A stretch of DNA of 64,000 nucleotides from Gammaproteobacteria bacterium. GTDB lineage: Bacteria > Pseudomonadota > Gammaproteobacteria > Steroidobacterales > Rariloculaceae. Under the pieces are notes generated by a model. It was not told the DNA's origin and did not search any database. It was given only the letters and a program-made list of their open reading frames with translations. Location of the stretch: assembly GCA_022826245.1 (NCBI GenBank), contig JAJDVG010000040.1, forward strand, positions 62,001 through 126,000. The letters run 5' to 3'. The translations under genes and the position numbers were made by a program. This document shows, in pieces, positions 1 to 64,000 of this stretch (position 1 is its first letter; every line of letters starts with the position of its first letter).

Positions 1-2
1 TC

Positions 3-1814
3 GACAGCGAGATCGAAATGCTGGGCATCGAGAAGCGAATTCGCGGCCGCGTCAAGCAGCAGATGGAGAAGAGCCAGCGCGAGTACTACCTGAACGAGCA
101 GATGAAGGCCATTCAGAAGGAACTCGGCGACATGGACGAGGCGCCGAACGAACTCGCCGAACTCGAGCAGAAGATCAAGACATCGGGCATGTCAAAGGAA
201 GCCAGGGAGAAGTCCACCTCCGAACTCAACAAGCTCAAGCTCATGTCGCCGATGTCGGCCGAAGCGACCGTCGTCAGGAACTACGTCGATTGGCTCGTGA
301 AGGTGCCGTGGAAGAAGCGCACGAAGGTGCACGAGGATCTCGAGGCGGCCGAACAGGTGCTCGAGGAGGATCACTACGGTCTCGAGAAGGTCAAGGAGCG
401 GATCCTCGAGTTCCTGGCGGTGCAGCAACGCGTCAGGGAGCTCAAGGGCCCGATCCTGTGTCTGGTCGGTCCCCCGGGCGTCGGCAAGACATCGCTCGGG
501 CAGAGCATCGCGCGCGCCACGAACCGCAAGTTCGTGCGCATGTCGCTCGGCGGCGTCCGCGACGAAGCGGAGATCCGCGGTCACCGCAGGACCTACATCG
601 GCTCGATGCCCGGCAAGATCATCCAGAACCTCGGCAAGGCCAAGGTGCGCAATCCCCTGTTCCTGCTCGATGAAGTCGACAAGATGTCGATGGACTTCCG
701 CGGCGACCCGTCCTCGGCGCTGCTCGAAGTGCTCGATCCCGAGCAGAACTCGACATTCAACGACCACTACCTCGAGGTCGACTTCGATCTGTCCGAAGTG
801 ATGTTCGTCTGCACGGCCAACAGCCTGAACATTCCCCCGCCGCTGCTCGATCGCATGGAAGTCATCCGCCTGCCCGGCTACACGGAGGATGAGAAGCTCA
901 ATATCGCCAAGCGCTACCTGAACCCGAAGCAGATGCGCCAGAACGGCCTCGAGAAGGAAGAGGTCGCGATCTCCGACACGGCGATCATCGACATCATCCG
1001 CTATTACACGCGCGAGGCCGGCGTCCGAAACCTCGAGCGCGAGATCGCGAAGATCTGCCGCAAGGTCGTCAAGCAACTGCTGCTCAGGCCGCGCAAGAAG
1101 GCCCTGCGCGTCAACCATCGCAACGTCGGCAAGTATCTGGGCGTGCGCCGTTTCCGTTACGGGCGTGCCGAGGAGAACGATCAGATCGGTCAGGTGACTG
1201 GCCTGGCCTGGACCGAAGTCGGCGGAGAATTGCTCACGATCGAGGCGGCCACCGTTGCGGGCAAGGGCAAGCTCATCCAGACCGGGCAACTCGGCAACGT
1301 GATGCAGGAATCCGTCCAGGCGGCGATGACCGTCGTTCGCAGCCGGGCAGGCGTGCTCGGCATCGACGAGGAGTTTCCGCAGAATCTCGATGTCCACATC
1401 CACGTTCCGGAGGGCTCCACGCCCAAGGACGGCCCGTCGGCGGGCATCGGGATGTGCGCAGCGCTCGTGTCGTCGCTCACGAAGATTCCCGCGCGCTCGA
1501 ACTACGCGATGACGGGGGAAATCACGCTGCGCGGCGAAGTGCTGCCGATCGGCGGCCTGAAGGAGAAGTTGCTGGCGGCCCACCGGGGCGGCATCGATAC
1601 GGTGCTGATTCCGTCGGAAAACGAGAAGGATTTGGTTGAAATTCCAAAGAATATCAAGGACAAATTGGAGATCGTTCCGGTCAAGTGGATCGACGAGGTT
1701 TTCGACCTGGCTCTGCAGCATCGGCCCCATCCGAAAGCGGCCGAACCGGCGGCTGCCGAACGCGATCCCGCGCCTCAGGAAGGCGACCCGAACGAGGCTC
1801 ATTTGCCGCATTAG
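3..1814 (+). CDS. lon: Lon ATP-dependent protease (5' end outside window)
   Basis: This is the C-terminal 600 or so residues of Lon, the ATP-dependent serine protease that degrades misfolded and regulatory proteins in the cytoplasm. The reading frame is open to the left edge, so the N-terminal substrate-binding domain is missing only because the window starts here. In order there are the coiled-coil end of the N-domain, an AAA+ module with Walker A GPPGVGKT (about 469-492), and the protease domain. The catalytic Ser lies in DGPSAG (codon 1437) and the catalytic Lys is the second Lys of GGLKEK (codon 1566). After the protease domain there is a short Ala/Pro/Glu-rich tail. hupB follows downstream, as in many gammaproteobacteria. 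Confidence 0.98.
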
Positions 1815-1833
1815 CACTGCAAACGCGCGTTGG

Positions 1834-1863
1834 TTGACACGTCAAAAACCGCCTTGGTATAAC
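1834..1863 (+). promoter_or_regulatory. sigma70-type promoter of hupB
   Basis: TTGACA (1834-1839) and TATAAC (1858-1863) are separated by 18 bases in the lon-hupB gap. Transcription from here would give a leader of about 135 bases that contains a GGCGGA/TCCGCC hairpin near 1901-1919. Assigned by consensus match only. Confidence 0.7.
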
Positions 1864-2004
1864 GCCATTTTCTTGCAGTCCCCGCGCGCGCGACCGGCCA
1901 GGCGGAGACGGTGTCCGCCTCCGGAGGACGAAGAAAAATTCTTTGGGAGACGCCATGAGCGTTTGGGGTAAATGAGAAGCCGCGAAAGCGCGTAAGGGAT
2001 TGGA

Positions 2005-2277
2005 ATGAACAAAGCCAAATTGATCGATTCGGTAGCAAGTGCTGCAAACCTCTCCAAGGCCGATGCCGGCCGTGCGGTCGATGCCGTGGTGGGAGCCATC
2101 ACCTCGGCATTGAGTGACGGGGAACAGGTGTCTGTGGTGGGGTTCGGCACGTTCAGTGTCAAGCACCGGGCGGCCCGAAGCGGGCGTAACCCGAGAACCG
2201 GAGAGACGATTCAGATCGCGGCTAGCAACGTACCGGGGTTCAAGGCTGGCAAGGCGTTGAGGGATGCCGTAAATTAG
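2005..2277 (+). CDS. hupB: DNA-binding protein HU-beta
   Basis: A 90-residue nucleoid protein of the HU/IHF family, the usual length. It binds and bends DNA without strong sequence preference. The N-terminal helical part ([11 protein letters not shown]) is followed by the signature arm region [22 protein letters not shown], shown here only as a landmark, and ends with the typical [12 protein letters not shown] purine-rich AAGGGA lies just upstream of the ATG. Its place directly after lon and before ppiD is the conserved arrangement, and it points to HupB rather than IHF or HupA. It has its own strong promoter in the lon-hupB gap. Confidence 0.97.
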
Positions 2278-2292
2278 CCTTCTTGAGTCCCG

Positions 2293-2368
2293 GGGTGCTT
2301 AGCTCAGCTGGGAGAGCGTCGCCCTTACAAGGCGAAGGTCGGGGGTTCGATCCCCTCAGCACCCACCA
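2293..2368 (+). tRNA. tRNA-Val (anticodon UAC)
   Basis: A 76-base cloverleaf. The acceptor stem GGGTGCT pairs with AGCACCC, the anticodon loop CTTACAA carries TAC at 2326-2328, the T arm contains GGTTCGATCC, and CCA is encoded at 2366-2368. It lies 15 bases after hupB and is probably cotranscribed with tRNA-Asp. Confidence 0.97.
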
Positions 2369-2379
2369 GAGCAATTGCC

Positions 2380-2456
2380 GGAGTGGTAGTTCAGCTGGTT
2401 AGAATACCGGCCTGTCACGCCGGGGGTCGCGGGTTCGAGTCCCGTCCACTCCGCCA
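2380..2456 (+). tRNA. tRNA-Asp (anticodon GUC)
   Basis: A 77-base cloverleaf. The acceptor stem GGAGTGG pairs with CCACTCC, the anticodon stem CCGGC pairs with GCCGG around loop CTGTCAC with GTC at 2414-2416, and CCA is encoded. It sits 11 bases after tRNA-Val and just before a terminator-like hairpin. Confidence 0.97.
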
Positions 2457-2468
2457 GATAGACTGATC

Positions 2469-2521
2469 GGGACAGGCTTGCCGCTCCGGCGATCCGGGCG
2501 CGGGCCTGTCCCTTCAGTTTT
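2469..2521 (+). terminator. terminator-like hairpin after the tRNA pair
   Basis: GGGACAGGC (2469-2477) pairs perfectly with GCCTGTCCC (2504-2512), and TTCAGTTTT follows. The loop is long (26 bases, with some internal pairing), so efficiency is uncertain. It would end the hupB-tRNA transcript before ppiD. Confidence 0.55.
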
Positions 2522-2533
2522 GGCGAGCGAACC

Positions 2534-4438
2534 ATGTTGCAGAACTTTCGGGAATCGATCGGCCGCTGGGTGGCTATCGCGATTCTTGCGCTGATCGCGG
2601 TCACCTTCGTTTTCTTCGGCATCGACTTCTCCCTGACCGGCGCCACGTTCGCGGCACGGGTCAACGGCGCCGACATCCCGCTCTTCGAGTTCGAGCAGGA
2701 GCTGCAGCGCCAGCAGAGCGAATACCAGCAGTTGTACAGGATCGAGCTGACGGACGACCTGAGGCTCGAATTCCGGCGCAACGTGCTCGATCAGCTCGTG
2801 CGCACCGAGGCGCTGACCCAGCGCGCGACGGAGTCGGGCTACAGGGTTTCCGATCAACGGGTCGGCGACAGCATCCGCGCCCTGACTGCCTTCCAGGTCG
2901 GCGGCGTATTCTCGATCGAGGTGTACCGGGCGGTACTGAGCAGCCAGGGCCTGACTCCGACCGGGTTCGAAACGCTGCAGCGACGACAGCTCGGCCTGCA
3001 GGAGCTGCAGGACGGCATCATCGACACGACCTTCCTCACGCCGGCGGAGTTTCGCCGTTACATCGGTCTCGTCAACGAACGCCGCGAACTCGCCTATGCG
3101 CTCTTCGCCGTCGAGGATTTTCTCGATCAGGTGGAAGTCACCGACGAAGAGGTCGCCGCGCACCATGAAGCCAACGGCGCCTTGTACATGAGCGAGGAAA
3201 CGGTCGACCTCGAATACATCGAACTCAGCCGCGCGATGCTCGCTGCGGAGATCGACACCAGCGAGGAGGCGCTCAGGCGCTACTACGAGGAGCAGCAGGA
3301 ACGCTTCGCCACGAGCGAGGAACGGCGCGTAAGGCACATCCTCATGACAGTCGGCGAAGGCGGCGCAGAAGACGCCCGGGCGCGAGCCGGCGCGGCACTC
3401 GAACGGGCGCGAAACGGCGAGGATTTCGCCGCACTCGCCGCTGAGCTCTCCGACGACGCCGGAACGAGCGGGCAGGGCGGCGACCTTGGCTGGATCGCAC
3501 TCGGGACGCTTGCGGGGCCGTTCGAGGATACGCTGTTTGCGATGCAGGTCGGTGATATTTCCGATGTCGTTGAAACGGACTTCGGTTACCACGTGTTGCG
3601 TCTGGACGAGGTCCGCGCCGGTGACCTGCAGTCGTTCGAGGACGTCCAGGACGAGTTGCGTGCCGAGTTGCAGAACGAAGGCGCCGAAGCGCTTTTCTTC
3701 GACCGGGCCAATCAGCTCGCGGACCTCGCGTTCGATGCCTTCGACGAGCTTGCGACGGTCGCCGCGGAAACGGAGCTGCCGCTGCGCACGGCCGCTGGCT
3801 TCCCGCGCAATGGAGACCCATCTCTGTTTACGAACAGCGCGCCAGTCGTGCAGGCGGCGTTCGGGCCGGACACGCTGTCGAGCGGCACGAACAGCGAACT
3901 GATCGAACTCGCCGACGACCATGTCGTCGTGCTGCGCGTGACGGCCCACGAGCTTCCCGCACCGCAAGCCCTCGAGGCCGTGGCCGAGGAGATTCGCACG
4001 GAGCTCGCGCGCCGGGCCGCCGAGGGCCTGGCAGCGGAAGCGGCGGACGCGTTCACGGCGGCAGTGACGCTGGGCGCCGAAGACCAGGCTGCCGCGGAAG
4101 AGCACGGCGGCCGCTGGAACGCACCGGCCTGGACCGAACGCGCAAGCCCCGAGGTGCCAACGGAGGTTCTCGCCGTTGCGTTCGGGCTCGGCAGGCCGGA
4201 GGCGGGAAACCCGATCCGGGAACCCGTACCCCTGACAAACGGCGGTCGCGCCGTACTGTTGTTATCGGGCGTCGAAGCGGGAGAGCCTGACGAGATCCCC
4301 CGCGAAGCGCGCGACGAGCGGCAACGCGAACTCGCGGAGCTCGCCGGGATGATTGAGCTTTCGAGCTACGTCGAGGGCGTGGTCGACAGCGCTACCGTCC
4401 GCATTCCGGACGAAATCCTGAATCCCCAGTTCTTCTGA
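2534..4438 (+). CDS. ppiD: periplasmic folding chaperone / peptidyl-prolyl isomerase PpiD
   Basis: A 634-residue inner-membrane-anchored periplasmic chaperone of the SurA/PpiD family; E. coli PpiD is of similar length. Residues 1-10 are cytoplasmic, one membrane helix spans about 12-32 (WVAIAILALIAVTFVFFGI), and a SurA_N-like helical region follows. A parvulin domain starts near residue 265 (RRVRHILM) and includes the GDLGW and GYHVLRLDEV elements. A second, degenerate parvulin-like region makes up the C-terminus. It is thought to help newly exported proteins leave the Sec translocon. The position after hupB is conserved. fabI lies convergently only 4 bases past the stop. Confidence 0.95.
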   Translation: MLQNFRESIGRWVAIAILALIAVTFVFFGIDFSLTGATFAARVNGADIPLFEFEQELQRQQSEYQQLYRIELTDDLRLEFRRNVLDQLVRTEALTQRATESGYRVSDQRVGDSIRALTAFQVGGVFSIEVYRAVLSSQGLTPTGFETLQRRQLGLQELQDGIIDTTFLTPAEFRRYIGLVNERRELAYALFAVEDFLDQVEVTDEEVAAHHEANGALYMSEETVDLEYIELSRAMLAAEIDTSEEALRRYYEEQQERFATSEERRVRHILMTVGEGGAEDARARAGAALERARNGEDFAALAAELSDDAGTSGQGGDLGWIALGTLAGPFEDTLFAMQVGDISDVVETDFGYHVLRLDEVRAGDLQSFEDVQDELRAELQNEGAEALFFDRANQLADLAFDAFDELATVAAETELPLRTAAGFPRNGDPSLFTNSAPVVQAAFGPDTLSSGTNSELIELADDHVVVLRVTAHELPAPQALEAVAEEIRTELARRAAEGLAAEAADAFTAAVTLGAEDQAAAEEHGGRWNAPAWTERASPEVPTEVLAVAFGLGRPEAGNPIREPVPLTNGGRAVLLLSGVEAGEPDEIPREARDERQRELAELAGMIELSSYVEGVVDSATVRIPDEILNPQFF

Positions 4439-4442
4439 GCCC

Positions 4443-5237
4443 TTACGGCCCGTCGCCCGCGACGCTCAGGCCGACGATGCTGTAGCCGGCATCGACATAG
4501 ACGACCTGCCCGGTGATTCCCGCGGCGAGATCCGAACACAGGAATGCGGCGGCGTTGCCGACATCGTCGATGCCGACGTTGCGCCTGAGCGGCGCTTCGG
4601 CGCCGACGCGCGCGAGCATGCTTCTGAAACCCTTTATGCCGGATGCCGCGAGCGTGCGAATCGGCCCCGCGGAAACGGCGTTCACGCGAATGTTCTTCGG
4701 GCCCAGATCGAGCGCGAGAAACCGGACGTTCGCTTCGAGGCTGGCCTTGGCGAGGCCCATGACGTTGTAATTCGGCAGCGCGCGCACGGCGCCGAGATAG
4801 CTCAGCGTCAGCAGCGCGCCGCCACGTCCCTCCATCATCGGTTCCGCTCGCCTGGCGAGCGCCGCGAAGCTGTAGCTTGAGACGTCGTGAGCGATGCGAA
4901 AGCCCTCGCGGTCGACCGAATCGATGTAGCGGCCGTCGAGTTGGTCGGCGGGTGCGTAAGCGACCGAATGCACGAGGATGTCGAAGCCGTCCCAGTGCGC
5001 GGCAAGCTTCTCGAAGAACCCGTCGATCTGCCGGTCGTCGCTCACGTCGAGCGGCAGTGCGATGTCGCTGCCGAGTTCCGCGGCGAACCTGTTCACGCGC
5101 CCGGCGAGCTTGTCCGTCTGGTAGTTGAAAGCGAGCTCGGCGCCTTCGCGGCGCATCGCTTTCGCGATGCCCCAGGCGATCGAGCGGTTGCTTGCGAGCC
5201 CGATCACGAGGGCCCGCTTGCCGGCGAGAAAAGTCAT
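4443..5237 (-). CDS. fabI: enoyl-[acyl-carrier-protein] reductase (NADH) FabI
   Basis: A 264-residue short-chain dehydrogenase that performs the last step of each fatty-acid elongation cycle, reducing trans-2-enoyl-ACP. The dinucleotide site is the FabI-type [11 protein letters not shown] near the N-terminus. Catalytic residues follow the FabI pattern Tyr147, Tyr157 and Lys164 (Y-x6-K), and the motif SYLGA is intact. GGAG lies 8 bases before the ATG. Length and motifs match FabI rather than FabG. The upstream region has a direct repeat that may be an operator. Confidence 0.97.
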
Positions 5238-5264
5238 GCATTTGCTCCCTGAGGGGTCAATTTT

Positions 5265-5282
5265 AACCGTTAATGAACCGTT
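5265..5282. promoter_or_regulatory. AACCGTT direct repeat upstream of fabI
   Basis: AACCGTT occurs at 5265-5271 and 5276-5282, an exact direct repeat with an 11-bp period (about one helical turn), in an AT-rich stretch 28-45 bases before the fabI start. The spacing resembles an operator. The cognate regulator is unknown. Confidence 0.35.
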
Positions 5283-5314
5283 TTTAACTCATTGTTTTCG
5301 ATGGGAATCCCTAA

Positions 5315-5368
5315 GATGCGCAGACCGCCGGCGATTGGCGGACCGCCACGCGGGCGATTTTGCGCATC
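5315..5368. repeat. inverted repeat in the TonB-receptor leader
   Basis: GATGCGCA (5315-5322) and TGCGCATC (5361-5368) are perfect inverted repeats enclosing a smaller CCGCC/GGCGG hairpin. The structure lies between divergent fabI and the receptor gene, about 100 bases before the receptor start. It could be a structured leader or a protein site. I could not match it to a known riboswitch. Confidence 0.4.
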
Positions 5369-5469
5369 GTTTCTTCCTCGGCACTTTCGCGTGCGATCGA
5401 GTGAGCGGGATGTAGTTCATCCGGGTCGTGTCCGCGTACCGGCGAGACATCGGCCGAAGAGGTTAAGTC

Positions 5470-7461
5470 ATGACAGGCCATCGATCCACCGACATCGCTT
5501 CGGTACTTGCGCTTTCGGGTCTCGCGATCGCGGCGCCCGCGCTCGGTCAGGACGCCGCAAACGAGCCCCAGGAGGAGGTCATCGTGGTGGGCGCCCGCCT
5601 CGAGGAGACGATCCCGCTGGACCTGCAGCAGTTCGGCAACCGCGTCGAAATCATCACCGCGGCCGAACTCGAGCTCGGCGGTTTCAACGACCTGGCGCAG
5701 AGTCTGCAGATGAAGGTTCCCGGGCTCTACCTGGCGCCCAAGAACGGCGCTTTCGACTACGTGGGCTGCTCGCTGCAGGGCTCGCGCTGCCAGGACATCC
5801 TCTGGCTCATCGACGGCGTCAGGATCAACAACCGGCTCTACAACTCCACGAGCCCTCTCGATACGGTTCCCGCCCACATGGTGGAACGCATCGAAGTGCT
5901 CTACGGCGGCCAGGGAATCTTCTACGGCACGCAGTCCGTCGCCGGCGTGGTCAACGTGGTGACCAGGTCCTTCTCGGACAGCCCGCAGGGACGGGTCGGA
6001 CTCGCCGTGGACGGCAATGACGGGGTTCACGCGAACGTCGATTATCGGGCGTCATCGGGTGGACACCAGTTCGTGCTCTATGCGTCAAGCGACGAGGCCG
6101 ACGGAATCCAGCCGTATGGGGACGAGGACATTCAACCCAGTGCGACCGACCGCGACCGCGGCTACGACGTCGCCATGCTCGGCTTCAAGTACGCCTACGA
6201 CTTCGGCGCAAGCTCGCGTTTGACCCTGCATTACCAGCTCACCGACGCCGAGCTCGATTTCGCGCGCGCCAATCTCAACCACGAGACGTACAACGCACGC
6301 GACGAGGACATCGTGACCCTCAAGTACGACTTGCAGGCGACCGACAATATCGGCCTCTTCATCAAGGCCTACTCGCATACCTGGGATACCGATTACACGC
6401 GTATCTACAATGTCCTGGATGACAACGGCGCCATAACGGGCGATCTGCGCACCGTCAACGATGGCTCGTACTGGGGCTACGACGACTACGGGCTGACGGC
6501 GATGACGCGGATCGAGACCGGGGGCGGGTTCGATTTCGCGGCCGGATACGAACATCAGCGATTTTCGGGCAGCGACGAGGTCCTGCTGATCGCGGACAAG
6601 ACCGAATCTGTGGACGCGCTCTTCGGGCAGATCAGGACCAACGAGAACCTGCTCGCCAACACCCGAATCGCGCTCGGGTTCCGGCACAACAGCCCGAGCG
6701 GTGAAGGCGAGGTCACCGTCGGCAACCTGAGCCTGCATCACGACTTCAGCGAGTCGCTTTATCTGCGTGGCAGCGCGGGTACTTCGTTCCGCCTGCCGGA
6801 CGCCTGGCAGCTCTACGGCAACGATCCCTGTTGCACGCTCGGGAACCCGGATCTCGAAGGCGAAAAGAGCCGCAACGTCAATATCGGCATCGGCGGGCGC
6901 GGCGGTTCGAACGTGAACTGGGAGATCGTCGCATTCCAGCGCGCCGTGGACGACCTGATCGGCGTCGTCGACGGGATGCGCGTCAATACCGACCGAACCG
7001 TCGACTTTGACGGCTGGGAAGTCAACCTGGCCTTCGAACTCGGTCCGGACTGGAGCGCAAGCGTCAACTATGTCGATACGACGGCCGAGGCGGGCGGTTC
7101 CAGCGAACAGATCACCGACATACCCGAGAGCACCTTCAAGGCCAACCTGACATACCAGTCGCCCGACTCACCCTTCGAGTTTGTCGTGTCAGTGGTTAAC
7201 GTGGGCAACCTCTACGACTCGGTGTCCGGGGGCATCGGCCGCGTGGAGCACGGCGGCTACTCGGTCGTCGACTTCGGCGGAGCCTACCGCTTCGGCAACG
7301 GCAGCCGCCAACGCATCGGCATCCGGCTCGAGAACGCGCTGGACGAGGACTACGCCTCCTCGCTCGGACGCTCCTTCCTGGACGCCGACGGCAGTTCGTA
7401 CGCGTACCGGAACCTGGGCACGCCGCGGACCTTCCACGTTTCCTACGGGTACGAGTTCTGA
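5470..7461 (+). CDS. TonB-dependent outer-membrane receptor
   Basis: A 663-residue TonB-dependent transporter, which imports scarce ligands such as ferric siderophores or cobalamin across the outer membrane using energy from TonB. A signal peptide ends near residue 26 (PALGQ) and a TonB-box-like EEVIVVGA lies at about 35-42. A plug domain follows (RVEIITAAELE ... VERIEVLYGG), then a 22-strand-type barrel ending in the terminal Phe expected of outer-membrane proteins. Cys pairs in the plug (VGCSLQGSRCQD) and the barrel (DPCCTLG) are notable. The PepSY membrane protein downstream favours an iron-chelate substrate, but this is inference. Confidence 0.93.
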   Translation: MTGHRSTDIASVLALSGLAIAAPALGQDAANEPQEEVIVVGARLEETIPLDLQQFGNRVEIITAAELELGGFNDLAQSLQMKVPGLYLAPKNGAFDYVGCSLQGSRCQDILWLIDGVRINNRLYNSTSPLDTVPAHMVERIEVLYGGQGIFYGTQSVAGVVNVVTRSFSDSPQGRVGLAVDGNDGVHANVDYRASSGGHQFVLYASSDEADGIQPYGDEDIQPSATDRDRGYDVAMLGFKYAYDFGASSRLTLHYQLTDAELDFARANLNHETYNARDEDIVTLKYDLQATDNIGLFIKAYSHTWDTDYTRIYNVLDDNGAITGDLRTVNDGSYWGYDDYGLTAMTRIETGGGFDFAAGYEHQRFSGSDEVLLIADKTESVDALFGQIRTNENLLANTRIALGFRHNSPSGEGEVTVGNLSLHHDFSESLYLRGSAGTSFRLPDAWQLYGNDPCCTLGNPDLEGEKSRNVNIGIGGRGGSNVNWEIVAFQRAVDDLIGVVDGMRVNTDRTVDFDGWEVNLAFELGPDWSASVNYVDTTAEAGGSSEQITDIPESTFKANLTYQSPDSPFEFVVSVVNVGNLYDSVSGGIGRVEHGGYSVVDFGGAYRFGNGSRQRIGIRLENALDEDYASSLGRSFLDADGSSYAYRNLGTPRTFHVSYGYEF

Positions 7462-7538
7462 CCCGGCCGCGGTTAGCCATGCGTTCGAGCGGCAGCGTTC
7501 ACAGAGCCTGCGGATATCGGGGCCGGCATGGGTAAGCC

Positions 7539-9035
7539 ATGATCAGATCGCTGTTCCTTATTCACCGCTACCTGGGAATAGCCCTCGGGGTCGTGATCTC
7601 GCTGTGGTGCCTGTCGGGATTCGTGATGATGTACGAACAGTATCCGGAGCTCGACGACAGCGAACGCCTCGCCGGCCTCGCGCCTCTGGATCTCTCCGCG
7701 TGCTGCCGGTTGCCTGACGACTTCAGCAACATCGGGATCGATCGTTTCCGACTCGAAATGATGGCCGGCAGTCCCGTGCTTCGCCTCATCGACGGCCGCG
7801 ATCAACACGTCATCGATCTGCGGACCGGCGAGTACCTTCCCGAGTTCTTCGCAGCCGATGCTCACTCCATCGCCGCGGCCTCGGCTGCCGAGTACGGTCT
7901 GCAGGGCAGCCCGAGACTGCTTGACCTGATCGAACGCGACCAGTGGACCGTGTATGCGAGCTATCACCCCCACCGCCCACTTTTCCACTTCGCGATGGAC
8001 GACCCCCCGGGCACCGAACTCTACGTTTCGAGCACGACCGGAGAAGTCGTCCAGATGACGACCCTCCGGCAGCGTTTTTTGAACTGGATGGGCGCCGTCA
8101 TTCACTGGCTCTACCCCACGGCGTTGCGGCAGCACGCCGGCGTGTGGCTGCAGGTGGTGGTTTGGCTCACGATCGTCAGCCTGTTCCTGACCGTCGTCGG
8201 CATCTATATCGGGCTCAGGCAATACAAGACGCGGCGCAACGGCCGCAGGTCGCCCTACCGTGGATGGGCGCTTTGGCACCACTACGCCGGTCTGGTCTTC
8301 GGTCTTTTCACGCTGACCTGGCTGATCAGCGGGCTGTTTTCGGTCAACGCGTTCGGAGCGCTCGAAGGCCGCGGCTTTGGTCTCGAGTACGAACGCCTCA
8401 GGGACGGCGCGGTCGACTTCGAGAACGCCAGCGCGTTTGTCAGTGCGCTGCCGGCTCAGAACATCCCTGCCGCCGCCGTACGCCTCGACGTCGCGATGGT
8501 CGGCGGACAGCTCCAGGCGATCGCTGCGGACAAGGAAACGCAACGGATACGTCTCAATGCCGGGACGCTGCAACCCGAGAAGCTCCCGGGCGACTTCTAC
8601 GCGCAGGCGGCAGGCGTCATGCGGCCCGATGTCCCCGTCATGCAAGCAGGCTGGCTGACCGAAGACGATGCCTACTACTTCAGCCATCACGAAGAGCGGC
8701 GTTTCCCGGTGTTTCGGATTCAGTACGAAGACGGCGAACGGTTCTATCTGGACGCCGTGACGGGCGAGCTTGCGTACGCCGTCGACCGTGAGCGACAGTG
8801 GTTGCGCTGGGTCTTTCATGCGCTGCACAGAGGCGATTTCTCGGCGCTGGTGCGAAGTCGGCCGATCTGGGACCTGATGATGTGGCCCCTGATGCTCGGT
8901 GTAACCGTTGGCGCCGTCGCCGGTACATGGATCGGGTTCCAACGTGTGCTGCGCGCGCTGCGCAGATCCCTCCGGCGCGCCCGGGATCGAAAATCGGCGC
9001 CGCAGCCCGCGGTCCGGGCGCACCAGTCGGGATAG
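7539..9035 (+). CDS. PepSY-associated transmembrane protein
   Basis: A 498-residue inner-membrane protein of the PepSY_TM family, whose members are often linked to iron-siderophore uptake and proposed to reduce the imported chelate. Membrane helices are visible at about 8-30, 205-228, 248-272 and 450-475, with large periplasmic PepSY-type segments between them. Conserved histidines appear in LIHRYLG, MGAVIHWLYP, WHHYAGL and VFHALHRGDF, consistent with heme binding. It follows the TonB receptor by 78 bases on the same strand, so the two are probably an operon. Confidence 0.85.
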   Translation: MIRSLFLIHRYLGIALGVVISLWCLSGFVMMYEQYPELDDSERLAGLAPLDLSACCRLPDDFSNIGIDRFRLEMMAGSPVLRLIDGRDQHVIDLRTGEYLPEFFAADAHSIAAASAAEYGLQGSPRLLDLIERDQWTVYASYHPHRPLFHFAMDDPPGTELYVSSTTGEVVQMTTLRQRFLNWMGAVIHWLYPTALRQHAGVWLQVVVWLTIVSLFLTVVGIYIGLRQYKTRRNGRRSPYRGWALWHHYAGLVFGLFTLTWLISGLFSVNAFGALEGRGFGLEYERLRDGAVDFENASAFVSALPAQNIPAAAVRLDVAMVGGQLQAIAADKETQRIRLNAGTLQPEKLPGDFYAQAAGVMRPDVPVMQAGWLTEDDAYYFSHHEERRFPVFRIQYEDGERFYLDAVTGELAYAVDRERQWLRWVFHALHRGDFSALVRSRPIWDLMMWPLMLGVTVGAVAGTWIGFQRVLRALRRSLRRARDRKSAPQPAVRAHQSG

Positions 9036-9229
9036 CGAGCGTCCACGCTATGCGGGACGCTGCAAACGTGCGTTGACCGCCAGGAAAGTCGTTACCGCAC
9101 CCCGTCACATCGTTGCGCTCGCACCGGTTTTGGCCGATATTTGCCTGATGGCATCCCGTGGACAAAAACGTTCGGCGAGCCTCGACCGGACCACGCGAGT
9201 GCTTGACGATTCCCGGAACGGGACTACAG

Positions 9230-9982
9230 ATGCCGTCGCCTGAAGCACACCCAGCCTGGCTCGAGACGGCGCTCGGGCGGCGCTGCCTGGCGAACGAGCA
9301 GCACGTCGTGCGCCAGGCGCTCGATCGCGTGTTCGGCGAGCAGTTGCTGCAGATCGGCGCCTGGGGCGGCCGCAAGGACTTTCTGCGTCATGCCCGGACC
9401 CAACACGCGGCGTTTTTGGGCTTGCACGCGGAGGATCGCGACGCGGACGTCGCCGGCTCTGCGGAGCAACTCCCGGTCGCGACAGATTCGATCGATGCGG
9501 TGCTGCTGCCCCATACGCTCGAACTCACCGAATACCCGCATGCCTTGCTGCGCGAAACCGACCGCGTGCTGCGCGCCGACGGCCATTTGATCGTGCTCGG
9601 TTTCGTTCCGGGCGGCCCCTGGGGGCTGCGTCATCTGCTGTCGCGCGACGGCTATCCGCACGGCCATCGCCGCATGATCCGCGAGGGCCGCCTGCGCGAC
9701 TGGCTCACGCTGCTGAGCTTCGAAATCGAATCGGTCACGCCCTGTTGCCATACGCTGCCGTTCGAGCGGATCAGGCGCTTCGGGAGGTTGCCGCGCGAAC
9801 GATGGGCGCGACGCTGGCTCCCGTTCCTGGCCGGCAGCTACATGCTGTGCGCCGAGAAACGGGTCCACCGGATCACGCCGATCCGTCCGGCCTGGAAGCG
9901 GCCGCGGCTCCGGGCCGTCGGCGGTCTGGTCGAGCCGACGACACGCGCCTCGCGGACACCAGGCGTCGCCTCCGGCGAATAG
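9230..9982 (+). CDS. class I SAM-dependent methyltransferase, YafS-like
   Basis: About 250 residues. A glycine-rich SAM site (LLQIGAWGG) is followed by an acidic strand end and the methyltransferase_11-type segments [22 protein letters not shown] and [13 protein letters not shown], named here as landmarks. I chose the ATG at 9230 because the homology begins there; the frame is open to an earlier ATG at 9158. Its place directly before rnhA and dnaQ matches E. coli yafS. The substrate of this family is not established. Confidence 0.85.
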
Positions 9983-9995
9983 CATCGCACTCAGG

Positions 9996-10466
9996 GTGAA
10001 CGGGGCAGGACGCGAGTTGCGGATCAAGGAAGTCGAGGCCTTCACCGACGGCGCCTGCCGGGGCAATCCCGGTCCGGGCGGCTGGGGCGTGGTGCTCAAG
10101 TACCATGGCCGGGTCAGGGAACTGTGCGGCGGAGAACCGGACACGACCAACAACCGCATGGAGATCACGGCCGCGATCCGCGCACTCGAAGCGCTCACGG
10201 AGCGTTGCCGGGTACACGTCCACACCGATTCGACCTACGTCCGCAACGGGATCACCGAGTGGCTGCCGAACTGGCGCCGGCGCGGCTGGCGCACGGCCAG
10301 CCGCAAACCCGTCAAGAACCAGGATCTGTGGCGGAACCTCGCCTCGCTGGCCGACCGGCACGACGTCTCCTGGCACTGGGTCAAGGCGCACGCCGGACAC
10401 CCCGACAACGAGCGCGCCGACCGGCTGGCCAACCAGGGACTGGACGATGCGGCAGATCGTACTTGA
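9996..10466 (+). CDS. rnhA: ribonuclease HI
   Basis: Ribonuclease HI cleaves the RNA strand of RNA-DNA hybrids. All four catalytic acids are present as Asp18, Glu56, Asp78 and Asp142 (GTG-start numbering), each offset by 8 from E. coli Asp10, Glu48, Asp70 and Asp134. The basic-protrusion helices ([12 protein letters not shown]) are also present. The listed start is GTG at 9996; a TTG at 10017 would give a protein of E. coli-like length, so the start is open. The gene overlaps dnaQ by 20 bases. Confidence 0.96.
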
Positions 10467-11175
10467 CACGGAAACGACCGGACTCGACCCGGCTTCCGGC
10501 CACCGGATCATCGAAATCGGCTGCGTGGAACTCTTCAACCGCCGCGTAACGGCGGGCACCTTTCACCGTTACATCAACCCGGGCCGAACCGTCGACGCGG
10601 GAGCGCTCGAAGTGCATGGTATAGACGACGAGTTTCTGGCCACCCAGCCTTACTTCGTCGACATCGCCGAAGCGTTTCTCGAGTTCGTGCGCGGCGCCGA
10701 GCTCGTCATCCACAATGCCGAGTTCGACGTGGAGTTCATCAACCATGAACTCAGGCGCGTGCCCGATGCGCCCGCCGACGTAAGGGACTGCTGCGAGGTG
10801 CTCGACACGCTCGCGCTCGCCCGGCGCCTGCATCCCGGCAAGCAGAACGATCTCGATTCGCTAGCCAGGCGGCACGGCGTCGACGTTTCCAGGCGCGAGC
10901 TGCACGGGGCCCTGCTCGACGCGCGGATCCTGGCCGAGGTCTACCTGATCATGACCGGCGCGCAGGGCAGCCTGTCGCTCGACGGCGACGATGCCGCGGC
11001 GCTTGCGGATGCCGGGGAATACGCACGCGTCGAGCGCGACGGTCTCGCGCTCCCGGTCCCGCGCGCGACGGCCGGGGAGGAGGCCGCGCACGAGGCCATG
11101 CTCGAGTACATTCGAAGCCAGAGCGGCGGCCGCGCGCTCTGGGACGAGGTGTCCGGCGAAAGCGGCGAATCCTGA
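10447..11175 (+). CDS. dnaQ: DNA polymerase III epsilon subunit (3'-5' proofreading exonuclease)
   Basis: A 242-residue DEDDh exonuclease that proofreads for the replicative polymerase. Catalytic residues are Asp7 and Glu9 ([10 protein letters not shown]), Asp94 (HNAEFDVEF), His153 and Asp158 ([14 protein letters not shown]). The C-terminal tail, through which the family binds the alpha subunit, is present. The ATG lies inside the end of rnhA in another frame, which suggests translational coupling. In E. coli rnhA and dnaQ are divergent neighbours; here they are codirectional. Confidence 0.96.
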
Positions 11176-11277
11176 CCGAAATCCTTTGCAGCGGCGCGCC
11201 GTAGTCGCTAAGCTTGCGCCCGCAGCGGAACCTGCCTTCCGCAGACATCCAAGAACAGAAACCTGGGGAACCCGCAC

Positions 11278-12615
11278 ATGGAAGACCTCGTATTCAACGA
11301 TGCAATGCTCGCTTCCGCGATCGTGCTCACCGTGACCTTCGTCGGTATTTTCACCGAGTACCTGCATGGCTATGAACGGTCGAAGGTCGCCGCGGCGGGC
11401 GCCGTTGCGATGGTCGTCGTCGGGCAGGTCTACGGGTTCTATACGCCTGAGCAAGCGATCGAAGCCGTCGACTGGAACGTGATCTTCCTGCTCGCCGCCA
11501 TGATGACGATCGTCTCGATCATGATCCCGACGGGCGGGTTCAACGCGCTCGCCTACAAGCTCGCCCGGATGAGCAAGGGGCGGCTCTATCTGATGCTCGT
11601 ACTGATCGGCAGCGCGGTGACCTTCCTGTCGCTCCTGCTCGACAACGTCACGACCGTCGTGATCTTCGGTCCGCTCATCATCCTCATCGCCCGGGCGCAG
11701 AAGATCAACCCGATTCCCTATCTGCTCGCGGCCGCGCTCCTGTCGGACACCGGCGGCATCGGCACGCTCGTCGGCGATCCCCCGAACATCATGATCGGCT
11801 CGGCGGCCGACATCGATTTCAACACGTTCGTGATCCGCATGGGATGGCCCGTCCTCATCTGCTGGATCGGAGTGCTCATCATGCTCCGGTTCCTGTTCGC
11901 GAAACAGTTGGCCGAGAAGCCCGAAGGCGAATTCACCGAGGTCGTCGAGATCAAGGACAAGTGGACCTGGAACGCGTCGCTGATCATTCTGGGCGTTATG
12001 GTCGTGCTCTTCATGCTGCACCGGGCCCTGCATTGGGAAGCGTGGTTCGTCGCCGTGCTCGGCATGGCGGCGCTAGTGCTGACGTCGCGCAAGATGATCA
12101 TGGACATCGCCGTAGAGCACGTGGAGCTCCCGCTGCTCATGTTCTTCATCGGGCTCTTCATGATCGTCGGCGGCGTCGAGCACAGCCAGTTCCTGATGTG
12201 GGTCGGTCAGCCCATCGCGGGTTTTGTCCTGGAAGACCCGCTCCTGGCAACGATCGCGCTGATGTGGGTCGGAGCGATCCTGTCGGCCGCGATCGACAAC
12301 ATCCCGTTCACGGCGGCCATGATCCCCATCATCCTGGGCCTTGAGACGCAGGGCATCAACGTGACGCCGCTGTGGTGGGGGCTCGCTATGGGTGTCGGGC
12401 TCGGCGGCAACGGCACGCACATCGGCTCGACGGCCAACGTCTTCATCGTGACGATCTCCGAGCGGCTCGCGCGCGAGGAAAACGACCCGAGTTACCTGAT
12501 TACGCCCGGGCTCTGGTTCCGCAAGGGCTCGCCCGTCATGTTCGGCACGCTCGTCATCGCGACGATTCTGTTTTACGTGTTCTGGGGCTGGTTCGAGGCT
12601 CCGCTGCCGAACTAG
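11278..12615 (+). CDS. ArsB/NhaD-superfamily ion permease (P-protein-like)
   Basis: A 445-residue polytopic inner-membrane protein with about 11-12 helices. It has the two pseudo-symmetric signatures of the CitMHS/ArsB/P-permease group: LLDNVTTVVIFGP with GTLVGDPPNIMIGSA, and AIDNIPFTAAMIPI with GGNGTHIGSTANV. Members move anions or exchange Na+ and H+, and the ion cannot be read from sequence. GGGGAA precedes the ATG. It faces NhaD convergently across a terminator, so two members of the same superfamily sit tail to tail. Confidence 0.88.
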   Translation: MEDLVFNDAMLASAIVLTVTFVGIFTEYLHGYERSKVAAAGAVAMVVVGQVYGFYTPEQAIEAVDWNVIFLLAAMMTIVSIMIPTGGFNALAYKLARMSKGRLYLMLVLIGSAVTFLSLLLDNVTTVVIFGPLIILIARAQKINPIPYLLAAALLSDTGGIGTLVGDPPNIMIGSAADIDFNTFVIRMGWPVLICWIGVLIMLRFLFAKQLAEKPEGEFTEVVEIKDKWTWNASLIILGVMVVLFMLHRALHWEAWFVAVLGMAALVLTSRKMIMDIAVEHVELPLLMFFIGLFMIVGGVEHSQFLMWVGQPIAGFVLEDPLLATIALMWVGAILSAAIDNIPFTAAMIPIILGLETQGINVTPLWWGLAMGVGLGGNGTHIGSTANVFIVTISERLAREENDPSYLITPGLWFRKGSPVMFGTLVIATILFYVFWGWFEAPLPN

Positions 12616-12632
12616 AAGCTTCGAACGCCGGG

Positions 12633-12664
12633 GCGTCAGCCGCCATGGCTGACGCTCCTTTTCT
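12633..12664 (+). terminator. rho-independent terminator between convergent transporters
   Basis: GCGTCAGCC (12633-12641) and GGCTGACGC (12647-12655) form a perfect 9-bp stem with a 5-base loop, followed by TCCTTTTCTGT. It lies 18 bases after the permease stop and likely ends that transcript. Confidence 0.85.
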
Positions 12665-12685
12665 GTCCCGGTCAGTCGCCTGCGT

Positions 12686-14137
12686 TCAAAAGCCGATGCC
12701 GCTCATGACGAGGTGAGTGGCGATGCTCGCCGCATAGCCGATGGCGATCGCCCACGCCCATTTCAGGTGCGCGAAAAACGTGTAGATGCCGCGCGCCTGG
12801 CCCATGACCGCGACGCCGGCGGCCGAGCCGACCGACAGCATCGAGCCGCCGACGCCCGCCGTCAGCGTGACGAGCAGCCACTGGTCGAGGTTCATGTCGG
12901 GCGCCATTTCGAGCACCGCGAACATGACCGGGATGTTGTCGAGGATCGCCGAGAGCACACCGACCCAGATGTTGGCGGCCGTGGCGCCGAGTTCGCCGTA
13001 CATGAAGTCCGAGACGATCGCGAGATAGCCGAAGGTTCCGAGTCCGCCGACGCACAGCATGATGCCGTAGAAGAACATCAGCGTATCCCACTCCGCTCGT
13101 TGCAGGTTACGGTAGATGTCGTACTGGCCGGACCCGGCCATGTGCTGGTCGTGCTCGAGTGCGAAGGCTGCGCTGTCTTCGGCTGCCGGGTCGCCTGAAT
13201 CGACGAAACGCGTGCCGCTTCTCTGCAGGTAGTAGCCGTAGAGCTTGAGGAACCCAAGTCCGGTCATCATGCCGACCACGGGCGGCAGATGCAGTACGCT
13301 GTGCCCGAGCACGGCCATCGTGATTGTGAGCGCGAAGAGTCCCATCACGACGAAGGCGCCTTCCCGAAGTTCGGCCTCTTCCCTGACCTCGGCGGGTTGC
13401 CCGGCCGGGAGCGCGAAGCTCAGGATCGCCGCGGTCACGAGCCAGTTCACGAGCGACGGTACGACGAGCGCGAAAAACTGCTGGAACTCGACGAAGCCGC
13501 GTTGCCAGACCATCAGGGTCGTGATGTCGCCGAACGGGCTGAACGCGCCGCCCGCATTGGCCGCGACGACGACATTGATGCATGCCAGTATCACGAAACG
13601 GCGATTGTCCCCGCCGATGGCCATGACGACCGTCGCCATCAGCAGCGCCGTCGTCAGGTTGTCGGCGATCGGCGACATCACGAACGAGATCGCACCGGTG
13701 ATCCAGAAGATCTGCCTGAGCGAATAGCCCTGTGAAACGAGACGCACGCGAAGCACGTCGAACACGCCGCGCTCGTCGAGTGTGTTGATGTAGGTCATCG
13801 CGGCAAGCAGGAACAGGAACAGTTCCACGAACTCGAGCAGCCCGTGGCGCACCGCTTCCTCGGCCGATTCGGGCACGCCCGCCTGCGACAGGGCCACCGC
13901 GGCCAGCAGCCAGATCACGCCGGCGGCGACCATGACGGGTTTGGACTTTCTCAGGTGAATCGTCTCTTCGAATATCACGAGCGCATAGGCGCCAACGAAG
14001 ATGGCAAGCGCCGCGAACCCGGCCCAGTGCTGCGTGAGGCCCGGCGCGGCTTCAGCCTGCGCGAAAGCGGTGCTGCCGATGCAGCCGACACCGATGGCCG
14101 TTGCGAACAGGCCGGCAAACCTTTTCCATGTCTTCAT
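12686..14137 (-). CDS. nhaD: Na+/H+ antiporter NhaD
   Basis: A 483-residue sodium:proton antiporter, common in marine and halotolerant proteobacteria, which extrudes Na+ in exchange for protons. The N-terminus (MKTWKRFAGLFATAIGVG) looks like a signal peptide, as in other NhaD proteins. Signatures SPIADNLTTAL (about residue 150) and NAGGAFSPFGDITTLMVW (about 190-207) are intact, and AILDNIPVMFAV lies in the second half. I placed the start at 14137; an upstream in-frame extension lacks homology. Confidence 0.93.
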   Translation of the reverse strand: MKTWKRFAGLFATAIGVGCIGSTAFAQAEAAPGLTQHWAGFAALAIFVGAYALVIFEETIHLRKSKPVMVAAGVIWLLAAVALSQAGVPESAEEAVRHGLLEFVELFLFLLAAMTYINTLDERGVFDVLRVRLVSQGYSLRQIFWITGAISFVMSPIADNLTTALLMATVVMAIGGDNRRFVILACINVVVAANAGGAFSPFGDITTLMVWQRGFVEFQQFFALVVPSLVNWLVTAAILSFALPAGQPAEVREEAELREGAFVVMGLFALTITMAVLGHSVLHLPPVVGMMTGLGFLKLYGYYLQRSGTRFVDSGDPAAEDSAAFALEHDQHMAGSGQYDIYRNLQRAEWDTLMFFYGIMLCVGGLGTFGYLAIVSDFMYGELGATAANIWVGVLSAILDNIPVMFAVLEMAPDMNLDQWLLVTLTAGVGGSMLSVGSAAGVAVMGQARGIYTFFAHLKWAWAIAIGYAASIATHLVMSGIGF

Positions 14138-14298
14138 GAACGTGTTTCCTGGTTCAGGGGACGCGCCGACGCCGTGTCGCCGCTCCGCGAGTAGCCTGGT
14201 AGAGAACGATGCGAGGCCCGGGAAGGGTAGCCTCATGCCGCGTTGTGACGCTGCGGCCCGCATTATAGTATTTCCTCGATACCCTTCACCGTGGACGC

Positions 14299-14454
14299 AT
14301 GGCCATGGCCGACAGAACGATCCTCGCGATTCTCGATCCGACCGACCGGGGCGAACAGCCTGTCGTCGAGCGGGCGGCATGGCTTGCGGCGTGCTCGTCG
14401 GCAGCACCGCCGAACGCGCGCCCGGTCGTTCGCCGTGCGGTTTGCCGATCGTGA
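14299..14454 (+). pseudogene. possible remnant of a universal stress protein gene
   Basis: About 50 codons from ATG 14299 or 14305. The first 27 residues (ILAILDPTDRGEQPVVERAAWLA) resemble the start of a UspE-type universal stress protein: a beta strand, Asp-Pro, and a following helix of alternating Ala and Arg. The similarity then stops and the frame closes at 14452-14454. A normal Usp domain needs about 140 residues. It lies between divergent nhaD and the epimerase. It may be a decayed 5' end, or a chance resemblance. Confidence 0.35.
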
Positions 14455-14535
14455 AACAGCAAGGATTCGAGCCGTCGTTCCCGCACAGCCATTGATCCCG
14501 ACTTCGCTTATCCGAATCCGCCCGCGTCAGCCGAG

Positions 14536-15549
14536 ATGAAAGTCCTGGTCACGGGCGCCGCGGGTTTTATCGGTTTTCACACCGCGCGGGCGCTCGCCGA
14601 ACGCGGCGATGAAGTCGTCGGCCTCGACAATCTGAGCGAGTACTACGACGTTGCGCTGAAGCACGCACGGCTCGAGCGCCTCAAGCCGTTCGGCAGCTTT
14701 CGTTTCGTCCGGCTCGACCTCGCGGACCGTGACGGCATGGCCAAGCTCTTCGCGGCAGAGGGTTTCGAGCGCGTCGTCCACCTCGGCGCGCAGCCCGGTG
14801 TCCGCTATGGGCTGGAAAACCCGTTCGCCTACATCGACAGCAACATCCACGGCACGGCGAGCGTGCTCGAAGGCTGCAGGCACAGCGGCGTCGAACACCT
14901 GGTCTTCGCATCGACCAGTTCCGTCTACGGCGCCAACACGAAGATGCCGTTCTCGGTCAGCGACAACGTCGACCATCCACTGTCGCTGTACGCCGCGACC
15001 AAGAAATCCGGCGAACTCATGGCCCACAGCTACGCGAGCCTGTTCGGTCTTCCCGTGACGGGCCTGCGCTTTTTTACGGTCTACGGGCCGTTCGGCCGCC
15101 CGGACATGGCGCTGTTCCGTTTCACGAAGAACATCCTTGCGGGCGAGCCGATCAGCGTCTTCAACCATGGCAGGCACCGGCGCGATTTCACGTACATCGA
15201 CGACATCGTCGATGCGATCGTCCGGGTCGTCGACCGGATTCCCGAGCCGAATACCTACTGGAGCGGCGAATCGCCCGATCCGGGATCGAGCCCGGCGCCG
15301 TACCGCCTCTACAACGTCGGCAACCAGCAGCCCGTGGAGCTCATGCGGATGATCGAGTCGCTCGAGCAGTGTCTGGGCCGCAAGGCGGACAAGCGGCTGC
15401 TGCCGCGCCAGCCCGGCGACCTCGAGGACACCTGGGCCGATGTCGAGAGTTTCGTCGCGGATTTCGGCTACCGGCCGGGCACAGCCGTCGAGGAGGGCAT
15501 CCGGCGCTTTGTCGACTGGTACGTGGACTTCTACGGCATCGACCGGTAG
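14536..15549 (+). CDS. NAD-dependent epimerase/dehydratase, UDP-glucuronate 4-epimerase type
   Basis: A 337-residue extended short-chain dehydrogenase for nucleotide sugars. The Rossmann motif TGAAGFIG is at residues 6-13. The catalytic pair is Tyr152 and Lys156 (YAATK), with Ser in STSSVYG. The HARRDFTYIDD-like element (HGRRHRRDFTYIDD) is also present. Overall pattern and length match UDP-glucuronate 4-epimerases, which supply galacturonate for polysaccharide or lipopolysaccharide. A UDP-glucose 4-epimerase activity cannot be excluded. pgi, another sugar-phosphate gene, follows. Confidence 0.88.
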   Translation: MKVLVTGAAGFIGFHTARALAERGDEVVGLDNLSEYYDVALKHARLERLKPFGSFRFVRLDLADRDGMAKLFAAEGFERVVHLGAQPGVRYGLENPFAYIDSNIHGTASVLEGCRHSGVEHLVFASTSSVYGANTKMPFSVSDNVDHPLSLYAATKKSGELMAHSYASLFGLPVTGLRFFTVYGPFGRPDMALFRFTKNILAGEPISVFNHGRHRRDFTYIDDIVDAIVRVVDRIPEPNTYWSGESPDPGSSPAPYRLYNVGNQQPVELMRMIESLEQCLGRKADKRLLPRQPGDLEDTWADVESFVADFGYRPGTAVEEGIRRFVDWYVDFYGIDR

Positions 15550-15713
15550 ATCGTGCGGGCGCGCGCACCGTGACCTGAAGCGCGGCGGGCGGTAATCGGC
15601 GTGAGGTACGGGCGCGTGCGGCACTGCGAACCGCGCGAGGATCGGGCGCCGAAACGCCCGTGACAGGAGACCAGGAGAGCGGACCGCCGGGATCATTCTG
15701 CGATAATTCCACC

Positions 15714-17324
15714 ATGATCGACGCGAGCTATGCACCGCGCACCGCCGCCTGGCAGGCGCTCAGCCAGCAGGCCACGGTATTGTCCGGAATTTCGATCGAA
15801 TCGTTGTTCGACTCGGACCCCGGACGTTTCGACAGCTTCTCCATCGACGGCCCCGGGCTGCTCCTCGACTTCAGCCGGCAACGGCTCGATGCGCAGGCCG
15901 TGTCTTCGTTGCTGGATCTTGCGGACCGGACCGGCGTGGCCCGGCGGATCGAGCAGATGTTCGCCGGCGAACCCGTCAACAACACCGAGGACCGGCCGGC
16001 GTTGCACGTCGCGTTGCGGCGACCCGCCGACCGGTCGTTACCGGTCGAGGGCAGCGACGTGATGCCGTTCGTGGAAGCGGAGCGCGCCAGGATGCGCGCC
16101 CTGGCCGACGAGCTCGAGGACGGCGCGCTTCGAGGGTACACGGGAGAGCCGATCGCCGATGTCGTCAATATCGGGATCGGCGGTTCGGACCTCGGGGTAG
16201 TCATGGCTGTCCGGGCGCTCAGCGAGTACCGCAACCCGGATGTCGGCATGCACTTCGTGTCGAATATCGACGGTGTTGAACTTGCTCATGTGCTCGAGCG
16301 GGTGGCGCCCGCGACGACCCTGTTCGTGATCTGTTCCAAGAGCTTCACGACGCTGGAGACGCTGACCAACGCGCGCGTCGTGCGCGCCTGGCTCGCCGCG
16401 CGCGGAGGTGACGCCGCCGTCGCCGCGCAATGCGTCGCCGTGTCGACCAACACGGAAGCGATGGACGAATTCGGCATCGCGCCGGATCGGCGTTTCGCGA
16501 TCTGGGACTGGGTCGGCGGGCGCTTTTCGGTATGGTCGGCCGTAGGCCTCGCGCTCGCGCTCGCCATCGGCTGGCGCAACTTCGAGGCAATGCTCGCCGG
16601 CGGCCACAGCATGGACGAGCACTTCCGCCATACGCCCTTCGAACGCAACCTGCCCGTCATGCTCGCGCTCATCGGTATCTGGAACCGCAATTTCCTGAAC
16701 GCGGGCAGTCACGCCGTGCTGCCCTACGACGATCACCTGAGCCGCCTGCCCGCGTTCCTGCAGCAGCTCGAGATGGAGAGCAACGGCAAGTCGGTCAGGC
16801 GCAACGGCGAGCCCGTGGAGTGCCCGACCTGCCCGGTCGTCTGGGGCGAATCCGGTTCCAACGCCCAGCACTCGTTCTATCAGCTCCTGCACCAGGGCAC
16901 CGACCCGATCTCGATCGACTTCCTGCTGCCGGCTGAAAGCGGCGTGGGACGCCAGGCTCAGCAGGACCTGGCCGCGGCCAACTGCCTCGCGCAGACGCTG
17001 GCCCTTGCGGCGGGCGACCAGCCAGGCGCGCAGGACAGCCCGCATCGCCACTATCCGGGCAGCCGGCCAAGCTCTCTGCTGCTCTTCGAGCGTCTCGATC
17101 CCGCCACGCTCGGCAGGCTCATCGCGCTCTACGAACACAAGACTTTCGTGCAGGGCGTGATCTGGGACGTGAACTCCTTCGACCAGTGGGGCGTCGAGCT
17201 CGGCAAGCGCCTGGCTTCCGGATTGGAGGGGGCGGTCAGCGGCGAGAGCCCGGATGGCGAACCGACGGCCATCGCGGGCGCGCTCGACCGCCTGCGCGGC
17301 TTGCGGCCGCGCCAGACCCGCTAG
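15714..17324 (+). CDS. pgi: glucose-6-phosphate isomerase
   Basis: A 536-residue enzyme that interconverts glucose 6-phosphate and fructose 6-phosphate. The phosphate-binding motif NIGIGGSDLG, the first family signature around GESGSNAQHSFYQLLHQGT (about residues 378-397) and the second signature VIWDVNSFDQWGVELGK are all present. In the first signature GSNAQH replaces the more usual G-TNGQH. I chose ATG 15714 because homology begins at MIDASYAPRTAAW; the frame is open for another 18 codons. Confidence 0.96.
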   Translation: MIDASYAPRTAAWQALSQQATVLSGISIESLFDSDPGRFDSFSIDGPGLLLDFSRQRLDAQAVSSLLDLADRTGVARRIEQMFAGEPVNNTEDRPALHVALRRPADRSLPVEGSDVMPFVEAERARMRALADELEDGALRGYTGEPIADVVNIGIGGSDLGVVMAVRALSEYRNPDVGMHFVSNIDGVELAHVLERVAPATTLFVICSKSFTTLETLTNARVVRAWLAARGGDAAVAAQCVAVSTNTEAMDEFGIAPDRRFAIWDWVGGRFSVWSAVGLALALAIGWRNFEAMLAGGHSMDEHFRHTPFERNLPVMLALIGIWNRNFLNAGSHAVLPYDDHLSRLPAFLQQLEMESNGKSVRRNGEPVECPTCPVVWGESGSNAQHSFYQLLHQGTDPISIDFLLPAESGVGRQAQQDLAAANCLAQTLALAAGDQPGAQDSPHRHYPGSRPSSLLLFERLDPATLGRLIALYEHKTFVQGVIWDVNSFDQWGVELGKRLASGLEGAVSGESPDGEPTAIAGALDRLRGLRPRQTR

Positions 17325-17481
17325 AATCTACTTGCGTTCATATGCGGCGCGGGATTGCATCGCGCCGTCTCGATGCGCCTTGCCATGACGAGGCGATGGC
17401 GTTAGCTTTTCCGTGACCGCCTTTCGACCCAGGAGCACCGCGCAACCGCGTGTTTGACGTTTCCGTCCGGAGGACTTTGCC

Positions 17482-17925
17482 ATGAAGCGATTTCGATGGG
17501 GTTGGCTGATTCTTGCACTCTTGCCCGCCAGTTTCGCCGTGTTCGGGCAGGCTGACGACGAGGGCTTCATCGTGCTCGCACCGGACGAGATCGATTGGGG
17601 TGAGGCAGACCCGAACGCCATCGGCTTCGTCGTGCTGGCCGGCGACCCGCAGCAGGAAGGCTTCTACATGATCCGCGCGAAGTTCCCGCCCGGAGTCATG
17701 TCGCCGCCGCACTATCATCCGTCCGACCGCCATGTCACCGTCATTTCGGGCACCTGGCACGCGGGTACGGGTCCGGAGTTCGATACGGATGCGATGGTTC
17801 CGCTCGAGCCCGGCAGCTACATGATGCATCCGGCCGGCGCCGTGCATTACGATGGGGCGAAGGACGAGGAAGTCATCGTCGAGATCAAGGGCATCGGCCC
17901 GGCGCCGACGATTCGTGTCGAATAG
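17482..17925 (+). CDS. exported cupin-domain protein
   Basis: A 147-residue protein with a signal peptide (cleavage near FGQA, residue 24) and a single cupin barrel. Metal-ligand candidates are His77, His79 and His84 in PPHYHPSDRH, with a further His in PAGAVHYDG. GGAGG lies before the ATG. Small periplasmic cupins of this type have no agreed function. It is followed, 51 bases on, by the SoxC-like molybdoenzyme and may be cotranscribed. Confidence 0.8.
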   Translation: MKRFRWGWLILALLPASFAVFGQADDEGFIVLAPDEIDWGEADPNAIGFVVLAGDPQQEGFYMIRAKFPPGVMSPPHYHPSDRHVTVISGTWHAGTGPEFDTDAMVPLEPGSYMMHPAGAVHYDGAKDEEVIVEIKGIGPAPTIRVE

Positions 17926-17976
17926 CCGGGCAGCATCGCGCTAGGGAGCGCGCCAACGAAGCGCAGGGAGAACCGT

Positions 17977-19266
17977 ATGACAAGGACGCAGAATCCGCCC
18001 GGACAGCCTGAACAGGTTGCGGGCAACGGCATTTTGCATCGTCGACTGTTCCTGACGGGCGGCGCGGCAATGGCCGGTGCGGCAGGAATGGGTCTCATGA
18101 CCGCCCGCCCCGCTTCGGCCCAGCTTCCTCTGGAGGTGCCGGAGTGGATGAAGGCGCCGGGCGCGGCCATGAGCGGCTACGGCACGCCCTCGCCGCACGA
18201 GGAACACGTGCAACGCTCGTTTAACTCACTGCCCGGTACGATCGGCTCGGGCGTTTCGCGGACGCCGCATGAACGTCTCGAGGGGATCATCACCCCCAAT
18301 GCGCTGCATTTCGAGCGCCACCACAACGGCATTCCCGACATCGATCCCGGCCGGCATCGCCTCGTGATTCACGGCCTTGTCGAGCGGCCATTGATGTTCG
18401 ATCTTGAATCCCTGTCGCGCTACCCGCTCGTGTCCCGAATCCAGTTCCTGGAGTGCTCGGGCAACGGCCGGGCCAACGACGCGGCCGAGCCTCCGCAGCT
18501 CGCGCTCAGCGAGATCCACGGGCTCGTGTCCTGCAGCGACTGGACGGGTGTGCCCCTGTCCGTGCTGCTCGACGAAGCGGGCGTCGCGCCCGAGGCTCGC
18601 TGGATCGTCGCCGAAGGCGCCGACGCGGCCGCGATGACCCGAAGCGTGCCGATGGCCAAGGCGCTCGACGACGCGATCGTTGCGATCTACCAGAACGGCG
18701 AGCGCCTGATGCCCGGCAACGGCTACCCGATGCGGCTGTTCCTGCCCGGTTACGAAGGCAACATGAGCATCAAGTGGCTCAGGCGCATCGAGGTCACGGC
18801 CGAGCCGATGATGACGCGGGAGGAAACGTCGAAGTACACCGACCTCCTGCCCGACGGCCGGGCGCTGCAGTTTACGTTTCAGATGGGCGTCAAGTCCGTG
18901 ATCACCTCGCCGTCGGGCGGGCTCGAAATGCAGGCTCCCGGCCTCTACCAGATATCCGGGATCGCGTGGTCGGGCGCCGGACGGATCCGCCGGGTGGAGG
19001 TATCCGCCGATGGCGGGCAGAGCTGGGCCGAGGCGGCGCTGACCGATCCGGTCCTGCCGATTTCGCTGACCCGGTTCCGCATGCCGTGGCGTTGGAACGG
19101 CGGTCCGGCGGTGCTCCAGAGCCGGGCGGTCGACGAGACCGGCGCCGTGCAGCCGACACGCGCGGCGCTGCACGCAAGGCTCGGCACGCAGTTCAACTAC
19201 CACCACAATGCGATCCAGAGCTGGCTCGTTGCCGCCGACGGCACGGTCAGCAACGTCTATGCCTAG
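17977..19266 (+). CDS. soxC: SoxC-like sulfite dehydrogenase, molybdopterin subunit
   Basis: A 429-residue periplasmic sulfite-oxidase-family enzyme. A Tat signal (HRRLFLTGGAAMAGAAGMG, ending near ASA) exports it folded with cofactor. The molybdenum ligand is Cys160 in QFLECSGNGR. The C-terminal Mo-co dimerisation domain (ISGIAWSGAGRIRRVEVSADGG) is present. A cytochrome c gene overlaps its stop, as in soxCD and sorAB pairs. No other sox genes are in view, so stand-alone oxidation of sulfite or of a related S- or N-oxide substrate is possible. Confidence 0.88.
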   Translation: MTRTQNPPGQPEQVAGNGILHRRLFLTGGAAMAGAAGMGLMTARPASAQLPLEVPEWMKAPGAAMSGYGTPSPHEEHVQRSFNSLPGTIGSGVSRTPHERLEGIITPNALHFERHHNGIPDIDPGRHRLVIHGLVERPLMFDLESLSRYPLVSRIQFLECSGNGRANDAAEPPQLALSEIHGLVSCSDWTGVPLSVLLDEAGVAPEARWIVAEGADAAAMTRSVPMAKALDDAIVAIYQNGERLMPGNGYPMRLFLPGYEGNMSIKWLRRIEVTAEPMMTREETSKYTDLLPDGRALQFTFQMGVKSVITSPSGGLEMQAPGLYQISGIAWSGAGRIRRVEVSADGGQSWAEAALTDPVLPISLTRFRMPWRWNGGPAVLQSRAVDETGAVQPTRAALHARLGTQFNYHHNAIQSWLVAADGTVSNVYA

Positions 19267-19807
19267 GATCGCCGGATTCCTGTCCCCGCTCGGCGTTCTC
19301 CTGATCTGTGCCGCCGCATTGCCTGGCACGGTGGCGGCTCAGGAAGGGCCGGGCCTGGGCGTCGAGCTCACCGAGGAGCAGATCGCGGCCTGGGACATCA
19401 ACGTCGCGCCCGACGGGACGGGCCTGCCGCCGGGCTCGGGCGACGCGCGGCGCGGCGCGGAGGTCTTCGCGGTCTGGTGCATCGCCTGTCATACCACCGA
19501 CGGGGAGGGCGGGCTCAACGATCGCCTCGTCGGCGGCCACGGTACGCTCGACAGCGCCTCTCCCGTCAGGACCGTCGGCAGTTACTGGCCGTACGCACCG
19601 ACGATATTCGACTACATCCGGCGTGCCATGCCGTATGCGCAGCCACAATCGCTGACGAACGACGACGTTTATGCGCTGACCGCCTATCTGCTGCAGTTGA
19701 ACGGCATCATCGGCGCGGACGACGTCATGGATGCCGCGTCTCTGCCGCGCGTCGAAATGCCCAACCGTGACGGGTTCATCGTCGTCTGGCCGCCGACCGA
19801 CGAGTAA
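19259..19807 (+). CDS. soxD: SoxD-like cytochrome c, electron acceptor of the molybdoenzyme
   Basis: A 182-residue periplasmic monoheme cytochrome c. A signal peptide ends at VAAQ (about 28), the heme site CIACH is at 74-78, and Met candidates for the sixth ligand lie in RRAMPYAQP. The ATG overlaps the end of the preceding gene by 8 bases, so the two are translationally coupled and surely form one enzyme. The length fits single-heme SoxD or SorB-like subunits rather than diheme SoxD. Confidence 0.85.
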   Translation: MPRIAGFLSPLGVLLICAAALPGTVAAQEGPGLGVELTEEQIAAWDINVAPDGTGLPPGSGDARRGAEVFAVWCIACHTTDGEGGLNDRLVGGHGTLDSASPVRTVGSYWPYAPTIFDYIRRAMPYAQPQSLTNDDVYALTAYLLQLNGIIGADDVMDAASLPRVEMPNRDGFIVVWPPTDE

Positions 19808-19823
19808 ATCGCGCAGGAGTTGC

Positions 19824-20066
19824 TGGGAGCCGCACTACTGGTTGCTTGAGACACGCGGAGAGTGCATCACCGCAGGCTTGGCGTGCGCGTTTTCGCAGTG
19901 ATGCGGGGAGTCACACTACGGCCCGCTTGAAACACGGCGGGAATGCAGCCATGCAGGCTCGGTGTGGGCGTTGTCGCGGTGGTGCGGGGAGTCACACTAC
20001 GGGCCGCTTGAAACACGCCGTGAATGCGTCCATGCAGGTTCGGAGTAGGCGTTGTCGCGGTGGTGC
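19824..20066 (+). repeat. tandem array of three 81-bp units leading into a palindromic element
   Basis: Three head-to-tail units of exactly 81 bases start at 19824, 19905 and 19986. Each carries the left arm of the 110-bp palindrome (CACTACGGGCCGCTTGAAAC-like) and a conserved spacer ending in GTTGTCGCGGTGGTGC. The second and third are nearly identical and the first is diverged, so the array seems to have grown recently at its right end. The fourth copy is the complete palindrome. Because 81 is a multiple of three, a spurious open frame runs through the array. Confidence 0.9.
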
Positions 20067-20176
20067 GGGGAGTCACACTACGGGCCGCTTGAAACACGCC
20101 GTGAATACACCCATGTAGGCTCCGCGCGCGCATCCCTGCGCGCGAGGGTTTCAAGCGGCCCGTAGTGCGACTCCCC
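20067..20176 (+). repeat. 110-bp palindromic element, copy 1
   Basis: Left arm GGGGAGTCACACTACGGGCC... and right arm ...GGCCCGTAGTGCGACTCCCC pair over about 30 bases with few mismatches. Between them is a conserved centre with a CGCGCGCG/CGCGCG inner hairpin. The left end is preceded by GTGC and the right end is followed by TTG, which gives the element an orientation (+ here). It lies between the convergent ends of the cytochrome gene and the TonB-like/DUF4900-like gene. Confidence 0.93.
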
Positions 20177-20259
20177 TTGGCTCGTCGCGGAATTGCGGCT
20201 GGCGTTGATGAGGCGGCGTGCGGGTGCGGACTACCGTTTGAGCGTCGTTGGTGGGGGGG

Positions 20260-22062
20260 TCAGAGCGTTTCGAGCTCCCACTCCGCTTCCCAGGGTTCGA
20301 GTTCGTAGCGGTCGGTCGTCGGGAAGCTCGGGGGGCGCACGTTTCTGAGACGCGGGTCGTAGCGGATCTTCATTGCGAAGCGCGGTTCGCTTGCGGAGAC
20401 GGAGCCTGCGGCGAGGCTTCCGTAGATCAGCAACGTCGCATCCTGGCGAGTTCGGTAGCGGCTCACGATGAAACGGCGCTTGGCGTAGATCGAGGCGTTG
20501 ACGGTCAGGTCGCCCGGACCGGTGATGTCGGGCGGCGCGATCTCCACCGACTTGTCGGAGACCAGGCCGATAAAGTCGGCGGGATCGGAGCGCATGTCCG
20601 CGTCGAGCGCGTAGATGAGATTGCCTTCGATGACGATCCGCTCCGGTGAGTAGACGAGCACGGCGCCGTTCACGACGCCCCGGACGTGAAGCTGCGCCTT
20701 CGGCGTCGCGACGAGATAGGCCGAGCCTCGGGGCAGCGGCTGCCGCTGTTCGGTTTGTCCGGATTCGACCGGCGTCCAGCCGTAGCTGCCGTCGGCGTAG
20801 AAGGTAATTCGCGTGTCCTCCTCGAAGCGGTGCGCCCGGTCGCTCAGGGACGCTTCCTCGAGCATCGATTCGAACCCCCTGGCGAGGGCGATGCGGCCGA
20901 CGCCCGTTTCGAGTCCGCCGAGAAACACCTCGTCGCGCCGCACGCGCCGCCGCGAATTGCTCGTGTTGATGCTGCGCGATGCCGTCGTGACCTTGCCGAG
21001 AAAGATCGGTGTCGCGCTTCTGCTCGAGCTCAGGGCGATTTCCGAATTCGAGTGGAAGCGGCCTTCGATCAGGTCGTCGTGCATCTGCACGTTCGGGTCC
21101 CAACGGTCGATGAAGTGCGCGTAACTCGAAAACGCGAGCCGCACCATGCGCAGTTCCGTCGACATCCGGTCGCCGTCCGCCTCGGCGCTGACCTTGATCG
21201 CGATGCGCTCGATTCCCATGTCTCCGTCGACCGGCAGTGCGGTGAATTCGGCCGTGTACGCCACACCGTCATGTTCCCAGCTTTGCGGCGATTCCTGTTG
21301 CGCCACGCGGTCGAGGTTGCGCGCCCATCGCTCGAGGCGGTTTTCCAGCATGCGTTGTTCGGCTTCCGGAACCGGTACGCGGCGGGGTACGGGTACCGGC
21401 GATTCCGGGCCGTCCTCGGACACTCGGGGTTGGCCGCTCTCGGCTGCCGTGACCGCCTCGGGCACCGTCGCGACGGTACGTTCGGCTACCGTGACGGCGC
21501 CCGTGCTGTCCTGGATTTCGTCCTCGATATCCGTTTCGGTGTCGACGCTGCTCGCGGGGGGCCGCTCGTCCGCGACGACGGGCGGCGCGGCGGGTTCGAC
21601 CGGCGCGTCGTTGCCTTCGAAACCGGAATCGTCTTGCTCTTCCTCGACCGGCAGCGTCTCCGGTACGTTGCGCGCGGCCACCGAGGCTTCCGCGCGGGGC
21701 TCGGGAACCGCTTCCTCCGTCGCTACGGGCCGCGTGTCCGGATCGGGCAAGTCGGTCGATTCGCTCGTGCTCGCGGACCCCGGCGCTTCGCCGCCCGCGT
21801 CGTCGCTGGCTTCCCGGGAAGCCAGGTCGAGGCCATCGCTGACTTGCCAGAGTTCAACGTTGATGATCGACGGGATGACCGGGACACCCGGATCGAGCCT
21901 GACGGTCAGCAAGGCGAGCAGCAGCGCGCCGTGCAGCACGACGGAGACCGCGCCGGCGCCGACGATGCTCCGTTTCGGCTCGGTTCGAGCGCGCGTGCCG
22001 CCGGCGCTCTGCGACTGTTCAACCGGCTTCTGTTTCCGCAGCCAACTCTTCACGGTTGTCAC
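20260..22062 (-). CDS. TonB-like N-terminus fused to DUF4900-like domain; function unknown
   Basis: 600 residues. The N-terminus is built like TonB: a short basic cytoplasmic part, one membrane helix (about 33-54), IINVELWQV, then a long acidic and Pro/Glu-rich linker (about 75-235). The C-terminal half is not a TonB domain. It resembles DUF4900-type pilin-associated domains: GRFHSNSEIALS near the middle, LGKVTTAS, then VVNGAVLVYSPERIVIEGN, FIGLVSDKSVEI, LLIYGSLA and a closing YDPRLRNVRPPSFP. I infer a periplasm-spanning protein with a beta-helix-like head. No partner genes (exbB, pil) are adjacent. Confidence 0.7.
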   Translation of the reverse strand: MTTVKSWLRKQKPVEQSQSAGGTRARTEPKRSIVGAGAVSVVLHGALLLALLTVRLDPGVPVIPSIINVELWQVSDGLDLASREASDDAGGEAPGSASTSESTDLPDPDTRPVATEEAVPEPRAEASVAARNVPETLPVEEEQDDSGFEGNDAPVEPAAPPVVADERPPASSVDTETDIEDEIQDSTGAVTVAERTVATVPEAVTAAESGQPRVSEDGPESPVPVPRRVPVPEAEQRMLENRLERWARNLDRVAQQESPQSWEHDGVAYTAEFTALPVDGDMGIERIAIKVSAEADGDRMSTELRMVRLAFSSYAHFIDRWDPNVQMHDDLIEGRFHSNSEIALSSSRSATPIFLGKVTTASRSINTSNSRRRVRRDEVFLGGLETGVGRIALARGFESMLEEASLSDRAHRFEEDTRITFYADGSYGWTPVESGQTEQRQPLPRGSAYLVATPKAQLHVRGVVNGAVLVYSPERIVIEGNLIYALDADMRSDPADFIGLVSDKSVEIAPPDITGPGDLTVNASIYAKRRFIVSRYRTRQDATLLIYGSLAAGSVSASEPRFAMKIRYDPRLRNVRPPSFPTTDRYELEPWEAEWELETL

Positions 22063-22196
22063 GGTCCGCCCCCCAGGATCACGACAGGATCACGCAATTG
22101 CGCGCCGAGGGCAACTGCGAAGCCGCGTCGACCGGTACCGCCGGTGTACCGTGCGTATAATCGCGCTGGATTCGACGGGGCACCGGGAGGCGAGTC

Positions 22197-22619
22197 GTGA
22201 GTGGTTCGAGCCAGTTCCTAATTGGCGTGTTTACGACCGCCTTCATTGTCTGCCAGTTCATTGTGGGCGCATTCGGCGTCGTCATCCTGGCGCTCTCGAT
22301 CTGGGGGATCGTTGTTCCCGGCCGGCTGACCGGAATGGTCAGGGGAGTCATGGATCAACCCTGGGGCATGCGCGTCGCCGTCGGCGCCCGGCTCCTGCTC
22401 GGCTTCGCGTTGCTCATTGCGGCGTCGGCCTCGATGTTCCCCACGACTTTCCGTGTGCTCGGCTGGATCGCGATCGCCGCTGCCATTGCGCTGCCCGTGC
22501 TCGGCAGGAAGTACTTGAGCGCGCTGCTTGCCGCCGTGGCGGGCTGGCCGCCGCTGTTCGTACGTCTCTGGTTGCTGCTCGGCGTCGCGTTCGGCGGATT
22601 CCTGGTCTACGCCGTCTGA
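22197..22619 (+). CDS. small inner-membrane protein, unknown function
   Basis: A 140-residue protein with a GTG start and four predicted membrane helices (about 10-37, 60-78, 85-103 and 115-138). The loop after helix 1 carries VVPGRLTGMVRGVMDQPWGMRVAVGARLLLG, cited as a landmark. I do not recognise a named family. It is transcribed divergently from the TonB-like/DUF4900-like gene, and a palindromic element lies downstream. Confidence 0.7.
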   Translation: MSGSSQFLIGVFTTAFIVCQFIVGAFGVVILALSIWGIVVPGRLTGMVRGVMDQPWGMRVAVGARLLLGFALLIAASASMFPTTFRVLGWIAIAAAIALPVLGRKYLSALLAAVAGWPPLFVRLWLLLGVAFGGFLVYAV

Positions 22620-22735
22620 CGATTTCGAAATCCGCCGATAACACTGCTACCCCGTTGAGGTCGGCGCGTCTCGGAATCCACAGACTATGTCGGGCGCTCC
22701 CTCGGTGAGATATGCAGTCTCGCGCAGACGCCAAG

Positions 22736-22845
22736 GGGGAGGTGCACTACCGATCGCTTGAGACCCTCGCGCGCAGGGATGCGCGCGCGGAGCGTACAGG
22801 GACGTATTCACCGCGTGTCTCAAGCGTTCGGTAGTGCGCCTCCCC
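22736..22845 (-). repeat. 110-bp palindromic element, copy 2
   Basis: Same length and plan as copy 1, in reverse orientation: CAAGGGGA lies at the left and TCCCCGCAT at the right. Its arms differ from copy 1 on both sides in a way that keeps pairing (ACTACCGATCGCTTGAGAC against GTCTCAAGCGTTCGGTAGT). It sits between convergent gene ends. TGAGATATGCAG flanks it at 22706-22717 and 22858-22869. Confidence 0.9.
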
Positions 22846-22870
22846 GCATACCCTGGTTGAGATATGCAGG

Positions 22871-25552
22871 CTAACGTTGCGGAACGGCTGCGCCGCCGGC
22901 CACCGTCAGGGCATTAGCCCTGAACATCGAATCGGCGGCCTGCAGAATCTTCGCCCTGAGTTGCGCGTTGTACTCCGGCCGCGCTCCGAGAAACCCGTTG
23001 ACCGTCGCCACAGCGCTCGAGGAGCGGTGGTTGGCGAGCGTCGCAGCGAGCCAGCGCGAGGGGAAGAAGATGTCGCCGGTCGCCTGGATTTCCTCGAGCA
23101 GCTCGAGGCTCGGGAGCAGGTACTTCTCCGACTGGGCGGTTCTGAGCGGATGATGGAGGTTGTCGAGCGCCTCCAGTACCCACGACTCGATTTCGCGCTG
23201 GCGCTCGTCGGCAAGCGAAGCGAAGAAGGCGTCGCGGACGGACTCGTCGGCGGACAAAGACGGTTCGACGAATTCGAGTTTGCGGAGATTGTCCGGATTT
23301 TCGGTTCGTGCGAGCTGCGCGGCAAAGATCGCCTCGGCTTCCGCGGGCAAGCGGACCGCGAGCGACTGGGCAAGCGCAATCAGGTCGTTCTCCGACAGCG
23401 GAAGGCCCTCGATGGACATCTCGCCCGACCAGATGTCGCGCAGGTTGCGCAGCGCCTCGGGCGTCAGTGCGATCTCGGCGAACGCATCGAAGCGGATCTT
23501 TCGCGAGCTCTCGTCCGACTGTTCGAGCATTGACTGCCAGAGCGTGCTTTCGAGCTCGGGGGCGGCACTCTGCCGTTCGTCCTCGGGCAGCAGATTCCAG
23601 TAAATCGTCGTGAGCTGGTAGAGCACGAGACCGAGCAGCAACTGGTTCGTTTCGCGCTCGGCGATGCCGAGCAACGCGGCGAAGTAATCGCCGGCGCCGG
23701 GTTCGCGGCCCGCGAGCATGTTCTCGTAGAGATTGATGAGTTCGGCGCCCTTTTCGACCTCGCCGAGTTCGTCCCAGGCGCGGAGGTTGTTCGCATCGGC
23801 CGGAAACAGGCCGTAGCCGCGGCCGTCCGCGTTGAAAACGAGGCGCCCGAGGCCGTCGCCGGCGAGGTCGTCGAGCGGGGTGGCCGCGGACGATGACAGG
23901 ATCGACGCCCGTCGCGGCGCTGCAGCGCCCGTCGCCGCGATCTCGAACCTTTGCGGCCAGACTCGCCCGGCACCGGATGGGTCGCGTTGTACGAGGACGT
24001 TGCCGCCCGTGCCGCCGGACGCGGATTCGGCTTGCCGAGCGAGCAGCGGCCGGCCGGCCGTGTTGACCCAGACTTCGCTCCAGGCGTCGAGATTGTCGTC
24101 GGTCGTCGCATCCAGGATGTCGATGAGATCTGACCATGACGCGTTCCCGAACGCGTGGCGGTCGAGATATTCGCGCAGCCCCGCCTGAAGTCGGGCCTCG
24201 CCGAGGAGCGCTTCGAGCTGGCGCATCATGATCGGCGCCTTGTCGTAGATGATCGGCCCGTAGAGCTGCCCGGCCTCGTTGAGGTTCGGCAGCTCCTGGC
24301 GGATCGGATTGGCGCCGGCCGTGCGGTCCACGGAATAGGCTGCCGGCGCGTGCCGCACGAGAAAGTTGAGCTCGTGGTTGATGTCGGGGAAGCTCGGGTT
24401 GACGATCTTCGCGGCCATGAAGTTGGCGAACACTTCCTTGAGCCAGACGTCGTCGAACCACTCCATCGTGACGAGATTGCCGAACCACATGTGCGCGGTC
24501 TCGTGCGCGATCAGGCTCGCGCGGCCGAGCAGCTCCATGTCCGACGGGGCTTCGTCGAGCAACAGGTTGCGGGCGCGGTACAGGATCGCGCCGGCATGCT
24601 CCATGCCGCCGTACTGGAACGCGGGGATCAGCGCGAAATCGAGTTTCTCGAACGGGTAGTCGATGCCGCTGTAGTCTTCGAGCCAGTCGACCGCAGCGGC
24701 GTGCAGGTCGAAAATCCGCTCGAGGTTGCGCTCGACGGTCGCAACGTCCGTTTCCCGGTGCAGCATCGTCATCGACCGGCCGTTGCGCTGCCGAGTGACC
24801 GTCTCGAACTCGCCGGCAACGAAAGCGAAGACGTACGGGCTGATCGAAGCCGAACGCCGGAAGCGGTACGTAACGCTCGCGCCGGTTTCGTCGACGGATT
24901 CGATCGACGCGTTGGCCAGCGCGCGCCAGCCGGCGGGAACCGTCAGCGTCAGATCGAACGTGGCCTTGAGGTCGGGTTGATCGAACAGCGGGAAAGCGGT
25001 GCGGGCGCGATCCGGAACGAACAGGCTGTAGAGATAGCCCGGGTTGCGGTTCAGCGCCTGGGAGCCCGCGGCGAAGTCGATCTCGATTTCGTTTCGCCCG
25101 GGCTCGAGTGCGGCCGCCGGAATGACGATGTGCTCGCGTTCGACCCGAAAGTCGGCGGATTCCCCGTTGCTCGCCAGGCGCCGGATCGCGCCGGCGCCGC
25201 CGGTGAAGTCGAGCTGCAACGGCGCCGCGTCGTCGAGCAGGTCAAAGGAGATGGCGACGCGCCCGTCGATGTCTGCATCGGCCTGCTCCGGGATATCGAA
25301 CTCAAGCGCGTAGCTCAGCCCGGAAATCGACGCGGCGCGTTGCCGGGCGAGTTCCCGCGAGACGCCCGGAACGACCTCCGGTTCAGGCGCGCTGCAGGCC
25401 GTCAAGGCAACGACCGCCGCAGCCGAAACGAATCGTCCCGCGTTGAAGCTGCGTCCACGCGAGGCCGTTCCGTGCAAGCGCCGTGCGGGGGCTCGCCTCG
25501 ACGGTGGCGCCCGTCGGCTGAACCTGCTTGCAAGAGAAGCCGTTCGATGCAA
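22871..25552 (-). CDS. M1-family zinc metallopeptidase, lipoprotein
   Basis: About 890 residues. A lipobox LTAC (Cys53) follows a hydrophobic stretch, so the protein is probably lipid-anchored. The zinc site HETAH (350-354) with Glu373 is the M1 arrangement. The exopeptidase motif reads GGMEH instead of the usual GAMEN. A long helical ERAP1-like C-terminal region follows. The start is uncertain: TTG 25552 has AAGGAG nine bases upstream, while TTG 25477 would give a normal-length lipoprotein signal. The first 25 codons repeat the next ones through a 75-bp direct duplication. Probably trims peptides in the periplasm. Confidence 0.88.
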   Translation of the reverse strand: MHRTASLASRFSRRAPPSRRAPARRLHGTASRGRSFNAGRFVSAAAVVALTACSAPEPEVVPGVSRELARQRAASISGLSYALEFDIPEQADADIDGRVAISFDLLDDAAPLQLDFTGGAGAIRRLASNGESADFRVEREHIVIPAAALEPGRNEIEIDFAAGSQALNRNPGYLYSLFVPDRARTAFPLFDQPDLKATFDLTLTVPAGWRALANASIESVDETGASVTYRFRRSASISPYVFAFVAGEFETVTRQRNGRSMTMLHRETDVATVERNLERIFDLHAAAVDWLEDYSGIDYPFEKLDFALIPAFQYGGMEHAGAILYRARNLLLDEAPSDMELLGRASLIAHETAHMWFGNLVTMEWFDDVWLKEVFANFMAAKIVNPSFPDINHELNFLVRHAPAAYSVDRTAGANPIRQELPNLNEAGQLYGPIIYDKAPIMMRQLEALLGEARLQAGLREYLDRHAFGNASWSDLIDILDATTDDNLDAWSEVWVNTAGRPLLARQAESASGGTGGNVLVQRDPSGAGRVWPQRFEIAATGAAAPRRASILSSSAATPLDDLAGDGLGRLVFNADGRGYGLFPADANNLRAWDELGEVEKGAELINLYENMLAGREPGAGDYFAALLGIAERETNQLLLGLVLYQLTTIYWNLLPEDERQSAAPELESTLWQSMLEQSDESSRKIRFDAFAEIALTPEALRNLRDIWSGEMSIEGLPLSENDLIALAQSLAVRLPAEAEAIFAAQLARTENPDNLRKLEFVEPSLSADESVRDAFFASLADERQREIESWVLEALDNLHHPLRTAQSEKYLLPSLELLEEIQATGDIFFPSRWLAATLANHRSSSAVATVNGFLGARPEYNAQLRAKILQAADSMFRANALTVAGGAAVPQR

Positions 25553-25591
25553 GAACTCCCGCTCCTTCGCGGCGCCTGCGCCCTGCCGCGC

Positions 25592-27001
<1,410 letters not shown>

Positions 27002-27086
27002 TTACCTCTTCTCCATTTGATCGAAAGGGACGCGTGCGCGGCCGGCAACGGGTGCGTCGGCCGCGCGTTCGCGGTTCGTGATCGCG

Positions 27087-28481
27087 TCAGTGCCGCCGAG
27101 TTCGCCAACCCTCCGCGTATTCTTCTCTCGCGACGCGCGAGTAGGGCACGGGACTGACGATCGCCCGGATCTCCGCCTGGGCGTGACGCTCGACCGTCGG
27201 TTTCGACGAGCCGCCGTTCGCCTCTCCCCAGACGACCGTGACTTCGGTGCCCGGTGCGCTGTACCGCGTATCGACGATGCCCAAAGACAGCATCGTGCGG
27301 CCGTTGCAGGTGTAGCCGGTATAGGTCGACAGGCCGACCGTCGCACCGTCGCAGAGCACCTTGTCGTAGGGCAGCGTGGCGTAATTCGCAAGCGGCAGGT
27401 CGATGAACTTCGAGCCCTCGCTGGCGCCGAACAGCGAGCCGACAACGCGCGTGACGTCCTCGGCATTCCAGGCGAGCGACACTTTCCTGCGCGGCGGGTC
27501 CGCGGCGATTTCCTCAAGGGACTGCCGGCCGATGAATTCGTGGTCGAAGCTCACCATCGGGCCGTAACCCAGGTCGTACGGGGTCAGATAGTAGTCGGCG
27601 ATGTCGTCGGATTCGAAGCTCCCGCCAAGCGATGCTGTGCCTTCGTAGCCGTTTGCCGGCAGCCACCGGCGATAAGCCTTCGTCGCGTCGCCGCTGTAGA
27701 TTGCCGGTACCGGCGAGGGTATCCAGCCCGATTCGAGCGCGCTCGTCGAATATGCCTTCGCGCCGACCTGCCGGATGCCGAACTCCCGGCCCGCTTCGCA
27801 GATGGCGGCCCTGACCGCCTCGCCGTCCTCCCAGGGGCCGAACAATTCCCAGCCGGGCTGGCCGACCATGCCGTGGCGCAACGCGCGAACCGGCCGCCCG
27901 GCAATCCGCACGGCGTCCATGTTGAAGAACCCGATGTCCGGCGCCGGTGCTCCGGTGAGCTTGCGCATCACGTCCTGCGCGCGCGGTCCCTGGATCTGGT
28001 ACCTGTAGGCCTTGCGCAGCGGCGGTCCGGATCGGGCCGCCGAACGCTCGTCACGCTCGATCGATACGTCATATCCTTGCGTCTCGCTATGGTATTGGAC
28101 CCAGTTGTGCGCGGACGGCCGACCGACGAGATTGAAGGTATTCTCGGCGAGAAAGAACAGGATCGCATCGCCGATCACGTGACCGTCGTGGTTGCAGGCG
28201 ACGAATTGCTTGGCCTTGTCGACGGCGAAGTTCCTGACCGTGTTGACGCCGAGGTCCGACAGCAGCTTGAGCGCATCGGGACCCTCGATGTACATATCGG
28301 TCATGTGGTGCGACTGGTCGAACAGCACGGCGGTTTCCTGCCAGGCGCGCTGCTCGTCTCTCCAGTTCGTGAATTCGGGCGGTACGACGGGAAAGGCATA
28401 GGGTCCGATCTGTGAGTTACGCAGCATTTTCACCGGACTGGCGACCGTTTGTAACAGATCCTCCAGACTTCGTCGGCTCAT
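27087..28481 (-). CDS. LigM-type tetrahydrofolate-dependent aryl O-demethylase, paralogue 2
   Basis: 464 residues, same GcvT-like fold. It keeps Arg121 (VGRPS) and Tyr244 (AKAYSTSALESGW), but differs from paralogue 1 in several substrate-side segments: PYAFPVV for AYVYPVV, GMVGQPGWELFGPW for [14 protein letters not shown], and TYTGYTCNGRTM for [12 protein letters not shown]. This suggests a different methoxylated substrate. It is transcribed with paralogue 1 (gap 94 bases) and is the promoter-proximal gene of the pair. Confidence 0.86.
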   Translation of the reverse strand: MSRRSLEDLLQTVASPVKMLRNSQIGPYAFPVVPPEFTNWRDEQRAWQETAVLFDQSHHMTDMYIEGPDALKLLSDLGVNTVRNFAVDKAKQFVACNHDGHVIGDAILFFLAENTFNLVGRPSAHNWVQYHSETQGYDVSIERDERSAARSGPPLRKAYRYQIQGPRAQDVMRKLTGAPAPDIGFFNMDAVRIAGRPVRALRHGMVGQPGWELFGPWEDGEAVRAAICEAGREFGIRQVGAKAYSTSALESGWIPSPVPAIYSGDATKAYRRWLPANGYEGTASLGGSFESDDIADYYLTPYDLGYGPMVSFDHEFIGRQSLEEIAADPPRRKVSLAWNAEDVTRVVGSLFGASEGSKFIDLPLANYATLPYDKVLCDGATVGLSTYTGYTCNGRTMLSLGIVDTRYSAPGTEVTVVWGEANGGSSKPTVERHAQAEIRAIVSPVPYSRVAREEYAEGWRTRRH

Positions 28482-28710
28482 GGTCGCTGCTGACTCCCCA
28501 GGCGAACGGATTCAGGCGCGAGACCGCGCCAAGGCGCGGCATTCTACCATTACGGATAATGAATTCGACCGCAGTAGCCGATGCCGGCAAATACCCCGCT
28601 GCCGGGCGCGCAAGACCGCCTCGCCGAAGTCGGAAATTGAGCCGTGATGCAGGTTTCTTTCGACGACTCCCCGACGCGCGCGTGGCCGGCTGGCGGGCCC
28701 TTTCAGTACC

Positions 28711-29634
28711 GTGAAGCCGATCAGGGCCGTCAAGGCGAGCGAGTGGCTCGCGCCGCGCTACTGGCTGACCTGGGCCATCCTGGCGGTCATGCGTGCGGTC
28801 GCCCTACTTCCCCTGCCTGCGATCGTCGTGCTCGGATCGGCGCTCGGCGAGTCGGCGCGCCTGGTCTCGGCGCGGCGTCGCCGCGTCGCCGCCATCAATC
28901 TCGGGATCGCCTTCCCCGACGCATCGCCGCGCGAAATCCGCCGCCTCGTACGGATCTGTTTTCGGAATCTCGGCATCGCGGCGTTCGAACTCGGCCTGTC
29001 GTGGTGGGAGAAGGACCGAATCCGGGCCATGTGCAGGTTCGAGGGCCTCGAGCACCTGCATTTCGCGCTCGAGCAGGGCAGGGGCGCGATCTTGCTTACC
29101 GCGCACTTCTCCTGTCTTGAGATCGGCGGGCCGGCGCTCGGTCAGCACGTCCCGTTCCAGGTCATGTACAAGAGCGCGCACAATCCGCTCTTCGATGCCT
29201 TCATGCGCTACCACCGCTCGGACTACGGCGGGGCTGCCGTCGATCATCACAAACCGATCGCGCTGATTCGGGGGCTCGCGAAAGGCTACGCGGCCTGGTA
29301 CGCGCCCGATCACGATTTCGGCAGCAAGGACACGGTCTTCGTGCCGTTCTTCGGTGTCGACGCGACGGCTCTCACGGCGCCTGCCCGCATCGCGAAAATC
29401 GCGGACGCCCCGGTCGTGCCCTATTACATTCGCCGCGAGCCGCGCGGGCGGGGCTACGAATTGACGATTCTGCCGCCGCTGGAGAACTTTCCGAGCGGCG
29501 ATGCGCACGCCGACGCACGCACCGTCAACGCCGTCATCGAAGCGATGATCAGGGAGAATCCGCGCCAGTATCTTTGGTCACACCGCCGCTACAAGAATCG
29601 GCCGGAGGGTCAGCCGCCCATCTATCCGTTCTGA
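28711..29634 (+). CDS. LpxL/HtrB-family lipid A acyltransferase
   Basis: A 307-residue inner-membrane acyltransferase of the lysophospholipid/lipid A family, which adds a secondary acyl chain to Kdo2-lipid A. One N-terminal membrane segment (LTWAILAVMRAVALLPLPAIV) anchors it. The catalytic HX4E is His132 and Glu137 (TAHFSCLEIGG). YAPDHDFGSKDTVFVPFFG and the ending QYLWSHRRYKNRPEG are family hallmarks. The start is GTG. Whether it is the LpxL or LpxM type cannot be decided here. Confidence 0.92.
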   Translation: MKPIRAVKASEWLAPRYWLTWAILAVMRAVALLPLPAIVVLGSALGESARLVSARRRRVAAINLGIAFPDASPREIRRLVRICFRNLGIAAFELGLSWWEKDRIRAMCRFEGLEHLHFALEQGRGAILLTAHFSCLEIGGPALGQHVPFQVMYKSAHNPLFDAFMRYHRSDYGGAAVDHHKPIALIRGLAKGYAAWYAPDHDFGSKDTVFVPFFGVDATALTAPARIAKIADAPVVPYYIRREPRGRGYELTILPPLENFPSGDAHADARTVNAVIEAMIRENPRQYLWSHRRYKNRPEGQPPIYPF

Positions 29635-29754
29635 GACAGACCGCAGGCCGCCGATCGGCGCTACGGCCGCCGACATCGCCCTGTCAGGATATCGCGCGAC
29701 AATCGTGAGAAACGGCCGTGGACAGCCGATTTCGGCGCATGTTAGCGTGCCGGC

Positions 29755-29931
29755 ATGAACAACGGGCGTTTCCTGGATCGTGCTTTGCTGCTGGCGATTC
29801 TCGCCACGCTCGGCGGTCTCTACTGGCAAACGTTCAGTATGAACGAGCGGCTGGCCCGTGTGGAAACGCGGTTGGAATACGCGTCCCTGGGCCCGACCGA
29901 GCGACCCGTCCAGCAATCCTCCGGGGAGTGA
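29755..29931 (+). CDS. small membrane protein (58 aa), unknown
   Basis: A 58-codon frame, ATG to TGA, encoding one membrane helix (LLLAILATLGGLYW, about 11-24) followed by a short charged amphipathic segment (NERLARVETRLEY). The composition looks coding rather than random. No clear ribosome binding site is seen and I know no family, so it remains tentative. Confidence 0.5.
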   Translation: MNNGRFLDRALLLAILATLGGLYWQTFSMNERLARVETRLEYASLGPTERPVQQSSGE

Positions 29932-30101
29932 ATCGCCAGGCCTTCGATGCCGGTACGGCATAACCGTGTGCCGGTTCGCCACTTGAACCGCTGTCCGATC
30001 ATGTCGCGATACAGGCGATCGCGTTTGACCCTGAAGTCCACGGGCGGTATACCTGAGTCCCGACGAGGTCGCTTTCAACACCTTGCTATGAGGTTCATGG
30101 C

Positions 30102-30497
30102 ATGAAGATACGATTGGCGATGCTGGCGGTGCTCGCAACGCTCACGGTTCCCGCGTTTGAGGCTCGATCGCATCACAGCAATTCCTCGTACCAGGTCGAT
30201 GAGATCATCACGCTGGTCGGGACGGTCACGGAATGGCGCTGGTCGAATCCGCACACCTGGCTGTTCCTTACGGTCGAGGACGAGGACGGCAACGAACTCG
30301 AATGGGCCGTTGAAGGCCGTGCGCCGGGCATACTCGGCAGGGCCGGCTGGCACCCGACCGTCCTGCAGCCGGGCGAGACCGTCACGGTTCACGCGAGCCC
30401 CTCCAAGGATGGCAGCGCCGTCGGCATCATTTCACGGGTGACCAAGTCGGACGGTACGATCCTCGGCAACCGGCCCGACTTCTTCGGCGGGGAGTAG
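30102..30497 (+). CDS. exported DUF6152-family protein
   Basis: A 131-residue secreted protein: signal peptide to about residue 22, then HHSNSSYQ, the beta-rich core TLVGTVTEWRWSNPHTWLFLTV and a closing GIISRVTKSDG. This is the DUF6152 pattern (HH, GTV..., NPH.W). It is one of five such domains in the window. It is followed at 30549 by a member of a second exported family that is fused to DUF6152 elsewhere (33667-34857), so the two products probably act together. Function unknown. Confidence 0.85.
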   Translation: MKIRLAMLAVLATLTVPAFEARSHHSNSSYQVDEIITLVGTVTEWRWSNPHTWLFLTVEDEDGNELEWAVEGRAPGILGRAGWHPTVLQPGETVTVHASPSKDGSAVGIISRVTKSDGTILGNRPDFFGGE

Positions 30498-30548
30498 GCT
30501 GGCGTTCGCCAGCGTCAAGGCAAGCAGTCAGCCAGGAGACCCGGAACC

Positions 30549-31346
30549 ATGCAAGCACGCGCAGTTCGAATGGCATCAGGCATGCTGACGCTCGCCGTCG
30601 GCGTGCTTCTCGCAGGACAGGTCCACGCTCAGGGTTCCGCAACCGCGGACACTGCCGAGCGCCCGGACTTCTCGGGCGTCTACTATCCCTGGAATCCGAA
30701 CGCGGCGCCGCGCCCTGAGCAGCCGCAGGCCGGGCCCTTGCCGCCGCCGACGCGCACGGGTCCGACCGGCGACGGGTCGGCCGGGCGCCGCCCGAACGAT
30801 CCGAAGCTCACGCCGGAATACCTGGCGCAGTGGGACATCATCGCGGCGTCGCGCACGGCCGGATCGTACGAATACGACAACATCGCGAACTGTCTGCCGC
30901 CGGGGATGCCGGCCATGATGAGCATGGCCTACGGCATGGAGATCATGCAGACCGAAGACAAGATCACGTTCTTCAGCGAGCACCAGGATGCCTTGCGGCG
31001 CGTCTACCTCGACGGCCGCGAGCCGACCGAACGCCACCTCAACGATCCGACCTACGCGGGGTATTCGACCGGCTATTGGGAGGGCGATACGCTGGTCGTC
31101 GACACTGTCGCGCTGACTACGAAGTCGTTCATCGACAGTTCCTCGCCGCACAGCGACCGGATGACGGTACACGAACGCATCCGTTTCATCGCGCCGGGTG
31201 TTCTTGAGGACCGGATCACCGTGAACGACCCGGTCGCCCTGCTCGAGCCCTGGGAGATCGTGCGGACTTATCGGAAGGCGGAGTACCCGAACGACGAGCT
31301 GCGCGAGTTCGCTTGCGCGGAGGGCTTGCGCGATGCGCCGCACTAG
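30549..31346 (+). CDS. exported protein with GYWEGDTLVVDT-type domain, unknown function
   Basis: 265 residues with a signal peptide (cleavage near VHAQ, about 26), then a Pro-rich stretch and a domain with YDNIANCLPPGMP, IRRVYL-like RRVYLDGREP, TGYWEGDTLVVDTV, SSPHSDRMTVHERIRF and LEDRITVNDP. The same series of motifs occurs in the products at 31509 and in the second half of 33667-34857. The pattern, sheet-rich with a conserved Trp-Asp pair, gives no catalytic clue. It lies 51 bases after the DUF6152 gene. Confidence 0.8.
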   Translation: MQARAVRMASGMLTLAVGVLLAGQVHAQGSATADTAERPDFSGVYYPWNPNAAPRPEQPQAGPLPPPTRTGPTGDGSAGRRPNDPKLTPEYLAQWDIIAASRTAGSYEYDNIANCLPPGMPAMMSMAYGMEIMQTEDKITFFSEHQDALRRVYLDGREPTERHLNDPTYAGYSTGYWEGDTLVVDTVALTTKSFIDSSSPHSDRMTVHERIRFIAPGVLEDRITVNDPVALLEPWEIVRTYRKAEYPNDELREFACAEGLRDAPH

Positions 31347-31356
31347 GCCGGTGAAG

Positions 31357-31433
31357 TGGTGGTGATGGGTGGACTTGAACCACCGACCTGCGGGTTATGA
31401 ATCCGCCGCTCTAACCACCTGAGCTACATCACC
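31357..31433 (-). tRNA. tRNA-Met (anticodon CAU)
   Basis: A 77-base cloverleaf on the minus strand. The acceptor stem GGTGATG pairs with CATCACC, the D arm reads TAGCTCAGGTGGTTAGAGC, the anticodon CAT is at 31397-31399, the T arm is GGTGGTTCAAGTCCACC and CCA is encoded. The anticodon stem has one A-C mismatch next to the loop. Elongator Met is more likely than Ile2 (which needs lysidine), but both read CAU. It lies opposite to and between two exported-protein genes. Confidence 0.9.
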
Positions 31434-31508
31434 ACCGGATGCGCGATTATAAACGAGCGCCTTGCCCGTGAGGCGGGCCGCGCCCGGAAGAACGAAGGAG
31501 GATTCGCG

Positions 31509-32501
31509 ATGACATTCAGCAGACGCAGGACGGCGTTCGGCACGTGCGCACTGCTGCTTGGCGCCGTGCCGCTTGCGGCCAGCGCGCAGTTCGGCGCCGG
31601 TTACGGGCCGCCGCTGGTGACGGTCCCGCCGCCCATGGAGTTCGAGACCTCGGCCGAGCACTATGCCTGGCTGCTCGAACAGGCCAACGGCGGCACCACG
31701 CATACTTTCGAGACCCTGCCGCGCTGGGACGGTCTGTGGCAAACCGCCGGCAATACGGCCATGGACAGTTTTGTCGATGCGCCGCGTTTCGAGGGCCAGG
31801 TTCGCGAGGGCGTGCTCACGCCCGAATACGAGGCCGCCTACAAGGAGCGCTGGCGTGAGCAGATCGAGCTCGGCGAGGTCCAGTACGATCGGCTCACGCA
31901 CTGCGAGCCACAGGGCTATCCGCGCATCCTGCTCGAGCCCTACACCCATGAGTTCATCAACCTGCCCGACCAGTCGTACTTCATCAACGATTTCGCAAGT
32001 TCCATACGGCGGATCTACATCGGCAAGGAACACACGAACATCATGGGCACGCACTCATGGTACGGCGACATCATCGGCTTCTGGGACGGCGACAGGCTCG
32101 TCACGCATACCGTCGATCTGTTGCCGGCCGACTTCACGCGCTGGGCGCCGATGACGAGCAACCAGTTCGAGTCGGTCGAAGTCTGGGAGCTCAAGTCCTA
32201 CGACGACGGCACCGAACGGCTCGAGGTCCAGGTGACGTTCTACGACTCCTTCGCGTTCGAGAAGCCCGTTCATGCCGTGTACGCCTACCGGCGCGCCGGC
32301 GACCTCGAGGACGCCGGTTACCGCGTCGTTCATTGGGAATGCGAACTCACCAACAACGCACTCATGGATGCCCAGGGATCGACGACCTACCGCCTGCCCG
32401 GCGAGGAAGGCTTCGTGGACCCGCGCGGGTTTACCCTGTTCCCGGAACTGCCCGGTCAGTCGCGCGACCCGATCTACAACACGACGCTGCCGGTCGAATA
32501 A
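31509..32501 (+). CDS. exported protein with GFWDGDRLV-type domain, unknown function
   Basis: 330 residues with a strong AAGGAGG site and a signal peptide (ASAQ, about residue 27). Its C-terminal part aligns by eye with the products at 30549 and 33667: FASSIRRIYIG, IIGFWDGDRLVTHTVDL, MTSNQFESVEVWELKSY, ERLEVQVTFYDSFAFEKP. It also has an N-terminal section with FETLPRWDGLW absent from the shorter relatives. The DUF6152 gene 12 bases downstream makes this the mirror order of the 30102-30549 pair. Confidence 0.8.
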   Translation: MTFSRRRTAFGTCALLLGAVPLAASAQFGAGYGPPLVTVPPPMEFETSAEHYAWLLEQANGGTTHTFETLPRWDGLWQTAGNTAMDSFVDAPRFEGQVREGVLTPEYEAAYKERWREQIELGEVQYDRLTHCEPQGYPRILLEPYTHEFINLPDQSYFINDFASSIRRIYIGKEHTNIMGTHSWYGDIIGFWDGDRLVTHTVDLLPADFTRWAPMTSNQFESVEVWELKSYDDGTERLEVQVTFYDSFAFEKPVHAVYAYRRAGDLEDAGYRVVHWECELTNNALMDAQGSTTYRLPGEEGFVDPRGFTLFPELPGQSRDPIYNTTLPVE

Positions 32502-32513
32502 GAGGAAAGCACG

Positions 32514-32993
32514 ATGAGACGACTGCAAGACTCACTGCCGCTTGCGCTGGCCGCCGGTCTCCTGACGATGACCGCCGCGGTCGATGCGCACCATTCGTTC
32601 ACCCAGTTCGACCGCACGCGCGAGTACCTGCAAACGGGCACGGTCGTTCGTTGGGCGTTCAACAACCCGCACTCGTGGCTCTATCTCAACGTCGCCGATG
32701 AAGACGGCAACGAGACGCTCTGGAGCTTCGAGGGCTCCGGTCCGGTCTCGCTGATCAACCGCGGCATCACCGGCAGCACCTTCGAGCCCGGCGACACGCT
32801 GACGTTCATGTACTGCCCCATGGTCGACGGCCGCAACGGCGGTCACCTGGGCTGGGTCCAACTCGCGGACGGCAGCTTCATCAATCCCAGCGACGGCGGC
32901 TGCAACGGCAACGACGCCAACATCGAGCGCTGGAAGGGCTGGCTCGAGCAGGGCTTTACGTCAAACGTCGACGCGGAGGCCGCCGGCCAGTAA
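32514..32993 (+). CDS. exported DUF6152-family protein
   Basis: 159 residues: a signal peptide ending near VDA, then HHSFTQFDRTREYLQTGTVV, FNNPHSWLYLNV, a Gly-rich GSTFEPGDTLTFMY and the C-terminal NIERWKGWLEQ. It is most like the copy at 56167, with which it shares the NPHSWLY core and the IERW tail. Twelve bases separate it from the preceding exported-protein gene, so the two are almost certainly one operon. Confidence 0.85.
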   Translation: MRRLQDSLPLALAAGLLTMTAAVDAHHSFTQFDRTREYLQTGTVVRWAFNNPHSWLYLNVADEDGNETLWSFEGSGPVSLINRGITGSTFEPGDTLTFMYCPMVDGRNGGHLGWVQLADGSFINPSDGGCNGNDANIERWKGWLEQGFTSNVDAEAAGQ

Positions 32994-33008
32994 ACGAAGC
33001 TGCGGCTA

Positions 33009-33575
33009 TTACAGTCCCTGAACGCTCTCCAGCGATAGCTGGACGTTCTCGATCGGGGAGACGCCGCCGATCGTCTCTGCGATCCGGCCGTCGGACGTCA
33101 CGATGAACGTCGTGCGCTCGGCGAAGTCATGGTCGATCTCGACGCCGCGCGTATCGGTCATCCCCGGGCGGCCTTCGCGGACCATGAGGTCGTATGAGCG
33201 TGCGATGTCGCCAGTCGCGTCCGATGCGACCGGCAGCTTGCCGGCGCAGTACTCGGGATCGGCCGAGAAGTCATTGAGCCGCTCGATGCTGTCGAGCGAA
33301 ACGCCGATGACGCTCGCGCCCGCGGCCTGAAACTGCTCGATGTTCTCGGCGAACTCGCGTGCCTGGATGTTGCAGCCCTGCGTGTAGGCGGAGGGATAGA
33401 AATAGACCACGACCGGGCCTTCGTCGAGCGCGTCGCGCAGCGAGAAATCGAAGGCTTCGCCGGCCAGCGAGGCTCTGGCCTCGAAGAGCGGCGCTTCGTC
33501 GCCCGCGTTGAGCGCAGCGAGCGCCGGCAGCGTCAGCGCGGCAGAGCCAAGGACAGCTAGTAGCGTTTTCTTCAT
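33009..33575 (-). CDS. exported peroxiredoxin (AhpC/TSA family, Bcp-like)
   Basis: 188 residues. A signal peptide (MKKTLLAVLGSAALTLPALA) implies a periplasmic enzyme that reduces peroxides. The peroxidatic site is Pro61-x3-Thr65-x2-Cys68 in FYPSAYTQGCN. A further Cys lies in ADPEYCAG and could be the resolving residue. ATG 33575 is preferred, with an in-frame ATG four codons earlier. The gene follows the DUF6152-fusion gene on the same strand (gap 91 bases). Confidence 0.88.
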   Translation of the reverse strand: MKKTLLAVLGSAALTLPALAALNAGDEAPLFEARASLAGEAFDFSLRDALDEGPVVVYFYPSAYTQGCNIQAREFAENIEQFQAAGASVIGVSLDSIERLNDFSADPEYCAGKLPVASDATGDIARSYDLMVREGRPGMTDTRGVEIDHDFAERTTFIVTSDGRIAETIGGVSPIENVQLSLESVQGL

Positions 33576-33666
33576 GGTTTTGCCCATTTTCGAGTGGTTG
33601 TAAGGGCCAGCTTCGCGGCCAGTGTGCATCCTGACGTTTACGAGGCGCGCGCGCAAGTACGCACCG

Positions 33667-34857
33667 TCATTGACGAGGCCCGAGTTCGGCGTCGTCGTCG
33701 AGGGTCAGATCGTTGCAGACCTCCGGGCTGTAACCAAACTCCGCGACGTCGAGTGCGTCGCTGCCCGTCTGGGTCTCGTTCCAATAGAGAGGATCTTCGG
33801 CCGTGTACTCGCGCCGCAATTGCGTCGTTTCGGGATCGAAGCGGAATCGTTCGACGACCTGAAGCTGCTCGCTGTGCGGCGCGCGCCGCCGGAACAGTCC
33901 GGCTTCGAAGCCGACCGTGTCGACGACGAGCACATCGTCTTCCCAATAGCCGATCGAATGGCCGACCCGGCTCGGCTCGATGTCCGCCGGGTGTTCGACC
34001 ATGTCCATGTGGATCGTGCGCTCGATCCCGAGCCGGCCGTATTGGATCAGAATCGTGTCGACGCGCTGGGTCACCCGATTTATCGGTTCGCCGGACCACT
34101 CCGAGACGATACTCGAAAAGACGCATGAGCGCGCATATCGTTCCTCGTCCGCGAGGGCCGCGAGCGCTTCCTGGCCCGCGTTGCTCAGCCAGTCGGGCGG
34201 CGGAAAGTTAAAGCCCGAGCGCTCCTCTTCGGTGCCGGCGGCACGCGCCTGTGCTTGCGGCGTGCCACGCGCACCGGGGATCGCCTGTTGCCCTTCGGGC
34301 AAGCCGCCGACGCCGAAATCGTTCGCCTGGCTCAACGGTACCAGCGTGCCGAGCTGGCCGCGCGGATCCGTCATGACGCGCTGCTCGGTTGCCCAGTCGC
34401 CGGAGATGTTGGGCTCGCCGTTGGCGAGCCGGAGCGGCCGCTCACCCTCCTCGGCGGGCGCGGGCGGAGTGATCTGTCCGTAGCGGTCGAGGCTGCTGCC
34501 GTCGTCGAAGATGACGGTGCTCACGTAGCAGGAATACGGGTCGTCGCGATCGGGCGAACCGGTGATCGTGACTTCCTGACCGACAGGGAAGAGTTCCGGA
34601 GTCCATCCGGAGCGGCGCAGCGTATTGGCGGACCGCATCTCGCAGCGGAAGGCCACAACTGCGCCGTCCTGCACGACATCGAGGTAGAGCCAGGAATGCG
34701 GGTTGACGAAGTCAAGATCCGTGACCGTCCCCGTAATCTCCACGTCCTCGTCCATCACGAACGTGCCGAATCCGTGGTGCGCGACTGCGGTCGTTACGGT
34801 CGCGGCAAGAAAGGCGGGCGCCGCCAGCGCGATGGCGAAGGTTTGACCGGTAGGCAT
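33667..34857 (-). CDS. exported fusion of DUF6152 and GYWEDDVLVVDT-type domains
   Basis: 396 residues. A signal peptide is followed by a DUF6152 domain (HHGFGTFVMDEDVEITGTVT, FVNPHSWLYLDV, about residues 26-125), a Pro/Ala-rich linker, and the second exported family (RYARSCVFSSI, RTIHMDM, SIGYWEDDVLVVDTVGFE, APHSEQLQVVERFRF, LRREYTAEDP, about 215-380). The same two domains are separate neighbouring genes at 30102/30549 and 31509/32514, so this fusion is direct evidence that they belong to one system. Confidence 0.82.
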   Translation of the reverse strand: MPTGQTFAIALAAPAFLAATVTTAVAHHGFGTFVMDEDVEITGTVTDLDFVNPHSWLYLDVVQDGAVVAFRCEMRSANTLRRSGWTPELFPVGQEVTITGSPDRDDPYSCYVSTVIFDDGSSLDRYGQITPPAPAEEGERPLRLANGEPNISGDWATEQRVMTDPRGQLGTLVPLSQANDFGVGGLPEGQQAIPGARGTPQAQARAAGTEEERSGFNFPPPDWLSNAGQEALAALADEERYARSCVFSSIVSEWSGEPINRVTQRVDTILIQYGRLGIERTIHMDMVEHPADIEPSRVGHSIGYWEDDVLVVDTVGFEAGLFRRRAPHSEQLQVVERFRFDPETTQLRREYTAEDPLYWNETQTGSDALDVAEFGYSPEVCNDLTLDDDAELGPRQ

Positions 34858-35003
34858 TCTTTTTCTCCCGTACGAGTGTCCCGTTCCGTGATGTTAGTCC
34901 CTCGCGGGCGACGAATCGAGCCTTCGCGCGCCGGCGCGCGACTTGGGCCGCGGGCTGCTACACTGGCGCGCGTTTCGCGGCCGTGGCAGGGAGGATGATG
35001 TCG

Positions 35004-35924
35004 ATGCGCTTGATCGTGAACGGCCAGCAGGCCTTCGGCAAGAGCGTGCTCGAGGGCTTGCTCGATCGCTCCGAGGATGTCGTCGGCGTCTATTGCGCGC
35101 CCGACAAGCCGGGTGCGCGCCCCGACCCGCTCAAGGAGACGGCGCTCGAGCGCGGCCTGCCCGTTTTTCAGCCGGCGTCGTACCGCGGGGAAGAGGTCCG
35201 GGAACAGATGGCGTCGCTCGAGCCCGATCTCTGCGTCATGGCCTACGTGACGCTGTTCGTGCCGCAGCAGGCGCTCGACATCCCGACGCACGGCACGATC
35301 CAGTACCATCCGTCGCTGTTGCCCAGGCATCGCGGGCCGAGCTCGATCAACTGGCCCATCATCTGGGGCGAGGCCGAGACGGGGCTCACGATCTTCTGGC
35401 CCGACGACGGGCTCGACGAGGGGCCGATCCTGCTGCAGAAGACCGTCGCCATCGGCGACGACGACACGCTCGGCTCGCTGTACTTCAATCACCTGTATCC
35501 GATGGGCGTCGCGGCGATGCTCGAAGGCGTCGATCTCGTGCGCGCCGGCGAGGCGCCGCGCATCGAGCAGGATCACGGCCAGGCCACCTACGAAGGCTGG
35601 TGCCGCCGCGACCTCGTCAGGATCAACTGGCACATGCCGCTGCAGACGATCTGGAACCTCGTGCGCGGAGCGAATCCGCAGCCCGGCGCCTGGTCGACCT
35701 TGGAAGGCGAGCCCGTCGGCATCTACGACGCCCGCAAGATCCCGGAAGCGCTGAGCGTGCAGCCCGGTCAGGTTACGGCCGTGGACGACGATTCCGTGAC
35801 CGTGGCCGCGGCCGACGGCCAGCTCAGAGTGCTCAAGGTGCGTCCGAAGGGCAGCGGGAAGATCGGCGCCGGCGAGTGGGCGGCCGCGGCCGGTATCGGG
35901 AAGGGCGCGCGCCTCGGCGTCTGA
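35004..35924 (+). CDS. formyltransferase-family protein resembling 10-formyl-THF hydrolase domain of ALDH1L1
   Basis: About 306 residues. The sequence follows the N-terminal domain of 10-formyltetrahydrofolate dehydrogenase more closely than methionyl-tRNA formyltransferase: YHPSLLPRHRG with catalytic His102, Asp138 in DDGLDEG (the spacing of 36 equals that of ALDH1L1 His106-Asp142), ATYEG and PGAW. In that enzyme the domain cleaves 10-formyl-THF. No aldehyde dehydrogenase domain follows, so it could be a free hydrolase or transfer formyl to another acceptor. AGGGAGG precedes several ATGs; 35004 has the best spacing. A C1 link to the LigM enzymes is plausible. Confidence 0.8.
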   Translation: MRLIVNGQQAFGKSVLEGLLDRSEDVVGVYCAPDKPGARPDPLKETALERGLPVFQPASYRGEEVREQMASLEPDLCVMAYVTLFVPQQALDIPTHGTIQYHPSLLPRHRGPSSINWPIIWGEAETGLTIFWPDDGLDEGPILLQKTVAIGDDDTLGSLYFNHLYPMGVAAMLEGVDLVRAGEAPRIEQDHGQATYEGWCRRDLVRINWHMPLQTIWNLVRGANPQPGAWSTLEGEPVGIYDARKIPEALSVQPGQVTAVDDDSVTVAAADGQLRVLKVRPKGSGKIGAGEWAAAAGIGKGARLGV

Positions 35925-35951
35925 CGGCCGGCGCGGACAGCGTCGCGGCGT

Positions 35952-37496
35952 TCAGGCGCCGCCGTCGGCGGCTCGTCTCAGAATCTCCACGACCTCGTCG
36001 AAAACCTCGTCTTCCCGGCCGCCGAGATTTTCCTGCGCCGCGTCGAGCGGCGATCTGCCGAGCGCGTCCACCACGTCGATCGCGGCCCCCTGCGCGAGCA
36101 GATGCTCGATGACGCGCGTCCAGCCGAAGCGGATGGCGCCGTAGAGCGCGGTCTGGCCCTCGCGGTCCGTCATCGAGTTCCTGCGGGCGATGCGCGCGGT
36201 CCGGCTGCTGACATCGGTGACCCGGGCATTGATGTCGGCGCCCGCGGCCAGCAGGATGTCGAGGGTCGCGATCACGCGCGTCTCGACATCGCCGCGGAAA
36301 TCGAGCCTGCGGTCACTGCGCGACACGCCCATGCCCGCGGCCCCCATGAGCGGCGTGACGCCCATGACGTTCGGCAGATCCACGACCGCGCCGTGATCGA
36401 GCAGTGCGCGCACGGTCCCGGTGTCGTGGCCGATCGCCGCACGCAGCAGCGGGGTGGCGCCCGTGGTGAGCAGGTTGTCCCTGAAACGGCTGCTGTTGCC
36501 GCCTCGGCCCGGTCGCAGCATGTTGAGTTGCGGGTTCGGGTCCACGTCCGCGTCGAGCAGCATCCGGACGATGTCACCGGGCGTCGTCTCGTCAGCGATC
36601 GCGGGCATCGCCGGGCCCGTGTTCGCGCCGTTGTACGAACTCATGTCGACGGCGGCGTAAAGCGGCGTGCGCCCCCACCAGTCCTGGATATTCGGGTTCG
36701 CGCCGTTCTCGAGCAGCAGCCTGGCCGTGTCGTAGCTGAAGTTGTCGAAGGCCACGAGCACCGGGGTCACGCCGTCGGGGTTAGGCTGGTTCACGTCGGC
36801 GCCCGCGGCGACGATGGCCGCGGCGCAGGCCGTGCAGCGCGAGCGCGCGGCATACAGTAGCGGTGTCAGCCCTCCGGTCGGCCGGTACTGGGCGCGCGGT
36901 TCGGAAGTGATCTGCACGGTCCAGTCGTGGGCAAGCGCCTGCACGTTGACCTCGGCGCCGTTGTCGATGAGGAACTCGACGACATCCGCGGCCTGCGCGT
37001 CCGCCGCCCACATGAGCGCCGTCTGGCCGCGCCATGACTCGCGCGCGTTGACGTCGGCGCCGTGCGCGATTAGCAATTGCGCGACTTCGAGCGAGCCTGC
37101 GCGCGCACTCAGCATGAGCGCCGTCTGGCCTTCCTCGTTGGCCGCCTCGACGTCGGCGCCGGCAGTGAGCAGCATTCCGACGAGTTCGACGTTTGCGGTC
37201 TTGACGGCTTCGGCCAACGGGCTCGAACCGTAGCGGTTCGTGACGTCCGGCCTTGCCCCGCTGGCGAGCAGCGCTTCGACGAGTTCCGTGTCGAGCCGGT
37301 AGACGGCCCAGTGCAGCGGCGTCGTGCCGTCGCCCTGCGCCGCGTTGACGTCGGCGCCGCCGCGTATGGATTCGAGCGCCGAGTCGAGATCGCCGCGCTG
37401 AATCAGGTCCGCCAGCGTGCCGTCGGCGAGGACGGGCCCTGCATGGAGCAGCAGCAGGCTCGCCGAAAGCGCCGGGATTACCTGTCGGATCGCCAT
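35952..37496 (-). CDS. exported ankyrin-repeat protein, module 1
   Basis: 514 residues: a signal peptide (ending near LAD, about 25), then roughly ten ankyrin repeats with typical units such as GDGTTPLHWAVYRLDTELVEALLASGA (landmark) and GQTALMLSARAG. Longer insertions occur before repeats 6 and 8. Ankyrin repeats bind proteins and give no activity. It follows the DUF1592 and DUF1552 genes of the same strand (gap 112 bases), and a similar gene accompanies the second DUF1552/DUF1592 pair. Confidence 0.88.
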   Translation of the reverse strand: MAIRQVIPALSASLLLLHAGPVLADGTLADLIQRGDLDSALESIRGGADVNAAQGDGTTPLHWAVYRLDTELVEALLASGARPDVTNRYGSSPLAEAVKTANVELVGMLLTAGADVEAANEEGQTALMLSARAGSLEVAQLLIAHGADVNARESWRGQTALMWAADAQAADVVEFLIDNGAEVNVQALAHDWTVQITSEPRAQYRPTGGLTPLLYAARSRCTACAAAIVAAGADVNQPNPDGVTPVLVAFDNFSYDTARLLLENGANPNIQDWWGRTPLYAAVDMSSYNGANTGPAMPAIADETTPGDIVRMLLDADVDPNPQLNMLRPGRGGNSSRFRDNLLTTGATPLLRAAIGHDTGTVRALLDHGAVVDLPNVMGVTPLMGAAGMGVSRSDRRLDFRGDVETRVIATLDILLAAGADINARVTDVSSRTARIARRNSMTDREGQTALYGAIRFGWTRVIEHLLAQGAAIDVVDALGRSPLDAAQENLGGREDEVFDEVVEILRRAADGGA

Positions 37497-37608
37497 CGTC
37501 TCACCTCACCCCGTCGACCGATCGAGAGCGGCCGTAAATCCTGCCCCCGGCATTTCCTCGAACTCAAGCGTGACTCGGTGACGTCGCGCGGCCCACATGC
37601 CCCGGCCC

Positions 37609-38955
37609 TCACACGCCCGCGATCTCGCCCGTGCTGTCGGCGAAGCTCCGCATCTCGAGCCCGACCTTGTTGAGCACCGTGAGATGCAGGTTCGCAAGCG
37701 TCGTACGCTCGGGCAGATCGATGTGCCGCCCGCCCGCGAGCGTACCCGCGCCGCCGCCGACGAGGATCGTCGGCAGAGGATAGTTGTTGTGCCGGTCGCT
37801 GTTGCTCATGTTCGATCCGTACATGAGCAGCGAGTTGTCGAACAGCGAACCCTCGCCGTCGGGAATCGAGTCGAGCTTCGCGACGAAGTCCGCGAAGCGC
37901 TCGACGTGGTAGCGCTGGATTCGGGCGAGCTTGAGCAGCCGGTCGACGTTGTTGGCATGGTGCGACAGCGGATGGAACGCATCGGACACGCCGATGTGGT
38001 TGTACGTCCGGTTCGTGCCTTCGGCCACCATGATGTACGACGCGACACGCGTGAGATCCGCCTGGTAGGCGAGCGCGATCAGGTCGAACATGAGCCTGAC
38101 CTGCTCGTCGAAGGAATCGAGTTCGCCGATCGGCGCCTCGGGTACTTCGATGGCGGACAGGTCGCGCTGCTCGGCAAGTTCGACGCGGCGCTCGATCTCG
38201 CGCACGGTGTCCAGATAGTCGCCCAGCAACGCCCGGTCACTCGCGCTCAGGCGCCGCTGCAAGGCATGCGTGCGCTCCGAGATCAGGTCGAGAATGCTCT
38301 TCGTCTGCCGCGCGAGCGCCTCGCGTTCCTCGGGCGTATCGCCTTCGCCGAAGAGCTGCGCGAACACCTTGCGCGGATTGAATTCCATCGGCAAGGGCGT
38401 CGAGGCATTGCGGAACGACAACGTGGAGCTGTAGTAGCAGGCGCCGCCGCCCGAGCAGGCCGCGACCTGGATCGTGGTTTCCGAAGCGACCTCGAGCGAG
38501 GGTAGCGCGGTACCCTGGCCGATATGCCCGGCGATGATCTGATCGACCGTCGGCGCCATGCTCGCGGCGCGCTGACCCTGGTCCGGTGCGACGCCGCTGA
38601 GCCAGGTCGCCGGCGTCGTGGTATGTACGGTGTTTCGAGCAGCCTTGTTTTCGAGGTAGCCGAACGATGTCAGCTTGTGCTTGTAGGCCTCGAGCGGCTC
38701 GAGGATCGGGCTCAGCCTGAAGTCGGCGCCGGACCCGCTCGGCGTCCAGTGATCGAGTTCCGCGCCGTGAGCCGTGTTCCACATGATCGCGCCATGCGGG
38801 ATGTAGAAGAAGCCGGCGCGCAGTTTCGGCGCGGCGGCGGTCTGGGCAAGGGCGGTCGCTGCCGGGATCATCGCATCGAGCAGCGGCAGCCCGACCGAAA
38901 TGCCGGCGCCCTTGAGCAGGGTTCTACGGGACAGGTGCTTCTTCGTGAGATACAT
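37609..38955 (-). CDS. Tat-exported DUF1552 protein, module 1
   Basis: 448 residues. The N-terminus (KKHLSRRTLLKGAGISVGLPLLDAMIPA) is a Tat signal, so the protein is exported folded. The rest is the DUF1552 family, common in Planctomycetes and some proteobacteria and always found beside DUF1592-type cytochromes. Features are AGFFYIPHGA, TVDQIIAGHIG, CSGGGACYYS and SLLMYGSNMSNSDRHNNYPLPTILVGG, the last resembling alkaline-phosphatase-superfamily relatives such as DUF1501. It ends module 1 in front of the ankyrin gene. The reaction is unknown. Confidence 0.88.
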   Translation of the reverse strand: MYLTKKHLSRRTLLKGAGISVGLPLLDAMIPAATALAQTAAAPKLRAGFFYIPHGAIMWNTAHGAELDHWTPSGSGADFRLSPILEPLEAYKHKLTSFGYLENKAARNTVHTTTPATWLSGVAPDQGQRAASMAPTVDQIIAGHIGQGTALPSLEVASETTIQVAACSGGGACYYSSTLSFRNASTPLPMEFNPRKVFAQLFGEGDTPEEREALARQTKSILDLISERTHALQRRLSASDRALLGDYLDTVREIERRVELAEQRDLSAIEVPEAPIGELDSFDEQVRLMFDLIALAYQADLTRVASYIMVAEGTNRTYNHIGVSDAFHPLSHHANNVDRLLKLARIQRYHVERFADFVAKLDSIPDGEGSLFDNSLLMYGSNMSNSDRHNNYPLPTILVGGGAGTLAGGRHIDLPERTTLANLHLTVLNKVGLEMRSFADSTGEIAGV

Positions 38956-38969
38956 GAACCTTCCCCCCG

Positions 38970-41459
38970 TCAGTTGAGCCGCGCTGCGCCGGCCGGTGGC
39001 GCGGCGGCCGCTCGCAGTTCGTCCGTTTCGGTTTCGTCGGCGGGCGCCTGCATGCGGAACGCGTCGCTGTTGACGATTCCCGTAACGATCGCCGACAGGC
39101 GGTAATCCTGCCCGGCGGCGGCCCGCACCACGGCGCGAACCTGTGGCATGTCATGATACTCAAGCTCGCGGCCGAGCGCGTACATCATGAGTTTCTCGGT
39201 CAGGGCCTGCACGAACTGATCGGAGCGGCCGAGCAGGGCTTCGCGCAGTTCTGCCGGGCCGTCAACGGCAATACCGCCGGGCAAGTCCGTATTTGCGTCG
39301 ATCGGCGCGTCGGCGAGTTCGTCGAAGTCGCGCCACTGGCCGGTCACGGTGAAATTCTCAAGCGCTAGCCCATAGGGATCGATCACGCCGTGGCAGCCGT
39401 TGCAGTTCGGCGCCTCGCGATGTTGTTCGAGGCGCACGCGGACCGTTTTCGGCTGCTCGCCTTCCGGTGTCGTGAGGTCGGTCTCGACGTTCGGCGGCGG
39501 CGGCGCGGGCGGAGTACCCATGAGTTTTTCGAGCACCCAGGCGCCGCGCAGCACCGGTGAAGTTCGATCCCCGTAGGAGGTGCGCAGCAGCACGGCCGCC
39601 TTGCCGAGCAGGCCGCGGCGGTAGTCGTCCTCGAGCACGACGCGGCGGAACTGCGGGCCGCGCACCGAGTCGATGCCGTAGTGCTCCGCGAGCCGTTCGT
39701 TGAGGAAAGTGTGATCGGCCGTGAGCAGCGTGCGCACGTTACGCTCCTCGAGCAGCACGCTGGCGATAAAGAGCTCCACTTCGGTCGCGAAGTCGGCGCG
39801 CAGTTCGTCGCTGAAGTCCGGGAACAGGCGCTCGTCGGGCTCGACGGCCTCGAGTTCGTCGATATTGAGCCAGCGCAGCGCAAAGCCGGTGACGAGCGCT
39901 TCGGCGCGCGGGTCGGCGAGCATGCGGCGAATCTGCGCTTCGACGACTCCGGGGTCGCCGAGTTGTCCGGAGCTTGCGAGTGCGAGCAGTTCCTCATCGG
40001 GACCCTGGCTCCAGAGGAAGAACGACAGCCGCGTCGCGATCTCGAGGTCGCTGAGCGCGTGGAGGTCCGCGCCATCGCGGTCCTCCGGCGGAACGATCGC
40101 CCGGTACAGGAACTCGGGGCTTGCAAGGATAGCCGTCAGGAGTTGCTCGACACCGGTGTCGAAGGCGCCTTCGCCGCCGCCGGCTGATTCCCGGCCTGCA
40201 GCGTAGAACGGCATGAGCCGGTCGATATCGTCCTGGTCGACAGGCCGGCGGTATGCGCGCCGGGCCAGGTTCGCGGCGATGCGTTCGGCGCAGGCCCGTT
40301 CCCGTTCCGCGACCTCGGGCTCGCAGATGAAGACTTTCTCCCGGCTGGCCGTGCGCGACACGCCGGTCGGTTCGAACGGCCCCACGATCTCGATGCCGCC
40401 GATCACGCGCGGCACGCGCATCTGACCCGAAAAACTGAAGCCCCCGTACGGGGTGAAGCCATAGACCGTGCCGTCGGTCGCCGCTTGCGAGCGCTCGATG
40501 AAGGTCACGACGACCTCATGCACGCCGGCCGTGACCTGCACGGGGATATCGGCGAACCGCTGCATGAGTTCGGCCCGCGCCGGCGCGCCGCCGCGATTGA
40601 CGGATTCGAGGTCGTCCATGCCGCCGAGCCGCGCGCGGAACACCTCGTTTCGATCCACGAGGACGACGAGCGTGTGCTCGGTCTCGAGCGAACGGGGATA
40701 AAGCCCGACGTCGAGGTCGGTGATGTTGATCCGGTACCGGCCGTCGGCCGGGAAGACGTGCGTGAACATCGTACCGCCGCGCGTGCCGAGCGGCATGCCG
40801 TCGACGTAGCCGTCCTGGTCGCCGCCCGGCGGCGGGAAATAGACGCTTGCGAGCTTCGGTCGGGATTCGCCGACGGCAAGACGTGCAACGGTTCGCGCCG
40901 TACTGATGTATTGCTCGAGAAATGCGGGCGAGACGGTCAATGCGGCGGCGATATTGCTGAAGCCCTCGACCTCGATGTCCGTGGGCAGGTACTCCACCGG
41001 ATCGATCTCGACGCCGAGCAGGTCCCTGACCGCCGTGGCGTATTCCGTGCGGGACAGCCGCTGAACGGGTACGTGGCCCGCCACCGGCGCCTCGCTGCCG
41101 GTATCGATCGTCCGTTCGAGCCAGCCGACGAAGCTGTCGATGCGAGATTCCTCCGGGCGCGGGCTGCCGGGCGGCGGCATGAGACGGCCGCGCAGCTTGC
41201 GCACGGCCGCTTCGAAGGTTTCGGCGTGCTCCGGGACGGCGTCAGGCGTCAGCCCTTCGAACACGATGCCGCCCGCAAACTCGGCTTCGTTGTGGCACTC
41301 CGTGCAATAGGATTCGAGCAGGCTCCAGTGCTGCGCGGGACGGTCGGCAAGCGGCGCAAGCAGATAGACGCCGATCGCGCCCGCAACGACCGCTCCGGAC
41401 ATGCCGGCCGTAATCAGAACCTTGCGTGTTTGCCTGGTTGCGAGCATCCGATCAAGCAT
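38970..41459 (-). CDS. DUF1587/1592/1588/1585 multidomain cytochrome c-like protein, module 1
   Basis: About 829 residues, exported or membrane-anchored through an N-terminal helix (VLITAGMSGAVVAGAIGVYLLA). Two heme c sites are visible: CTECH (52-56) and CNGCH (686-690). Between them are PMPPGSPRP-like (LMPPPGSPRPEE), DUF1587, the carbohydrate-binding-like DUF1595 region and the DUF1592 and DUF1588 segments (LATRLSFFLWSQGPDEELLALA, FLNERLAEHYGID), with DUF1585 at the end. Start chosen at ATG 41459. Only 14 bases separate it from the DUF1552 gene. Probably an envelope electron carrier or oxidase subunit. Confidence 0.87.
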   Translation of the reverse strand: MLDRMLATRQTRKVLITAGMSGAVVAGAIGVYLLAPLADRPAQHWSLLESYCTECHNEAEFAGGIVFEGLTPDAVPEHAETFEAAVRKLRGRLMPPPGSPRPEESRIDSFVGWLERTIDTGSEAPVAGHVPVQRLSRTEYATAVRDLLGVEIDPVEYLPTDIEVEGFSNIAAALTVSPAFLEQYISTARTVARLAVGESRPKLASVYFPPPGGDQDGYVDGMPLGTRGGTMFTHVFPADGRYRINITDLDVGLYPRSLETEHTLVVLVDRNEVFRARLGGMDDLESVNRGGAPARAELMQRFADIPVQVTAGVHEVVVTFIERSQAATDGTVYGFTPYGGFSFSGQMRVPRVIGGIEIVGPFEPTGVSRTASREKVFICEPEVAERERACAERIAANLARRAYRRPVDQDDIDRLMPFYAAGRESAGGGEGAFDTGVEQLLTAILASPEFLYRAIVPPEDRDGADLHALSDLEIATRLSFFLWSQGPDEELLALASSGQLGDPGVVEAQIRRMLADPRAEALVTGFALRWLNIDELEAVEPDERLFPDFSDELRADFATEVELFIASVLLEERNVRTLLTADHTFLNERLAEHYGIDSVRGPQFRRVVLEDDYRRGLLGKAAVLLRTSYGDRTSPVLRGAWVLEKLMGTPPAPPPPNVETDLTTPEGEQPKTVRVRLEQHREAPNCNGCHGVIDPYGLALENFTVTGQWRDFDELADAPIDANTDLPGGIAVDGPAELREALLGRSDQFVQALTEKLMMYALGRELEYHDMPQVRAVVRAAAGQDYRLSAIVTGIVNSDAFRMQAPADETETDELRAAAAPPAGAARLN

Positions 41460-41611
41460 AGAACCCCGCATCGATCCCGTCCAGATTGACTGACAACTAC
41501 AAACCCCAATCTGCCGCAAGCCAAAGGGAGGTGCGCGCGGAGCTCTCGATCCAATCCACGCAATCGCGTCGCGCACTCCCGATCCTCCGACCCCAATTCG
41601 CGATTAGTCAA
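41460..41611. other. intergenic, nothing further recognised
   Basis: The divergent gap of about 395 bases between the module-1 operon and the methyltransferase gene starts here. Apart from the palindromic element and a degenerate arm that follow, I see no gene, tRNA or clear promoter in it. Confidence 0.5.
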
Positions 41612-41721
41612 GGGGAGGTGCATTACGGGCTGCTTGAAACCCTCGCGCGCAGGGATGCGCGCGCGGAGCCTCCAGGGACGGATTCACGGCGTGTTTCAAG
41701 CAGCCCGTAATGCGCCGCCCC
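41612..41721 (-). repeat. 110-bp palindromic element, copy 3
   Basis: Reverse orientation (CAAGGGGA at the left, CCCCGCATC at the right). Arms CATTACGGGCTGCTTGAAAC-type, with the opposite arm changed to match (GTTTCAAGCAGCCCGTAATG). The centre is nearly identical to copies 1 and 2. This is the only one of the four copies that lies between divergent genes. Confidence 0.92.
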
Positions 41722-41780
41722 GCATCCTCGCGCCAACGCTCCCCCGGCGCGTTTCAAGCACCCGGTGGCGTGATTCGTCG
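41722..41780 (-). repeat. degenerate extra arm next to palindrome copy 3
   Basis: GCGCGTTTCAAGCACCCGGTGGCGTGATTC repeats the right-hand arm pattern 58 bases after the arm of copy 3, cited as a landmark. Read on the minus strand, it is an eroded version of the single-arm units that precede copy 1. Confidence 0.6.
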
Positions 41781-41854
41781 AACCTGCCGTCCCCGATTGA
41801 CACGACAGGCGCTTCTCTTCATCGTGTGAGCCCGCTTCACCGGGCGTCGAGAGT

Positions 41855-43219
41855 ATGAGTGGACGATTCGAGCTGGTCAGCGTGCTTGCGTGCCCGCGCT
41901 GCGACCACGCGCCGTTGACGGCAGCCGAAAGCCGGCACCGTTGCGATGCCTGCCAGGTCGACTTCCCGAGCCTCGACGGGATTCCCTGGCTGTTCGCCGA
42001 ACCTGCCGCGTCGCTCGGCGAGTGGCGCAACCGCGCCGACTTCACGCTGCAGACCCTCGGCCACGAGCACCGGCGCCTGCAGGCGGCCGCCTCGTCCGGC
42101 GACGTCAGCGAACTCACTCGGCGGCGGCTCAGCGAGCACGCCGAAGCGACGCGCGACCATGCCGAGCGTCTCGGCACGCTGCTGGCGCCGCTCAAGCTCG
42201 AACCGCTGACGGCGAGTTTCGCGACGAACCTCGCGTTCAGAACCCGGCTGCCGTCGGACCAGGGGCTCATGAAGTACGCCTACAACATCTTCAGGGACTG
42301 GTCCTGGGGCAAGGACGAGAACGAAGCCTCGTTCGCGCTCGTGCGCGACGCGCTCGACGGCGCATCGCCGGGCAGGACACTCGTGCTCGGAGCAGGCGCC
42401 GGACGGCTCGCCTACGATGTGCACATGCGCACGGACTCCGAAGCCATGGTCGTGCTCGACTTCAACCCGTTCCTGCTGTTCCTCGCGCGGCGCGTCACGG
42501 CCGGCGAATCGATCGAGCTCTACGAGTTTCCGCTGGCGCCGAAGTCCATCGACGACCACGCCGTGCTGCGCACGCTCGAGGCGGACCAGCCCTGCCGCGA
42601 CGGGCTCCACTACGTTCTGGCCGACGCGCATCGTCCGCCGTTCGTGAAGGGAGGTTTCGATACCGTGCTCACGCCCTGGCTCGTCGATATCCTGCCCGAG
42701 CGTTTCGGGACGCTGTGCAAGCGGATCAATGCGCTGCTCGCCGAAGGCGGGCGCTGGATCAATTTCGGTTCGCTGAGCTTCCATGCCGGCGATCCGGCGC
42801 TGCAGTACACGAAAGAGGAATGCGCCGAGATCATCGCCGACTCGGGATTCGACGAGCCCGAGTTGACCGAGACATCGATGCCGTATCTGTGCTCACCGGC
42901 CAGCCGGCACGGACGCCGCGAGCAGGTGCTCGGCTGGACGGCGGCGAAGCGGCGCGACGTGCCGAAGGCGCTGCGCCACAAGGCGCTGCCCGACTGGCTC
43001 GTGCTCGGCAAGGATCCCGTGCCGCTGCTCGACACCTTCCATCTCACCGCCGAGTCGACGCGGCTTCGGGCCTACATCCTGTCGCTGATCGACGGGCGCC
43101 GTTCGTTCAACGACATCGTCGCGGCCTTCGATCAGCAGAAGGTCATGACGCACGAGGAAGCCGAGGCGACGATCCGCGAGCTGCTGATCAGGCTCTACGA
43201 GGCGCGTCAGCGCAGATAG
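41855..43219 (+). CDS. SAM-dependent methyltransferase with N-terminal zinc ribbon
   Basis: 454 residues in three parts. A Trm112-like zinc ribbon comes first (Cys13, Cys16, Cys30, Cys33). A class I methyltransferase core follows, with TLVLGAGAGRLAYDVH and the acidic strand VVLDFNPFLLF, and a motif FDTVLTPWLVDILPE. The C-terminal 80 or so residues look like a small winged-helix (YILSLIDGRRSFNDIVAAF), as in PqqD-like modules. The core order recalls carnosine N-methyltransferase relatives (N2227-like), but the target is unknown. Confidence 0.75.
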   Translation: MSGRFELVSVLACPRCDHAPLTAAESRHRCDACQVDFPSLDGIPWLFAEPAASLGEWRNRADFTLQTLGHEHRRLQAAASSGDVSELTRRRLSEHAEATRDHAERLGTLLAPLKLEPLTASFATNLAFRTRLPSDQGLMKYAYNIFRDWSWGKDENEASFALVRDALDGASPGRTLVLGAGAGRLAYDVHMRTDSEAMVVLDFNPFLLFLARRVTAGESIELYEFPLAPKSIDDHAVLRTLEADQPCRDGLHYVLADAHRPPFVKGGFDTVLTPWLVDILPERFGTLCKRINALLAEGGRWINFGSLSFHAGDPALQYTKEECAEIIADSGFDEPELTETSMPYLCSPASRHGRREQVLGWTAAKRRDVPKALRHKALPDWLVLGKDPVPLLDTFHLTAESTRLRAYILSLIDGRRSFNDIVAAFDQQKVMTHEEAEATIRELLIRLYEARQRR

Positions 43220-43256
43220 TCGCGCCGCGCCACCACCGGGTGAGCCGAACCCGGGC

Positions 43257-44138
43257 TCAATCGAGACCCGCGGCGCGCGCCTGTTCGAGCGCGAGCACGG
43301 CCTGGTCGCGGTCGCCGTCGCCGTGGGCGACAGCCTCGATCAGTCGGTCGCGATAGACGTTGTGGCTCGGCATCGGCACGCTCGCGAGGTCGGCCGTCGC
43401 CGCGATCAGGTTGGCATCCTTGAGCCCGACCGTGATCGGCGAACCGACTTCGTCCCAGGTCTCGTCGACCATTTTCTGGCCGTAAATCCTGTAGGCCGGC
43501 GCGGCGAACAGGCCTTCGGTCATGACGTCCTGGAAGACCTGCGGTTCCACGCCGTACTTGCGAACGAGCGAGAAGCCCTCGGCCATCGCGACCATCGCAC
43601 AGCCGAGCACGGCGTTGTTGGCGAGCTTGATGGCCGTTGCGGACTCGGGTTTGGGTCCTGCCAGGAAGGCACGCCGGCCCATCGCATCGAGCAGCTCTCC
43701 GCAGCGGCGCACGGTCTCGTCGGGACCCGCCACGACGATGCCGAGCTGCCCGGCAGCCGCGAGGTCGGGGCGGCCGAGCACCGGTGCGGCGACGAGCGAC
43801 TGGCCGGCTGCGGCGTGCCCCGCCTCGAGCTCGCGGATCGTCGCGACGCTGTGAGTCCCCATGACCAGGTGTATCGTCCCTGTGTCGAGCGTGTCGCAGA
43901 GACCGCCGGGCCCGAGCGCGACTTCGGCGACGACCGAGTCGGCGACCAGCATCGTCACCACGACTTCGCATATCGTTGCCAGATCGGCGACGGACGATGC
44001 GGCACGCGCGCCAGCGGCGGCCAACGGAGCCGCTTGTTCGGCGACGACATCGTAAACGGCTAGATCATGTCCGGCGGCGAGGATGCGGCCGGCCATGCCT
44101 TGACCCATTCGGCCTAGGCCGATGAAGCCTGTGTTCAT
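43257..44138 (-). CDS. NAD(P)-dependent 3-hydroxyisobutyrate dehydrogenase-family oxidoreductase
   Basis: 293 residues of the beta-hydroxyacid dehydrogenase family, which oxidises 3-hydroxy acids such as 3-hydroxyisobutyrate or tartronate semialdehyde (in reverse). The Rossmann start is GFIGLGRMGQGMA. The catalytic Lys171 lies in ATAIKLANN, the family signature helix. The substrate motif LVAAPVLGRPDLAAAGQL differs from the usual DAPVSGG, so the substrate may be unusual. It is convergent with the methyltransferase. Confidence 0.87.
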   Translation of the reverse strand: MNTGFIGLGRMGQGMAGRILAAGHDLAVYDVVAEQAAPLAAAGARAASSVADLATICEVVVTMLVADSVVAEVALGPGGLCDTLDTGTIHLVMGTHSVATIRELEAGHAAAGQSLVAAPVLGRPDLAAAGQLGIVVAGPDETVRRCGELLDAMGRRAFLAGPKPESATAIKLANNAVLGCAMVAMAEGFSLVRKYGVEPQVFQDVMTEGLFAAPAYRIYGQKMVDETWDEVGSPITVGLKDANLIAATADLASVPMPSHNVYRDRLIEAVAHGDGDRDQAVLALEQARAAGLD

Positions 44139-44324
44139 GCTGAACCTCGGGAGGTGGGTGGTTGCGGAGTGCCTTGCGGCCGGACATTCTACCAGCGGGA
44201 CTGCATTGTTGGCCGCGGTGGGCGCATCTTGTCACGCTCGCTGCAGGCGCCGGGGGATACCGACGGTTCCGAGGCAATCTGGGGCACTGTTGTATCCTTG
44301 AGCAGCGCGCCGCGAGTGAGTTGC

Positions 44325-45122
44325 ATGTGGACACCGACGATGAACCGAGCATTGAATCCTGCGACCGTGTCGCGTTGGCTCGCAGCCGCCGCGAGCGGCG
44401 CCTTGGCAGTCCTTGCATCCGATTCGGTCATGGCCCAGGCGGATGCCGAGACGCTCGCGGACTTTCGCGCCTGCGGCGCGCTACAACGCGACAGCGCTCG
44501 CCTGGCCTGCTTCGATGGTGTGCTCGCGGCAGACCGCGAAAGCGCCGACAGCGACGCGATTGCAGATTCGGAACTCGTCGACGAGTCGGTGGCGCCGGAT
44601 GTGCCTGTCGTCGAAGCGGAAACAGCGCCGGAACCGGCGCCGGCACCGGCACGAGCTCCGGCAGCCAGCGCTCCGCCCGCAGTAGCCGCCGAAGCTCCCG
44701 AGTCCGTCACGCCTGCCCCGGAACCGACGCAAACCGAGCGTCAGGCGCCGCCGCCCGCGCCGCCCGAGGCTACGCAGGTCGCAGGCGCAACGCCCGATGA
44801 AACTGCAGAGACACAAACGGCGAGCGTAGCCGGAGCACCGCCAGTTCAGACTCCTCCCGCGCGCGAGGCGCGCGTGGCTCCTTCAGAACCCGCCGATGTG
44901 CCAACGCTCAGGATCGTCGCGATGAATACGCGGATACCGGGCGCGGCACGTTTCGTGACCGACGACGGCCGGGTATTCGTGCAGACGAGCGGCGGCAGCA
45001 ATTACCGCAATTTCCCCGATGTTCCGTTCGACGCCACGCTCGAGCCCGGCGCACTCGGTTCGACCTTCCTGCGCCTGGGTCCCAGGCTCAGGGTGCGCGT
45101 GATCAGCAACGACCAGCGTTGA
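44325..45122 (+). CDS. exported Ala/Pro/Glu-rich protein, unknown function
   Basis: About 265 residues. A signal peptide (VMAQA) is followed by FRACGALQRDSARLACFDGVLA, a short Cys-pair motif (C-x6-D-x2-RL-x-CFD) seen in several small exported proteins, including type VI VasI-like ones. Then comes a long low-complexity Ala/Pro/Glu/Thr linker and a short conserved end (NFPDVPFDATLEPGALGSTFLR). Start ATG 44325 or 44340. No type VI genes are nearby, so I do not assign that role. Confidence 0.7.
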   Translation: MWTPTMNRALNPATVSRWLAAAASGALAVLASDSVMAQADAETLADFRACGALQRDSARLACFDGVLAADRESADSDAIADSELVDESVAPDVPVVEAETAPEPAPAPARAPAASAPPAVAAEAPESVTPAPEPTQTERQAPPPAPPEATQVAGATPDETAETQTASVAGAPPVQTPPAREARVAPSEPADVPTLRIVAMNTRIPGAARFVTDDGRVFVQTSGGSNYRNFPDVPFDATLEPGALGSTFLRLGPRLRVRVISNDQR

Positions 45123-45125
45123 CGC

Positions 45126-45152
45126 AAAAAAAGCGGGGGCTTTCGCCCCCGC
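45126..45152 (-). terminator. rho-independent terminator of the DUF1552 module-2 operon
   Basis: GCGGGGGC (45133-45140) and GCCCCCGC (45145-45152) form an 8-bp stem with a 4-base loop. The seven A residues before it read as a U tract on the minus strand, so it should stop transcripts coming from the operon that ends at 45188. Confidence 0.85.
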
Positions 45153-45187
45153 CATGATTGGTGCCGACCTCGCGGCGCTGCACGTTG

Positions 45188-46522
45188 CTAGATCTGCATG
45201 CGGCCCGTGCTGTGGCCGATGGACTCGATCTCCGAGCCCAGCATGTCGGCCATCGAGAGCAGCAGGTTGGCTGTCGGCAGATCCTTCTCGGCTTCGATGT
45301 GGCGGTTGCCCTCGAGGCGGCCGCCGGCGCGTCCGAGCAGCACGGCCGGAACGTTGTGCCGGTCGTGCACCGGGCCGTTGCTCATGCCCGAGCCGAAGTA
45401 GAGCAGCGAGGAATCGAGCAGCGTGCCGTCGCCGTCGGGCGTCGACTCGAGCTTGCCGAGGAACTCGGCGAGCTTGACCATCTGGTAGGAGTTGATCCGC
45501 GCATACTGGTCGAGCGACTCTTCGGTGTCCTTGTGGTGCGAGGTCGTGTGGTGCGGCTCGGTGACGCCCAGGAAGGCGTAGCTGCGGCCGCTTGCCTCGT
45601 GCCCCGTCATGAACGTGAACACGCGCGAGATGTCGCCCTGGAATGCCAGGTGCAGCAGGTCGTACGTGAGCGTCATGTGCTCGTCGAAATCCTCGGGGAT
45701 GCCGACCGGACCCTCCGGCGCGTTCGCAACCACGTCGGAGCGCAGTTCCATCTTCTGGAGCTGTTCCTCGACACGGCGGATGTTGGTCAGGTATTCGTCG
45801 AGAATCGCGTTGTCGCTGGCGCCGATCACGCGCTGCAGACGCTTTGTCTCGTCGAGGACGGAGTCGAGCATGCTCTGCTTTCTGCGCATCCTCGCAAGGC
45901 GCTGTTCGGGCGTGCCGGGCTCGCCGTACATGCGCTCGAACGTCACTTGCGGGTTGATGGCGACCGGCGACGGGCTTTCGTCGTCGAGCCAGGACAGCGT
46001 GTTGAAGAAGATGCACGGGTAACCGTCGCAGGCGCCCGCCGAGGTGCCCATGTCTTCGGTGCCGAGCTCAAGCGAACGCAGCGGCGTATCGCCGGCGATG
46101 ACATCTGCGATGTACTGATCGACGGTCTTCTTCGAACGGACGATGTTGAAGTCGCCGTTGTTGCTGAGCGGCCCGGTGCCGTTCAGGAACGCGGCGCTGG
46201 CCCCCATGTGGATGCCGCCCATGTCCTTGCTGCCGTCCGGGGCCTTCATCTGACTGATCGTCGTCAGGTACTGCCGGAACGGCTCGAGGGGTTTCATGAT
46301 CTGGTTGAACTCGAAGTCCTTGCCGGTCTGCTCCGGGTGCCACATCTGCGGGTAGATGCCGTTCGGCACGTAGACGGCGCCGAAGCGCAGCCTTTCGCCG
46401 GCGGCCGTGAGGCTCTGGGCAGTTGCGGCAGGTACCATCGAATCGAGCAGCGGCAGGGCAACGGCGGCGCCTGCGCCGCGCAGGAACATGCGACGGTCCA
46501 AATGCTTCTTGGTGATGAACAT
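45188..46522 (-). CDS. Tat-exported DUF1552 protein, module 2
   Basis: 444 residues, paralogous to the product at 37609. The Tat signal is KKHLDRRMFLRGAGAAVALPLLDSMVPA. Shared landmarks are FGAVYVPNGIYP, KKTVDQYIADVIAG, DGYPCIFFNTLSW and LLYFGSGMSNGPVHDRHNVPAVLLG. The first copy has CSGGGACYYS where this one has CDGYPCIFF, so the paired-Cys segment is kept but remodelled. It is the last gene of its operon and is followed by a strong terminator. Confidence 0.88.
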   Translation of the reverse strand: MFITKKHLDRRMFLRGAGAAVALPLLDSMVPAATAQSLTAAGERLRFGAVYVPNGIYPQMWHPEQTGKDFEFNQIMKPLEPFRQYLTTISQMKAPDGSKDMGGIHMGASAAFLNGTGPLSNNGDFNIVRSKKTVDQYIADVIAGDTPLRSLELGTEDMGTSAGACDGYPCIFFNTLSWLDDESPSPVAINPQVTFERMYGEPGTPEQRLARMRRKQSMLDSVLDETKRLQRVIGASDNAILDEYLTNIRRVEEQLQKMELRSDVVANAPEGPVGIPEDFDEHMTLTYDLLHLAFQGDISRVFTFMTGHEASGRSYAFLGVTEPHHTTSHHKDTEESLDQYARINSYQMVKLAEFLGKLESTPDGDGTLLDSSLLYFGSGMSNGPVHDRHNVPAVLLGRAGGRLEGNRHIEAEKDLPTANLLLSMADMLGSEIESIGHSTGRMQI

Positions 46523-46527
46523 GAGAA

Positions 46528-48963
46528 CTACTCCCCGCTTGTCGCGATTGTGACAGCCCCGTCGCCCTCAGGAAGGTTTCGGCGCATCTGGAACGGGAAG
46601 CTGTCGACTATGGCCAATATTATAGATTCCAAACTGTAATTTTGGCTAGCTGCATTCCTGACGACTTGCCTTACGATCGGCATGTCAGCCGGCTCGAGCC
46701 CTCGCCCGAGGGCGTAGATCATGAGTTTCTCGGCGACGGTGCCGGCGAAGAGCTCGGGATCCGCCAGAAGGGCGTCGCGAAGCTCGGCCGGACCGTTGAC
46801 GACGGTACCGTCGGCCAGTACGCCGGCGGCGTCGATCTCGAGGCCCTGCCGATTGACCTCGCGCCATTGACCGACGGCGTTGAAATTCTCGAGAGCGAAG
46901 CCGACCGGGTCGATATTGTCGTGGCAGGAAGCACAGGCAGGATTCGCCCGGTGCAGCTCGAGCTGCTCGCGTACCGTGCTCGGGCGGCCCTCGGGAATGC
47001 TCTCCTCGAGATCGGGCACCTCGTCCGGCGGCGCGGGCGGCGGGTTGTTCCAGAATTCGGAGACGAGAAACTTGCCGCGCACGATCGGTGAGGTCCGTGT
47101 GCCTTGCGAAGTCAACGACAGCAGGCTGCCGTGGCCGAACAGACCCCAGCGATTGGGATCCTCGAGATCGACGCGGCGGAAACGCTGACCGTACACGCCG
47201 TCGATGTCGTAGTGGCGCGCCAGGCGCTCGTTGAGGAACGTGTAGCCAGCCTGCATGAGTTCGTGCACGGGCAGGCCTTCCCTGAGCACGTGCCCGAACA
47301 GCATCTCGGTCTCGCGGCGCATCGCCTGACGCAGGTTGTCGTCGAAGTCCGGGAACATGAGCAGGTTGGGTCGGACTCGCGAGTCGAGGTTCCTGAGCTG
47401 CAGCCATTGACCCGTGAAGTTCTCGACGAGCGCATCGGAGCGGCTGTCGGCGATCATGCGCCCGACCTGCGCCTCGAGCACGCCCGGTTCCCTGAGCCGC
47501 CCCTGTTCGGCCAGCTCGAGCAATTCATCGTCCGGGATGCTCGACCAGAGGAAGAACGACAGGCGCGACGCGAGCTCGATGTCGTTGACCGGATGCGTGG
47601 AGCCGCGCGGCACGTCGGGCGATTCGGTCTCGGACCGGAACAGGAACCAGGGGCTGACGAGTATGCGCGACACGGCGGCGTGGATACCGGCATCGAAGTC
47701 GCCGCCAAGGGCGCGCTCGTCGTCGTAGAACGCGAGCGGCGAGGCGATGTCCTCGGCGGTCACCGGCCGCCTGAAGGCGCGGCGGGCCAGCGTCGTGACG
47801 ATCTCCTCGGCGCAGGCCGATTCGTCGGCCGCCGATGCGGGCTCGCACACGAAGATGCGCTCGCGGGTCGCCATCTCGCTCACGCCCGTGATGTCGAACG
47901 GCCCCTCGACATAGGCAAGCTCAAGCCTCGGCATGCCCGAGGGGTTGTGGATTTCGAGCGAGGCCCGATCGACGCGTTCCCAGACGCTCTGGTCGACGCC
48001 CGTCCGCTCCCGCCAGGTCAGGGCGACCGTGTGCGGGCCGGCCGTGACCGAGACCGGCACGGAGGTAAGGCGCGGGTCGATATCGAACTGCAGAGTGTTG
48101 AAGCCTTCGTCGAGCGCAAGCTGGTGATCCTCGGGTCCGCCGATTTCGGCCGTGTACACGACCTCGTCGTCGAGCAGCACGAGGAATTCGTGCGGCCGGT
48201 CGTGGCCTTCGACGCCGAACAGCCCCTCCTCGACGCCGCGCAGGAGCCGACCGCCGAAAATGTACTGGCCGTCGGCCGGGAAGTAGTGCGTGACCTCGAT
48301 GCCGCCGCGCGTGCCGAGCGGCAGGCCCGCCATGTGGTAATCCTGGGTGGTGTCGAAGGGAATGGTGTAGGTGGCGCGGGCCGGCAGCGCTTCGGGGTTG
48401 CCCATGGCCATGTCGGTGACCCGCAGGGCGACCGCGAGGTAACGCTCGAGCAACAGCGGCGTGGTTGTCAGGAGGTCGGCGATATTGTCGAAGCCGAAAT
48501 CGCCGCCGTCGCTAGGCAGCAGTTCCGTCAGATCGGCCTCGATGCCGAAGAGATCGCGGATCGCATTCGCGTATTCGGCGCGATTGAGGCGGTGTACCTT
48601 CGTCGAGCTAGCATACGGTTCTGCGAAGGCCGCCGCGTCGAGCGTCTCGGTGAGTGCGTTGACGAACTCGATCCTGGCTTCGGGCTCCGGTTGCGGGCCG
48701 TCGCGCGGCGGCATGACGCCGAGCGTGAGTCTGCGGCGGATCTCTTCGAACAAGCCGGAATTGGCATGAACGTCGTCGAGCGTCACGCCCTCGAGCGACA
48801 TGCCGCCCGTGAATTCGGTGTCGTTGTGGCATTCGACGCAGTAGGCATCGAGCATCTGCCAGTTCCGCGCGAGCACGGCTTCGGGCTGCCCGCTCGTGTG
48901 GACATAAGCCGCGAAGCCGCCGGCGACGACTACGGCGCCGCCGGCGTAAATCCAGTGCCTCAC
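46528..48963 (-). CDS. DUF1587/1592/1588/1585 multidomain cytochrome c-like protein, module 2
   Basis: 811 residues with an N-terminal membrane segment (HWIYAGGAVVVAGGFAAYV) and two heme c motifs, CVECH (42-46) and CASCH (677-681). Domain order is the same as in the module-1 product, including LMPPRDG-like (VMPPRDGPQPEPE), LASRLSFFLWSSIPDDELLELA and FLNERLARHYDID. Its start overlaps the ankyrin stop by 4 bases (ATGA), and the DUF1552 gene begins 5 bases after its stop, so the three are tightly coupled. Confidence 0.87.
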   Translation of the reverse strand: MRHWIYAGGAVVVAGGFAAYVHTSGQPEAVLARNWQMLDAYCVECHNDTEFTGGMSLEGVTLDDVHANSGLFEEIRRRLTLGVMPPRDGPQPEPEARIEFVNALTETLDAAAFAEPYASSTKVHRLNRAEYANAIRDLFGIEADLTELLPSDGGDFGFDNIADLLTTTPLLLERYLAVALRVTDMAMGNPEALPARATYTIPFDTTQDYHMAGLPLGTRGGIEVTHYFPADGQYIFGGRLLRGVEEGLFGVEGHDRPHEFLVLLDDEVVYTAEIGGPEDHQLALDEGFNTLQFDIDPRLTSVPVSVTAGPHTVALTWRERTGVDQSVWERVDRASLEIHNPSGMPRLELAYVEGPFDITGVSEMATRERIFVCEPASAADESACAEEIVTTLARRAFRRPVTAEDIASPLAFYDDERALGGDFDAGIHAAVSRILVSPWFLFRSETESPDVPRGSTHPVNDIELASRLSFFLWSSIPDDELLELAEQGRLREPGVLEAQVGRMIADSRSDALVENFTGQWLQLRNLDSRVRPNLLMFPDFDDNLRQAMRRETEMLFGHVLREGLPVHELMQAGYTFLNERLARHYDIDGVYGQRFRRVDLEDPNRWGLFGHGSLLSLTSQGTRTSPIVRGKFLVSEFWNNPPPAPPDEVPDLEESIPEGRPSTVREQLELHRANPACASCHDNIDPVGFALENFNAVGQWREVNRQGLEIDAAGVLADGTVVNGPAELRDALLADPELFAGTVAEKLMIYALGRGLEPADMPIVRQVVRNAASQNYSLESIILAIVDSFPFQMRRNLPEGDGAVTIATSGE

Positions 48964-50546
48964 TGTTCGGTACCCTCCTGCGGCGCAGGCTCGAGACCCA
49001 TGAGGTCGCGCAGAAGCGTTGCGACCTCCGCGGGCTGTGCGCCCTGGAAACGGCCGGCCTGAGCGCCCGTGAGCGGCGGCGCCTCTCGCGGCGGCATCGC
49101 TTCGACGATCTCGAGCGCCGTCTTGCCCTCGCCATCGGCCAGGTCGAGCGTCGCGCCGCCTTCAGCCAGCGCGCGAACGATCTCGATCCTGCCGTCCTTC
49201 GCGGCCATGTGCAGCGCCGCGTCGCCGTCCGGCGTCACTGCATCGGGATTCGCGCCGGCGGCGAGCAGAAGCTTGACTGCGTCGAGCGGTTCGCGGTTGG
49301 CTTCCTCGCGAAACGGCGGCGCCCGTCCCTCGCGAATGTCGCCCGGTCCGCCGGCCATGCCGACGCCGCGGCCGCCGCTCATCGCGACCATGAGCGGTGT
49401 CTTGCCGAGGTTGCCGCGCCCGAACGGGCCGGCAGGGGCCGGTTCGTCCTCCCCGGCCTCGGGCGCCCACTCGACGTCGCCGCCATGCTCGATGAGCAGT
49501 TCGAGCGCTTCGACGTCGGCGGCAACGGCCGCGCGATACAGGGGCGTTGCGTTTTCCTTCGTGTCGCAGCACATCGAGGTCGAATGCAACTGGCCGACGA
49601 AGGGCTTGTTCGGGTCGGCGCCGGCTTCGAGCAGCACGCGCGTCAGTTCGAGCGCGGTCAGCTCGTTCGGATGATCCGCGCGCCATTGGGTACCGTCCTT
49701 GGCGAGCCAGTCGGTCGTTGCGTCGTGCATGAGGACCGCCTGATAGAGCGAGCCGTCGTTCGGATCGGCGCCGAGTTCGACAAGCATGGCGGCGAAATCG
49801 AAGCGGTCGTTGACGACCGCGATCATGAGCGCGGTCGCGCCGTCGGCGTTGGTCAGATTGATGTCGGCGCCGCCGTCGACGAGCCGGCGCACGACCGCTT
49901 CGTCGCCGTTGCGCGCGGCAAACATCAGGGCCGTGAACCCGCCGCTTGGGAAATCGGTACGCGTCGTGCGTTGGTCGAGTTCGGATACGCGCGCCTGCAT
50001 GTTCGGGTCGGCGCCGGCTTCGAGCAGCACATCGATGACGTCGCCATGTCCTTCGACCGCGGCCCACATGAGCGCGGTCTGCTCCCAGTACGATTCGGCG
50101 GCGTTGGGGTCGCTGCCGTGCGCGAGCAGCAGGGCAACGGCATCGACGCTGCCCGCGCGCGCGGCTGCCATCAATGCCGTCTCGTCGTTCGGCGAGGTCA
50201 CGCCAATCTCGGCGCCAGCTTCGAGCAACGCCCCGATGACGGCCGCATCGCCGATGCGGCTGGCCTGCAGCAATGGGGTCACGCCGAATTCGTTTGCACT
50301 GTTCGGATCGGCGCCGGCCTCGATGAGCGTCGTCACCATCTCCGGGTTGGACTCGTAGGCTGCCCAGAGCAGCGCCGTCGAACCGTCCGGCTGCGCGGCG
50401 TTGACATCGTCGCCGCCGCTGATGAGTTCGCGCACCCGATCCAGGTCGCCCACGCTCGCCGCGTCGGCGACGTTGCTTTCCGCGCCGGCGGCCTGCCAGA
50501 CGCCCGCCGTCAGCGCCGCAACGGCACACCACGACAGTATCTTCAT
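48960..50546 (-). CDS. exported ankyrin-repeat protein, module 2
   Basis: 528 residues. Signal peptide MKILSWCAVAALTAGVWQAAGA, then about eleven ankyrin repeats with QPDGSTALLWAAYE, NEFGVTPLLQASRIG and YWEQTALMWAAVEG. The repeat with the WEQTALMWAA element and the long insertion after it correspond to the module-1 protein, so the two share a common ancestor. It is the first gene of module 2, whereas in module 1 the ankyrin gene is last. Start chosen at ATG 50546. Confidence 0.87.
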   Translation of the reverse strand: MKILSWCAVAALTAGVWQAAGAESNVADAASVGDLDRVRELISGGDDVNAAQPDGSTALLWAAYESNPEMVTTLIEAGADPNSANEFGVTPLLQASRIGDAAVIGALLEAGAEIGVTSPNDETALMAAARAGSVDAVALLLAHGSDPNAAESYWEQTALMWAAVEGHGDVIDVLLEAGADPNMQARVSELDQRTTRTDFPSGGFTALMFAARNGDEAVVRRLVDGGADINLTNADGATALMIAVVNDRFDFAAMLVELGADPNDGSLYQAVLMHDATTDWLAKDGTQWRADHPNELTALELTRVLLEAGADPNKPFVGQLHSTSMCCDTKENATPLYRAAVAADVEALELLIEHGGDVEWAPEAGEDEPAPAGPFGRGNLGKTPLMVAMSGGRGVGMAGGPGDIREGRAPPFREEANREPLDAVKLLLAAGANPDAVTPDGDAALHMAAKDGRIEIVRALAEGGATLDLADGEGKTALEIVEAMPPREAPPLTGAQAGRFQGAQPAEVATLLRDLMGLEPAPQEGTEQ

Positions 50547-50667
50547 GATCGGGAATGTCCCCCGTACGCTTTCGATGGACCTCGCATGCATGACGTCTTC
50601 TCCCGTTCGTTCGGATACGAGTCGGATAGCAGAAAACAGCGACCACGGCCAAGCCGCCGCACGCTGC

Positions 50668-50689
50668 GTATGATTGTCAACAAGCATAC
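50668..50689. promoter_or_regulatory. 22-bp palindrome, possible GntR-type operator
   Basis: GTATGATTGTCAACAAGCATAC is 9-of-11 symmetric (cited as a landmark of 22 bases at these coordinates). Its core TTGT-CA-ACAA fits the half-site spacing of some GntR-family operators. It lies about 120 bases before the module-2 ankyrin gene and 67 bases before the divergent methyltransferase-like gene, so it could serve either. Confidence 0.35.
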
Positions 50690-50755
50690 TGGTTTCACCG
50701 TAGAATTTCAGTAGGTCCGGTCGTCCCCGAAGAGCCTTGGCGGAGGTAAAAAGCG

Positions 50756-51574
50756 GTGCGGTGCGTAACTTTCCCGATCGGGCCGTTGGCGGGCGGGCTC
50801 CTGCTTGCGGCGCTTGCCCAGGCGCAGACCGACGGCTTCGTCGCGCCCTACGTGCCGACCGTGGAGGAGGATGTCGAACTCATGCTCGATGTCGCGGGCG
50901 TGCGTCCCGACGACTACGTCATCGATCTCGGCTCGGGCGACGGGCGGATCGCCATCGCGGCCGCCCGGCGCGGCGCCATCGCGCACGGTGTCGAGCTCGA
51001 CCCCGAACTCGTGGAGCTCGCGCGCGCGAACGCTGGCGCCGCAGGCGTGGAGGAGCGGGTCGCATTCCTGCAGGGCGACATTTTCGCAGCCGACATCGGC
51101 CGCGCCACCGTCGTGACGCTCTATCTCTTCCCCGACGCGAACCTGATGCTGCGGCCGAAGCTGCTCGCGGAGCTTCGACCGGGAACGCGCGTCGTCTCGA
51201 ACAGCTTCCACATGGGCGAATGGCAGCCGGATGTCCACGACATGAGCGCGCGCTCGAGCGGCGGGGTCCTGCTGTGGATCGTGCCGGCGCGCATCGCCGG
51301 CGCATGGGAGCTCGAGATCGACGGCGGCGAACGCCTGACGTTCGCGGTCAGCCAGCGGTTCCAGGACATCGAGGTCGAGATTTCCGATAGCGGTTCCCCG
51401 CGTGCGGCGGTTGACGCGACGCTCACTGGCGACCGGATCAGGTTCGGAGCGGAGGCGGCCGATGACCGCTATCGCTTCGACGGCCGCGTCGACGGCGACG
51501 CCATGGAGGGCTACGTGCAGATCGAGCGCGACGGCTTCGGAACGGTCGCCGGCTGGCGCGCGCGGCGCCGCTAG
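50756..51574 (+). CDS. exported SAM-methyltransferase-like protein
   Basis: 272 residues with a signal peptide (PLAGGLLLAALAQAQ) in front of a class I methyltransferase fold: VIDLGSGDGRIAIAAARRG, the acidic EL at strand 2 (HGVELDPELVELAR) and GDIFAADIG. A beta-rich C-terminal part of about 100 residues follows. GGAGG lies 9 bases before the GTG start. SAM is cytoplasmic, so an exported member is odd; either the leader is not cleaved or the fold is reused. Function unknown. Confidence 0.75.
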   Translation: MRCVTFPIGPLAGGLLLAALAQAQTDGFVAPYVPTVEEDVELMLDVAGVRPDDYVIDLGSGDGRIAIAAARRGAIAHGVELDPELVELARANAGAAGVEERVAFLQGDIFAADIGRATVVTLYLFPDANLMLRPKLLAELRPGTRVVSNSFHMGEWQPDVHDMSARSSGGVLLWIVPARIAGAWELEIDGGERLTFAVSQRFQDIEVEISDSGSPRAAVDATLTGDRIRFGAEAADDRYRFDGRVDGDAMEGYVQIERDGFGTVAGWRARRR

Positions 51575-51687
51575 CCGACGACGGCCACAGCACCCGCGGG
51601 CGGTGAGATTGCACGGAAAACTGTGCGATCATTGCGCGCTTGCCCGAGCCCGTGGACGACGCGGGACCGTACCGTCTGGAGGAAGCA

Positions 51688-53094
51688 ATGTCCGATAACA
51701 ACCTGAGTTCCGTGCTGAGAGAGCACGGCAATGCCGTCAAGCTGCTGCGCAATTCGCAGATCGGGATGTACATCTATCCGGTCGTCGCGGCGGAGTTCAC
51801 GAACTGGCGCAACGAGCAGGCGGCCTGGCGCGAATCGGCGGTGCTGTTCGACCAGACGCATCACATGGACGAACTCATCGTCGAGGGGCCCGACGCAGCG
51901 GCTTTTCTCGAGAATATCGGCATCAACAGCTTCGCGAACTTCGATCTGAACCGCGCCAAGCACTTCGTGCCCGTCACGCCCGCGGGTCACGTGGTCGGCG
52001 ACATGATCATTTTCCGGGAGCGGGCGGACAAGTTCATTCTCGTCGGCCGGGCGCCGACAGCCAACTGGGTCAGGTTCCATCAGGCGGTCGGCAACGGCAA
52101 GGTCCGCCTGATACACGACCCGCGGTCCGACGGCCGCCCCGACGGCAAGGCCATATACCGCACCCATTACCGCTTTCAGATCCAGGGGCCGGATGCCGCG
52201 AAGATTTTCGACCGGATCAACGGCGGCCCGGTGCCTCAGGTCAGGTTCTTCCACGTCGACCGGATCAACGTCGGTTCGCGGCGCGTGCAGGCGCTCAGGC
52301 ACGGCATGGCCGGTGCGCCGGGTCTTGAAATCTGGGGGCCCTACGCCGACAAGCACTACATACAGACGACGATCATCGAGGCCGCCCGCGACGTCGGGGT
52401 CGATCTTCACCTCGTCGGCAGCCGCGCCTACTCGACGAACACGCTCGAATCGGGCTGGATTCCGTCGCCGCTTCCCGGGATATACACCGGCAGTGGCATG
52501 CTCCAGGAGTACCGCGACTGGCTTTCGGCCGACAGCTACGAGGCCATTGGCTCGATCGGCGGCAGCTTCGTCAGCGACGACATCGAGGATTACTACGTCA
52601 ATCCCTTCGAGCTCGGCTACGGCTTCTACATCGGCTGGAAGACCGACTTCATCGGCAAGGATGCGCTTGCGAAGCTCAAGGAACGCAACAACCGCAAGAA
52701 AGTCACACTCGAATGGAACCGGGACGATGTGCTGAAGGTCATAGCATCATCGTTCGAGGAGGGAACGCCGTACAAATGGATCGATTTTCCGCAGCCCAAC
52801 TACGCGTCGACCAGTGCCGACCTGCTCATGGACGGCGACCGCATGGCGGGCATGTCGATGTTCAGCGGGTATTCGTACAATGAACGCTGCATGCTGTCGC
52901 TCGCTGTCGTCGACAGCGACGTGGCGATCGGCGACCAGCTCACGCTGATCTGGGGCGAGCCCGAGACCACGGGCAAGACCTCGACCGAGGGCCACAGGCA
53001 GGCGGAAATCCGGGTCCGGGTCGCGCCGACGCCCTATTCCAGGGAAGCTCGCGAGAACTATGCGGACAGTTGGCGGACTAAGTCAGGTACATAA
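51688..53094 (+). CDS. LigM-type tetrahydrofolate-dependent aryl O-demethylase, paralogue 3
   Basis: 468 residues with a GGAGG site before ATG 51688. Arg121 (VGRAP) and Tyr248 ([13 protein letters not shown]) are kept. Compared with LigM it has MYIYPVVAAEFTNW and THHMDELIVEG, so the substrate pocket probably differs from paralogues 1 and 2. It is not adjacent to them and lies on the other strand. The DUF5916 outer-membrane gene follows by 71 bases and may be cotranscribed. Confidence 0.86.
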   Translation: MSDNNLSSVLREHGNAVKLLRNSQIGMYIYPVVAAEFTNWRNEQAAWRESAVLFDQTHHMDELIVEGPDAAAFLENIGINSFANFDLNRAKHFVPVTPAGHVVGDMIIFRERADKFILVGRAPTANWVRFHQAVGNGKVRLIHDPRSDGRPDGKAIYRTHYRFQIQGPDAAKIFDRINGGPVPQVRFFHVDRINVGSRRVQALRHGMAGAPGLEIWGPYADKHYIQTTIIEAARDVGVDLHLVGSRAYSTNTLESGWIPSPLPGIYTGSGMLQEYRDWLSADSYEAIGSIGGSFVSDDIEDYYVNPFELGYGFYIGWKTDFIGKDALAKLKERNNRKKVTLEWNRDDVLKVIASSFEEGTPYKWIDFPQPNYASTSADLLMDGDRMAGMSMFSGYSYNERCMLSLAVVDSDVAIGDQLTLIWGEPETTGKTSTEGHRQAEIRVRVAPTPYSREARENYADSWRTKSGT

Positions 53095-53165
53095 CGCGGA
53101 TTTGCGGCTTCGAAATCGGGGCGCCGTGTAGCCGCGATTTCTTGAAACGCCGGGGGAGATTTGAG

Positions 53166-55433
53166 TTGAGCCGTAGCGTACCTTCGTTCGTCGCGATCGT
53201 CTGCGTGGTCGCCGTCGCGACCGGCGTCCGGGCACAGGACTCCAATGAGGAAGCGAACGGCGACAAGACCGCCGCGATCGTCCGCGTCGACTCGGAACCG
53301 GAGATCGACGGCGTGCTCGACGACGAGATCTGGACGCGGGCGACGCTGATCGAAGACCTGCATCAACTCGATCCCGTCGAATACGCCGAACCTTCCCAAG
53401 CGACGGAGATACGCCTCGCCTACGACGACAACGCCCTGTACGTTTCCGCACGGCTCTATGACAGCGACCCGGAAGGGATCACGGCGCAGGTCCTGCGCCA
53501 GGGCGAGGGGCTCAGGGACGAGGACCGGTTCGCGATCATACTCGACCCGTATCTCGACAGGCGCAGCGGTTATCGCTTCCAGGTCAACGCCAACGGCGTG
53601 CGCTGGGATGCGCTCTATCAGGACACATCCGATATCGAGTCGAACTGGGAAGGGATCTGGCAGGGCGCATCGACGCGCGACGACGGCGGCTGGACCGCGG
53701 AAATGGCGATTCCCTTCAAGACGCTGTCGTTCAATCCCGCCAACGACACCTGGGGAGTGAACTTCGAGCGCACGATTCAGCGCAATGACGAGTCCCTGGG
53801 CTGGGTCTCGCGCAACCGCCAGCTCAACCCGGGCGTCGCGGGCACGATCTCGGGTTTCGAAGGCCTGGAGCAGGGCCGCGGGCTGGATATCGTGCCGTCT
53901 CTGAGCGTCGTCGAACACAACTACTTCGATGGAGGGGGCCGATCGGGGCTCGACTGGGAGCCGTCGCTCGATGTCTTCTACAAGATCACGCCGCTGCTCA
54001 ATGCAGCGCTTACGATCAACACCGACTTCTCCTCGACCGAGGTCGACGACCGGCAGGTCAACCTCACCCGGTTCGGGCTGTTCTTCCCCGAAAAGCGCGA
54101 CTTCTTCCTGCAGGACGCCGACATCTTCGAGTTCGGCCGCATCGGCGGCGGAGGCGGCGGCGGTGGCGGTGGCGGCGGCGGGGGAGGTGGAGGTGGCGGC
54201 GGCTTCGGCGGCGGCTTCGGTCAGAATGCCCGGCCGTTCTTTTCCCGAACTATCGGTCTCAGCAGCACGGGGCAGCCGGTCGACATCGAGTACGGCGGCA
54301 AGCTCAGCGGCCGCGCCGGGCGCTTCAACCTCGGCGCACTGGCGGTACGGCAGGCGGAATTCGGGGACGTAGGCGAGACGGATCTCTTTGTCGGGCGGGC
54401 GACGGCAAACGTGCTCGCCGAGTCGAACGTCGGATTCATAGTCACCGACGGCGACCCGCACTCGAACCTCAACAGCTCGACCGTGGGCGCCGACTTCAGG
54501 TACCGGAACACGCGCTTGCCCGGCGGCCGGGTCCTCGAGGGCGAGGCCTGGTATCAGCAGAGCGATACCCAGGGCATCGGCGGCACGGACAACGCGTCGT
54601 ACGGCTTCGGGATCTCCTCGCCGAATGTCACGGGCCTGCGCGGCAGCTTCAGCACGCGCTATATCGAGGAGAATTTCGATCCGGCGATGGGCTTCGTCAA
54701 CGAGACCGGCATCCGCGGCTATAGCGGAGAAGTCGGTTATCGGCACCGGTTTCGCGATCGTTACCTCAGGCAGTTCGGCGGTAGCGTGCGAGCCTTTCGC
54801 GTCGAGCGGCTCGACACCGGTGGGCTTGATCGCGAGGACATCTCGGCCGGAATCGAGATGAGCAACAACACCGCGGACCGACTGTTTTCCCGTGTCAATC
54901 TGAACCGCGAAATCATCCCCTTCGACTTCCCGATCTATCAACCGTCGGACGGCTCACCGCCCGTCATCATCCCGGCCGGAGAGTACACCTGGACCGACGC
55001 CTTCGTCGGCTTGCGCACGGCGGAGCATCGTCCGATCGCGGCTTTCGTGGGCGCGAGCACCGGTGAGTACTACGACGGAGAAAATACGCTCGTCAGGGCA
55101 AACGCGACGTGGCGCCCGTCGCCGAACTTCAGCCTCAACGTCGGCTACCAGGTCAACGACGTGTCGCTGTCCGGCGGCGACTTCGTCGTGCGGCTGTCCT
55201 CGATGACGCTTCAATACGTGTTCTCGCCGACCCTGTCCTGGGTCAACCTGATCCAGTACGACAACTTTTCCGAAACCATCGGCTTCAACAGCCGCCTGCA
55301 CTGGATTCCCGAAGCCGGCCGGGAAGGTTTCATCGTCCTGAACCACAGCGTCGCCGACCGCGACAAGAACGACTCGTTCCATTCCACGGGCGCCGACATC
55401 GCCGTCAAGTTCAACTACACCTGGCGGTTCTAG
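53166..55433 (+). CDS. DUF5916 outer-membrane protein with polyglycine tract
   Basis: 755 residues. The TTG at 53166 is preferred because GGGGGAG sits 7 bases upstream and a signal peptide follows directly. A CBM9-like domain comes first (EIDGVLDDEIWTRA, ALYVSARLYDSDPE, WTAEMAIPFKTL), then the DUF5916 beta-barrel (GLFFPEKRDFFLQDADIFEF) ending in WRF, as outer-membrane barrels do. Twenty consecutive Gly codons (54144-54203, mixed synonymous codons) and then FGGGFG lie in a loop. Such proteins are thought to bind or pass oligomers; the ligand is unknown. Confidence 0.85.
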   Translation: MSRSVPSFVAIVCVVAVATGVRAQDSNEEANGDKTAAIVRVDSEPEIDGVLDDEIWTRATLIEDLHQLDPVEYAEPSQATEIRLAYDDNALYVSARLYDSDPEGITAQVLRQGEGLRDEDRFAIILDPYLDRRSGYRFQVNANGVRWDALYQDTSDIESNWEGIWQGASTRDDGGWTAEMAIPFKTLSFNPANDTWGVNFERTIQRNDESLGWVSRNRQLNPGVAGTISGFEGLEQGRGLDIVPSLSVVEHNYFDGGGRSGLDWEPSLDVFYKITPLLNAALTINTDFSSTEVDDRQVNLTRFGLFFPEKRDFFLQDADIFEFGRIGGGGGGGGGGGGGGGGGGGGFGGGFGQNARPFFSRTIGLSSTGQPVDIEYGGKLSGRAGRFNLGALAVRQAEFGDVGETDLFVGRATANVLAESNVGFIVTDGDPHSNLNSSTVGADFRYRNTRLPGGRVLEGEAWYQQSDTQGIGGTDNASYGFGISSPNVTGLRGSFSTRYIEENFDPAMGFVNETGIRGYSGEVGYRHRFRDRYLRQFGGSVRAFRVERLDTGGLDREDISAGIEMSNNTADRLFSRVNLNREIIPFDFPIYQPSDGSPPVIIPAGEYTWTDAFVGLRTAEHRPIAAFVGASTGEYYDGENTLVRANATWRPSPNFSLNVGYQVNDVSLSGGDFVVRLSSMTLQYVFSPTLSWVNLIQYDNFSETIGFNSRLHWIPEAGREGFIVLNHSVADRDKNDSFHSTGADIAVKFNYTWRF

Positions 55434-55595
55434 CCGGGCGCAGGGCGGATTCCGGAGGCGTCAGTGGCGGTAATGCGCGCCGTGCGGCCGCGCGTACCCG
55501 GCGCTGCGGTCTCCCGCGGCCGGAGGATTGCGGTTGTTGTGAGCCGCCGCATCGGGGCGGTAGACTCTCGGACCGGATCCGCTGCGGTACGTGCC

Positions 55596-56063
55596 ATGGA
55601 AACAGTCATCTCCGACCTCGTCGAGCGCTTCGAGCGTGGCAAGCTTTCGCGCCGGCAACTGATCCAGGGCCTGACGGCGGTGGCCGGCACTGCGGCCGCG
55701 GTGCGAGCCGGCGCCCAGCAGACGCCTTTCAGTTCGACCCGAATCGATCACGTCAGTATCCAGGTCACCGACCTGCCGCGCTCGATCGCTTTCTACCGCG
55801 AGGTTTTCGGTCTGGAAATACTGAACGAAGACGTGGAGAACCGCATCGTCCGCATGGGCACGACGAGCGTTCTCGTCTCCCTGCATGCGAAGGAGCCGAC
55901 CGGGATCGTCGATCACTTCGCGATCTCGATAGAGAATTTCGACCAGGAGGCCGTCACCCGGACGCTGCTCGACGAGCATGGCCTGACGGCCGAGCAGAAT
56001 CTCGATTACGGGTTTTATGTGCGCGACCCCGAAGGCATCCCGGTGCAGATCATGCGGACCTGA
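55596..56063 (+). CDS. Tat-exported VOC (glyoxalase-fold) protein
   Basis: 155 residues. The Tat-like leader is LSRRQLIQGLTAVAGTAAAVRAGAQQ (landmark), followed by one VOC domain: DHVSIQVTDLPRSIAFYREVFGLEIL, HFAISIENFD and VRDPEGIPVQIM. Metal-ligand candidates are His in the first strand and the terminal Gln region. A glyoxalase, dioxygenase or binding protein would all fit. ATG 55596 chosen; the longer frame upstream has no homology. Confidence 0.8.
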   Translation: METVISDLVERFERGKLSRRQLIQGLTAVAGTAAAVRAGAQQTPFSSTRIDHVSIQVTDLPRSIAFYREVFGLEILNEDVENRIVRMGTTSVLVSLHAKEPTGIVDHFAISIENFDQEAVTRTLLDEHGLTAEQNLDYGFYVRDPEGIPVQIMRT

Positions 56064-56166
56064 ACGGGCATAATCGAGGCCGGGCGCCGTACGGCAGGAT
56101 CAACGCTTGCGGGTTCACGGATCGCCGGCCCCATCTGACACGCGACAAGAAACGGGAAATCAGCCG

Positions 56167-56646
56167 ATGAAGAAAACGATTGCAGTATTCGCCGCAGTGG
56201 CCTCCGCTGGCATCGCGCTCGGTGCGGGATCCGCGCTGGCTCACCACTCCTTCGCCATGTTCGATCTGTCGCAGCACATGCTGGTCGAAGGCACGATCAC
56301 GGATTGGCACTTCAACAATCCCCATAGCTGGTTGTACATCGACTCGCCCGATGCGGACGGCGAGGTGCAGCAGTGGGGCTTCGAGGGCGCGGCCCGCGTG
56401 CACGCCATACGTCAGGGCGTCGACGGCACCACTTTCAGGCAGGGCGAGTTCGTCAGGGTCGTCATGAGCCCGCTGCGCGATGGCCGGCTCGCCGGCGCGA
56501 TCTGTTTCGTCGTCAAGGAAGACGAGTCCATCGTCCAGCCGAACGACGGTGTCTGCAACGCGCCCCAGACGATAGAGCGCTGGCAATCCAACGGTTGGCT
56601 CGAAAACGCCGCCAACCTCGATATTCATCCGGCTGCGGACGAATAG
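56167..56646 (+). CDS. exported DUF6152-family protein
   Basis: 159 residues: signal peptide MKKTIAVFAAVASAGIALGAGSALA, then HHSFAMFDLSQHMLVEGTI, FNNPHSWLYIDS, TTFRQGEFVRVVMSPLRDGR and TIERWQSNGWLE. It is nearly the same length as the copy at 32514 and the most similar to it. It follows the VOC gene by 103 bases. No second-family gene is adjacent here. Confidence 0.85.
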   Translation: MKKTIAVFAAVASAGIALGAGSALAHHSFAMFDLSQHMLVEGTITDWHFNNPHSWLYIDSPDADGEVQQWGFEGAARVHAIRQGVDGTTFRQGEFVRVVMSPLRDGRLAGAICFVVKEDESIVQPNDGVCNAPQTIERWQSNGWLENAANLDIHPAADE

Positions 56647-56677
56647 CCGCTCCGGTCTGCGCGTTGCCGCGCAGGCG

Positions 56678-58279
56678 TCAGGAAAACCCGATCCAGGCCG
56701 CCGCGACGAGCGCGAGCACGAGCGCGCTCAACGCGATATCCGCGCCCCGATTCACTTCCTCCTGCCCGTCGCCGCTCCTGCTCCCGAGCGTGAGCGGCGC
56801 CACGCGGTCCGGATCCGGCGCCCGCGTCCAGAGGCTCACGAGCACGAGGACCGCGATGGAGCCTGCGAAGAGCAGGACCGCGAAGTGCAGGAAGTTCATC
56901 GTTGCGAAGGTCTCGAGCCAGCCGCTCAGCGACGCCCGGTTCAGTTCGGCGATCAGCCGCGCGAGGCCGACCACGAGACCGGCGCCGAGCGCCGCGAGCG
57001 CGCCGCGCGAGTTGGCGCGCGGCCACGCGACGCCGACGAGGAAGACCGCGGCGATGGGCGGGGAGATGTACGACTGCACGCTCTGCAGGTACACGTAGAG
57101 CTGGCCCGATATCGCGTCCATGAACGGGATCCAGGCAAGGCCGAAGCCGACCATGGCGAGCGTCGCCAGTTGCCCGACGGCGACGAGGCGCCGTTCCGAA
57201 TGGTGTGGCGCGAGCTTCTTGTAGACATCCATCGTGATCAGCGTCGCGCAGGAGTTGAACACCGACGACAGCGAACTCATGAGCGCCGCGAGAAGCCCGG
57301 CGACGACGAGCCCCTTGATGCCGGCCGGCAGCAGGGCGCCGATCAGGGCGGGCAGCGCCTGGTCGGCGTCGCCGAGTTCGAGCGCGCCCTGTTGGGCGAG
57401 CGTATAGGCGATGACGCCCGGCAGCACGAAGAGGAACAGCGGAGACTGCTTCAGCAACGCGGCGAAGATCGTCGCGCGGCGGGCGGCCGCGATCGACTTC
57501 GCCGACAGCGTGCGCTGCACGATGAACTGATCCGTGCACCAGTACCAGATGGCGAGTATCGGCGCGCCGAAGATGATGCCCGTCCACGGAAAGTCCGGGT
57601 CCGAGCTCGCCCGCCACAGATCCAGGAATTCCGGACCCGCGGTCGTTCGTACGCTGTCCCAGCCGCCGGCCCGGTCGAGCCCGATCAGCGTCACCGCGGC
57701 CGCGCCGCCGATCATGACGATGAACTGCATCATGTCGGCGTACAGCACGGCCCGCATGCCGCCGATCACCGTGTAGACCCCCGTCGCGACGACGATGATC
57801 ACGGCGCCCGTCCAGAAGTCGATCCCCATCAACGCTTCGAAAACGAGCCCGCCGGCCGCGATCGTCACGGAGATCTTGGTCAGCACGTACGCGAGGATCG
57901 ATATCGCGGCGAGATAGTAGCGGGCGCCGGCCGAGTAGCGCCGTTCGAGGAACTCCGGCATCGTGAACACGCCCGAGCGGATGTAGAACGGCACGAACAG
58001 CCAGCCGAGCAGCAACAGCGCAAATGCCGCGAGCAGCTCGAACTGCGCCGCGGGAAAGGCGCCCGCCGCGCCGCTGCCGGCGAGGCCGATCAGATGCTCC
58101 GAACCGATGTTCGAGGCGAAGATCGACGCGCCGACGATGAACCAGCCGGCGTTTCGCCCGGCCAGGAAGAACTCGGTCGAGTTCTCCCGGTTGGTCCTCC
58201 CATGCCAGAACACCACGGCGTAGGTCGCGCAGAAGTAAAGCGCGATGACGGCCCAGTCGAGGAGGACGAGGCGGTTCAC
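56678..58279 (-). CDS. sodium:solute symporter (SSS/SLC5 family)
   Basis: 533 residues with about 13-14 membrane helices. The family pattern is clear: FFLAGRNAGWFIVGASIFASNIGSEHLIGLAGSG (landmark), MPEFLERRYS, VIGGMRAVLYADMMQFIVM and the Na+-site region near SSVFNSCATLITMDVYKK. It resembles the sugar/myo-inositol branch (SGLT-like), but the solute cannot be read. Start GTG 58279 preferred; the longer frame has no homology. Its start faces the HpaB relic. Confidence 0.88.
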   Translation of the reverse strand: MNRLVLLDWAVIALYFCATYAVVFWHGRTNRENSTEFFLAGRNAGWFIVGASIFASNIGSEHLIGLAGSGAAGAFPAAQFELLAAFALLLLGWLFVPFYIRSGVFTMPEFLERRYSAGARYYLAAISILAYVLTKISVTIAAGGLVFEALMGIDFWTGAVIIVVATGVYTVIGGMRAVLYADMMQFIVMIGGAAAVTLIGLDRAGGWDSVRTTAGPEFLDLWRASSDPDFPWTGIIFGAPILAIWYWCTDQFIVQRTLSAKSIAAARRATIFAALLKQSPLFLFVLPGVIAYTLAQQGALELGDADQALPALIGALLPAGIKGLVVAGLLAALMSSLSSVFNSCATLITMDVYKKLAPHHSERRLVAVGQLATLAMVGFGLAWIPFMDAISGQLYVYLQSVQSYISPPIAAVFLVGVAWPRANSRGALAALGAGLVVGLARLIAELNRASLSGWLETFATMNFLHFAVLLFAGSIAVLVLVSLWTRAPDPDRVAPLTLGSRSGDGQEEVNRGADIALSALVLALVAAAWIGFS

Positions 58280-58410
58280 GGACGGCAACGTTCCGGCATG
58301 GCGCCCGGAGTATGCGCCATCGGGTGTGCGGCGCTCAACGTGGCGATGCATCGAACGTATAATGAGCGCGCTCATTAGCGATCGGGCGAGCAGCCCCGGT
58401 TCCCGCGCCC

Positions 58411-58764
58411 TGTCGCGTCACCCGCCACGCGCTCTACGAGCGCAACTGTTTCGGCAACCACGAGAACATTCGCACGGAAGTCGTCATGGTCGCCGAGGCC
58501 ATGGGGCAGGCCGACAAGTACAAGGGTTTCGCGGAGCGGTGCATGGAGGAGTACAAGCTCGACGGCTGGACCGTGCCCGATCTGCTCGACCCCGACGACA
58601 TCAGCATCGTCATGAAGAAATGGAACCGCGGCGACTGCAGCGTCCGCGCCCGGAGCCGGAGACGCGAGCCGGAGACGCGAGCCGGAACCGGGGGAGCGAG
58701 CCGCGAACCCGATCCGCCGGGCGAACCGGGCGCTCGGTGGCGTCCGGCCCCGGCGTTTCATTGA
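58411..58764 (+). pseudogene. remnant of HpaB-type flavin-dependent phenol hydroxylase (C-terminus only)
   Basis: The frame encodes [36 protein letters not shown] and [17 protein letters not shown], which match the C-terminal end of 4-hydroxyphenylacetate 3-monooxygenase-type proteins. Homology begins near 58411 and ends near 58650; an unrelated Arg/Glu tail with a duplicated GCCGGAGACGCGA runs to the stop. About 75 of roughly 480-520 residues remain, with no start codon before the homology. It sits directly upstream of the divergent symporter gene. Confidence 0.7.
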
Positions 58765-58809
58765 CGGCGCATCGCGCTAGAATCGGGACAACCGATCGGG
58801 AGGCGCGAG

Positions 58810-59529
58810 ATGGTCACGGGAGTCCTGCCGAGAGCCCGCACGGGCTGGTCAATCTATGTCGGGCTGAGCCTGCTTTTCGTGCTAATCGTCGCGGTCGGCT
58901 TCTGGCCGAGCTATTTTGGCGCACTGACGACCGGCGACGTCGACCGGCCCTGGTTCATCCATTTTCATGCCGTCGTCTATGTCGGCTGGCTCGGGCTTTT
59001 CGTCGCCCAGACGTTGCTGGCGGCGAAAGGGAGGTTGCGCCAGCACATGCGGCTCGGCAACTTCCTGATCGGCTACGGCGTCGTCGTGATCCTTGTGGGG
59101 CTGCTGGCGGCGTTCGGCATGTTCTGGGTCCGGGTGCAGGCCGGCGCCGTCGCCGAGGCGCAGGCGGGGCTGGTCAGCCCGCTGACCGACATGATCGCGT
59201 TCACCCCGTTCTTTGCCGCGGCGGTGTACTTCCGCCGCGTGCCCGATCTGCACAAGCGCCTCATGATCGTGTCGACCACCGTGCTGCTGATCGCGGCGGT
59301 CGCGCGGATGCGCTTCCTCGGAGGCGACCTGCTGGTCATCTATCTGGTGTGGGTTTCGCCGATATGGATCGGGATGATCCGCGACTTGCTGAGCCGCAGG
59401 CTGCTGCACCCGGTCTACGTCGTGGGCCTCGTCGCGATCGCGCTCGAGGGCACGCCCACGCGCCGGTTCATCCGTGAGACCGACGTCTGGCTCGACATCA
59501 CGGGACGGCTTGCGCAGCTTATTGCATAG
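58810..59529 (+). CDS. integral membrane protein, unknown function
   Basis: 239 residues with about seven membrane helices. Conserved polar features on helices are FIHFHAVVYVGWLGLF, GRLRQHMRLGN and VPDLHKRLMIV, the His/Arg arrangement seen in DUF2306-like and some cytochrome b561-like proteins, so heme binding is possible but not shown. It has an AGGCGCGAG site before the ATG and a palindromic element after its stop. Confidence 0.75.
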   Translation: MVTGVLPRARTGWSIYVGLSLLFVLIVAVGFWPSYFGALTTGDVDRPWFIHFHAVVYVGWLGLFVAQTLLAAKGRLRQHMRLGNFLIGYGVVVILVGLLAAFGMFWVRVQAGAVAEAQAGLVSPLTDMIAFTPFFAAAVYFRRVPDLHKRLMIVSTTVLLIAAVARMRFLGGDLLVIYLVWVSPIWIGMIRDLLSRRLLHPVYVVGLVAIALEGTPTRRFIRETDVWLDITGRLAQLIA

Positions 59530-59554
59530 CCGCCGCGCGTCCCCTCGGTGTTGC

Positions 59555-59664
59555 GGGGATGCGCACTACGGGCCGCTTGAAACACGCCGTAAATGCATCC
59601 ATGTATGCTCCGCGCGCGCGTCCATGTGCGCGAGGGTTTCAAGCGGCCCGTAGTGCACATCCCC
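59555..59664 (+). repeat. 110-bp palindromic element, copy 4
   Basis: Same orientation as copy 1 (TTGC before GGGGA, TCCCC before TTG). Arms GGGGATGCGCACTACGGGCC and GGCCCGTAGTGCACATCCCC pair, and the outer GATG/CATC differ from copy 1 (GAGT/ACTC) on both sides. The centre keeps TGCTCCGCGCGCGCG. It lies between convergent gene ends (59529 and 59740). Confidence 0.93.
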
Positions 59665-59739
59665 TTGGCTTGTCCAGGATTGTACTTACCCGAACAACCA
59701 TTCCCGTGAGCGCGTTGCCCGCGGGTAGTGAATCTCGGC

Positions 59740-60153
59740 TCAGTGGGCTCCCGGAGCTGTCAGGCCCGACGCGTTGCCGTAGGTCGTGCCCTCGGCGTTG
59801 ATCGCGCCGCGCAGATTTCCGGCGGGCCGGCCGTCCTTGAGCGGATTGGTCCTGATCGTCACCGCGTCGCCGGGTTGCCAGAAGTTCGGTGAGATGCCGG
59901 AGCGGCGCAGCCGGGGCGGCGCGCCGAGTTCGAATCCCCATTCGGTTTGCGAGCCGTCATCGTTCTCGACGTTGACGTATAGCCAGGAGTGCGGATTCAG
60001 ATAGTCGAAACGCGTCACGACGCCGGTCAGCGTGAGTTCGACCTGGTCGTCGAACATGGCCGCCGAATGGTGCGCCATTGCGGGCGTCAGCAGCAGCCCG
60101 GCGACCAGCGCGGCACCGAAAGTCAGTGATTTTGCAGCGATAGCGGATTTCAT
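59740..60153 (-). CDS. exported DUF6152-family protein
   Basis: 137 residues: signal peptide (LLLTPAMA), HHSAAMFDDQVELTLTGVVTRF, YLNPHSWLYVNV, GAPPRLRRSGISPNFWQPGD and NPLKDGRPAGN. It is closer to the DUF6152 half of the fusion at 33667 (RRSGWTPELFPVG corresponds to RRSGISPNFWQPG) than to the copies at 32514 and 56167. It follows the carboxylesterase gene on the same strand by 80 bases. Confidence 0.85.
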   Translation of the reverse strand: MKSAIAAKSLTFGAALVAGLLLTPAMAHHSAAMFDDQVELTLTGVVTRFDYLNPHSWLYVNVENDDGSQTEWGFELGAPPRLRRSGISPNFWQPGDAVTIRTNPLKDGRPAGNLRGAINAEGTTYGNASGLTAPGAH

Positions 60154-60233
60154 GGTCTCAAGTCTCCTCTTGCAGCTCGTACAGTATCGATTGTCCGTGG
60201 CGGCGAATTCAAGATTGCCGGAATCGGTGCGGT

Positions 60234-61886
60234 TCAGGTCGCGGCACTGCGAAGTGTAGCAAGCGCGAGCCGCTCTTCCCGGTTCGGGTCGTTGGCGACC
60301 CTGACCTCGTCGCCGAACATCATCGTCGGCAGCTCGGTCGGGTTGAACGCCGGCCAGTGCGGCATGTCCGGGTGGTCCGGGTTGCCGTTGCGGGCGAACG
60401 CGGCCCAGGCGGCGCTCATGACGTGACCGAGTTCGTAGCGTGACTGCGACGAACCCGTCATCGACGCGCCGATATCCATGTTGTAGAACACGAACGGTAT
60501 TTCGAGCGTGTGGTACGACCCCATGCGGTTGTTGTGCACGGGCGAGTACCAGTCGAAGAAATACAGGTAGCTCGGCGCGCCGCCCTGCTCGTGCTTGAGC
60601 CGGCCGAGCGCTTGCGCGTTCCAGCGCCGGGTGTTGTCCGATTCGGCCGTGAGCCAGAGCATCTGGTTGCGTTTTTCCGGATGCAGCCGCTTGTAGAGAT
60701 CGAGCAGCTTGCGGCCTTCTTCCTCGTCGTTGTTCGCAAGCTCGACGACGAAGTTCCTCAGCATGTCCTCGTCGGAGAGTTCGTACGGCGGCGGGCCGAC
60801 CCAGCCGTCCTCGGTTTCGGTCGAGCCCATCATGAACGGCACGTTCGCCGACCAGGGCGGGGCGGTCGGATCCCACTGGTTGCGCGGCAGGATGTTGCCG
60901 TCGACGACCGGGCCGTTGCCGAGGCCCTGGATCCGGGGCTCGCTGTAATAGGCGTCCTGGATCTGCTCGATCGTCATCGTCTGCAGCCGGTCGAGTTCGT
61001 CGTTGCCGACCCCGAGCTTGGCGAGGAAGCGCTCGGCCGCTTCGCTCGCATCGGCGCCCGACATGCCCCTGAAGCGCGAGCCGCTTTGCGCGATCGAGCG
61101 GTGGAACAGCCCTTCGGCGGACGGCATGGCCATCAGTGTCGTCGTCTTTCCGCCGCCGCCCGACTGACCGAAAATCGTGACGCGGTCGGGGTCGCCGCCG
61201 AAGTTCTCGATGTTGTCGCGCACCCATTCGAGAGTCGCCACGAGATCCTGAACGCCGACGTTCGTCGATTGCGCCCACTTCTCGCCGCCGATGTCCGCCA
61301 GGTGCAGGAAACCGAAGATGTTCAGGCGATGGTTGACCACGACGACGACCACATCTTCTTTTTTGGCCAGATTCGTGCCGTCATAGAGCAGGTAGTTGCC
61401 GGAACCGGCCGAGAAGCCGCCACCGTGCATCCAGACCATGACGGGCCGTGCGGCGTTGTCGAGCGCGGGCGTGAACACGTTGACCGTGAGGCTGTCTTCG
61501 CCCTGGGCGCTCAGGCGGTTCAATGCCGTGACGACGGGCGCCGGTTCCTCGGCGTCGGGCGCGATGACCGCGTTGTTGCTGATCTGGAAGTGGTCGCGCA
61601 CGCCGCTCCAGGGCGCCGGCGGCCGCGGCGGCATGAAGCGGTTCGCGCCGGCCGTCGACGCGCCGTAGGGCAGGCCCCAGAACTGCTGCACGCCGTCCTT
61701 GATGAGCCCGCGAACCCGGCCGTAGCGCGTCAGGGCGATGTCGCCGACGGTCGTGAGGCGCATGTCCTGCGCCAGGAGGCGCGTTGCCGCGCCGCCGGCG
61801 AGAAGCCCGGCGGTTGCCAGCCCGCCCGTTCCGAGAAAGGCTCGACGGTTTATCCCGGATTGCTTGTCAAACGGTACTCGGTACAT
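60234..61886 (-). CDS. exported carboxylesterase type B
   Basis: 550 residues with a Tat-like leader (NRRAFLGTGGLATAGLLAGGAATRLLAQ, landmark). The alpha/beta-hydrolase landmarks are HGGGFSAGSG (oxyanion hole) and FGQSGGGG with nucleophile Ser242, where GQSGG replaces the usual GESAGG. EIPFVF after a His in YHTLEIPF marks the C-terminal half. It cleaves carboxylic esters, possibly aromatic ones given the neighbours. GGGGGAA precedes ATG 61886. Confidence 0.87.
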   Translation of the reverse strand: MYRVPFDKQSGINRRAFLGTGGLATAGLLAGGAATRLLAQDMRLTTVGDIALTRYGRVRGLIKDGVQQFWGLPYGASTAGANRFMPPRPPAPWSGVRDHFQISNNAVIAPDAEEPAPVVTALNRLSAQGEDSLTVNVFTPALDNAARPVMVWMHGGGFSAGSGNYLLYDGTNLAKKEDVVVVVVNHRLNIFGFLHLADIGGEKWAQSTNVGVQDLVATLEWVRDNIENFGGDPDRVTIFGQSGGGGKTTTLMAMPSAEGLFHRSIAQSGSRFRGMSGADASEAAERFLAKLGVGNDELDRLQTMTIEQIQDAYYSEPRIQGLGNGPVVDGNILPRNQWDPTAPPWSANVPFMMGSTETEDGWVGPPPYELSDEDMLRNFVVELANNDEEEGRKLLDLYKRLHPEKRNQMLWLTAESDNTRRWNAQALGRLKHEQGGAPSYLYFFDWYSPVHNNRMGSYHTLEIPFVFYNMDIGASMTGSSQSRYELGHVMSAAWAAFARNGNPDHPDMPHWPAFNPTELPTMMFGDEVRVANDPNREERLALATLRSAAT

Positions 61887-62012
61887 GTCTTCCCCCATAG
61901 CGTCGGTACACCTCGCAGCATCGGGATACCGCACTGCGACGGACCGCAGACTATAACGCTTTTCGATCCGGCGCGGGCGTCTGCGAGGCTGTTGTCGTGT
62001 GAGTACGCCGGG

Positions 62013-62891
62013 TCAATGCGTCATCGCATAGATGACGTAATTGATCCCGAAGCGATAGGCCGTCGCCGTCATCGGCGCGGGGTAGTGCGCGTCGTCGGCG
62101 TGTTCCCAGGCATCGCCCATGTCGATATTGTGGTTGATCGCGACCATGAGTCGGCCGCGGTCGTCGTAGATGCCGCGCCAGTGCGGCGGGCCTTCCATGC
62201 GCTGCCAGCCCAGGTGCCGCTCGCCGGGAATCTGCGTGCGTTCGTCGAGTTCGAACAGGATGCGCAGCAGCATGTCGTTCTCGGGAATGTCGACGATCGC
62301 CCGGCCCGGCAGCACGTTTGCCATCACGGCCTGCAGCACGCTCCAGTCGTACTCGCCGTGGAAGTCGTCGACGACGATAAAGCCGCCGCGCAGCAGGTAT
62401 TCGCGCAGCCGTTCGACTTCCTCGATCGACGGGTTCCAGTTGCCCTGGCCGATCTGCTGCACGAACAGCCAGGGGTAATCGAAGATGCTGTCGTCGAAGG
62501 CCTGCACGTGCGCGCTGTCCTCGGACGTCTCGATGCGGGTCATGCGCGTCACGGCCGGCAGGAAGTGGATTTCCGCGTAGGGATAGTCGATGGCCCACCA
62601 GGTGTTGCAGAAGCCGCGCGAGCCCGCACAGCCGCGCGTGTTGTAGGCGAGTCTGGCCATGTGGAACTCGGCCTCGGGGAGGCCGACGGGATTCGGTTGC
62701 GCCTGGCGGAACCTGCCACCGCGTCCGCCGAACTGCCCGTAGACGGTGCTCGCGATCAGCGCGCCGACGATCGCGATCGACACGGCCGCGACGATGCCCG
62801 CGGAACGGGCTCGCGTCGAGCGGGGAATCCTGCGGCTGGCGGTATCCAGATCCACGCGGTAACTGTACTTCGGTGGCGCCCGGTGCCGCAA
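62013..62891 (-). CDS. DUF4159 membrane-anchored protein
   Basis: 292 residues. One N-terminal membrane helix (SAGIVAAVSIAIVGALIAS) leads into a DUF4159 domain: EFHMARLAYNTRG, FDDSIFDYPWLFVQQIGQGNW, LREYLLRGGFIVVDDFHGEYDW and the closing YRFGINYVIYAMTH. The fold is glutamine-amidotransferase-like in related families; activity unknown. The likely start is TTG 62891, 6 bases after the stop of the decarboxylase homologue; GTG 62855 is an alternative. Confidence 0.82.
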   Translation of the reverse strand: MRHRAPPKYSYRVDLDTASRRIPRSTRARSAGIVAAVSIAIVGALIASTVYGQFGGRGGRFRQAQPNPVGLPEAEFHMARLAYNTRGCAGSRGFCNTWWAIDYPYAEIHFLPAVTRMTRIETSEDSAHVQAFDDSIFDYPWLFVQQIGQGNWNPSIEEVERLREYLLRGGFIVVDDFHGEYDWSVLQAVMANVLPGRAIVDIPENDMLLRILFELDERTQIPGERHLGWQRMEGPPHWRGIYDDRGRLMVAINHNIDMGDAWEHADDAHYPAPMTATAYRFGINYVIYAMTH

Positions 62892-62897
62892 TGCGCC

Positions 62898-63881
62898 TTA
62901 CTCGAGATCGAGCTTGAACAGCCGGATCGCGTTCGAGCGGCCGAACCTGCGGCGCTGTTCGTCGGTAATGACGTCGGTCGAGTCGTACCAATCGGCCGCG
63001 TCCTGCATGCGCTCGAAGGGGTAGTCGGCGCTGAAGTGGATCTTGTCGTGGTCGATGGTGTCGAGAGTGCAGCGGAAAGCCGAATCGTCGAAGTTGCCGC
63101 TCGTCGTCAGGTGGAAGTGCTCGCGAAAATAGTCGCCGAGCGGCCGTTTGCCGCGGTAGCCCCGGCGCGAGAAGGCCATGCGGGCGTCGATCCGCCACAG
63201 GCCGAACGGGATGTTCTCGCCGAGGTGACCGAGGCAGATGCGCAATCCGGGATAGTCGTCGAACAGGCCCGAGCCGCAAAGGCGAAGCGCGTGGATCGAC
63301 GTCTCGACCGCAAACCCCCAGGGCGAACTCATGAGCCAGGGATGGCCATCGTAGATCGGCGCACGCGAGGGTACCTGCATGCGCGGGTGCAGGTAGAAGG
63401 GTACGTCAAGCTCCGCAACCGTCGCCCAGAAAGCGCGGAACTCGGGCAGGTCGTAGTACCTGACGTCATCGGCATCGCCGACCTGTTGAAATCCGTTGAC
63501 CATGCAGCCCTTGAAGCCGAGTTCCCTGACGCAGCGCGTGAGTTCCAGGGAGGCGGCGTCGGCATCGTGCATGGGTAGTGCCGCAAGCGCCGCGTAGCGG
63601 TCGGGGTGCAGGGCGACCGCTTCGGCGAGGCGGTCGTTGCCCTTTTTCGCGACGTCCATGGCTTCGTCCGCGTCGGGAATCCTTTGCACGCCGGGTGCGT
63701 TGAGCGACAGGATCGCAAGCTCGATACCGGTCCTGTCCATTGCTTCGAGGCGCTCGTTGCCGAGGTCGAGGATGCGTCGCGTGAAATCGTCCCATTGACC
63801 GGAGTCGCCGGCGAACGCGCGCGTCTGCGCTAGCGTTTCCCCGATCGCAACGTGTTCCTCGAAGGCTATCTTTCCTTGCAT
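62898..63881 (-). CDS. amidohydrolase-family decarboxylase, gamma-resorcylate decarboxylase-like
   Basis: 327 residues of the ACMSD/gamma-resorcylate decarboxylase family, which removes CO2 from hydroxybenzoates such as 2,6-dihydroxybenzoate. Metal-site residues are Glu8 and His10 (AFEEH), His165 (YLHPR), His219 (GHLGE) and Asp286 (SADYPFE), all in the order of the rhizobial enzyme, and the start MQGKIAFEEH is typical. LigW, for 5-carboxyvanillate, is a sister family. With the LigM enzymes this fits aromatic breakdown. Confidence 0.87.
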   Translation of the reverse strand: MQGKIAFEEHVAIGETLAQTRAFAGDSGQWDDFTRRILDLGNERLEAMDRTGIELAILSLNAPGVQRIPDADEAMDVAKKGNDRLAEAVALHPDRYAALAALPMHDADAASLELTRCVRELGFKGCMVNGFQQVGDADDVRYYDLPEFRAFWATVAELDVPFYLHPRMQVPSRAPIYDGHPWLMSSPWGFAVETSIHALRLCGSGLFDDYPGLRICLGHLGENIPFGLWRIDARMAFSRRGYRGKRPLGDYFREHFHLTTSGNFDDSAFRCTLDTIDHDKIHFSADYPFERMQDAADWYDSTDVITDEQRRRFGRSNAIRLFKLDLE

Positions 63882-64000
63882 CGTCCCCTGGTCCTGGACG
63901 GCTTCGTGCCGTAGTTGCACTGCTTGCACGCCGGCAACGCGTGCCGCGCTGCGGCCGCGCCCGTTTACAGCGGCGCGTAACCTTATCACGCTTGCCCTCG

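Follow-up and report, generated by a model that had tools for sequence, protein, structure and literature searches.

DUF6152 and a predicted barrel domain form a co-amplified, repeatedly fused pair and a putative exported module in Gammaproteobacteria and Acidobacteria

The gene at 33667–34857 (-) of the window, which is the whole 64,000-nucleotide stretch of DNA analysed here, encodes a 396 aa fusion protein. Its open reading frame, profile matches and structure model indicate a signal peptide, an OB-like DUF6152 domain and a second domain, here named B, that is predicted to be a barrel resembling animal fatty-acid-binding proteins (FABP). The two domains belong to a large paralogous family that probably constitutes an exported two-part module, in which DUF6152 would be a metal clasp and B a barrel for a hydrophobic ligand. 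Both families are uncharacterised, and one lacks a Pfam model; together they account for around 200 matches in one genome of 3.6 Mb, and their joint amplification extends beyond a single phylum. With the histidine signature of DUF6152 and the barrel prediction for B, the biochemistry of two domains whose function is unknown becomes open to test. Neither of these features, nor the size of the expansion, was seen in the initial annotation of this DNA.

Results

The predicted signal peptide of the fusion protein spans residues 1–26 (34780–34857 (-)). Its end, assigned by eye from the motif, is TTAVA, followed directly by His27-His28. These are residues 1 and 2 of the mature chain (34774–34779 (-)) and are invariant in the fusion alignment. 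An Asn-Pro-His at residues 52–54 (34696–34704 (-)), containing an invariant PH, provides mature His28. The DUF6152 domain extends over residues 19–112 by profile (34522–34803 (-)), and the Pfam DUF6152 model (PF19649) matches residues 17–105 with an E-value of 2.4e-21. The remainder of the protein, approximately 270 residues, corresponds to B and matches no Pfam or NCBIfam model. By profile, B covers residues 126–393 (33679–34482 (-)) and includes two cysteines that are invariant in one alignment, Cys245 and Cys381, which are residues 219 and 355 of the mature chain. The gene is, as initially annotated, a fusion of DUF6152 to a second domain, and the product is predicted to be exported.

The second domain is also present alone in the window, in each case beside a separate DUF6152 gene, as had been noted before. 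The free B gene at 30549–31346 (+), encoding 265 aa, has as its partner a 131 aa DUF6152 gene at 30102–30497 (+), in which ARS is followed by HHSN. The 330 aa B gene at 31509–32501 (+) is the partner of a 159 aa DUF6152 gene at 32514–32993 (+), in which VDA is followed by HHSF. Both free DUF6152 proteins were identified with Pfam, and with the fusion the three score 76.1, 100.2 and 83.6 bits against PF19649 (Pfam cut-off 27 bits). Two further DUF6152 genes are found in the window. That at 56107–56646 (+) has HH and NPH and no B gene nearby, and that at 59740–60160 (-) is also without B, its start being estimated from the signal peptide within an over-long ORF (59740–61278). This ORF and others such as those of loci L028 and L033, in which DUF6152 appears to lie far from the ORF start, are over-extended frames with a signal-like stretch preceding an internal HH.

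Homology of the three B proteins was established by searches independent of the iterated B profiles, which had been seeded with the three B sequences of the window, so that their E-values are not independent proof. With the 31509 protein as a phmmer query the 30549 protein is found at an E-value of 7.7e-14 among 2823 ORFs. A profile of 31 free-standing B proteins, from which the fusion was excluded, finds the second half of the fusion at 5.7e-34; the part matched, C59:95730–96431, is 33730–34431 of the window. These two results rule out non-homology, and the fused B and the 30549 B are predicted to have the same fold when modelled separately. In the 31509 protein the motifs previously quoted for the second domain have been lost as such (GFWDGDRLVTHT; neither PHSEQ nor ERFRF is present), therefore its membership of the family rests on the profile rather than on these motifs.

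Two other MAGs carry the same fusion (88% and 83% identity), and in them tRNA-Met and B genes are nearby in the same order. In one of these (L061), ORFs of matching size occur in the order fusion, an ORF of about 217 aa, a DUF6152-sized ORF, B, tRNA-Met and B; in the other (L060), a B gene and tRNA-Met are at the same places as around the fusion in the window. Against the two relatives the fusion gene has dN/dS values of 0.135 and 0.153, indicating that it is under purifying selection.

The source genome (3.6 Mb, 62 contigs) contains 91 matches to PF19649, 90 of which are above the Pfam cut-off, and 117 matches to the B profile. The B figure counts matches rather than genes, because a few matches are split or lie at the end of a contig. 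Pairing was assessed in 59 stretches around the DUF6152 matches together with the window. Iterated profiles identified 91 DUF6152 ORFs and 102 B ORFs there, 25 of which are the same ORF. A further 50 DUF6152 genes have a B gene on the same strand within 600 nt and 16 are neither fused nor adjacent by this measure; for three DUF6152 genes, the nearest B within 600 nt is on the opposite strand. By chance, about 2.3 of the 66 unfused DUF6152 genes would be expected to have a same-strand B neighbour, compared with the 50 observed.

The two domains have also diverged together. Mirror-tree comparison of the 50 unfused pairs gave a correlation of 0.575 (shuffled maximum 0.223) and that of the 25 fusions 0.657, with none of 1000 shuffles as high in either case. 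Fusion has happened repeatedly: in a tree of 100 B domains from the source genome the label, fused or alone, changes six times, with at least three changes forced by well-supported branches. Duplication of linked genes can, without any contact between the products, be a source of co-divergence and adjacency. The shared function or physical contact proposed in the initial annotation is supported by the genome-wide pairing, the co-divergence, the repeated fusion and the joint copy numbers described below. Identity averages 33% between DUF6152 paralogues and 25% between their B partners.

DUF6152 comes first in all 137 fusions seen, 25 from the source genome and 112 from loci L060–L138, the latter obtained with the fusion as query and so biased towards fusions. 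Where the two genes are adjacent on one strand, B lies upstream of DUF6152 in 36 cases and downstream of it in 16. The constant order in the fusions could be explained by a need for a free DUF6152 N-terminus. B is not obligatory for DUF6152, since 16 of the 91 have no same-strand B within 600 nt and a remote subfamily pairs with DUF6644 instead. The 140 nearest neighbour genes belong to 170 Pfam families with no more than six members each, and the eight largest neighbours were also varied, so there is no fixed operon partner besides B. A phage origin of the module was discarded, as none of 40 pattern matches in viral contigs is a relative.

Within the taxonomic family, B and DUF6152 were both present in each of the 21 other genomes searched, DUF6152 in 4 to at least 95 copies; neither was found in 17 genomes from other families of the order. 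Copy numbers across genomes come from a limited number of scored candidates in each (9, 16, 69, 95 or 150, depending on the search), and values at the limit are therefore lower bounds. Fourteen genomes were reached through loci, of which seven are given here with the labels of their records: 'Candidatus Rariloculus versatilis' (L061; 76 DUF6152 and 102 B matches), Gammaproteobacteria MAG p16x57bins.13 (L060; 98 and 142), Acidobacteria MAG p16x34bins.10 (L062; 88 and 130), an Arenicellaceae MAG (L109; 100 and 93), Rhodospirillaceae MAG Ww577 (L111; at least 150 of each), a Terriglobia MAG (L135; 45 and 127) and a Woeseiaceae MAG (L098), which with 2 of each is the lowest of the 14. DUF6152 and B are thus co-amplified in Gammaproteobacteria and Acidobacteria. 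Across 20 hand-picked genomes whose counts stayed below these limits or nearly so, genomes at a limit being left out, and in which the B counts come from two different profiles, the copy numbers of the two domains are correlated (Spearman 0.77).

Within a sample of 299 genomes from the phylum, the source genome included, 31 have DUF6152, mostly as one copy, and 10 have B, for which nine candidates per genome were scored. Eight of the nine other genomes with a strong DUF6152 match (E<1e-20) have B, the exception being G048, and none of the 21 with only weak DUF6152 matches has it. The tenth B genome (G321) was discounted, having no DUF6152 and a weak match with two stops (E 8e-4). In the fetched stretches B adjoins or is fused to DUF6152 in G324, G326, G279, G185, G297, G193, G165 and G169.

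All 91 DUF6152 copies of the source genome have HH directly after what resembles the end of a signal peptide. Signal peptides and HH starts were judged by sequence pattern. Among DUF6152 ORFs from many genomes HH is present in 267 of 269; in 259 of these 267 it directly follows A, G or S, and in 259 a hydrophobic stretch precedes it. Exceptions are L078, in which AHH is encoded just upstream of the chosen ORF start and which was counted as HH, and L135, which is without HH and has NPR for NPH and Asp for Glu. In the SignalP training set, 2.6% of mature chains start with histidine (PMC12537917), so the HH start of DUF6152 is far from background.

The histidine of NPH (H28) is conserved together with this start. 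Among 296 distinct DUF6152 sequences it is kept in 288 of 288 with HH and in four of the eight without, the other four having R, R, S or A (Fisher p 2.2e-7, ignoring kinship). A tree of 16 rows, in which the HH label and the H28 label each change twice, places the losses of H28 among the HH-less rows. The HH-less copies form a single subfamily, and independent losses are few. Of 287 HH proteins, 255 have Glu47. The pattern of conserved residues suggests that HH and H28 are the signature of a histidine-brace-like, N-terminal-histidine metal site on a predicted OB fold.

Relatives of L135 were sought in 121 genomes of its class, of which 33 had a match, and more HH-less fusions were found. The acidobacterial DUF6152-B fusions of L135 (6524–7771 (+)) and L159–L169 include eight without HH, with Q at the mature start, some of which also lack NPH. 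Two of the eight have lost Glu as well, and the reading frames are intact. In 10 of 11 stretches (L159–L168, the short L169 being the one without) an intact free DUF6152 with HH and NPH adjoins the fusion, degenerate or not. The HH-less fusions beside intact DUF6152 look like pseudo-subunits paired with an intact copy.

The mature fusion protein was modelled with AlphaFold2 from 88 rows with a mean pLDDT of 91.5 and a pTM of 0.89, both domains being confidently modelled together; residues 1–10 have a mean of 75. A DUF6152-B interface is predicted, in the fusion only. For the N-terminal domain, within the model of the whole fusion, the best Foldseek matches are OB folds (LysRS, PriB and SSB). 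His28 and Glu47 should be at the same end of this predicted OB barrel because of the hairpin order of strands 30–37 and 40–47. The best structure matches of the modelled fused B are iLBPs of the FABP/CRABP type (Z 9.3, rmsd 4.3, 122 aligned). The free B at 30549, modelled separately (pLDDT 86.4, pTM 0.82), is predicted to resemble retinol-binding protein 1 (Z 9.7, rmsd 3.4, 120 aligned). Nearly all of the 50 structure matches listed for each B model are iLBPs, with Z of 8.6–9.7 for the free B and 8.3–9.3 for the fused B among the matches listed and identities of 10–21%. The VIA-align rows for the fusion model covered the barrel alone, hence the N-terminal domain was barely probed by that comparison.

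Conservation in B was determined from 250 rows, after removal of those with fewer than 195 domain residues. Cys219 is present in 100% and Cys355 in 99% of these, and in the GxW of the first strand G is conserved in 88% and W in 92%. GxW is a calycin signature. None of 31 B proteins matched a calycin Pfam family at E<=5, and searches of the PDB for sequence relatives of the proteins gave only chance-level matches. The models suggest that B is an FABP/retinol-binding-protein-like barrel with a disulfide.

Among the 140 nearest neighbours in the source genome, PQQ dehydrogenase domains are the commonest (6), followed by FAD_binding_4 (4) and metallo-beta-lactamase (3), and the largest neighbours include two TonB receptors, two RND pumps and a PSD1/PSCyt2 protein. 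No copper gene was found as a steady neighbour of the cassettes in the neighbour scans. In the phylum sample, outside the class of the window, PQQ dehydrogenases are directly upstream of B-DUF6152 in G169 and G193, and TonB receptors are directly upstream of B-DUF6152 genes in G165 and G193, bordering B-DUF-DUF-B cassettes. A conserved block of TonB receptor, B, DUF6152, DUF6152 and B is found in two genomes elsewhere in the phylum (L145 1392–7739 and L147 11010–16260). In L145 a cytochrome b561-YceI fusion comes next, YceI being a further barrel that binds lipid.

Other gene groups of the window may be recorded here. A row of genes at 35952–41576 encodes an ankyrin-repeat protein, DUF1552 and DUF1592/1588/1585/1587/1595 (PSD) proteins. 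A related protein at 46531–48963, together with homologues grouped in clusters of 5 to 7 in fetched stretches, suggests that this PSD-type set is also repeated in the genome. At 25592–28481 (-) are two tandem, related proteins of around 465 aa which, as an impression from the sequence, have the look of folate-dependent aminomethyl- or O-demethylase-type proteins.

A remote subfamily of DUF6152, mostly present as a single copy (L149–L158 and L007 3989–4855), has the same HH and PH signature in all 10 fetched examples and is followed by DUF6644-like small membrane proteins. Seven of nine partner candidates scanned match DUF6644 (E<0.001), two of these seven above the Pfam cut-off. The most divergent DUF6152 of the source genome (C9:94033) is likewise followed by a DUF6644-like protein (C9:94381, below the cut-off), and in G326 a DUF6152-B fusion has DUF6644 two genes on. 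DUF6644 may be the ancestral partner of DUF6152, with B taking over in the amplified lineages, although this order of events is inferred.

Discussion

In the mechanism proposed here, DUF6152 would have an OB fold and, after signal-peptide cleavage, a mature chain starting with His-His. This start, the invariant histidine of NPH and the mostly conserved glutamate would hold a metal, most likely copper, in a manner like a histidine brace. B would be a disulfide-bearing barrel of the FABP/retinol-binding-protein kind with a helical lid, binding a small hydrophobic molecule, and the two domains would work jointly, either in the periplasm or extracellularly. The fold similarity of B to iLBPs is itself no demonstration of a ligand. 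The metal end would be constant while the barrel varies, therefore the approximately 100 copies would cover different ligands.

Both redox chemistry and metal capture are possible roles for the metal, as known proteins with an N-terminal histidine include both (PMC10952591, PMC12537917). We lean slightly towards chemistry or ligand processing over capture or carriage, because a plain metal carrier would not need some 100 diverged copies. In the alternative, which is possible but somewhat unlikely, DUF6152 would be a periplasmic metal binder for capture or delivery in the style of CopC or the anglerases. B would then be a barrel for carrying or docking, perhaps of a metal-ligand complex. This alternative would suit the DUF6644 membrane proteins beside the low-copy subfamily and the most divergent DUF6152 of the source genome, an arrangement recalling CopC with CopD, and also the TonB receptors found at the borders of cassettes in G165 and G193. 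The characterised N-terminal-histidine families DUF4198 and the anglerases are moreover read as metal-binding or capture proteins (PMC12537917). However, a single metal would hardly account for so many diverged copies in a genome; the amplified copies have B, and not a transporter, as their constant partner; and just two of the seven DUF6644 matches exceed the cut-off.

A more specific form of the catalytic reading is speculative and considered unlikely. Here DUF6152 and B would be secreted mononuclear copper oxidases or oxygenases of a new class, in which an OB-fold histidine-brace DUF6152 acts on small hydrophobic molecules presented by B. The roughly 50–150 pairs per genome would then be a P450-like substrate repertoire shared by Gammaproteobacteria and Acidobacteria, and the acidobacterial fusions with a dead clasp would be pseudo-subunits, retaining the barrel but relying on the metal of the intact neighbour. 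A catalytic pair would mean that a large oxidative repertoire has so far escaped discovery.

It is also conceivable, if quite improbable, that there is no metal, HH and NPH being structural (for example in signal-peptide processing or domain packing) and the pair being a ligand-binding or adhesive surface module. The eight acidobacterial fusions that have kept intact frames after losing HH, and in two cases Glu, are consistent with this. Yet histidine is near-universal in DUF6152 at a mature position where it is otherwise rare (2.6%, PMC12537917), H28 varies only where HH is gone, and an intact HH/NPH DUF6152 adjoins the fusion in 10 of the 11 stretches of the HH-less subfamily.

The PQQ and FAD_binding_4 neighbours in the source genome, with the PQQ dehydrogenases upstream of B-DUF6152 in G169 and G193, raise the prospect of an accessory or electron-transfer module for periplasmic dehydrogenases (PQQ alcohol dehydrogenases, FAD oxidases), with B presenting the substrate. 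This is very doubtful: few cassettes have such a neighbour, and most neighbours differ from one another. That the fusion is a chance join or an assembly artefact, as might be feared in a draft of 62 contigs, is practically negligible and refuted by its recurrence in two MAGs with conserved gene order, its dN/dS and the 24 further fusions in the same genome.

Comparison with known systems

The literature searches returned nothing on DUF6152, DUF6644 or Rariloculus, nothing useful on Rariloculaceae and nothing relevant on bacterial lipid-binding proteins. The number 6152 is absent from the main text of PMC12537917. In Pfam, DUF6152 (PF19649) is an uncharacterised domain; the DUF6152 proteins of the window and of the source genome match it, all but one of the latter over the cut-off. 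It is found here to be amplified around 90-fold and paired or fused with B, and is read as a putative N-terminal-histidine metal protein.

Known histidine-brace proteins are beta-sandwiches, the core of CopC and LPMO being an immunoglobulin-like beta-sandwich. An OB fold would be unusual for a histidine-brace protein, and if the prediction is true DUF6152 would have a histidine brace on such a fold, a combination for which no paper joining 'histidine brace' and 'OB-fold' was found in the literature searched. Histidine-brace proteins are reported to act as oxygenases or peroxygenases or to function in copper transport (PMC10952591), and the N-terminal-histidine families found by sequence include metal-capture proteins (PMC12537917). 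Like LPMO, CopC, X325/Bim1, YcnI, DUF4198, DUF6702 and the anglerases (PMC10952591, PMC12537917), DUF6152 is predicted to be exported and to have a mature N-terminal histidine and further conserved potential ligands. It differs from these in its predicted OB fold, its invariant His-His and its partner barrel. In the anglerases the N-terminal-histidine domain is on a membrane permease (PMC12537917), whereas the fusion described here carries the predicted barrel and no permease. The DUF6152-DUF6644 pairs share the histidine signature with the DUF6152-B pairs, but have a membrane partner instead of B and are usually present as one copy per genome. B itself resembles the iLBPs (FABP, CRBP, CRABP) and other calycins in its predicted barrel, in the helices between the first and second strands and in the GxW at the first strand. 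In contrast to these it is predicted to be exported, is larger at around 230 aa, has two near-invariant cysteines and matches no calycin Pfam family.
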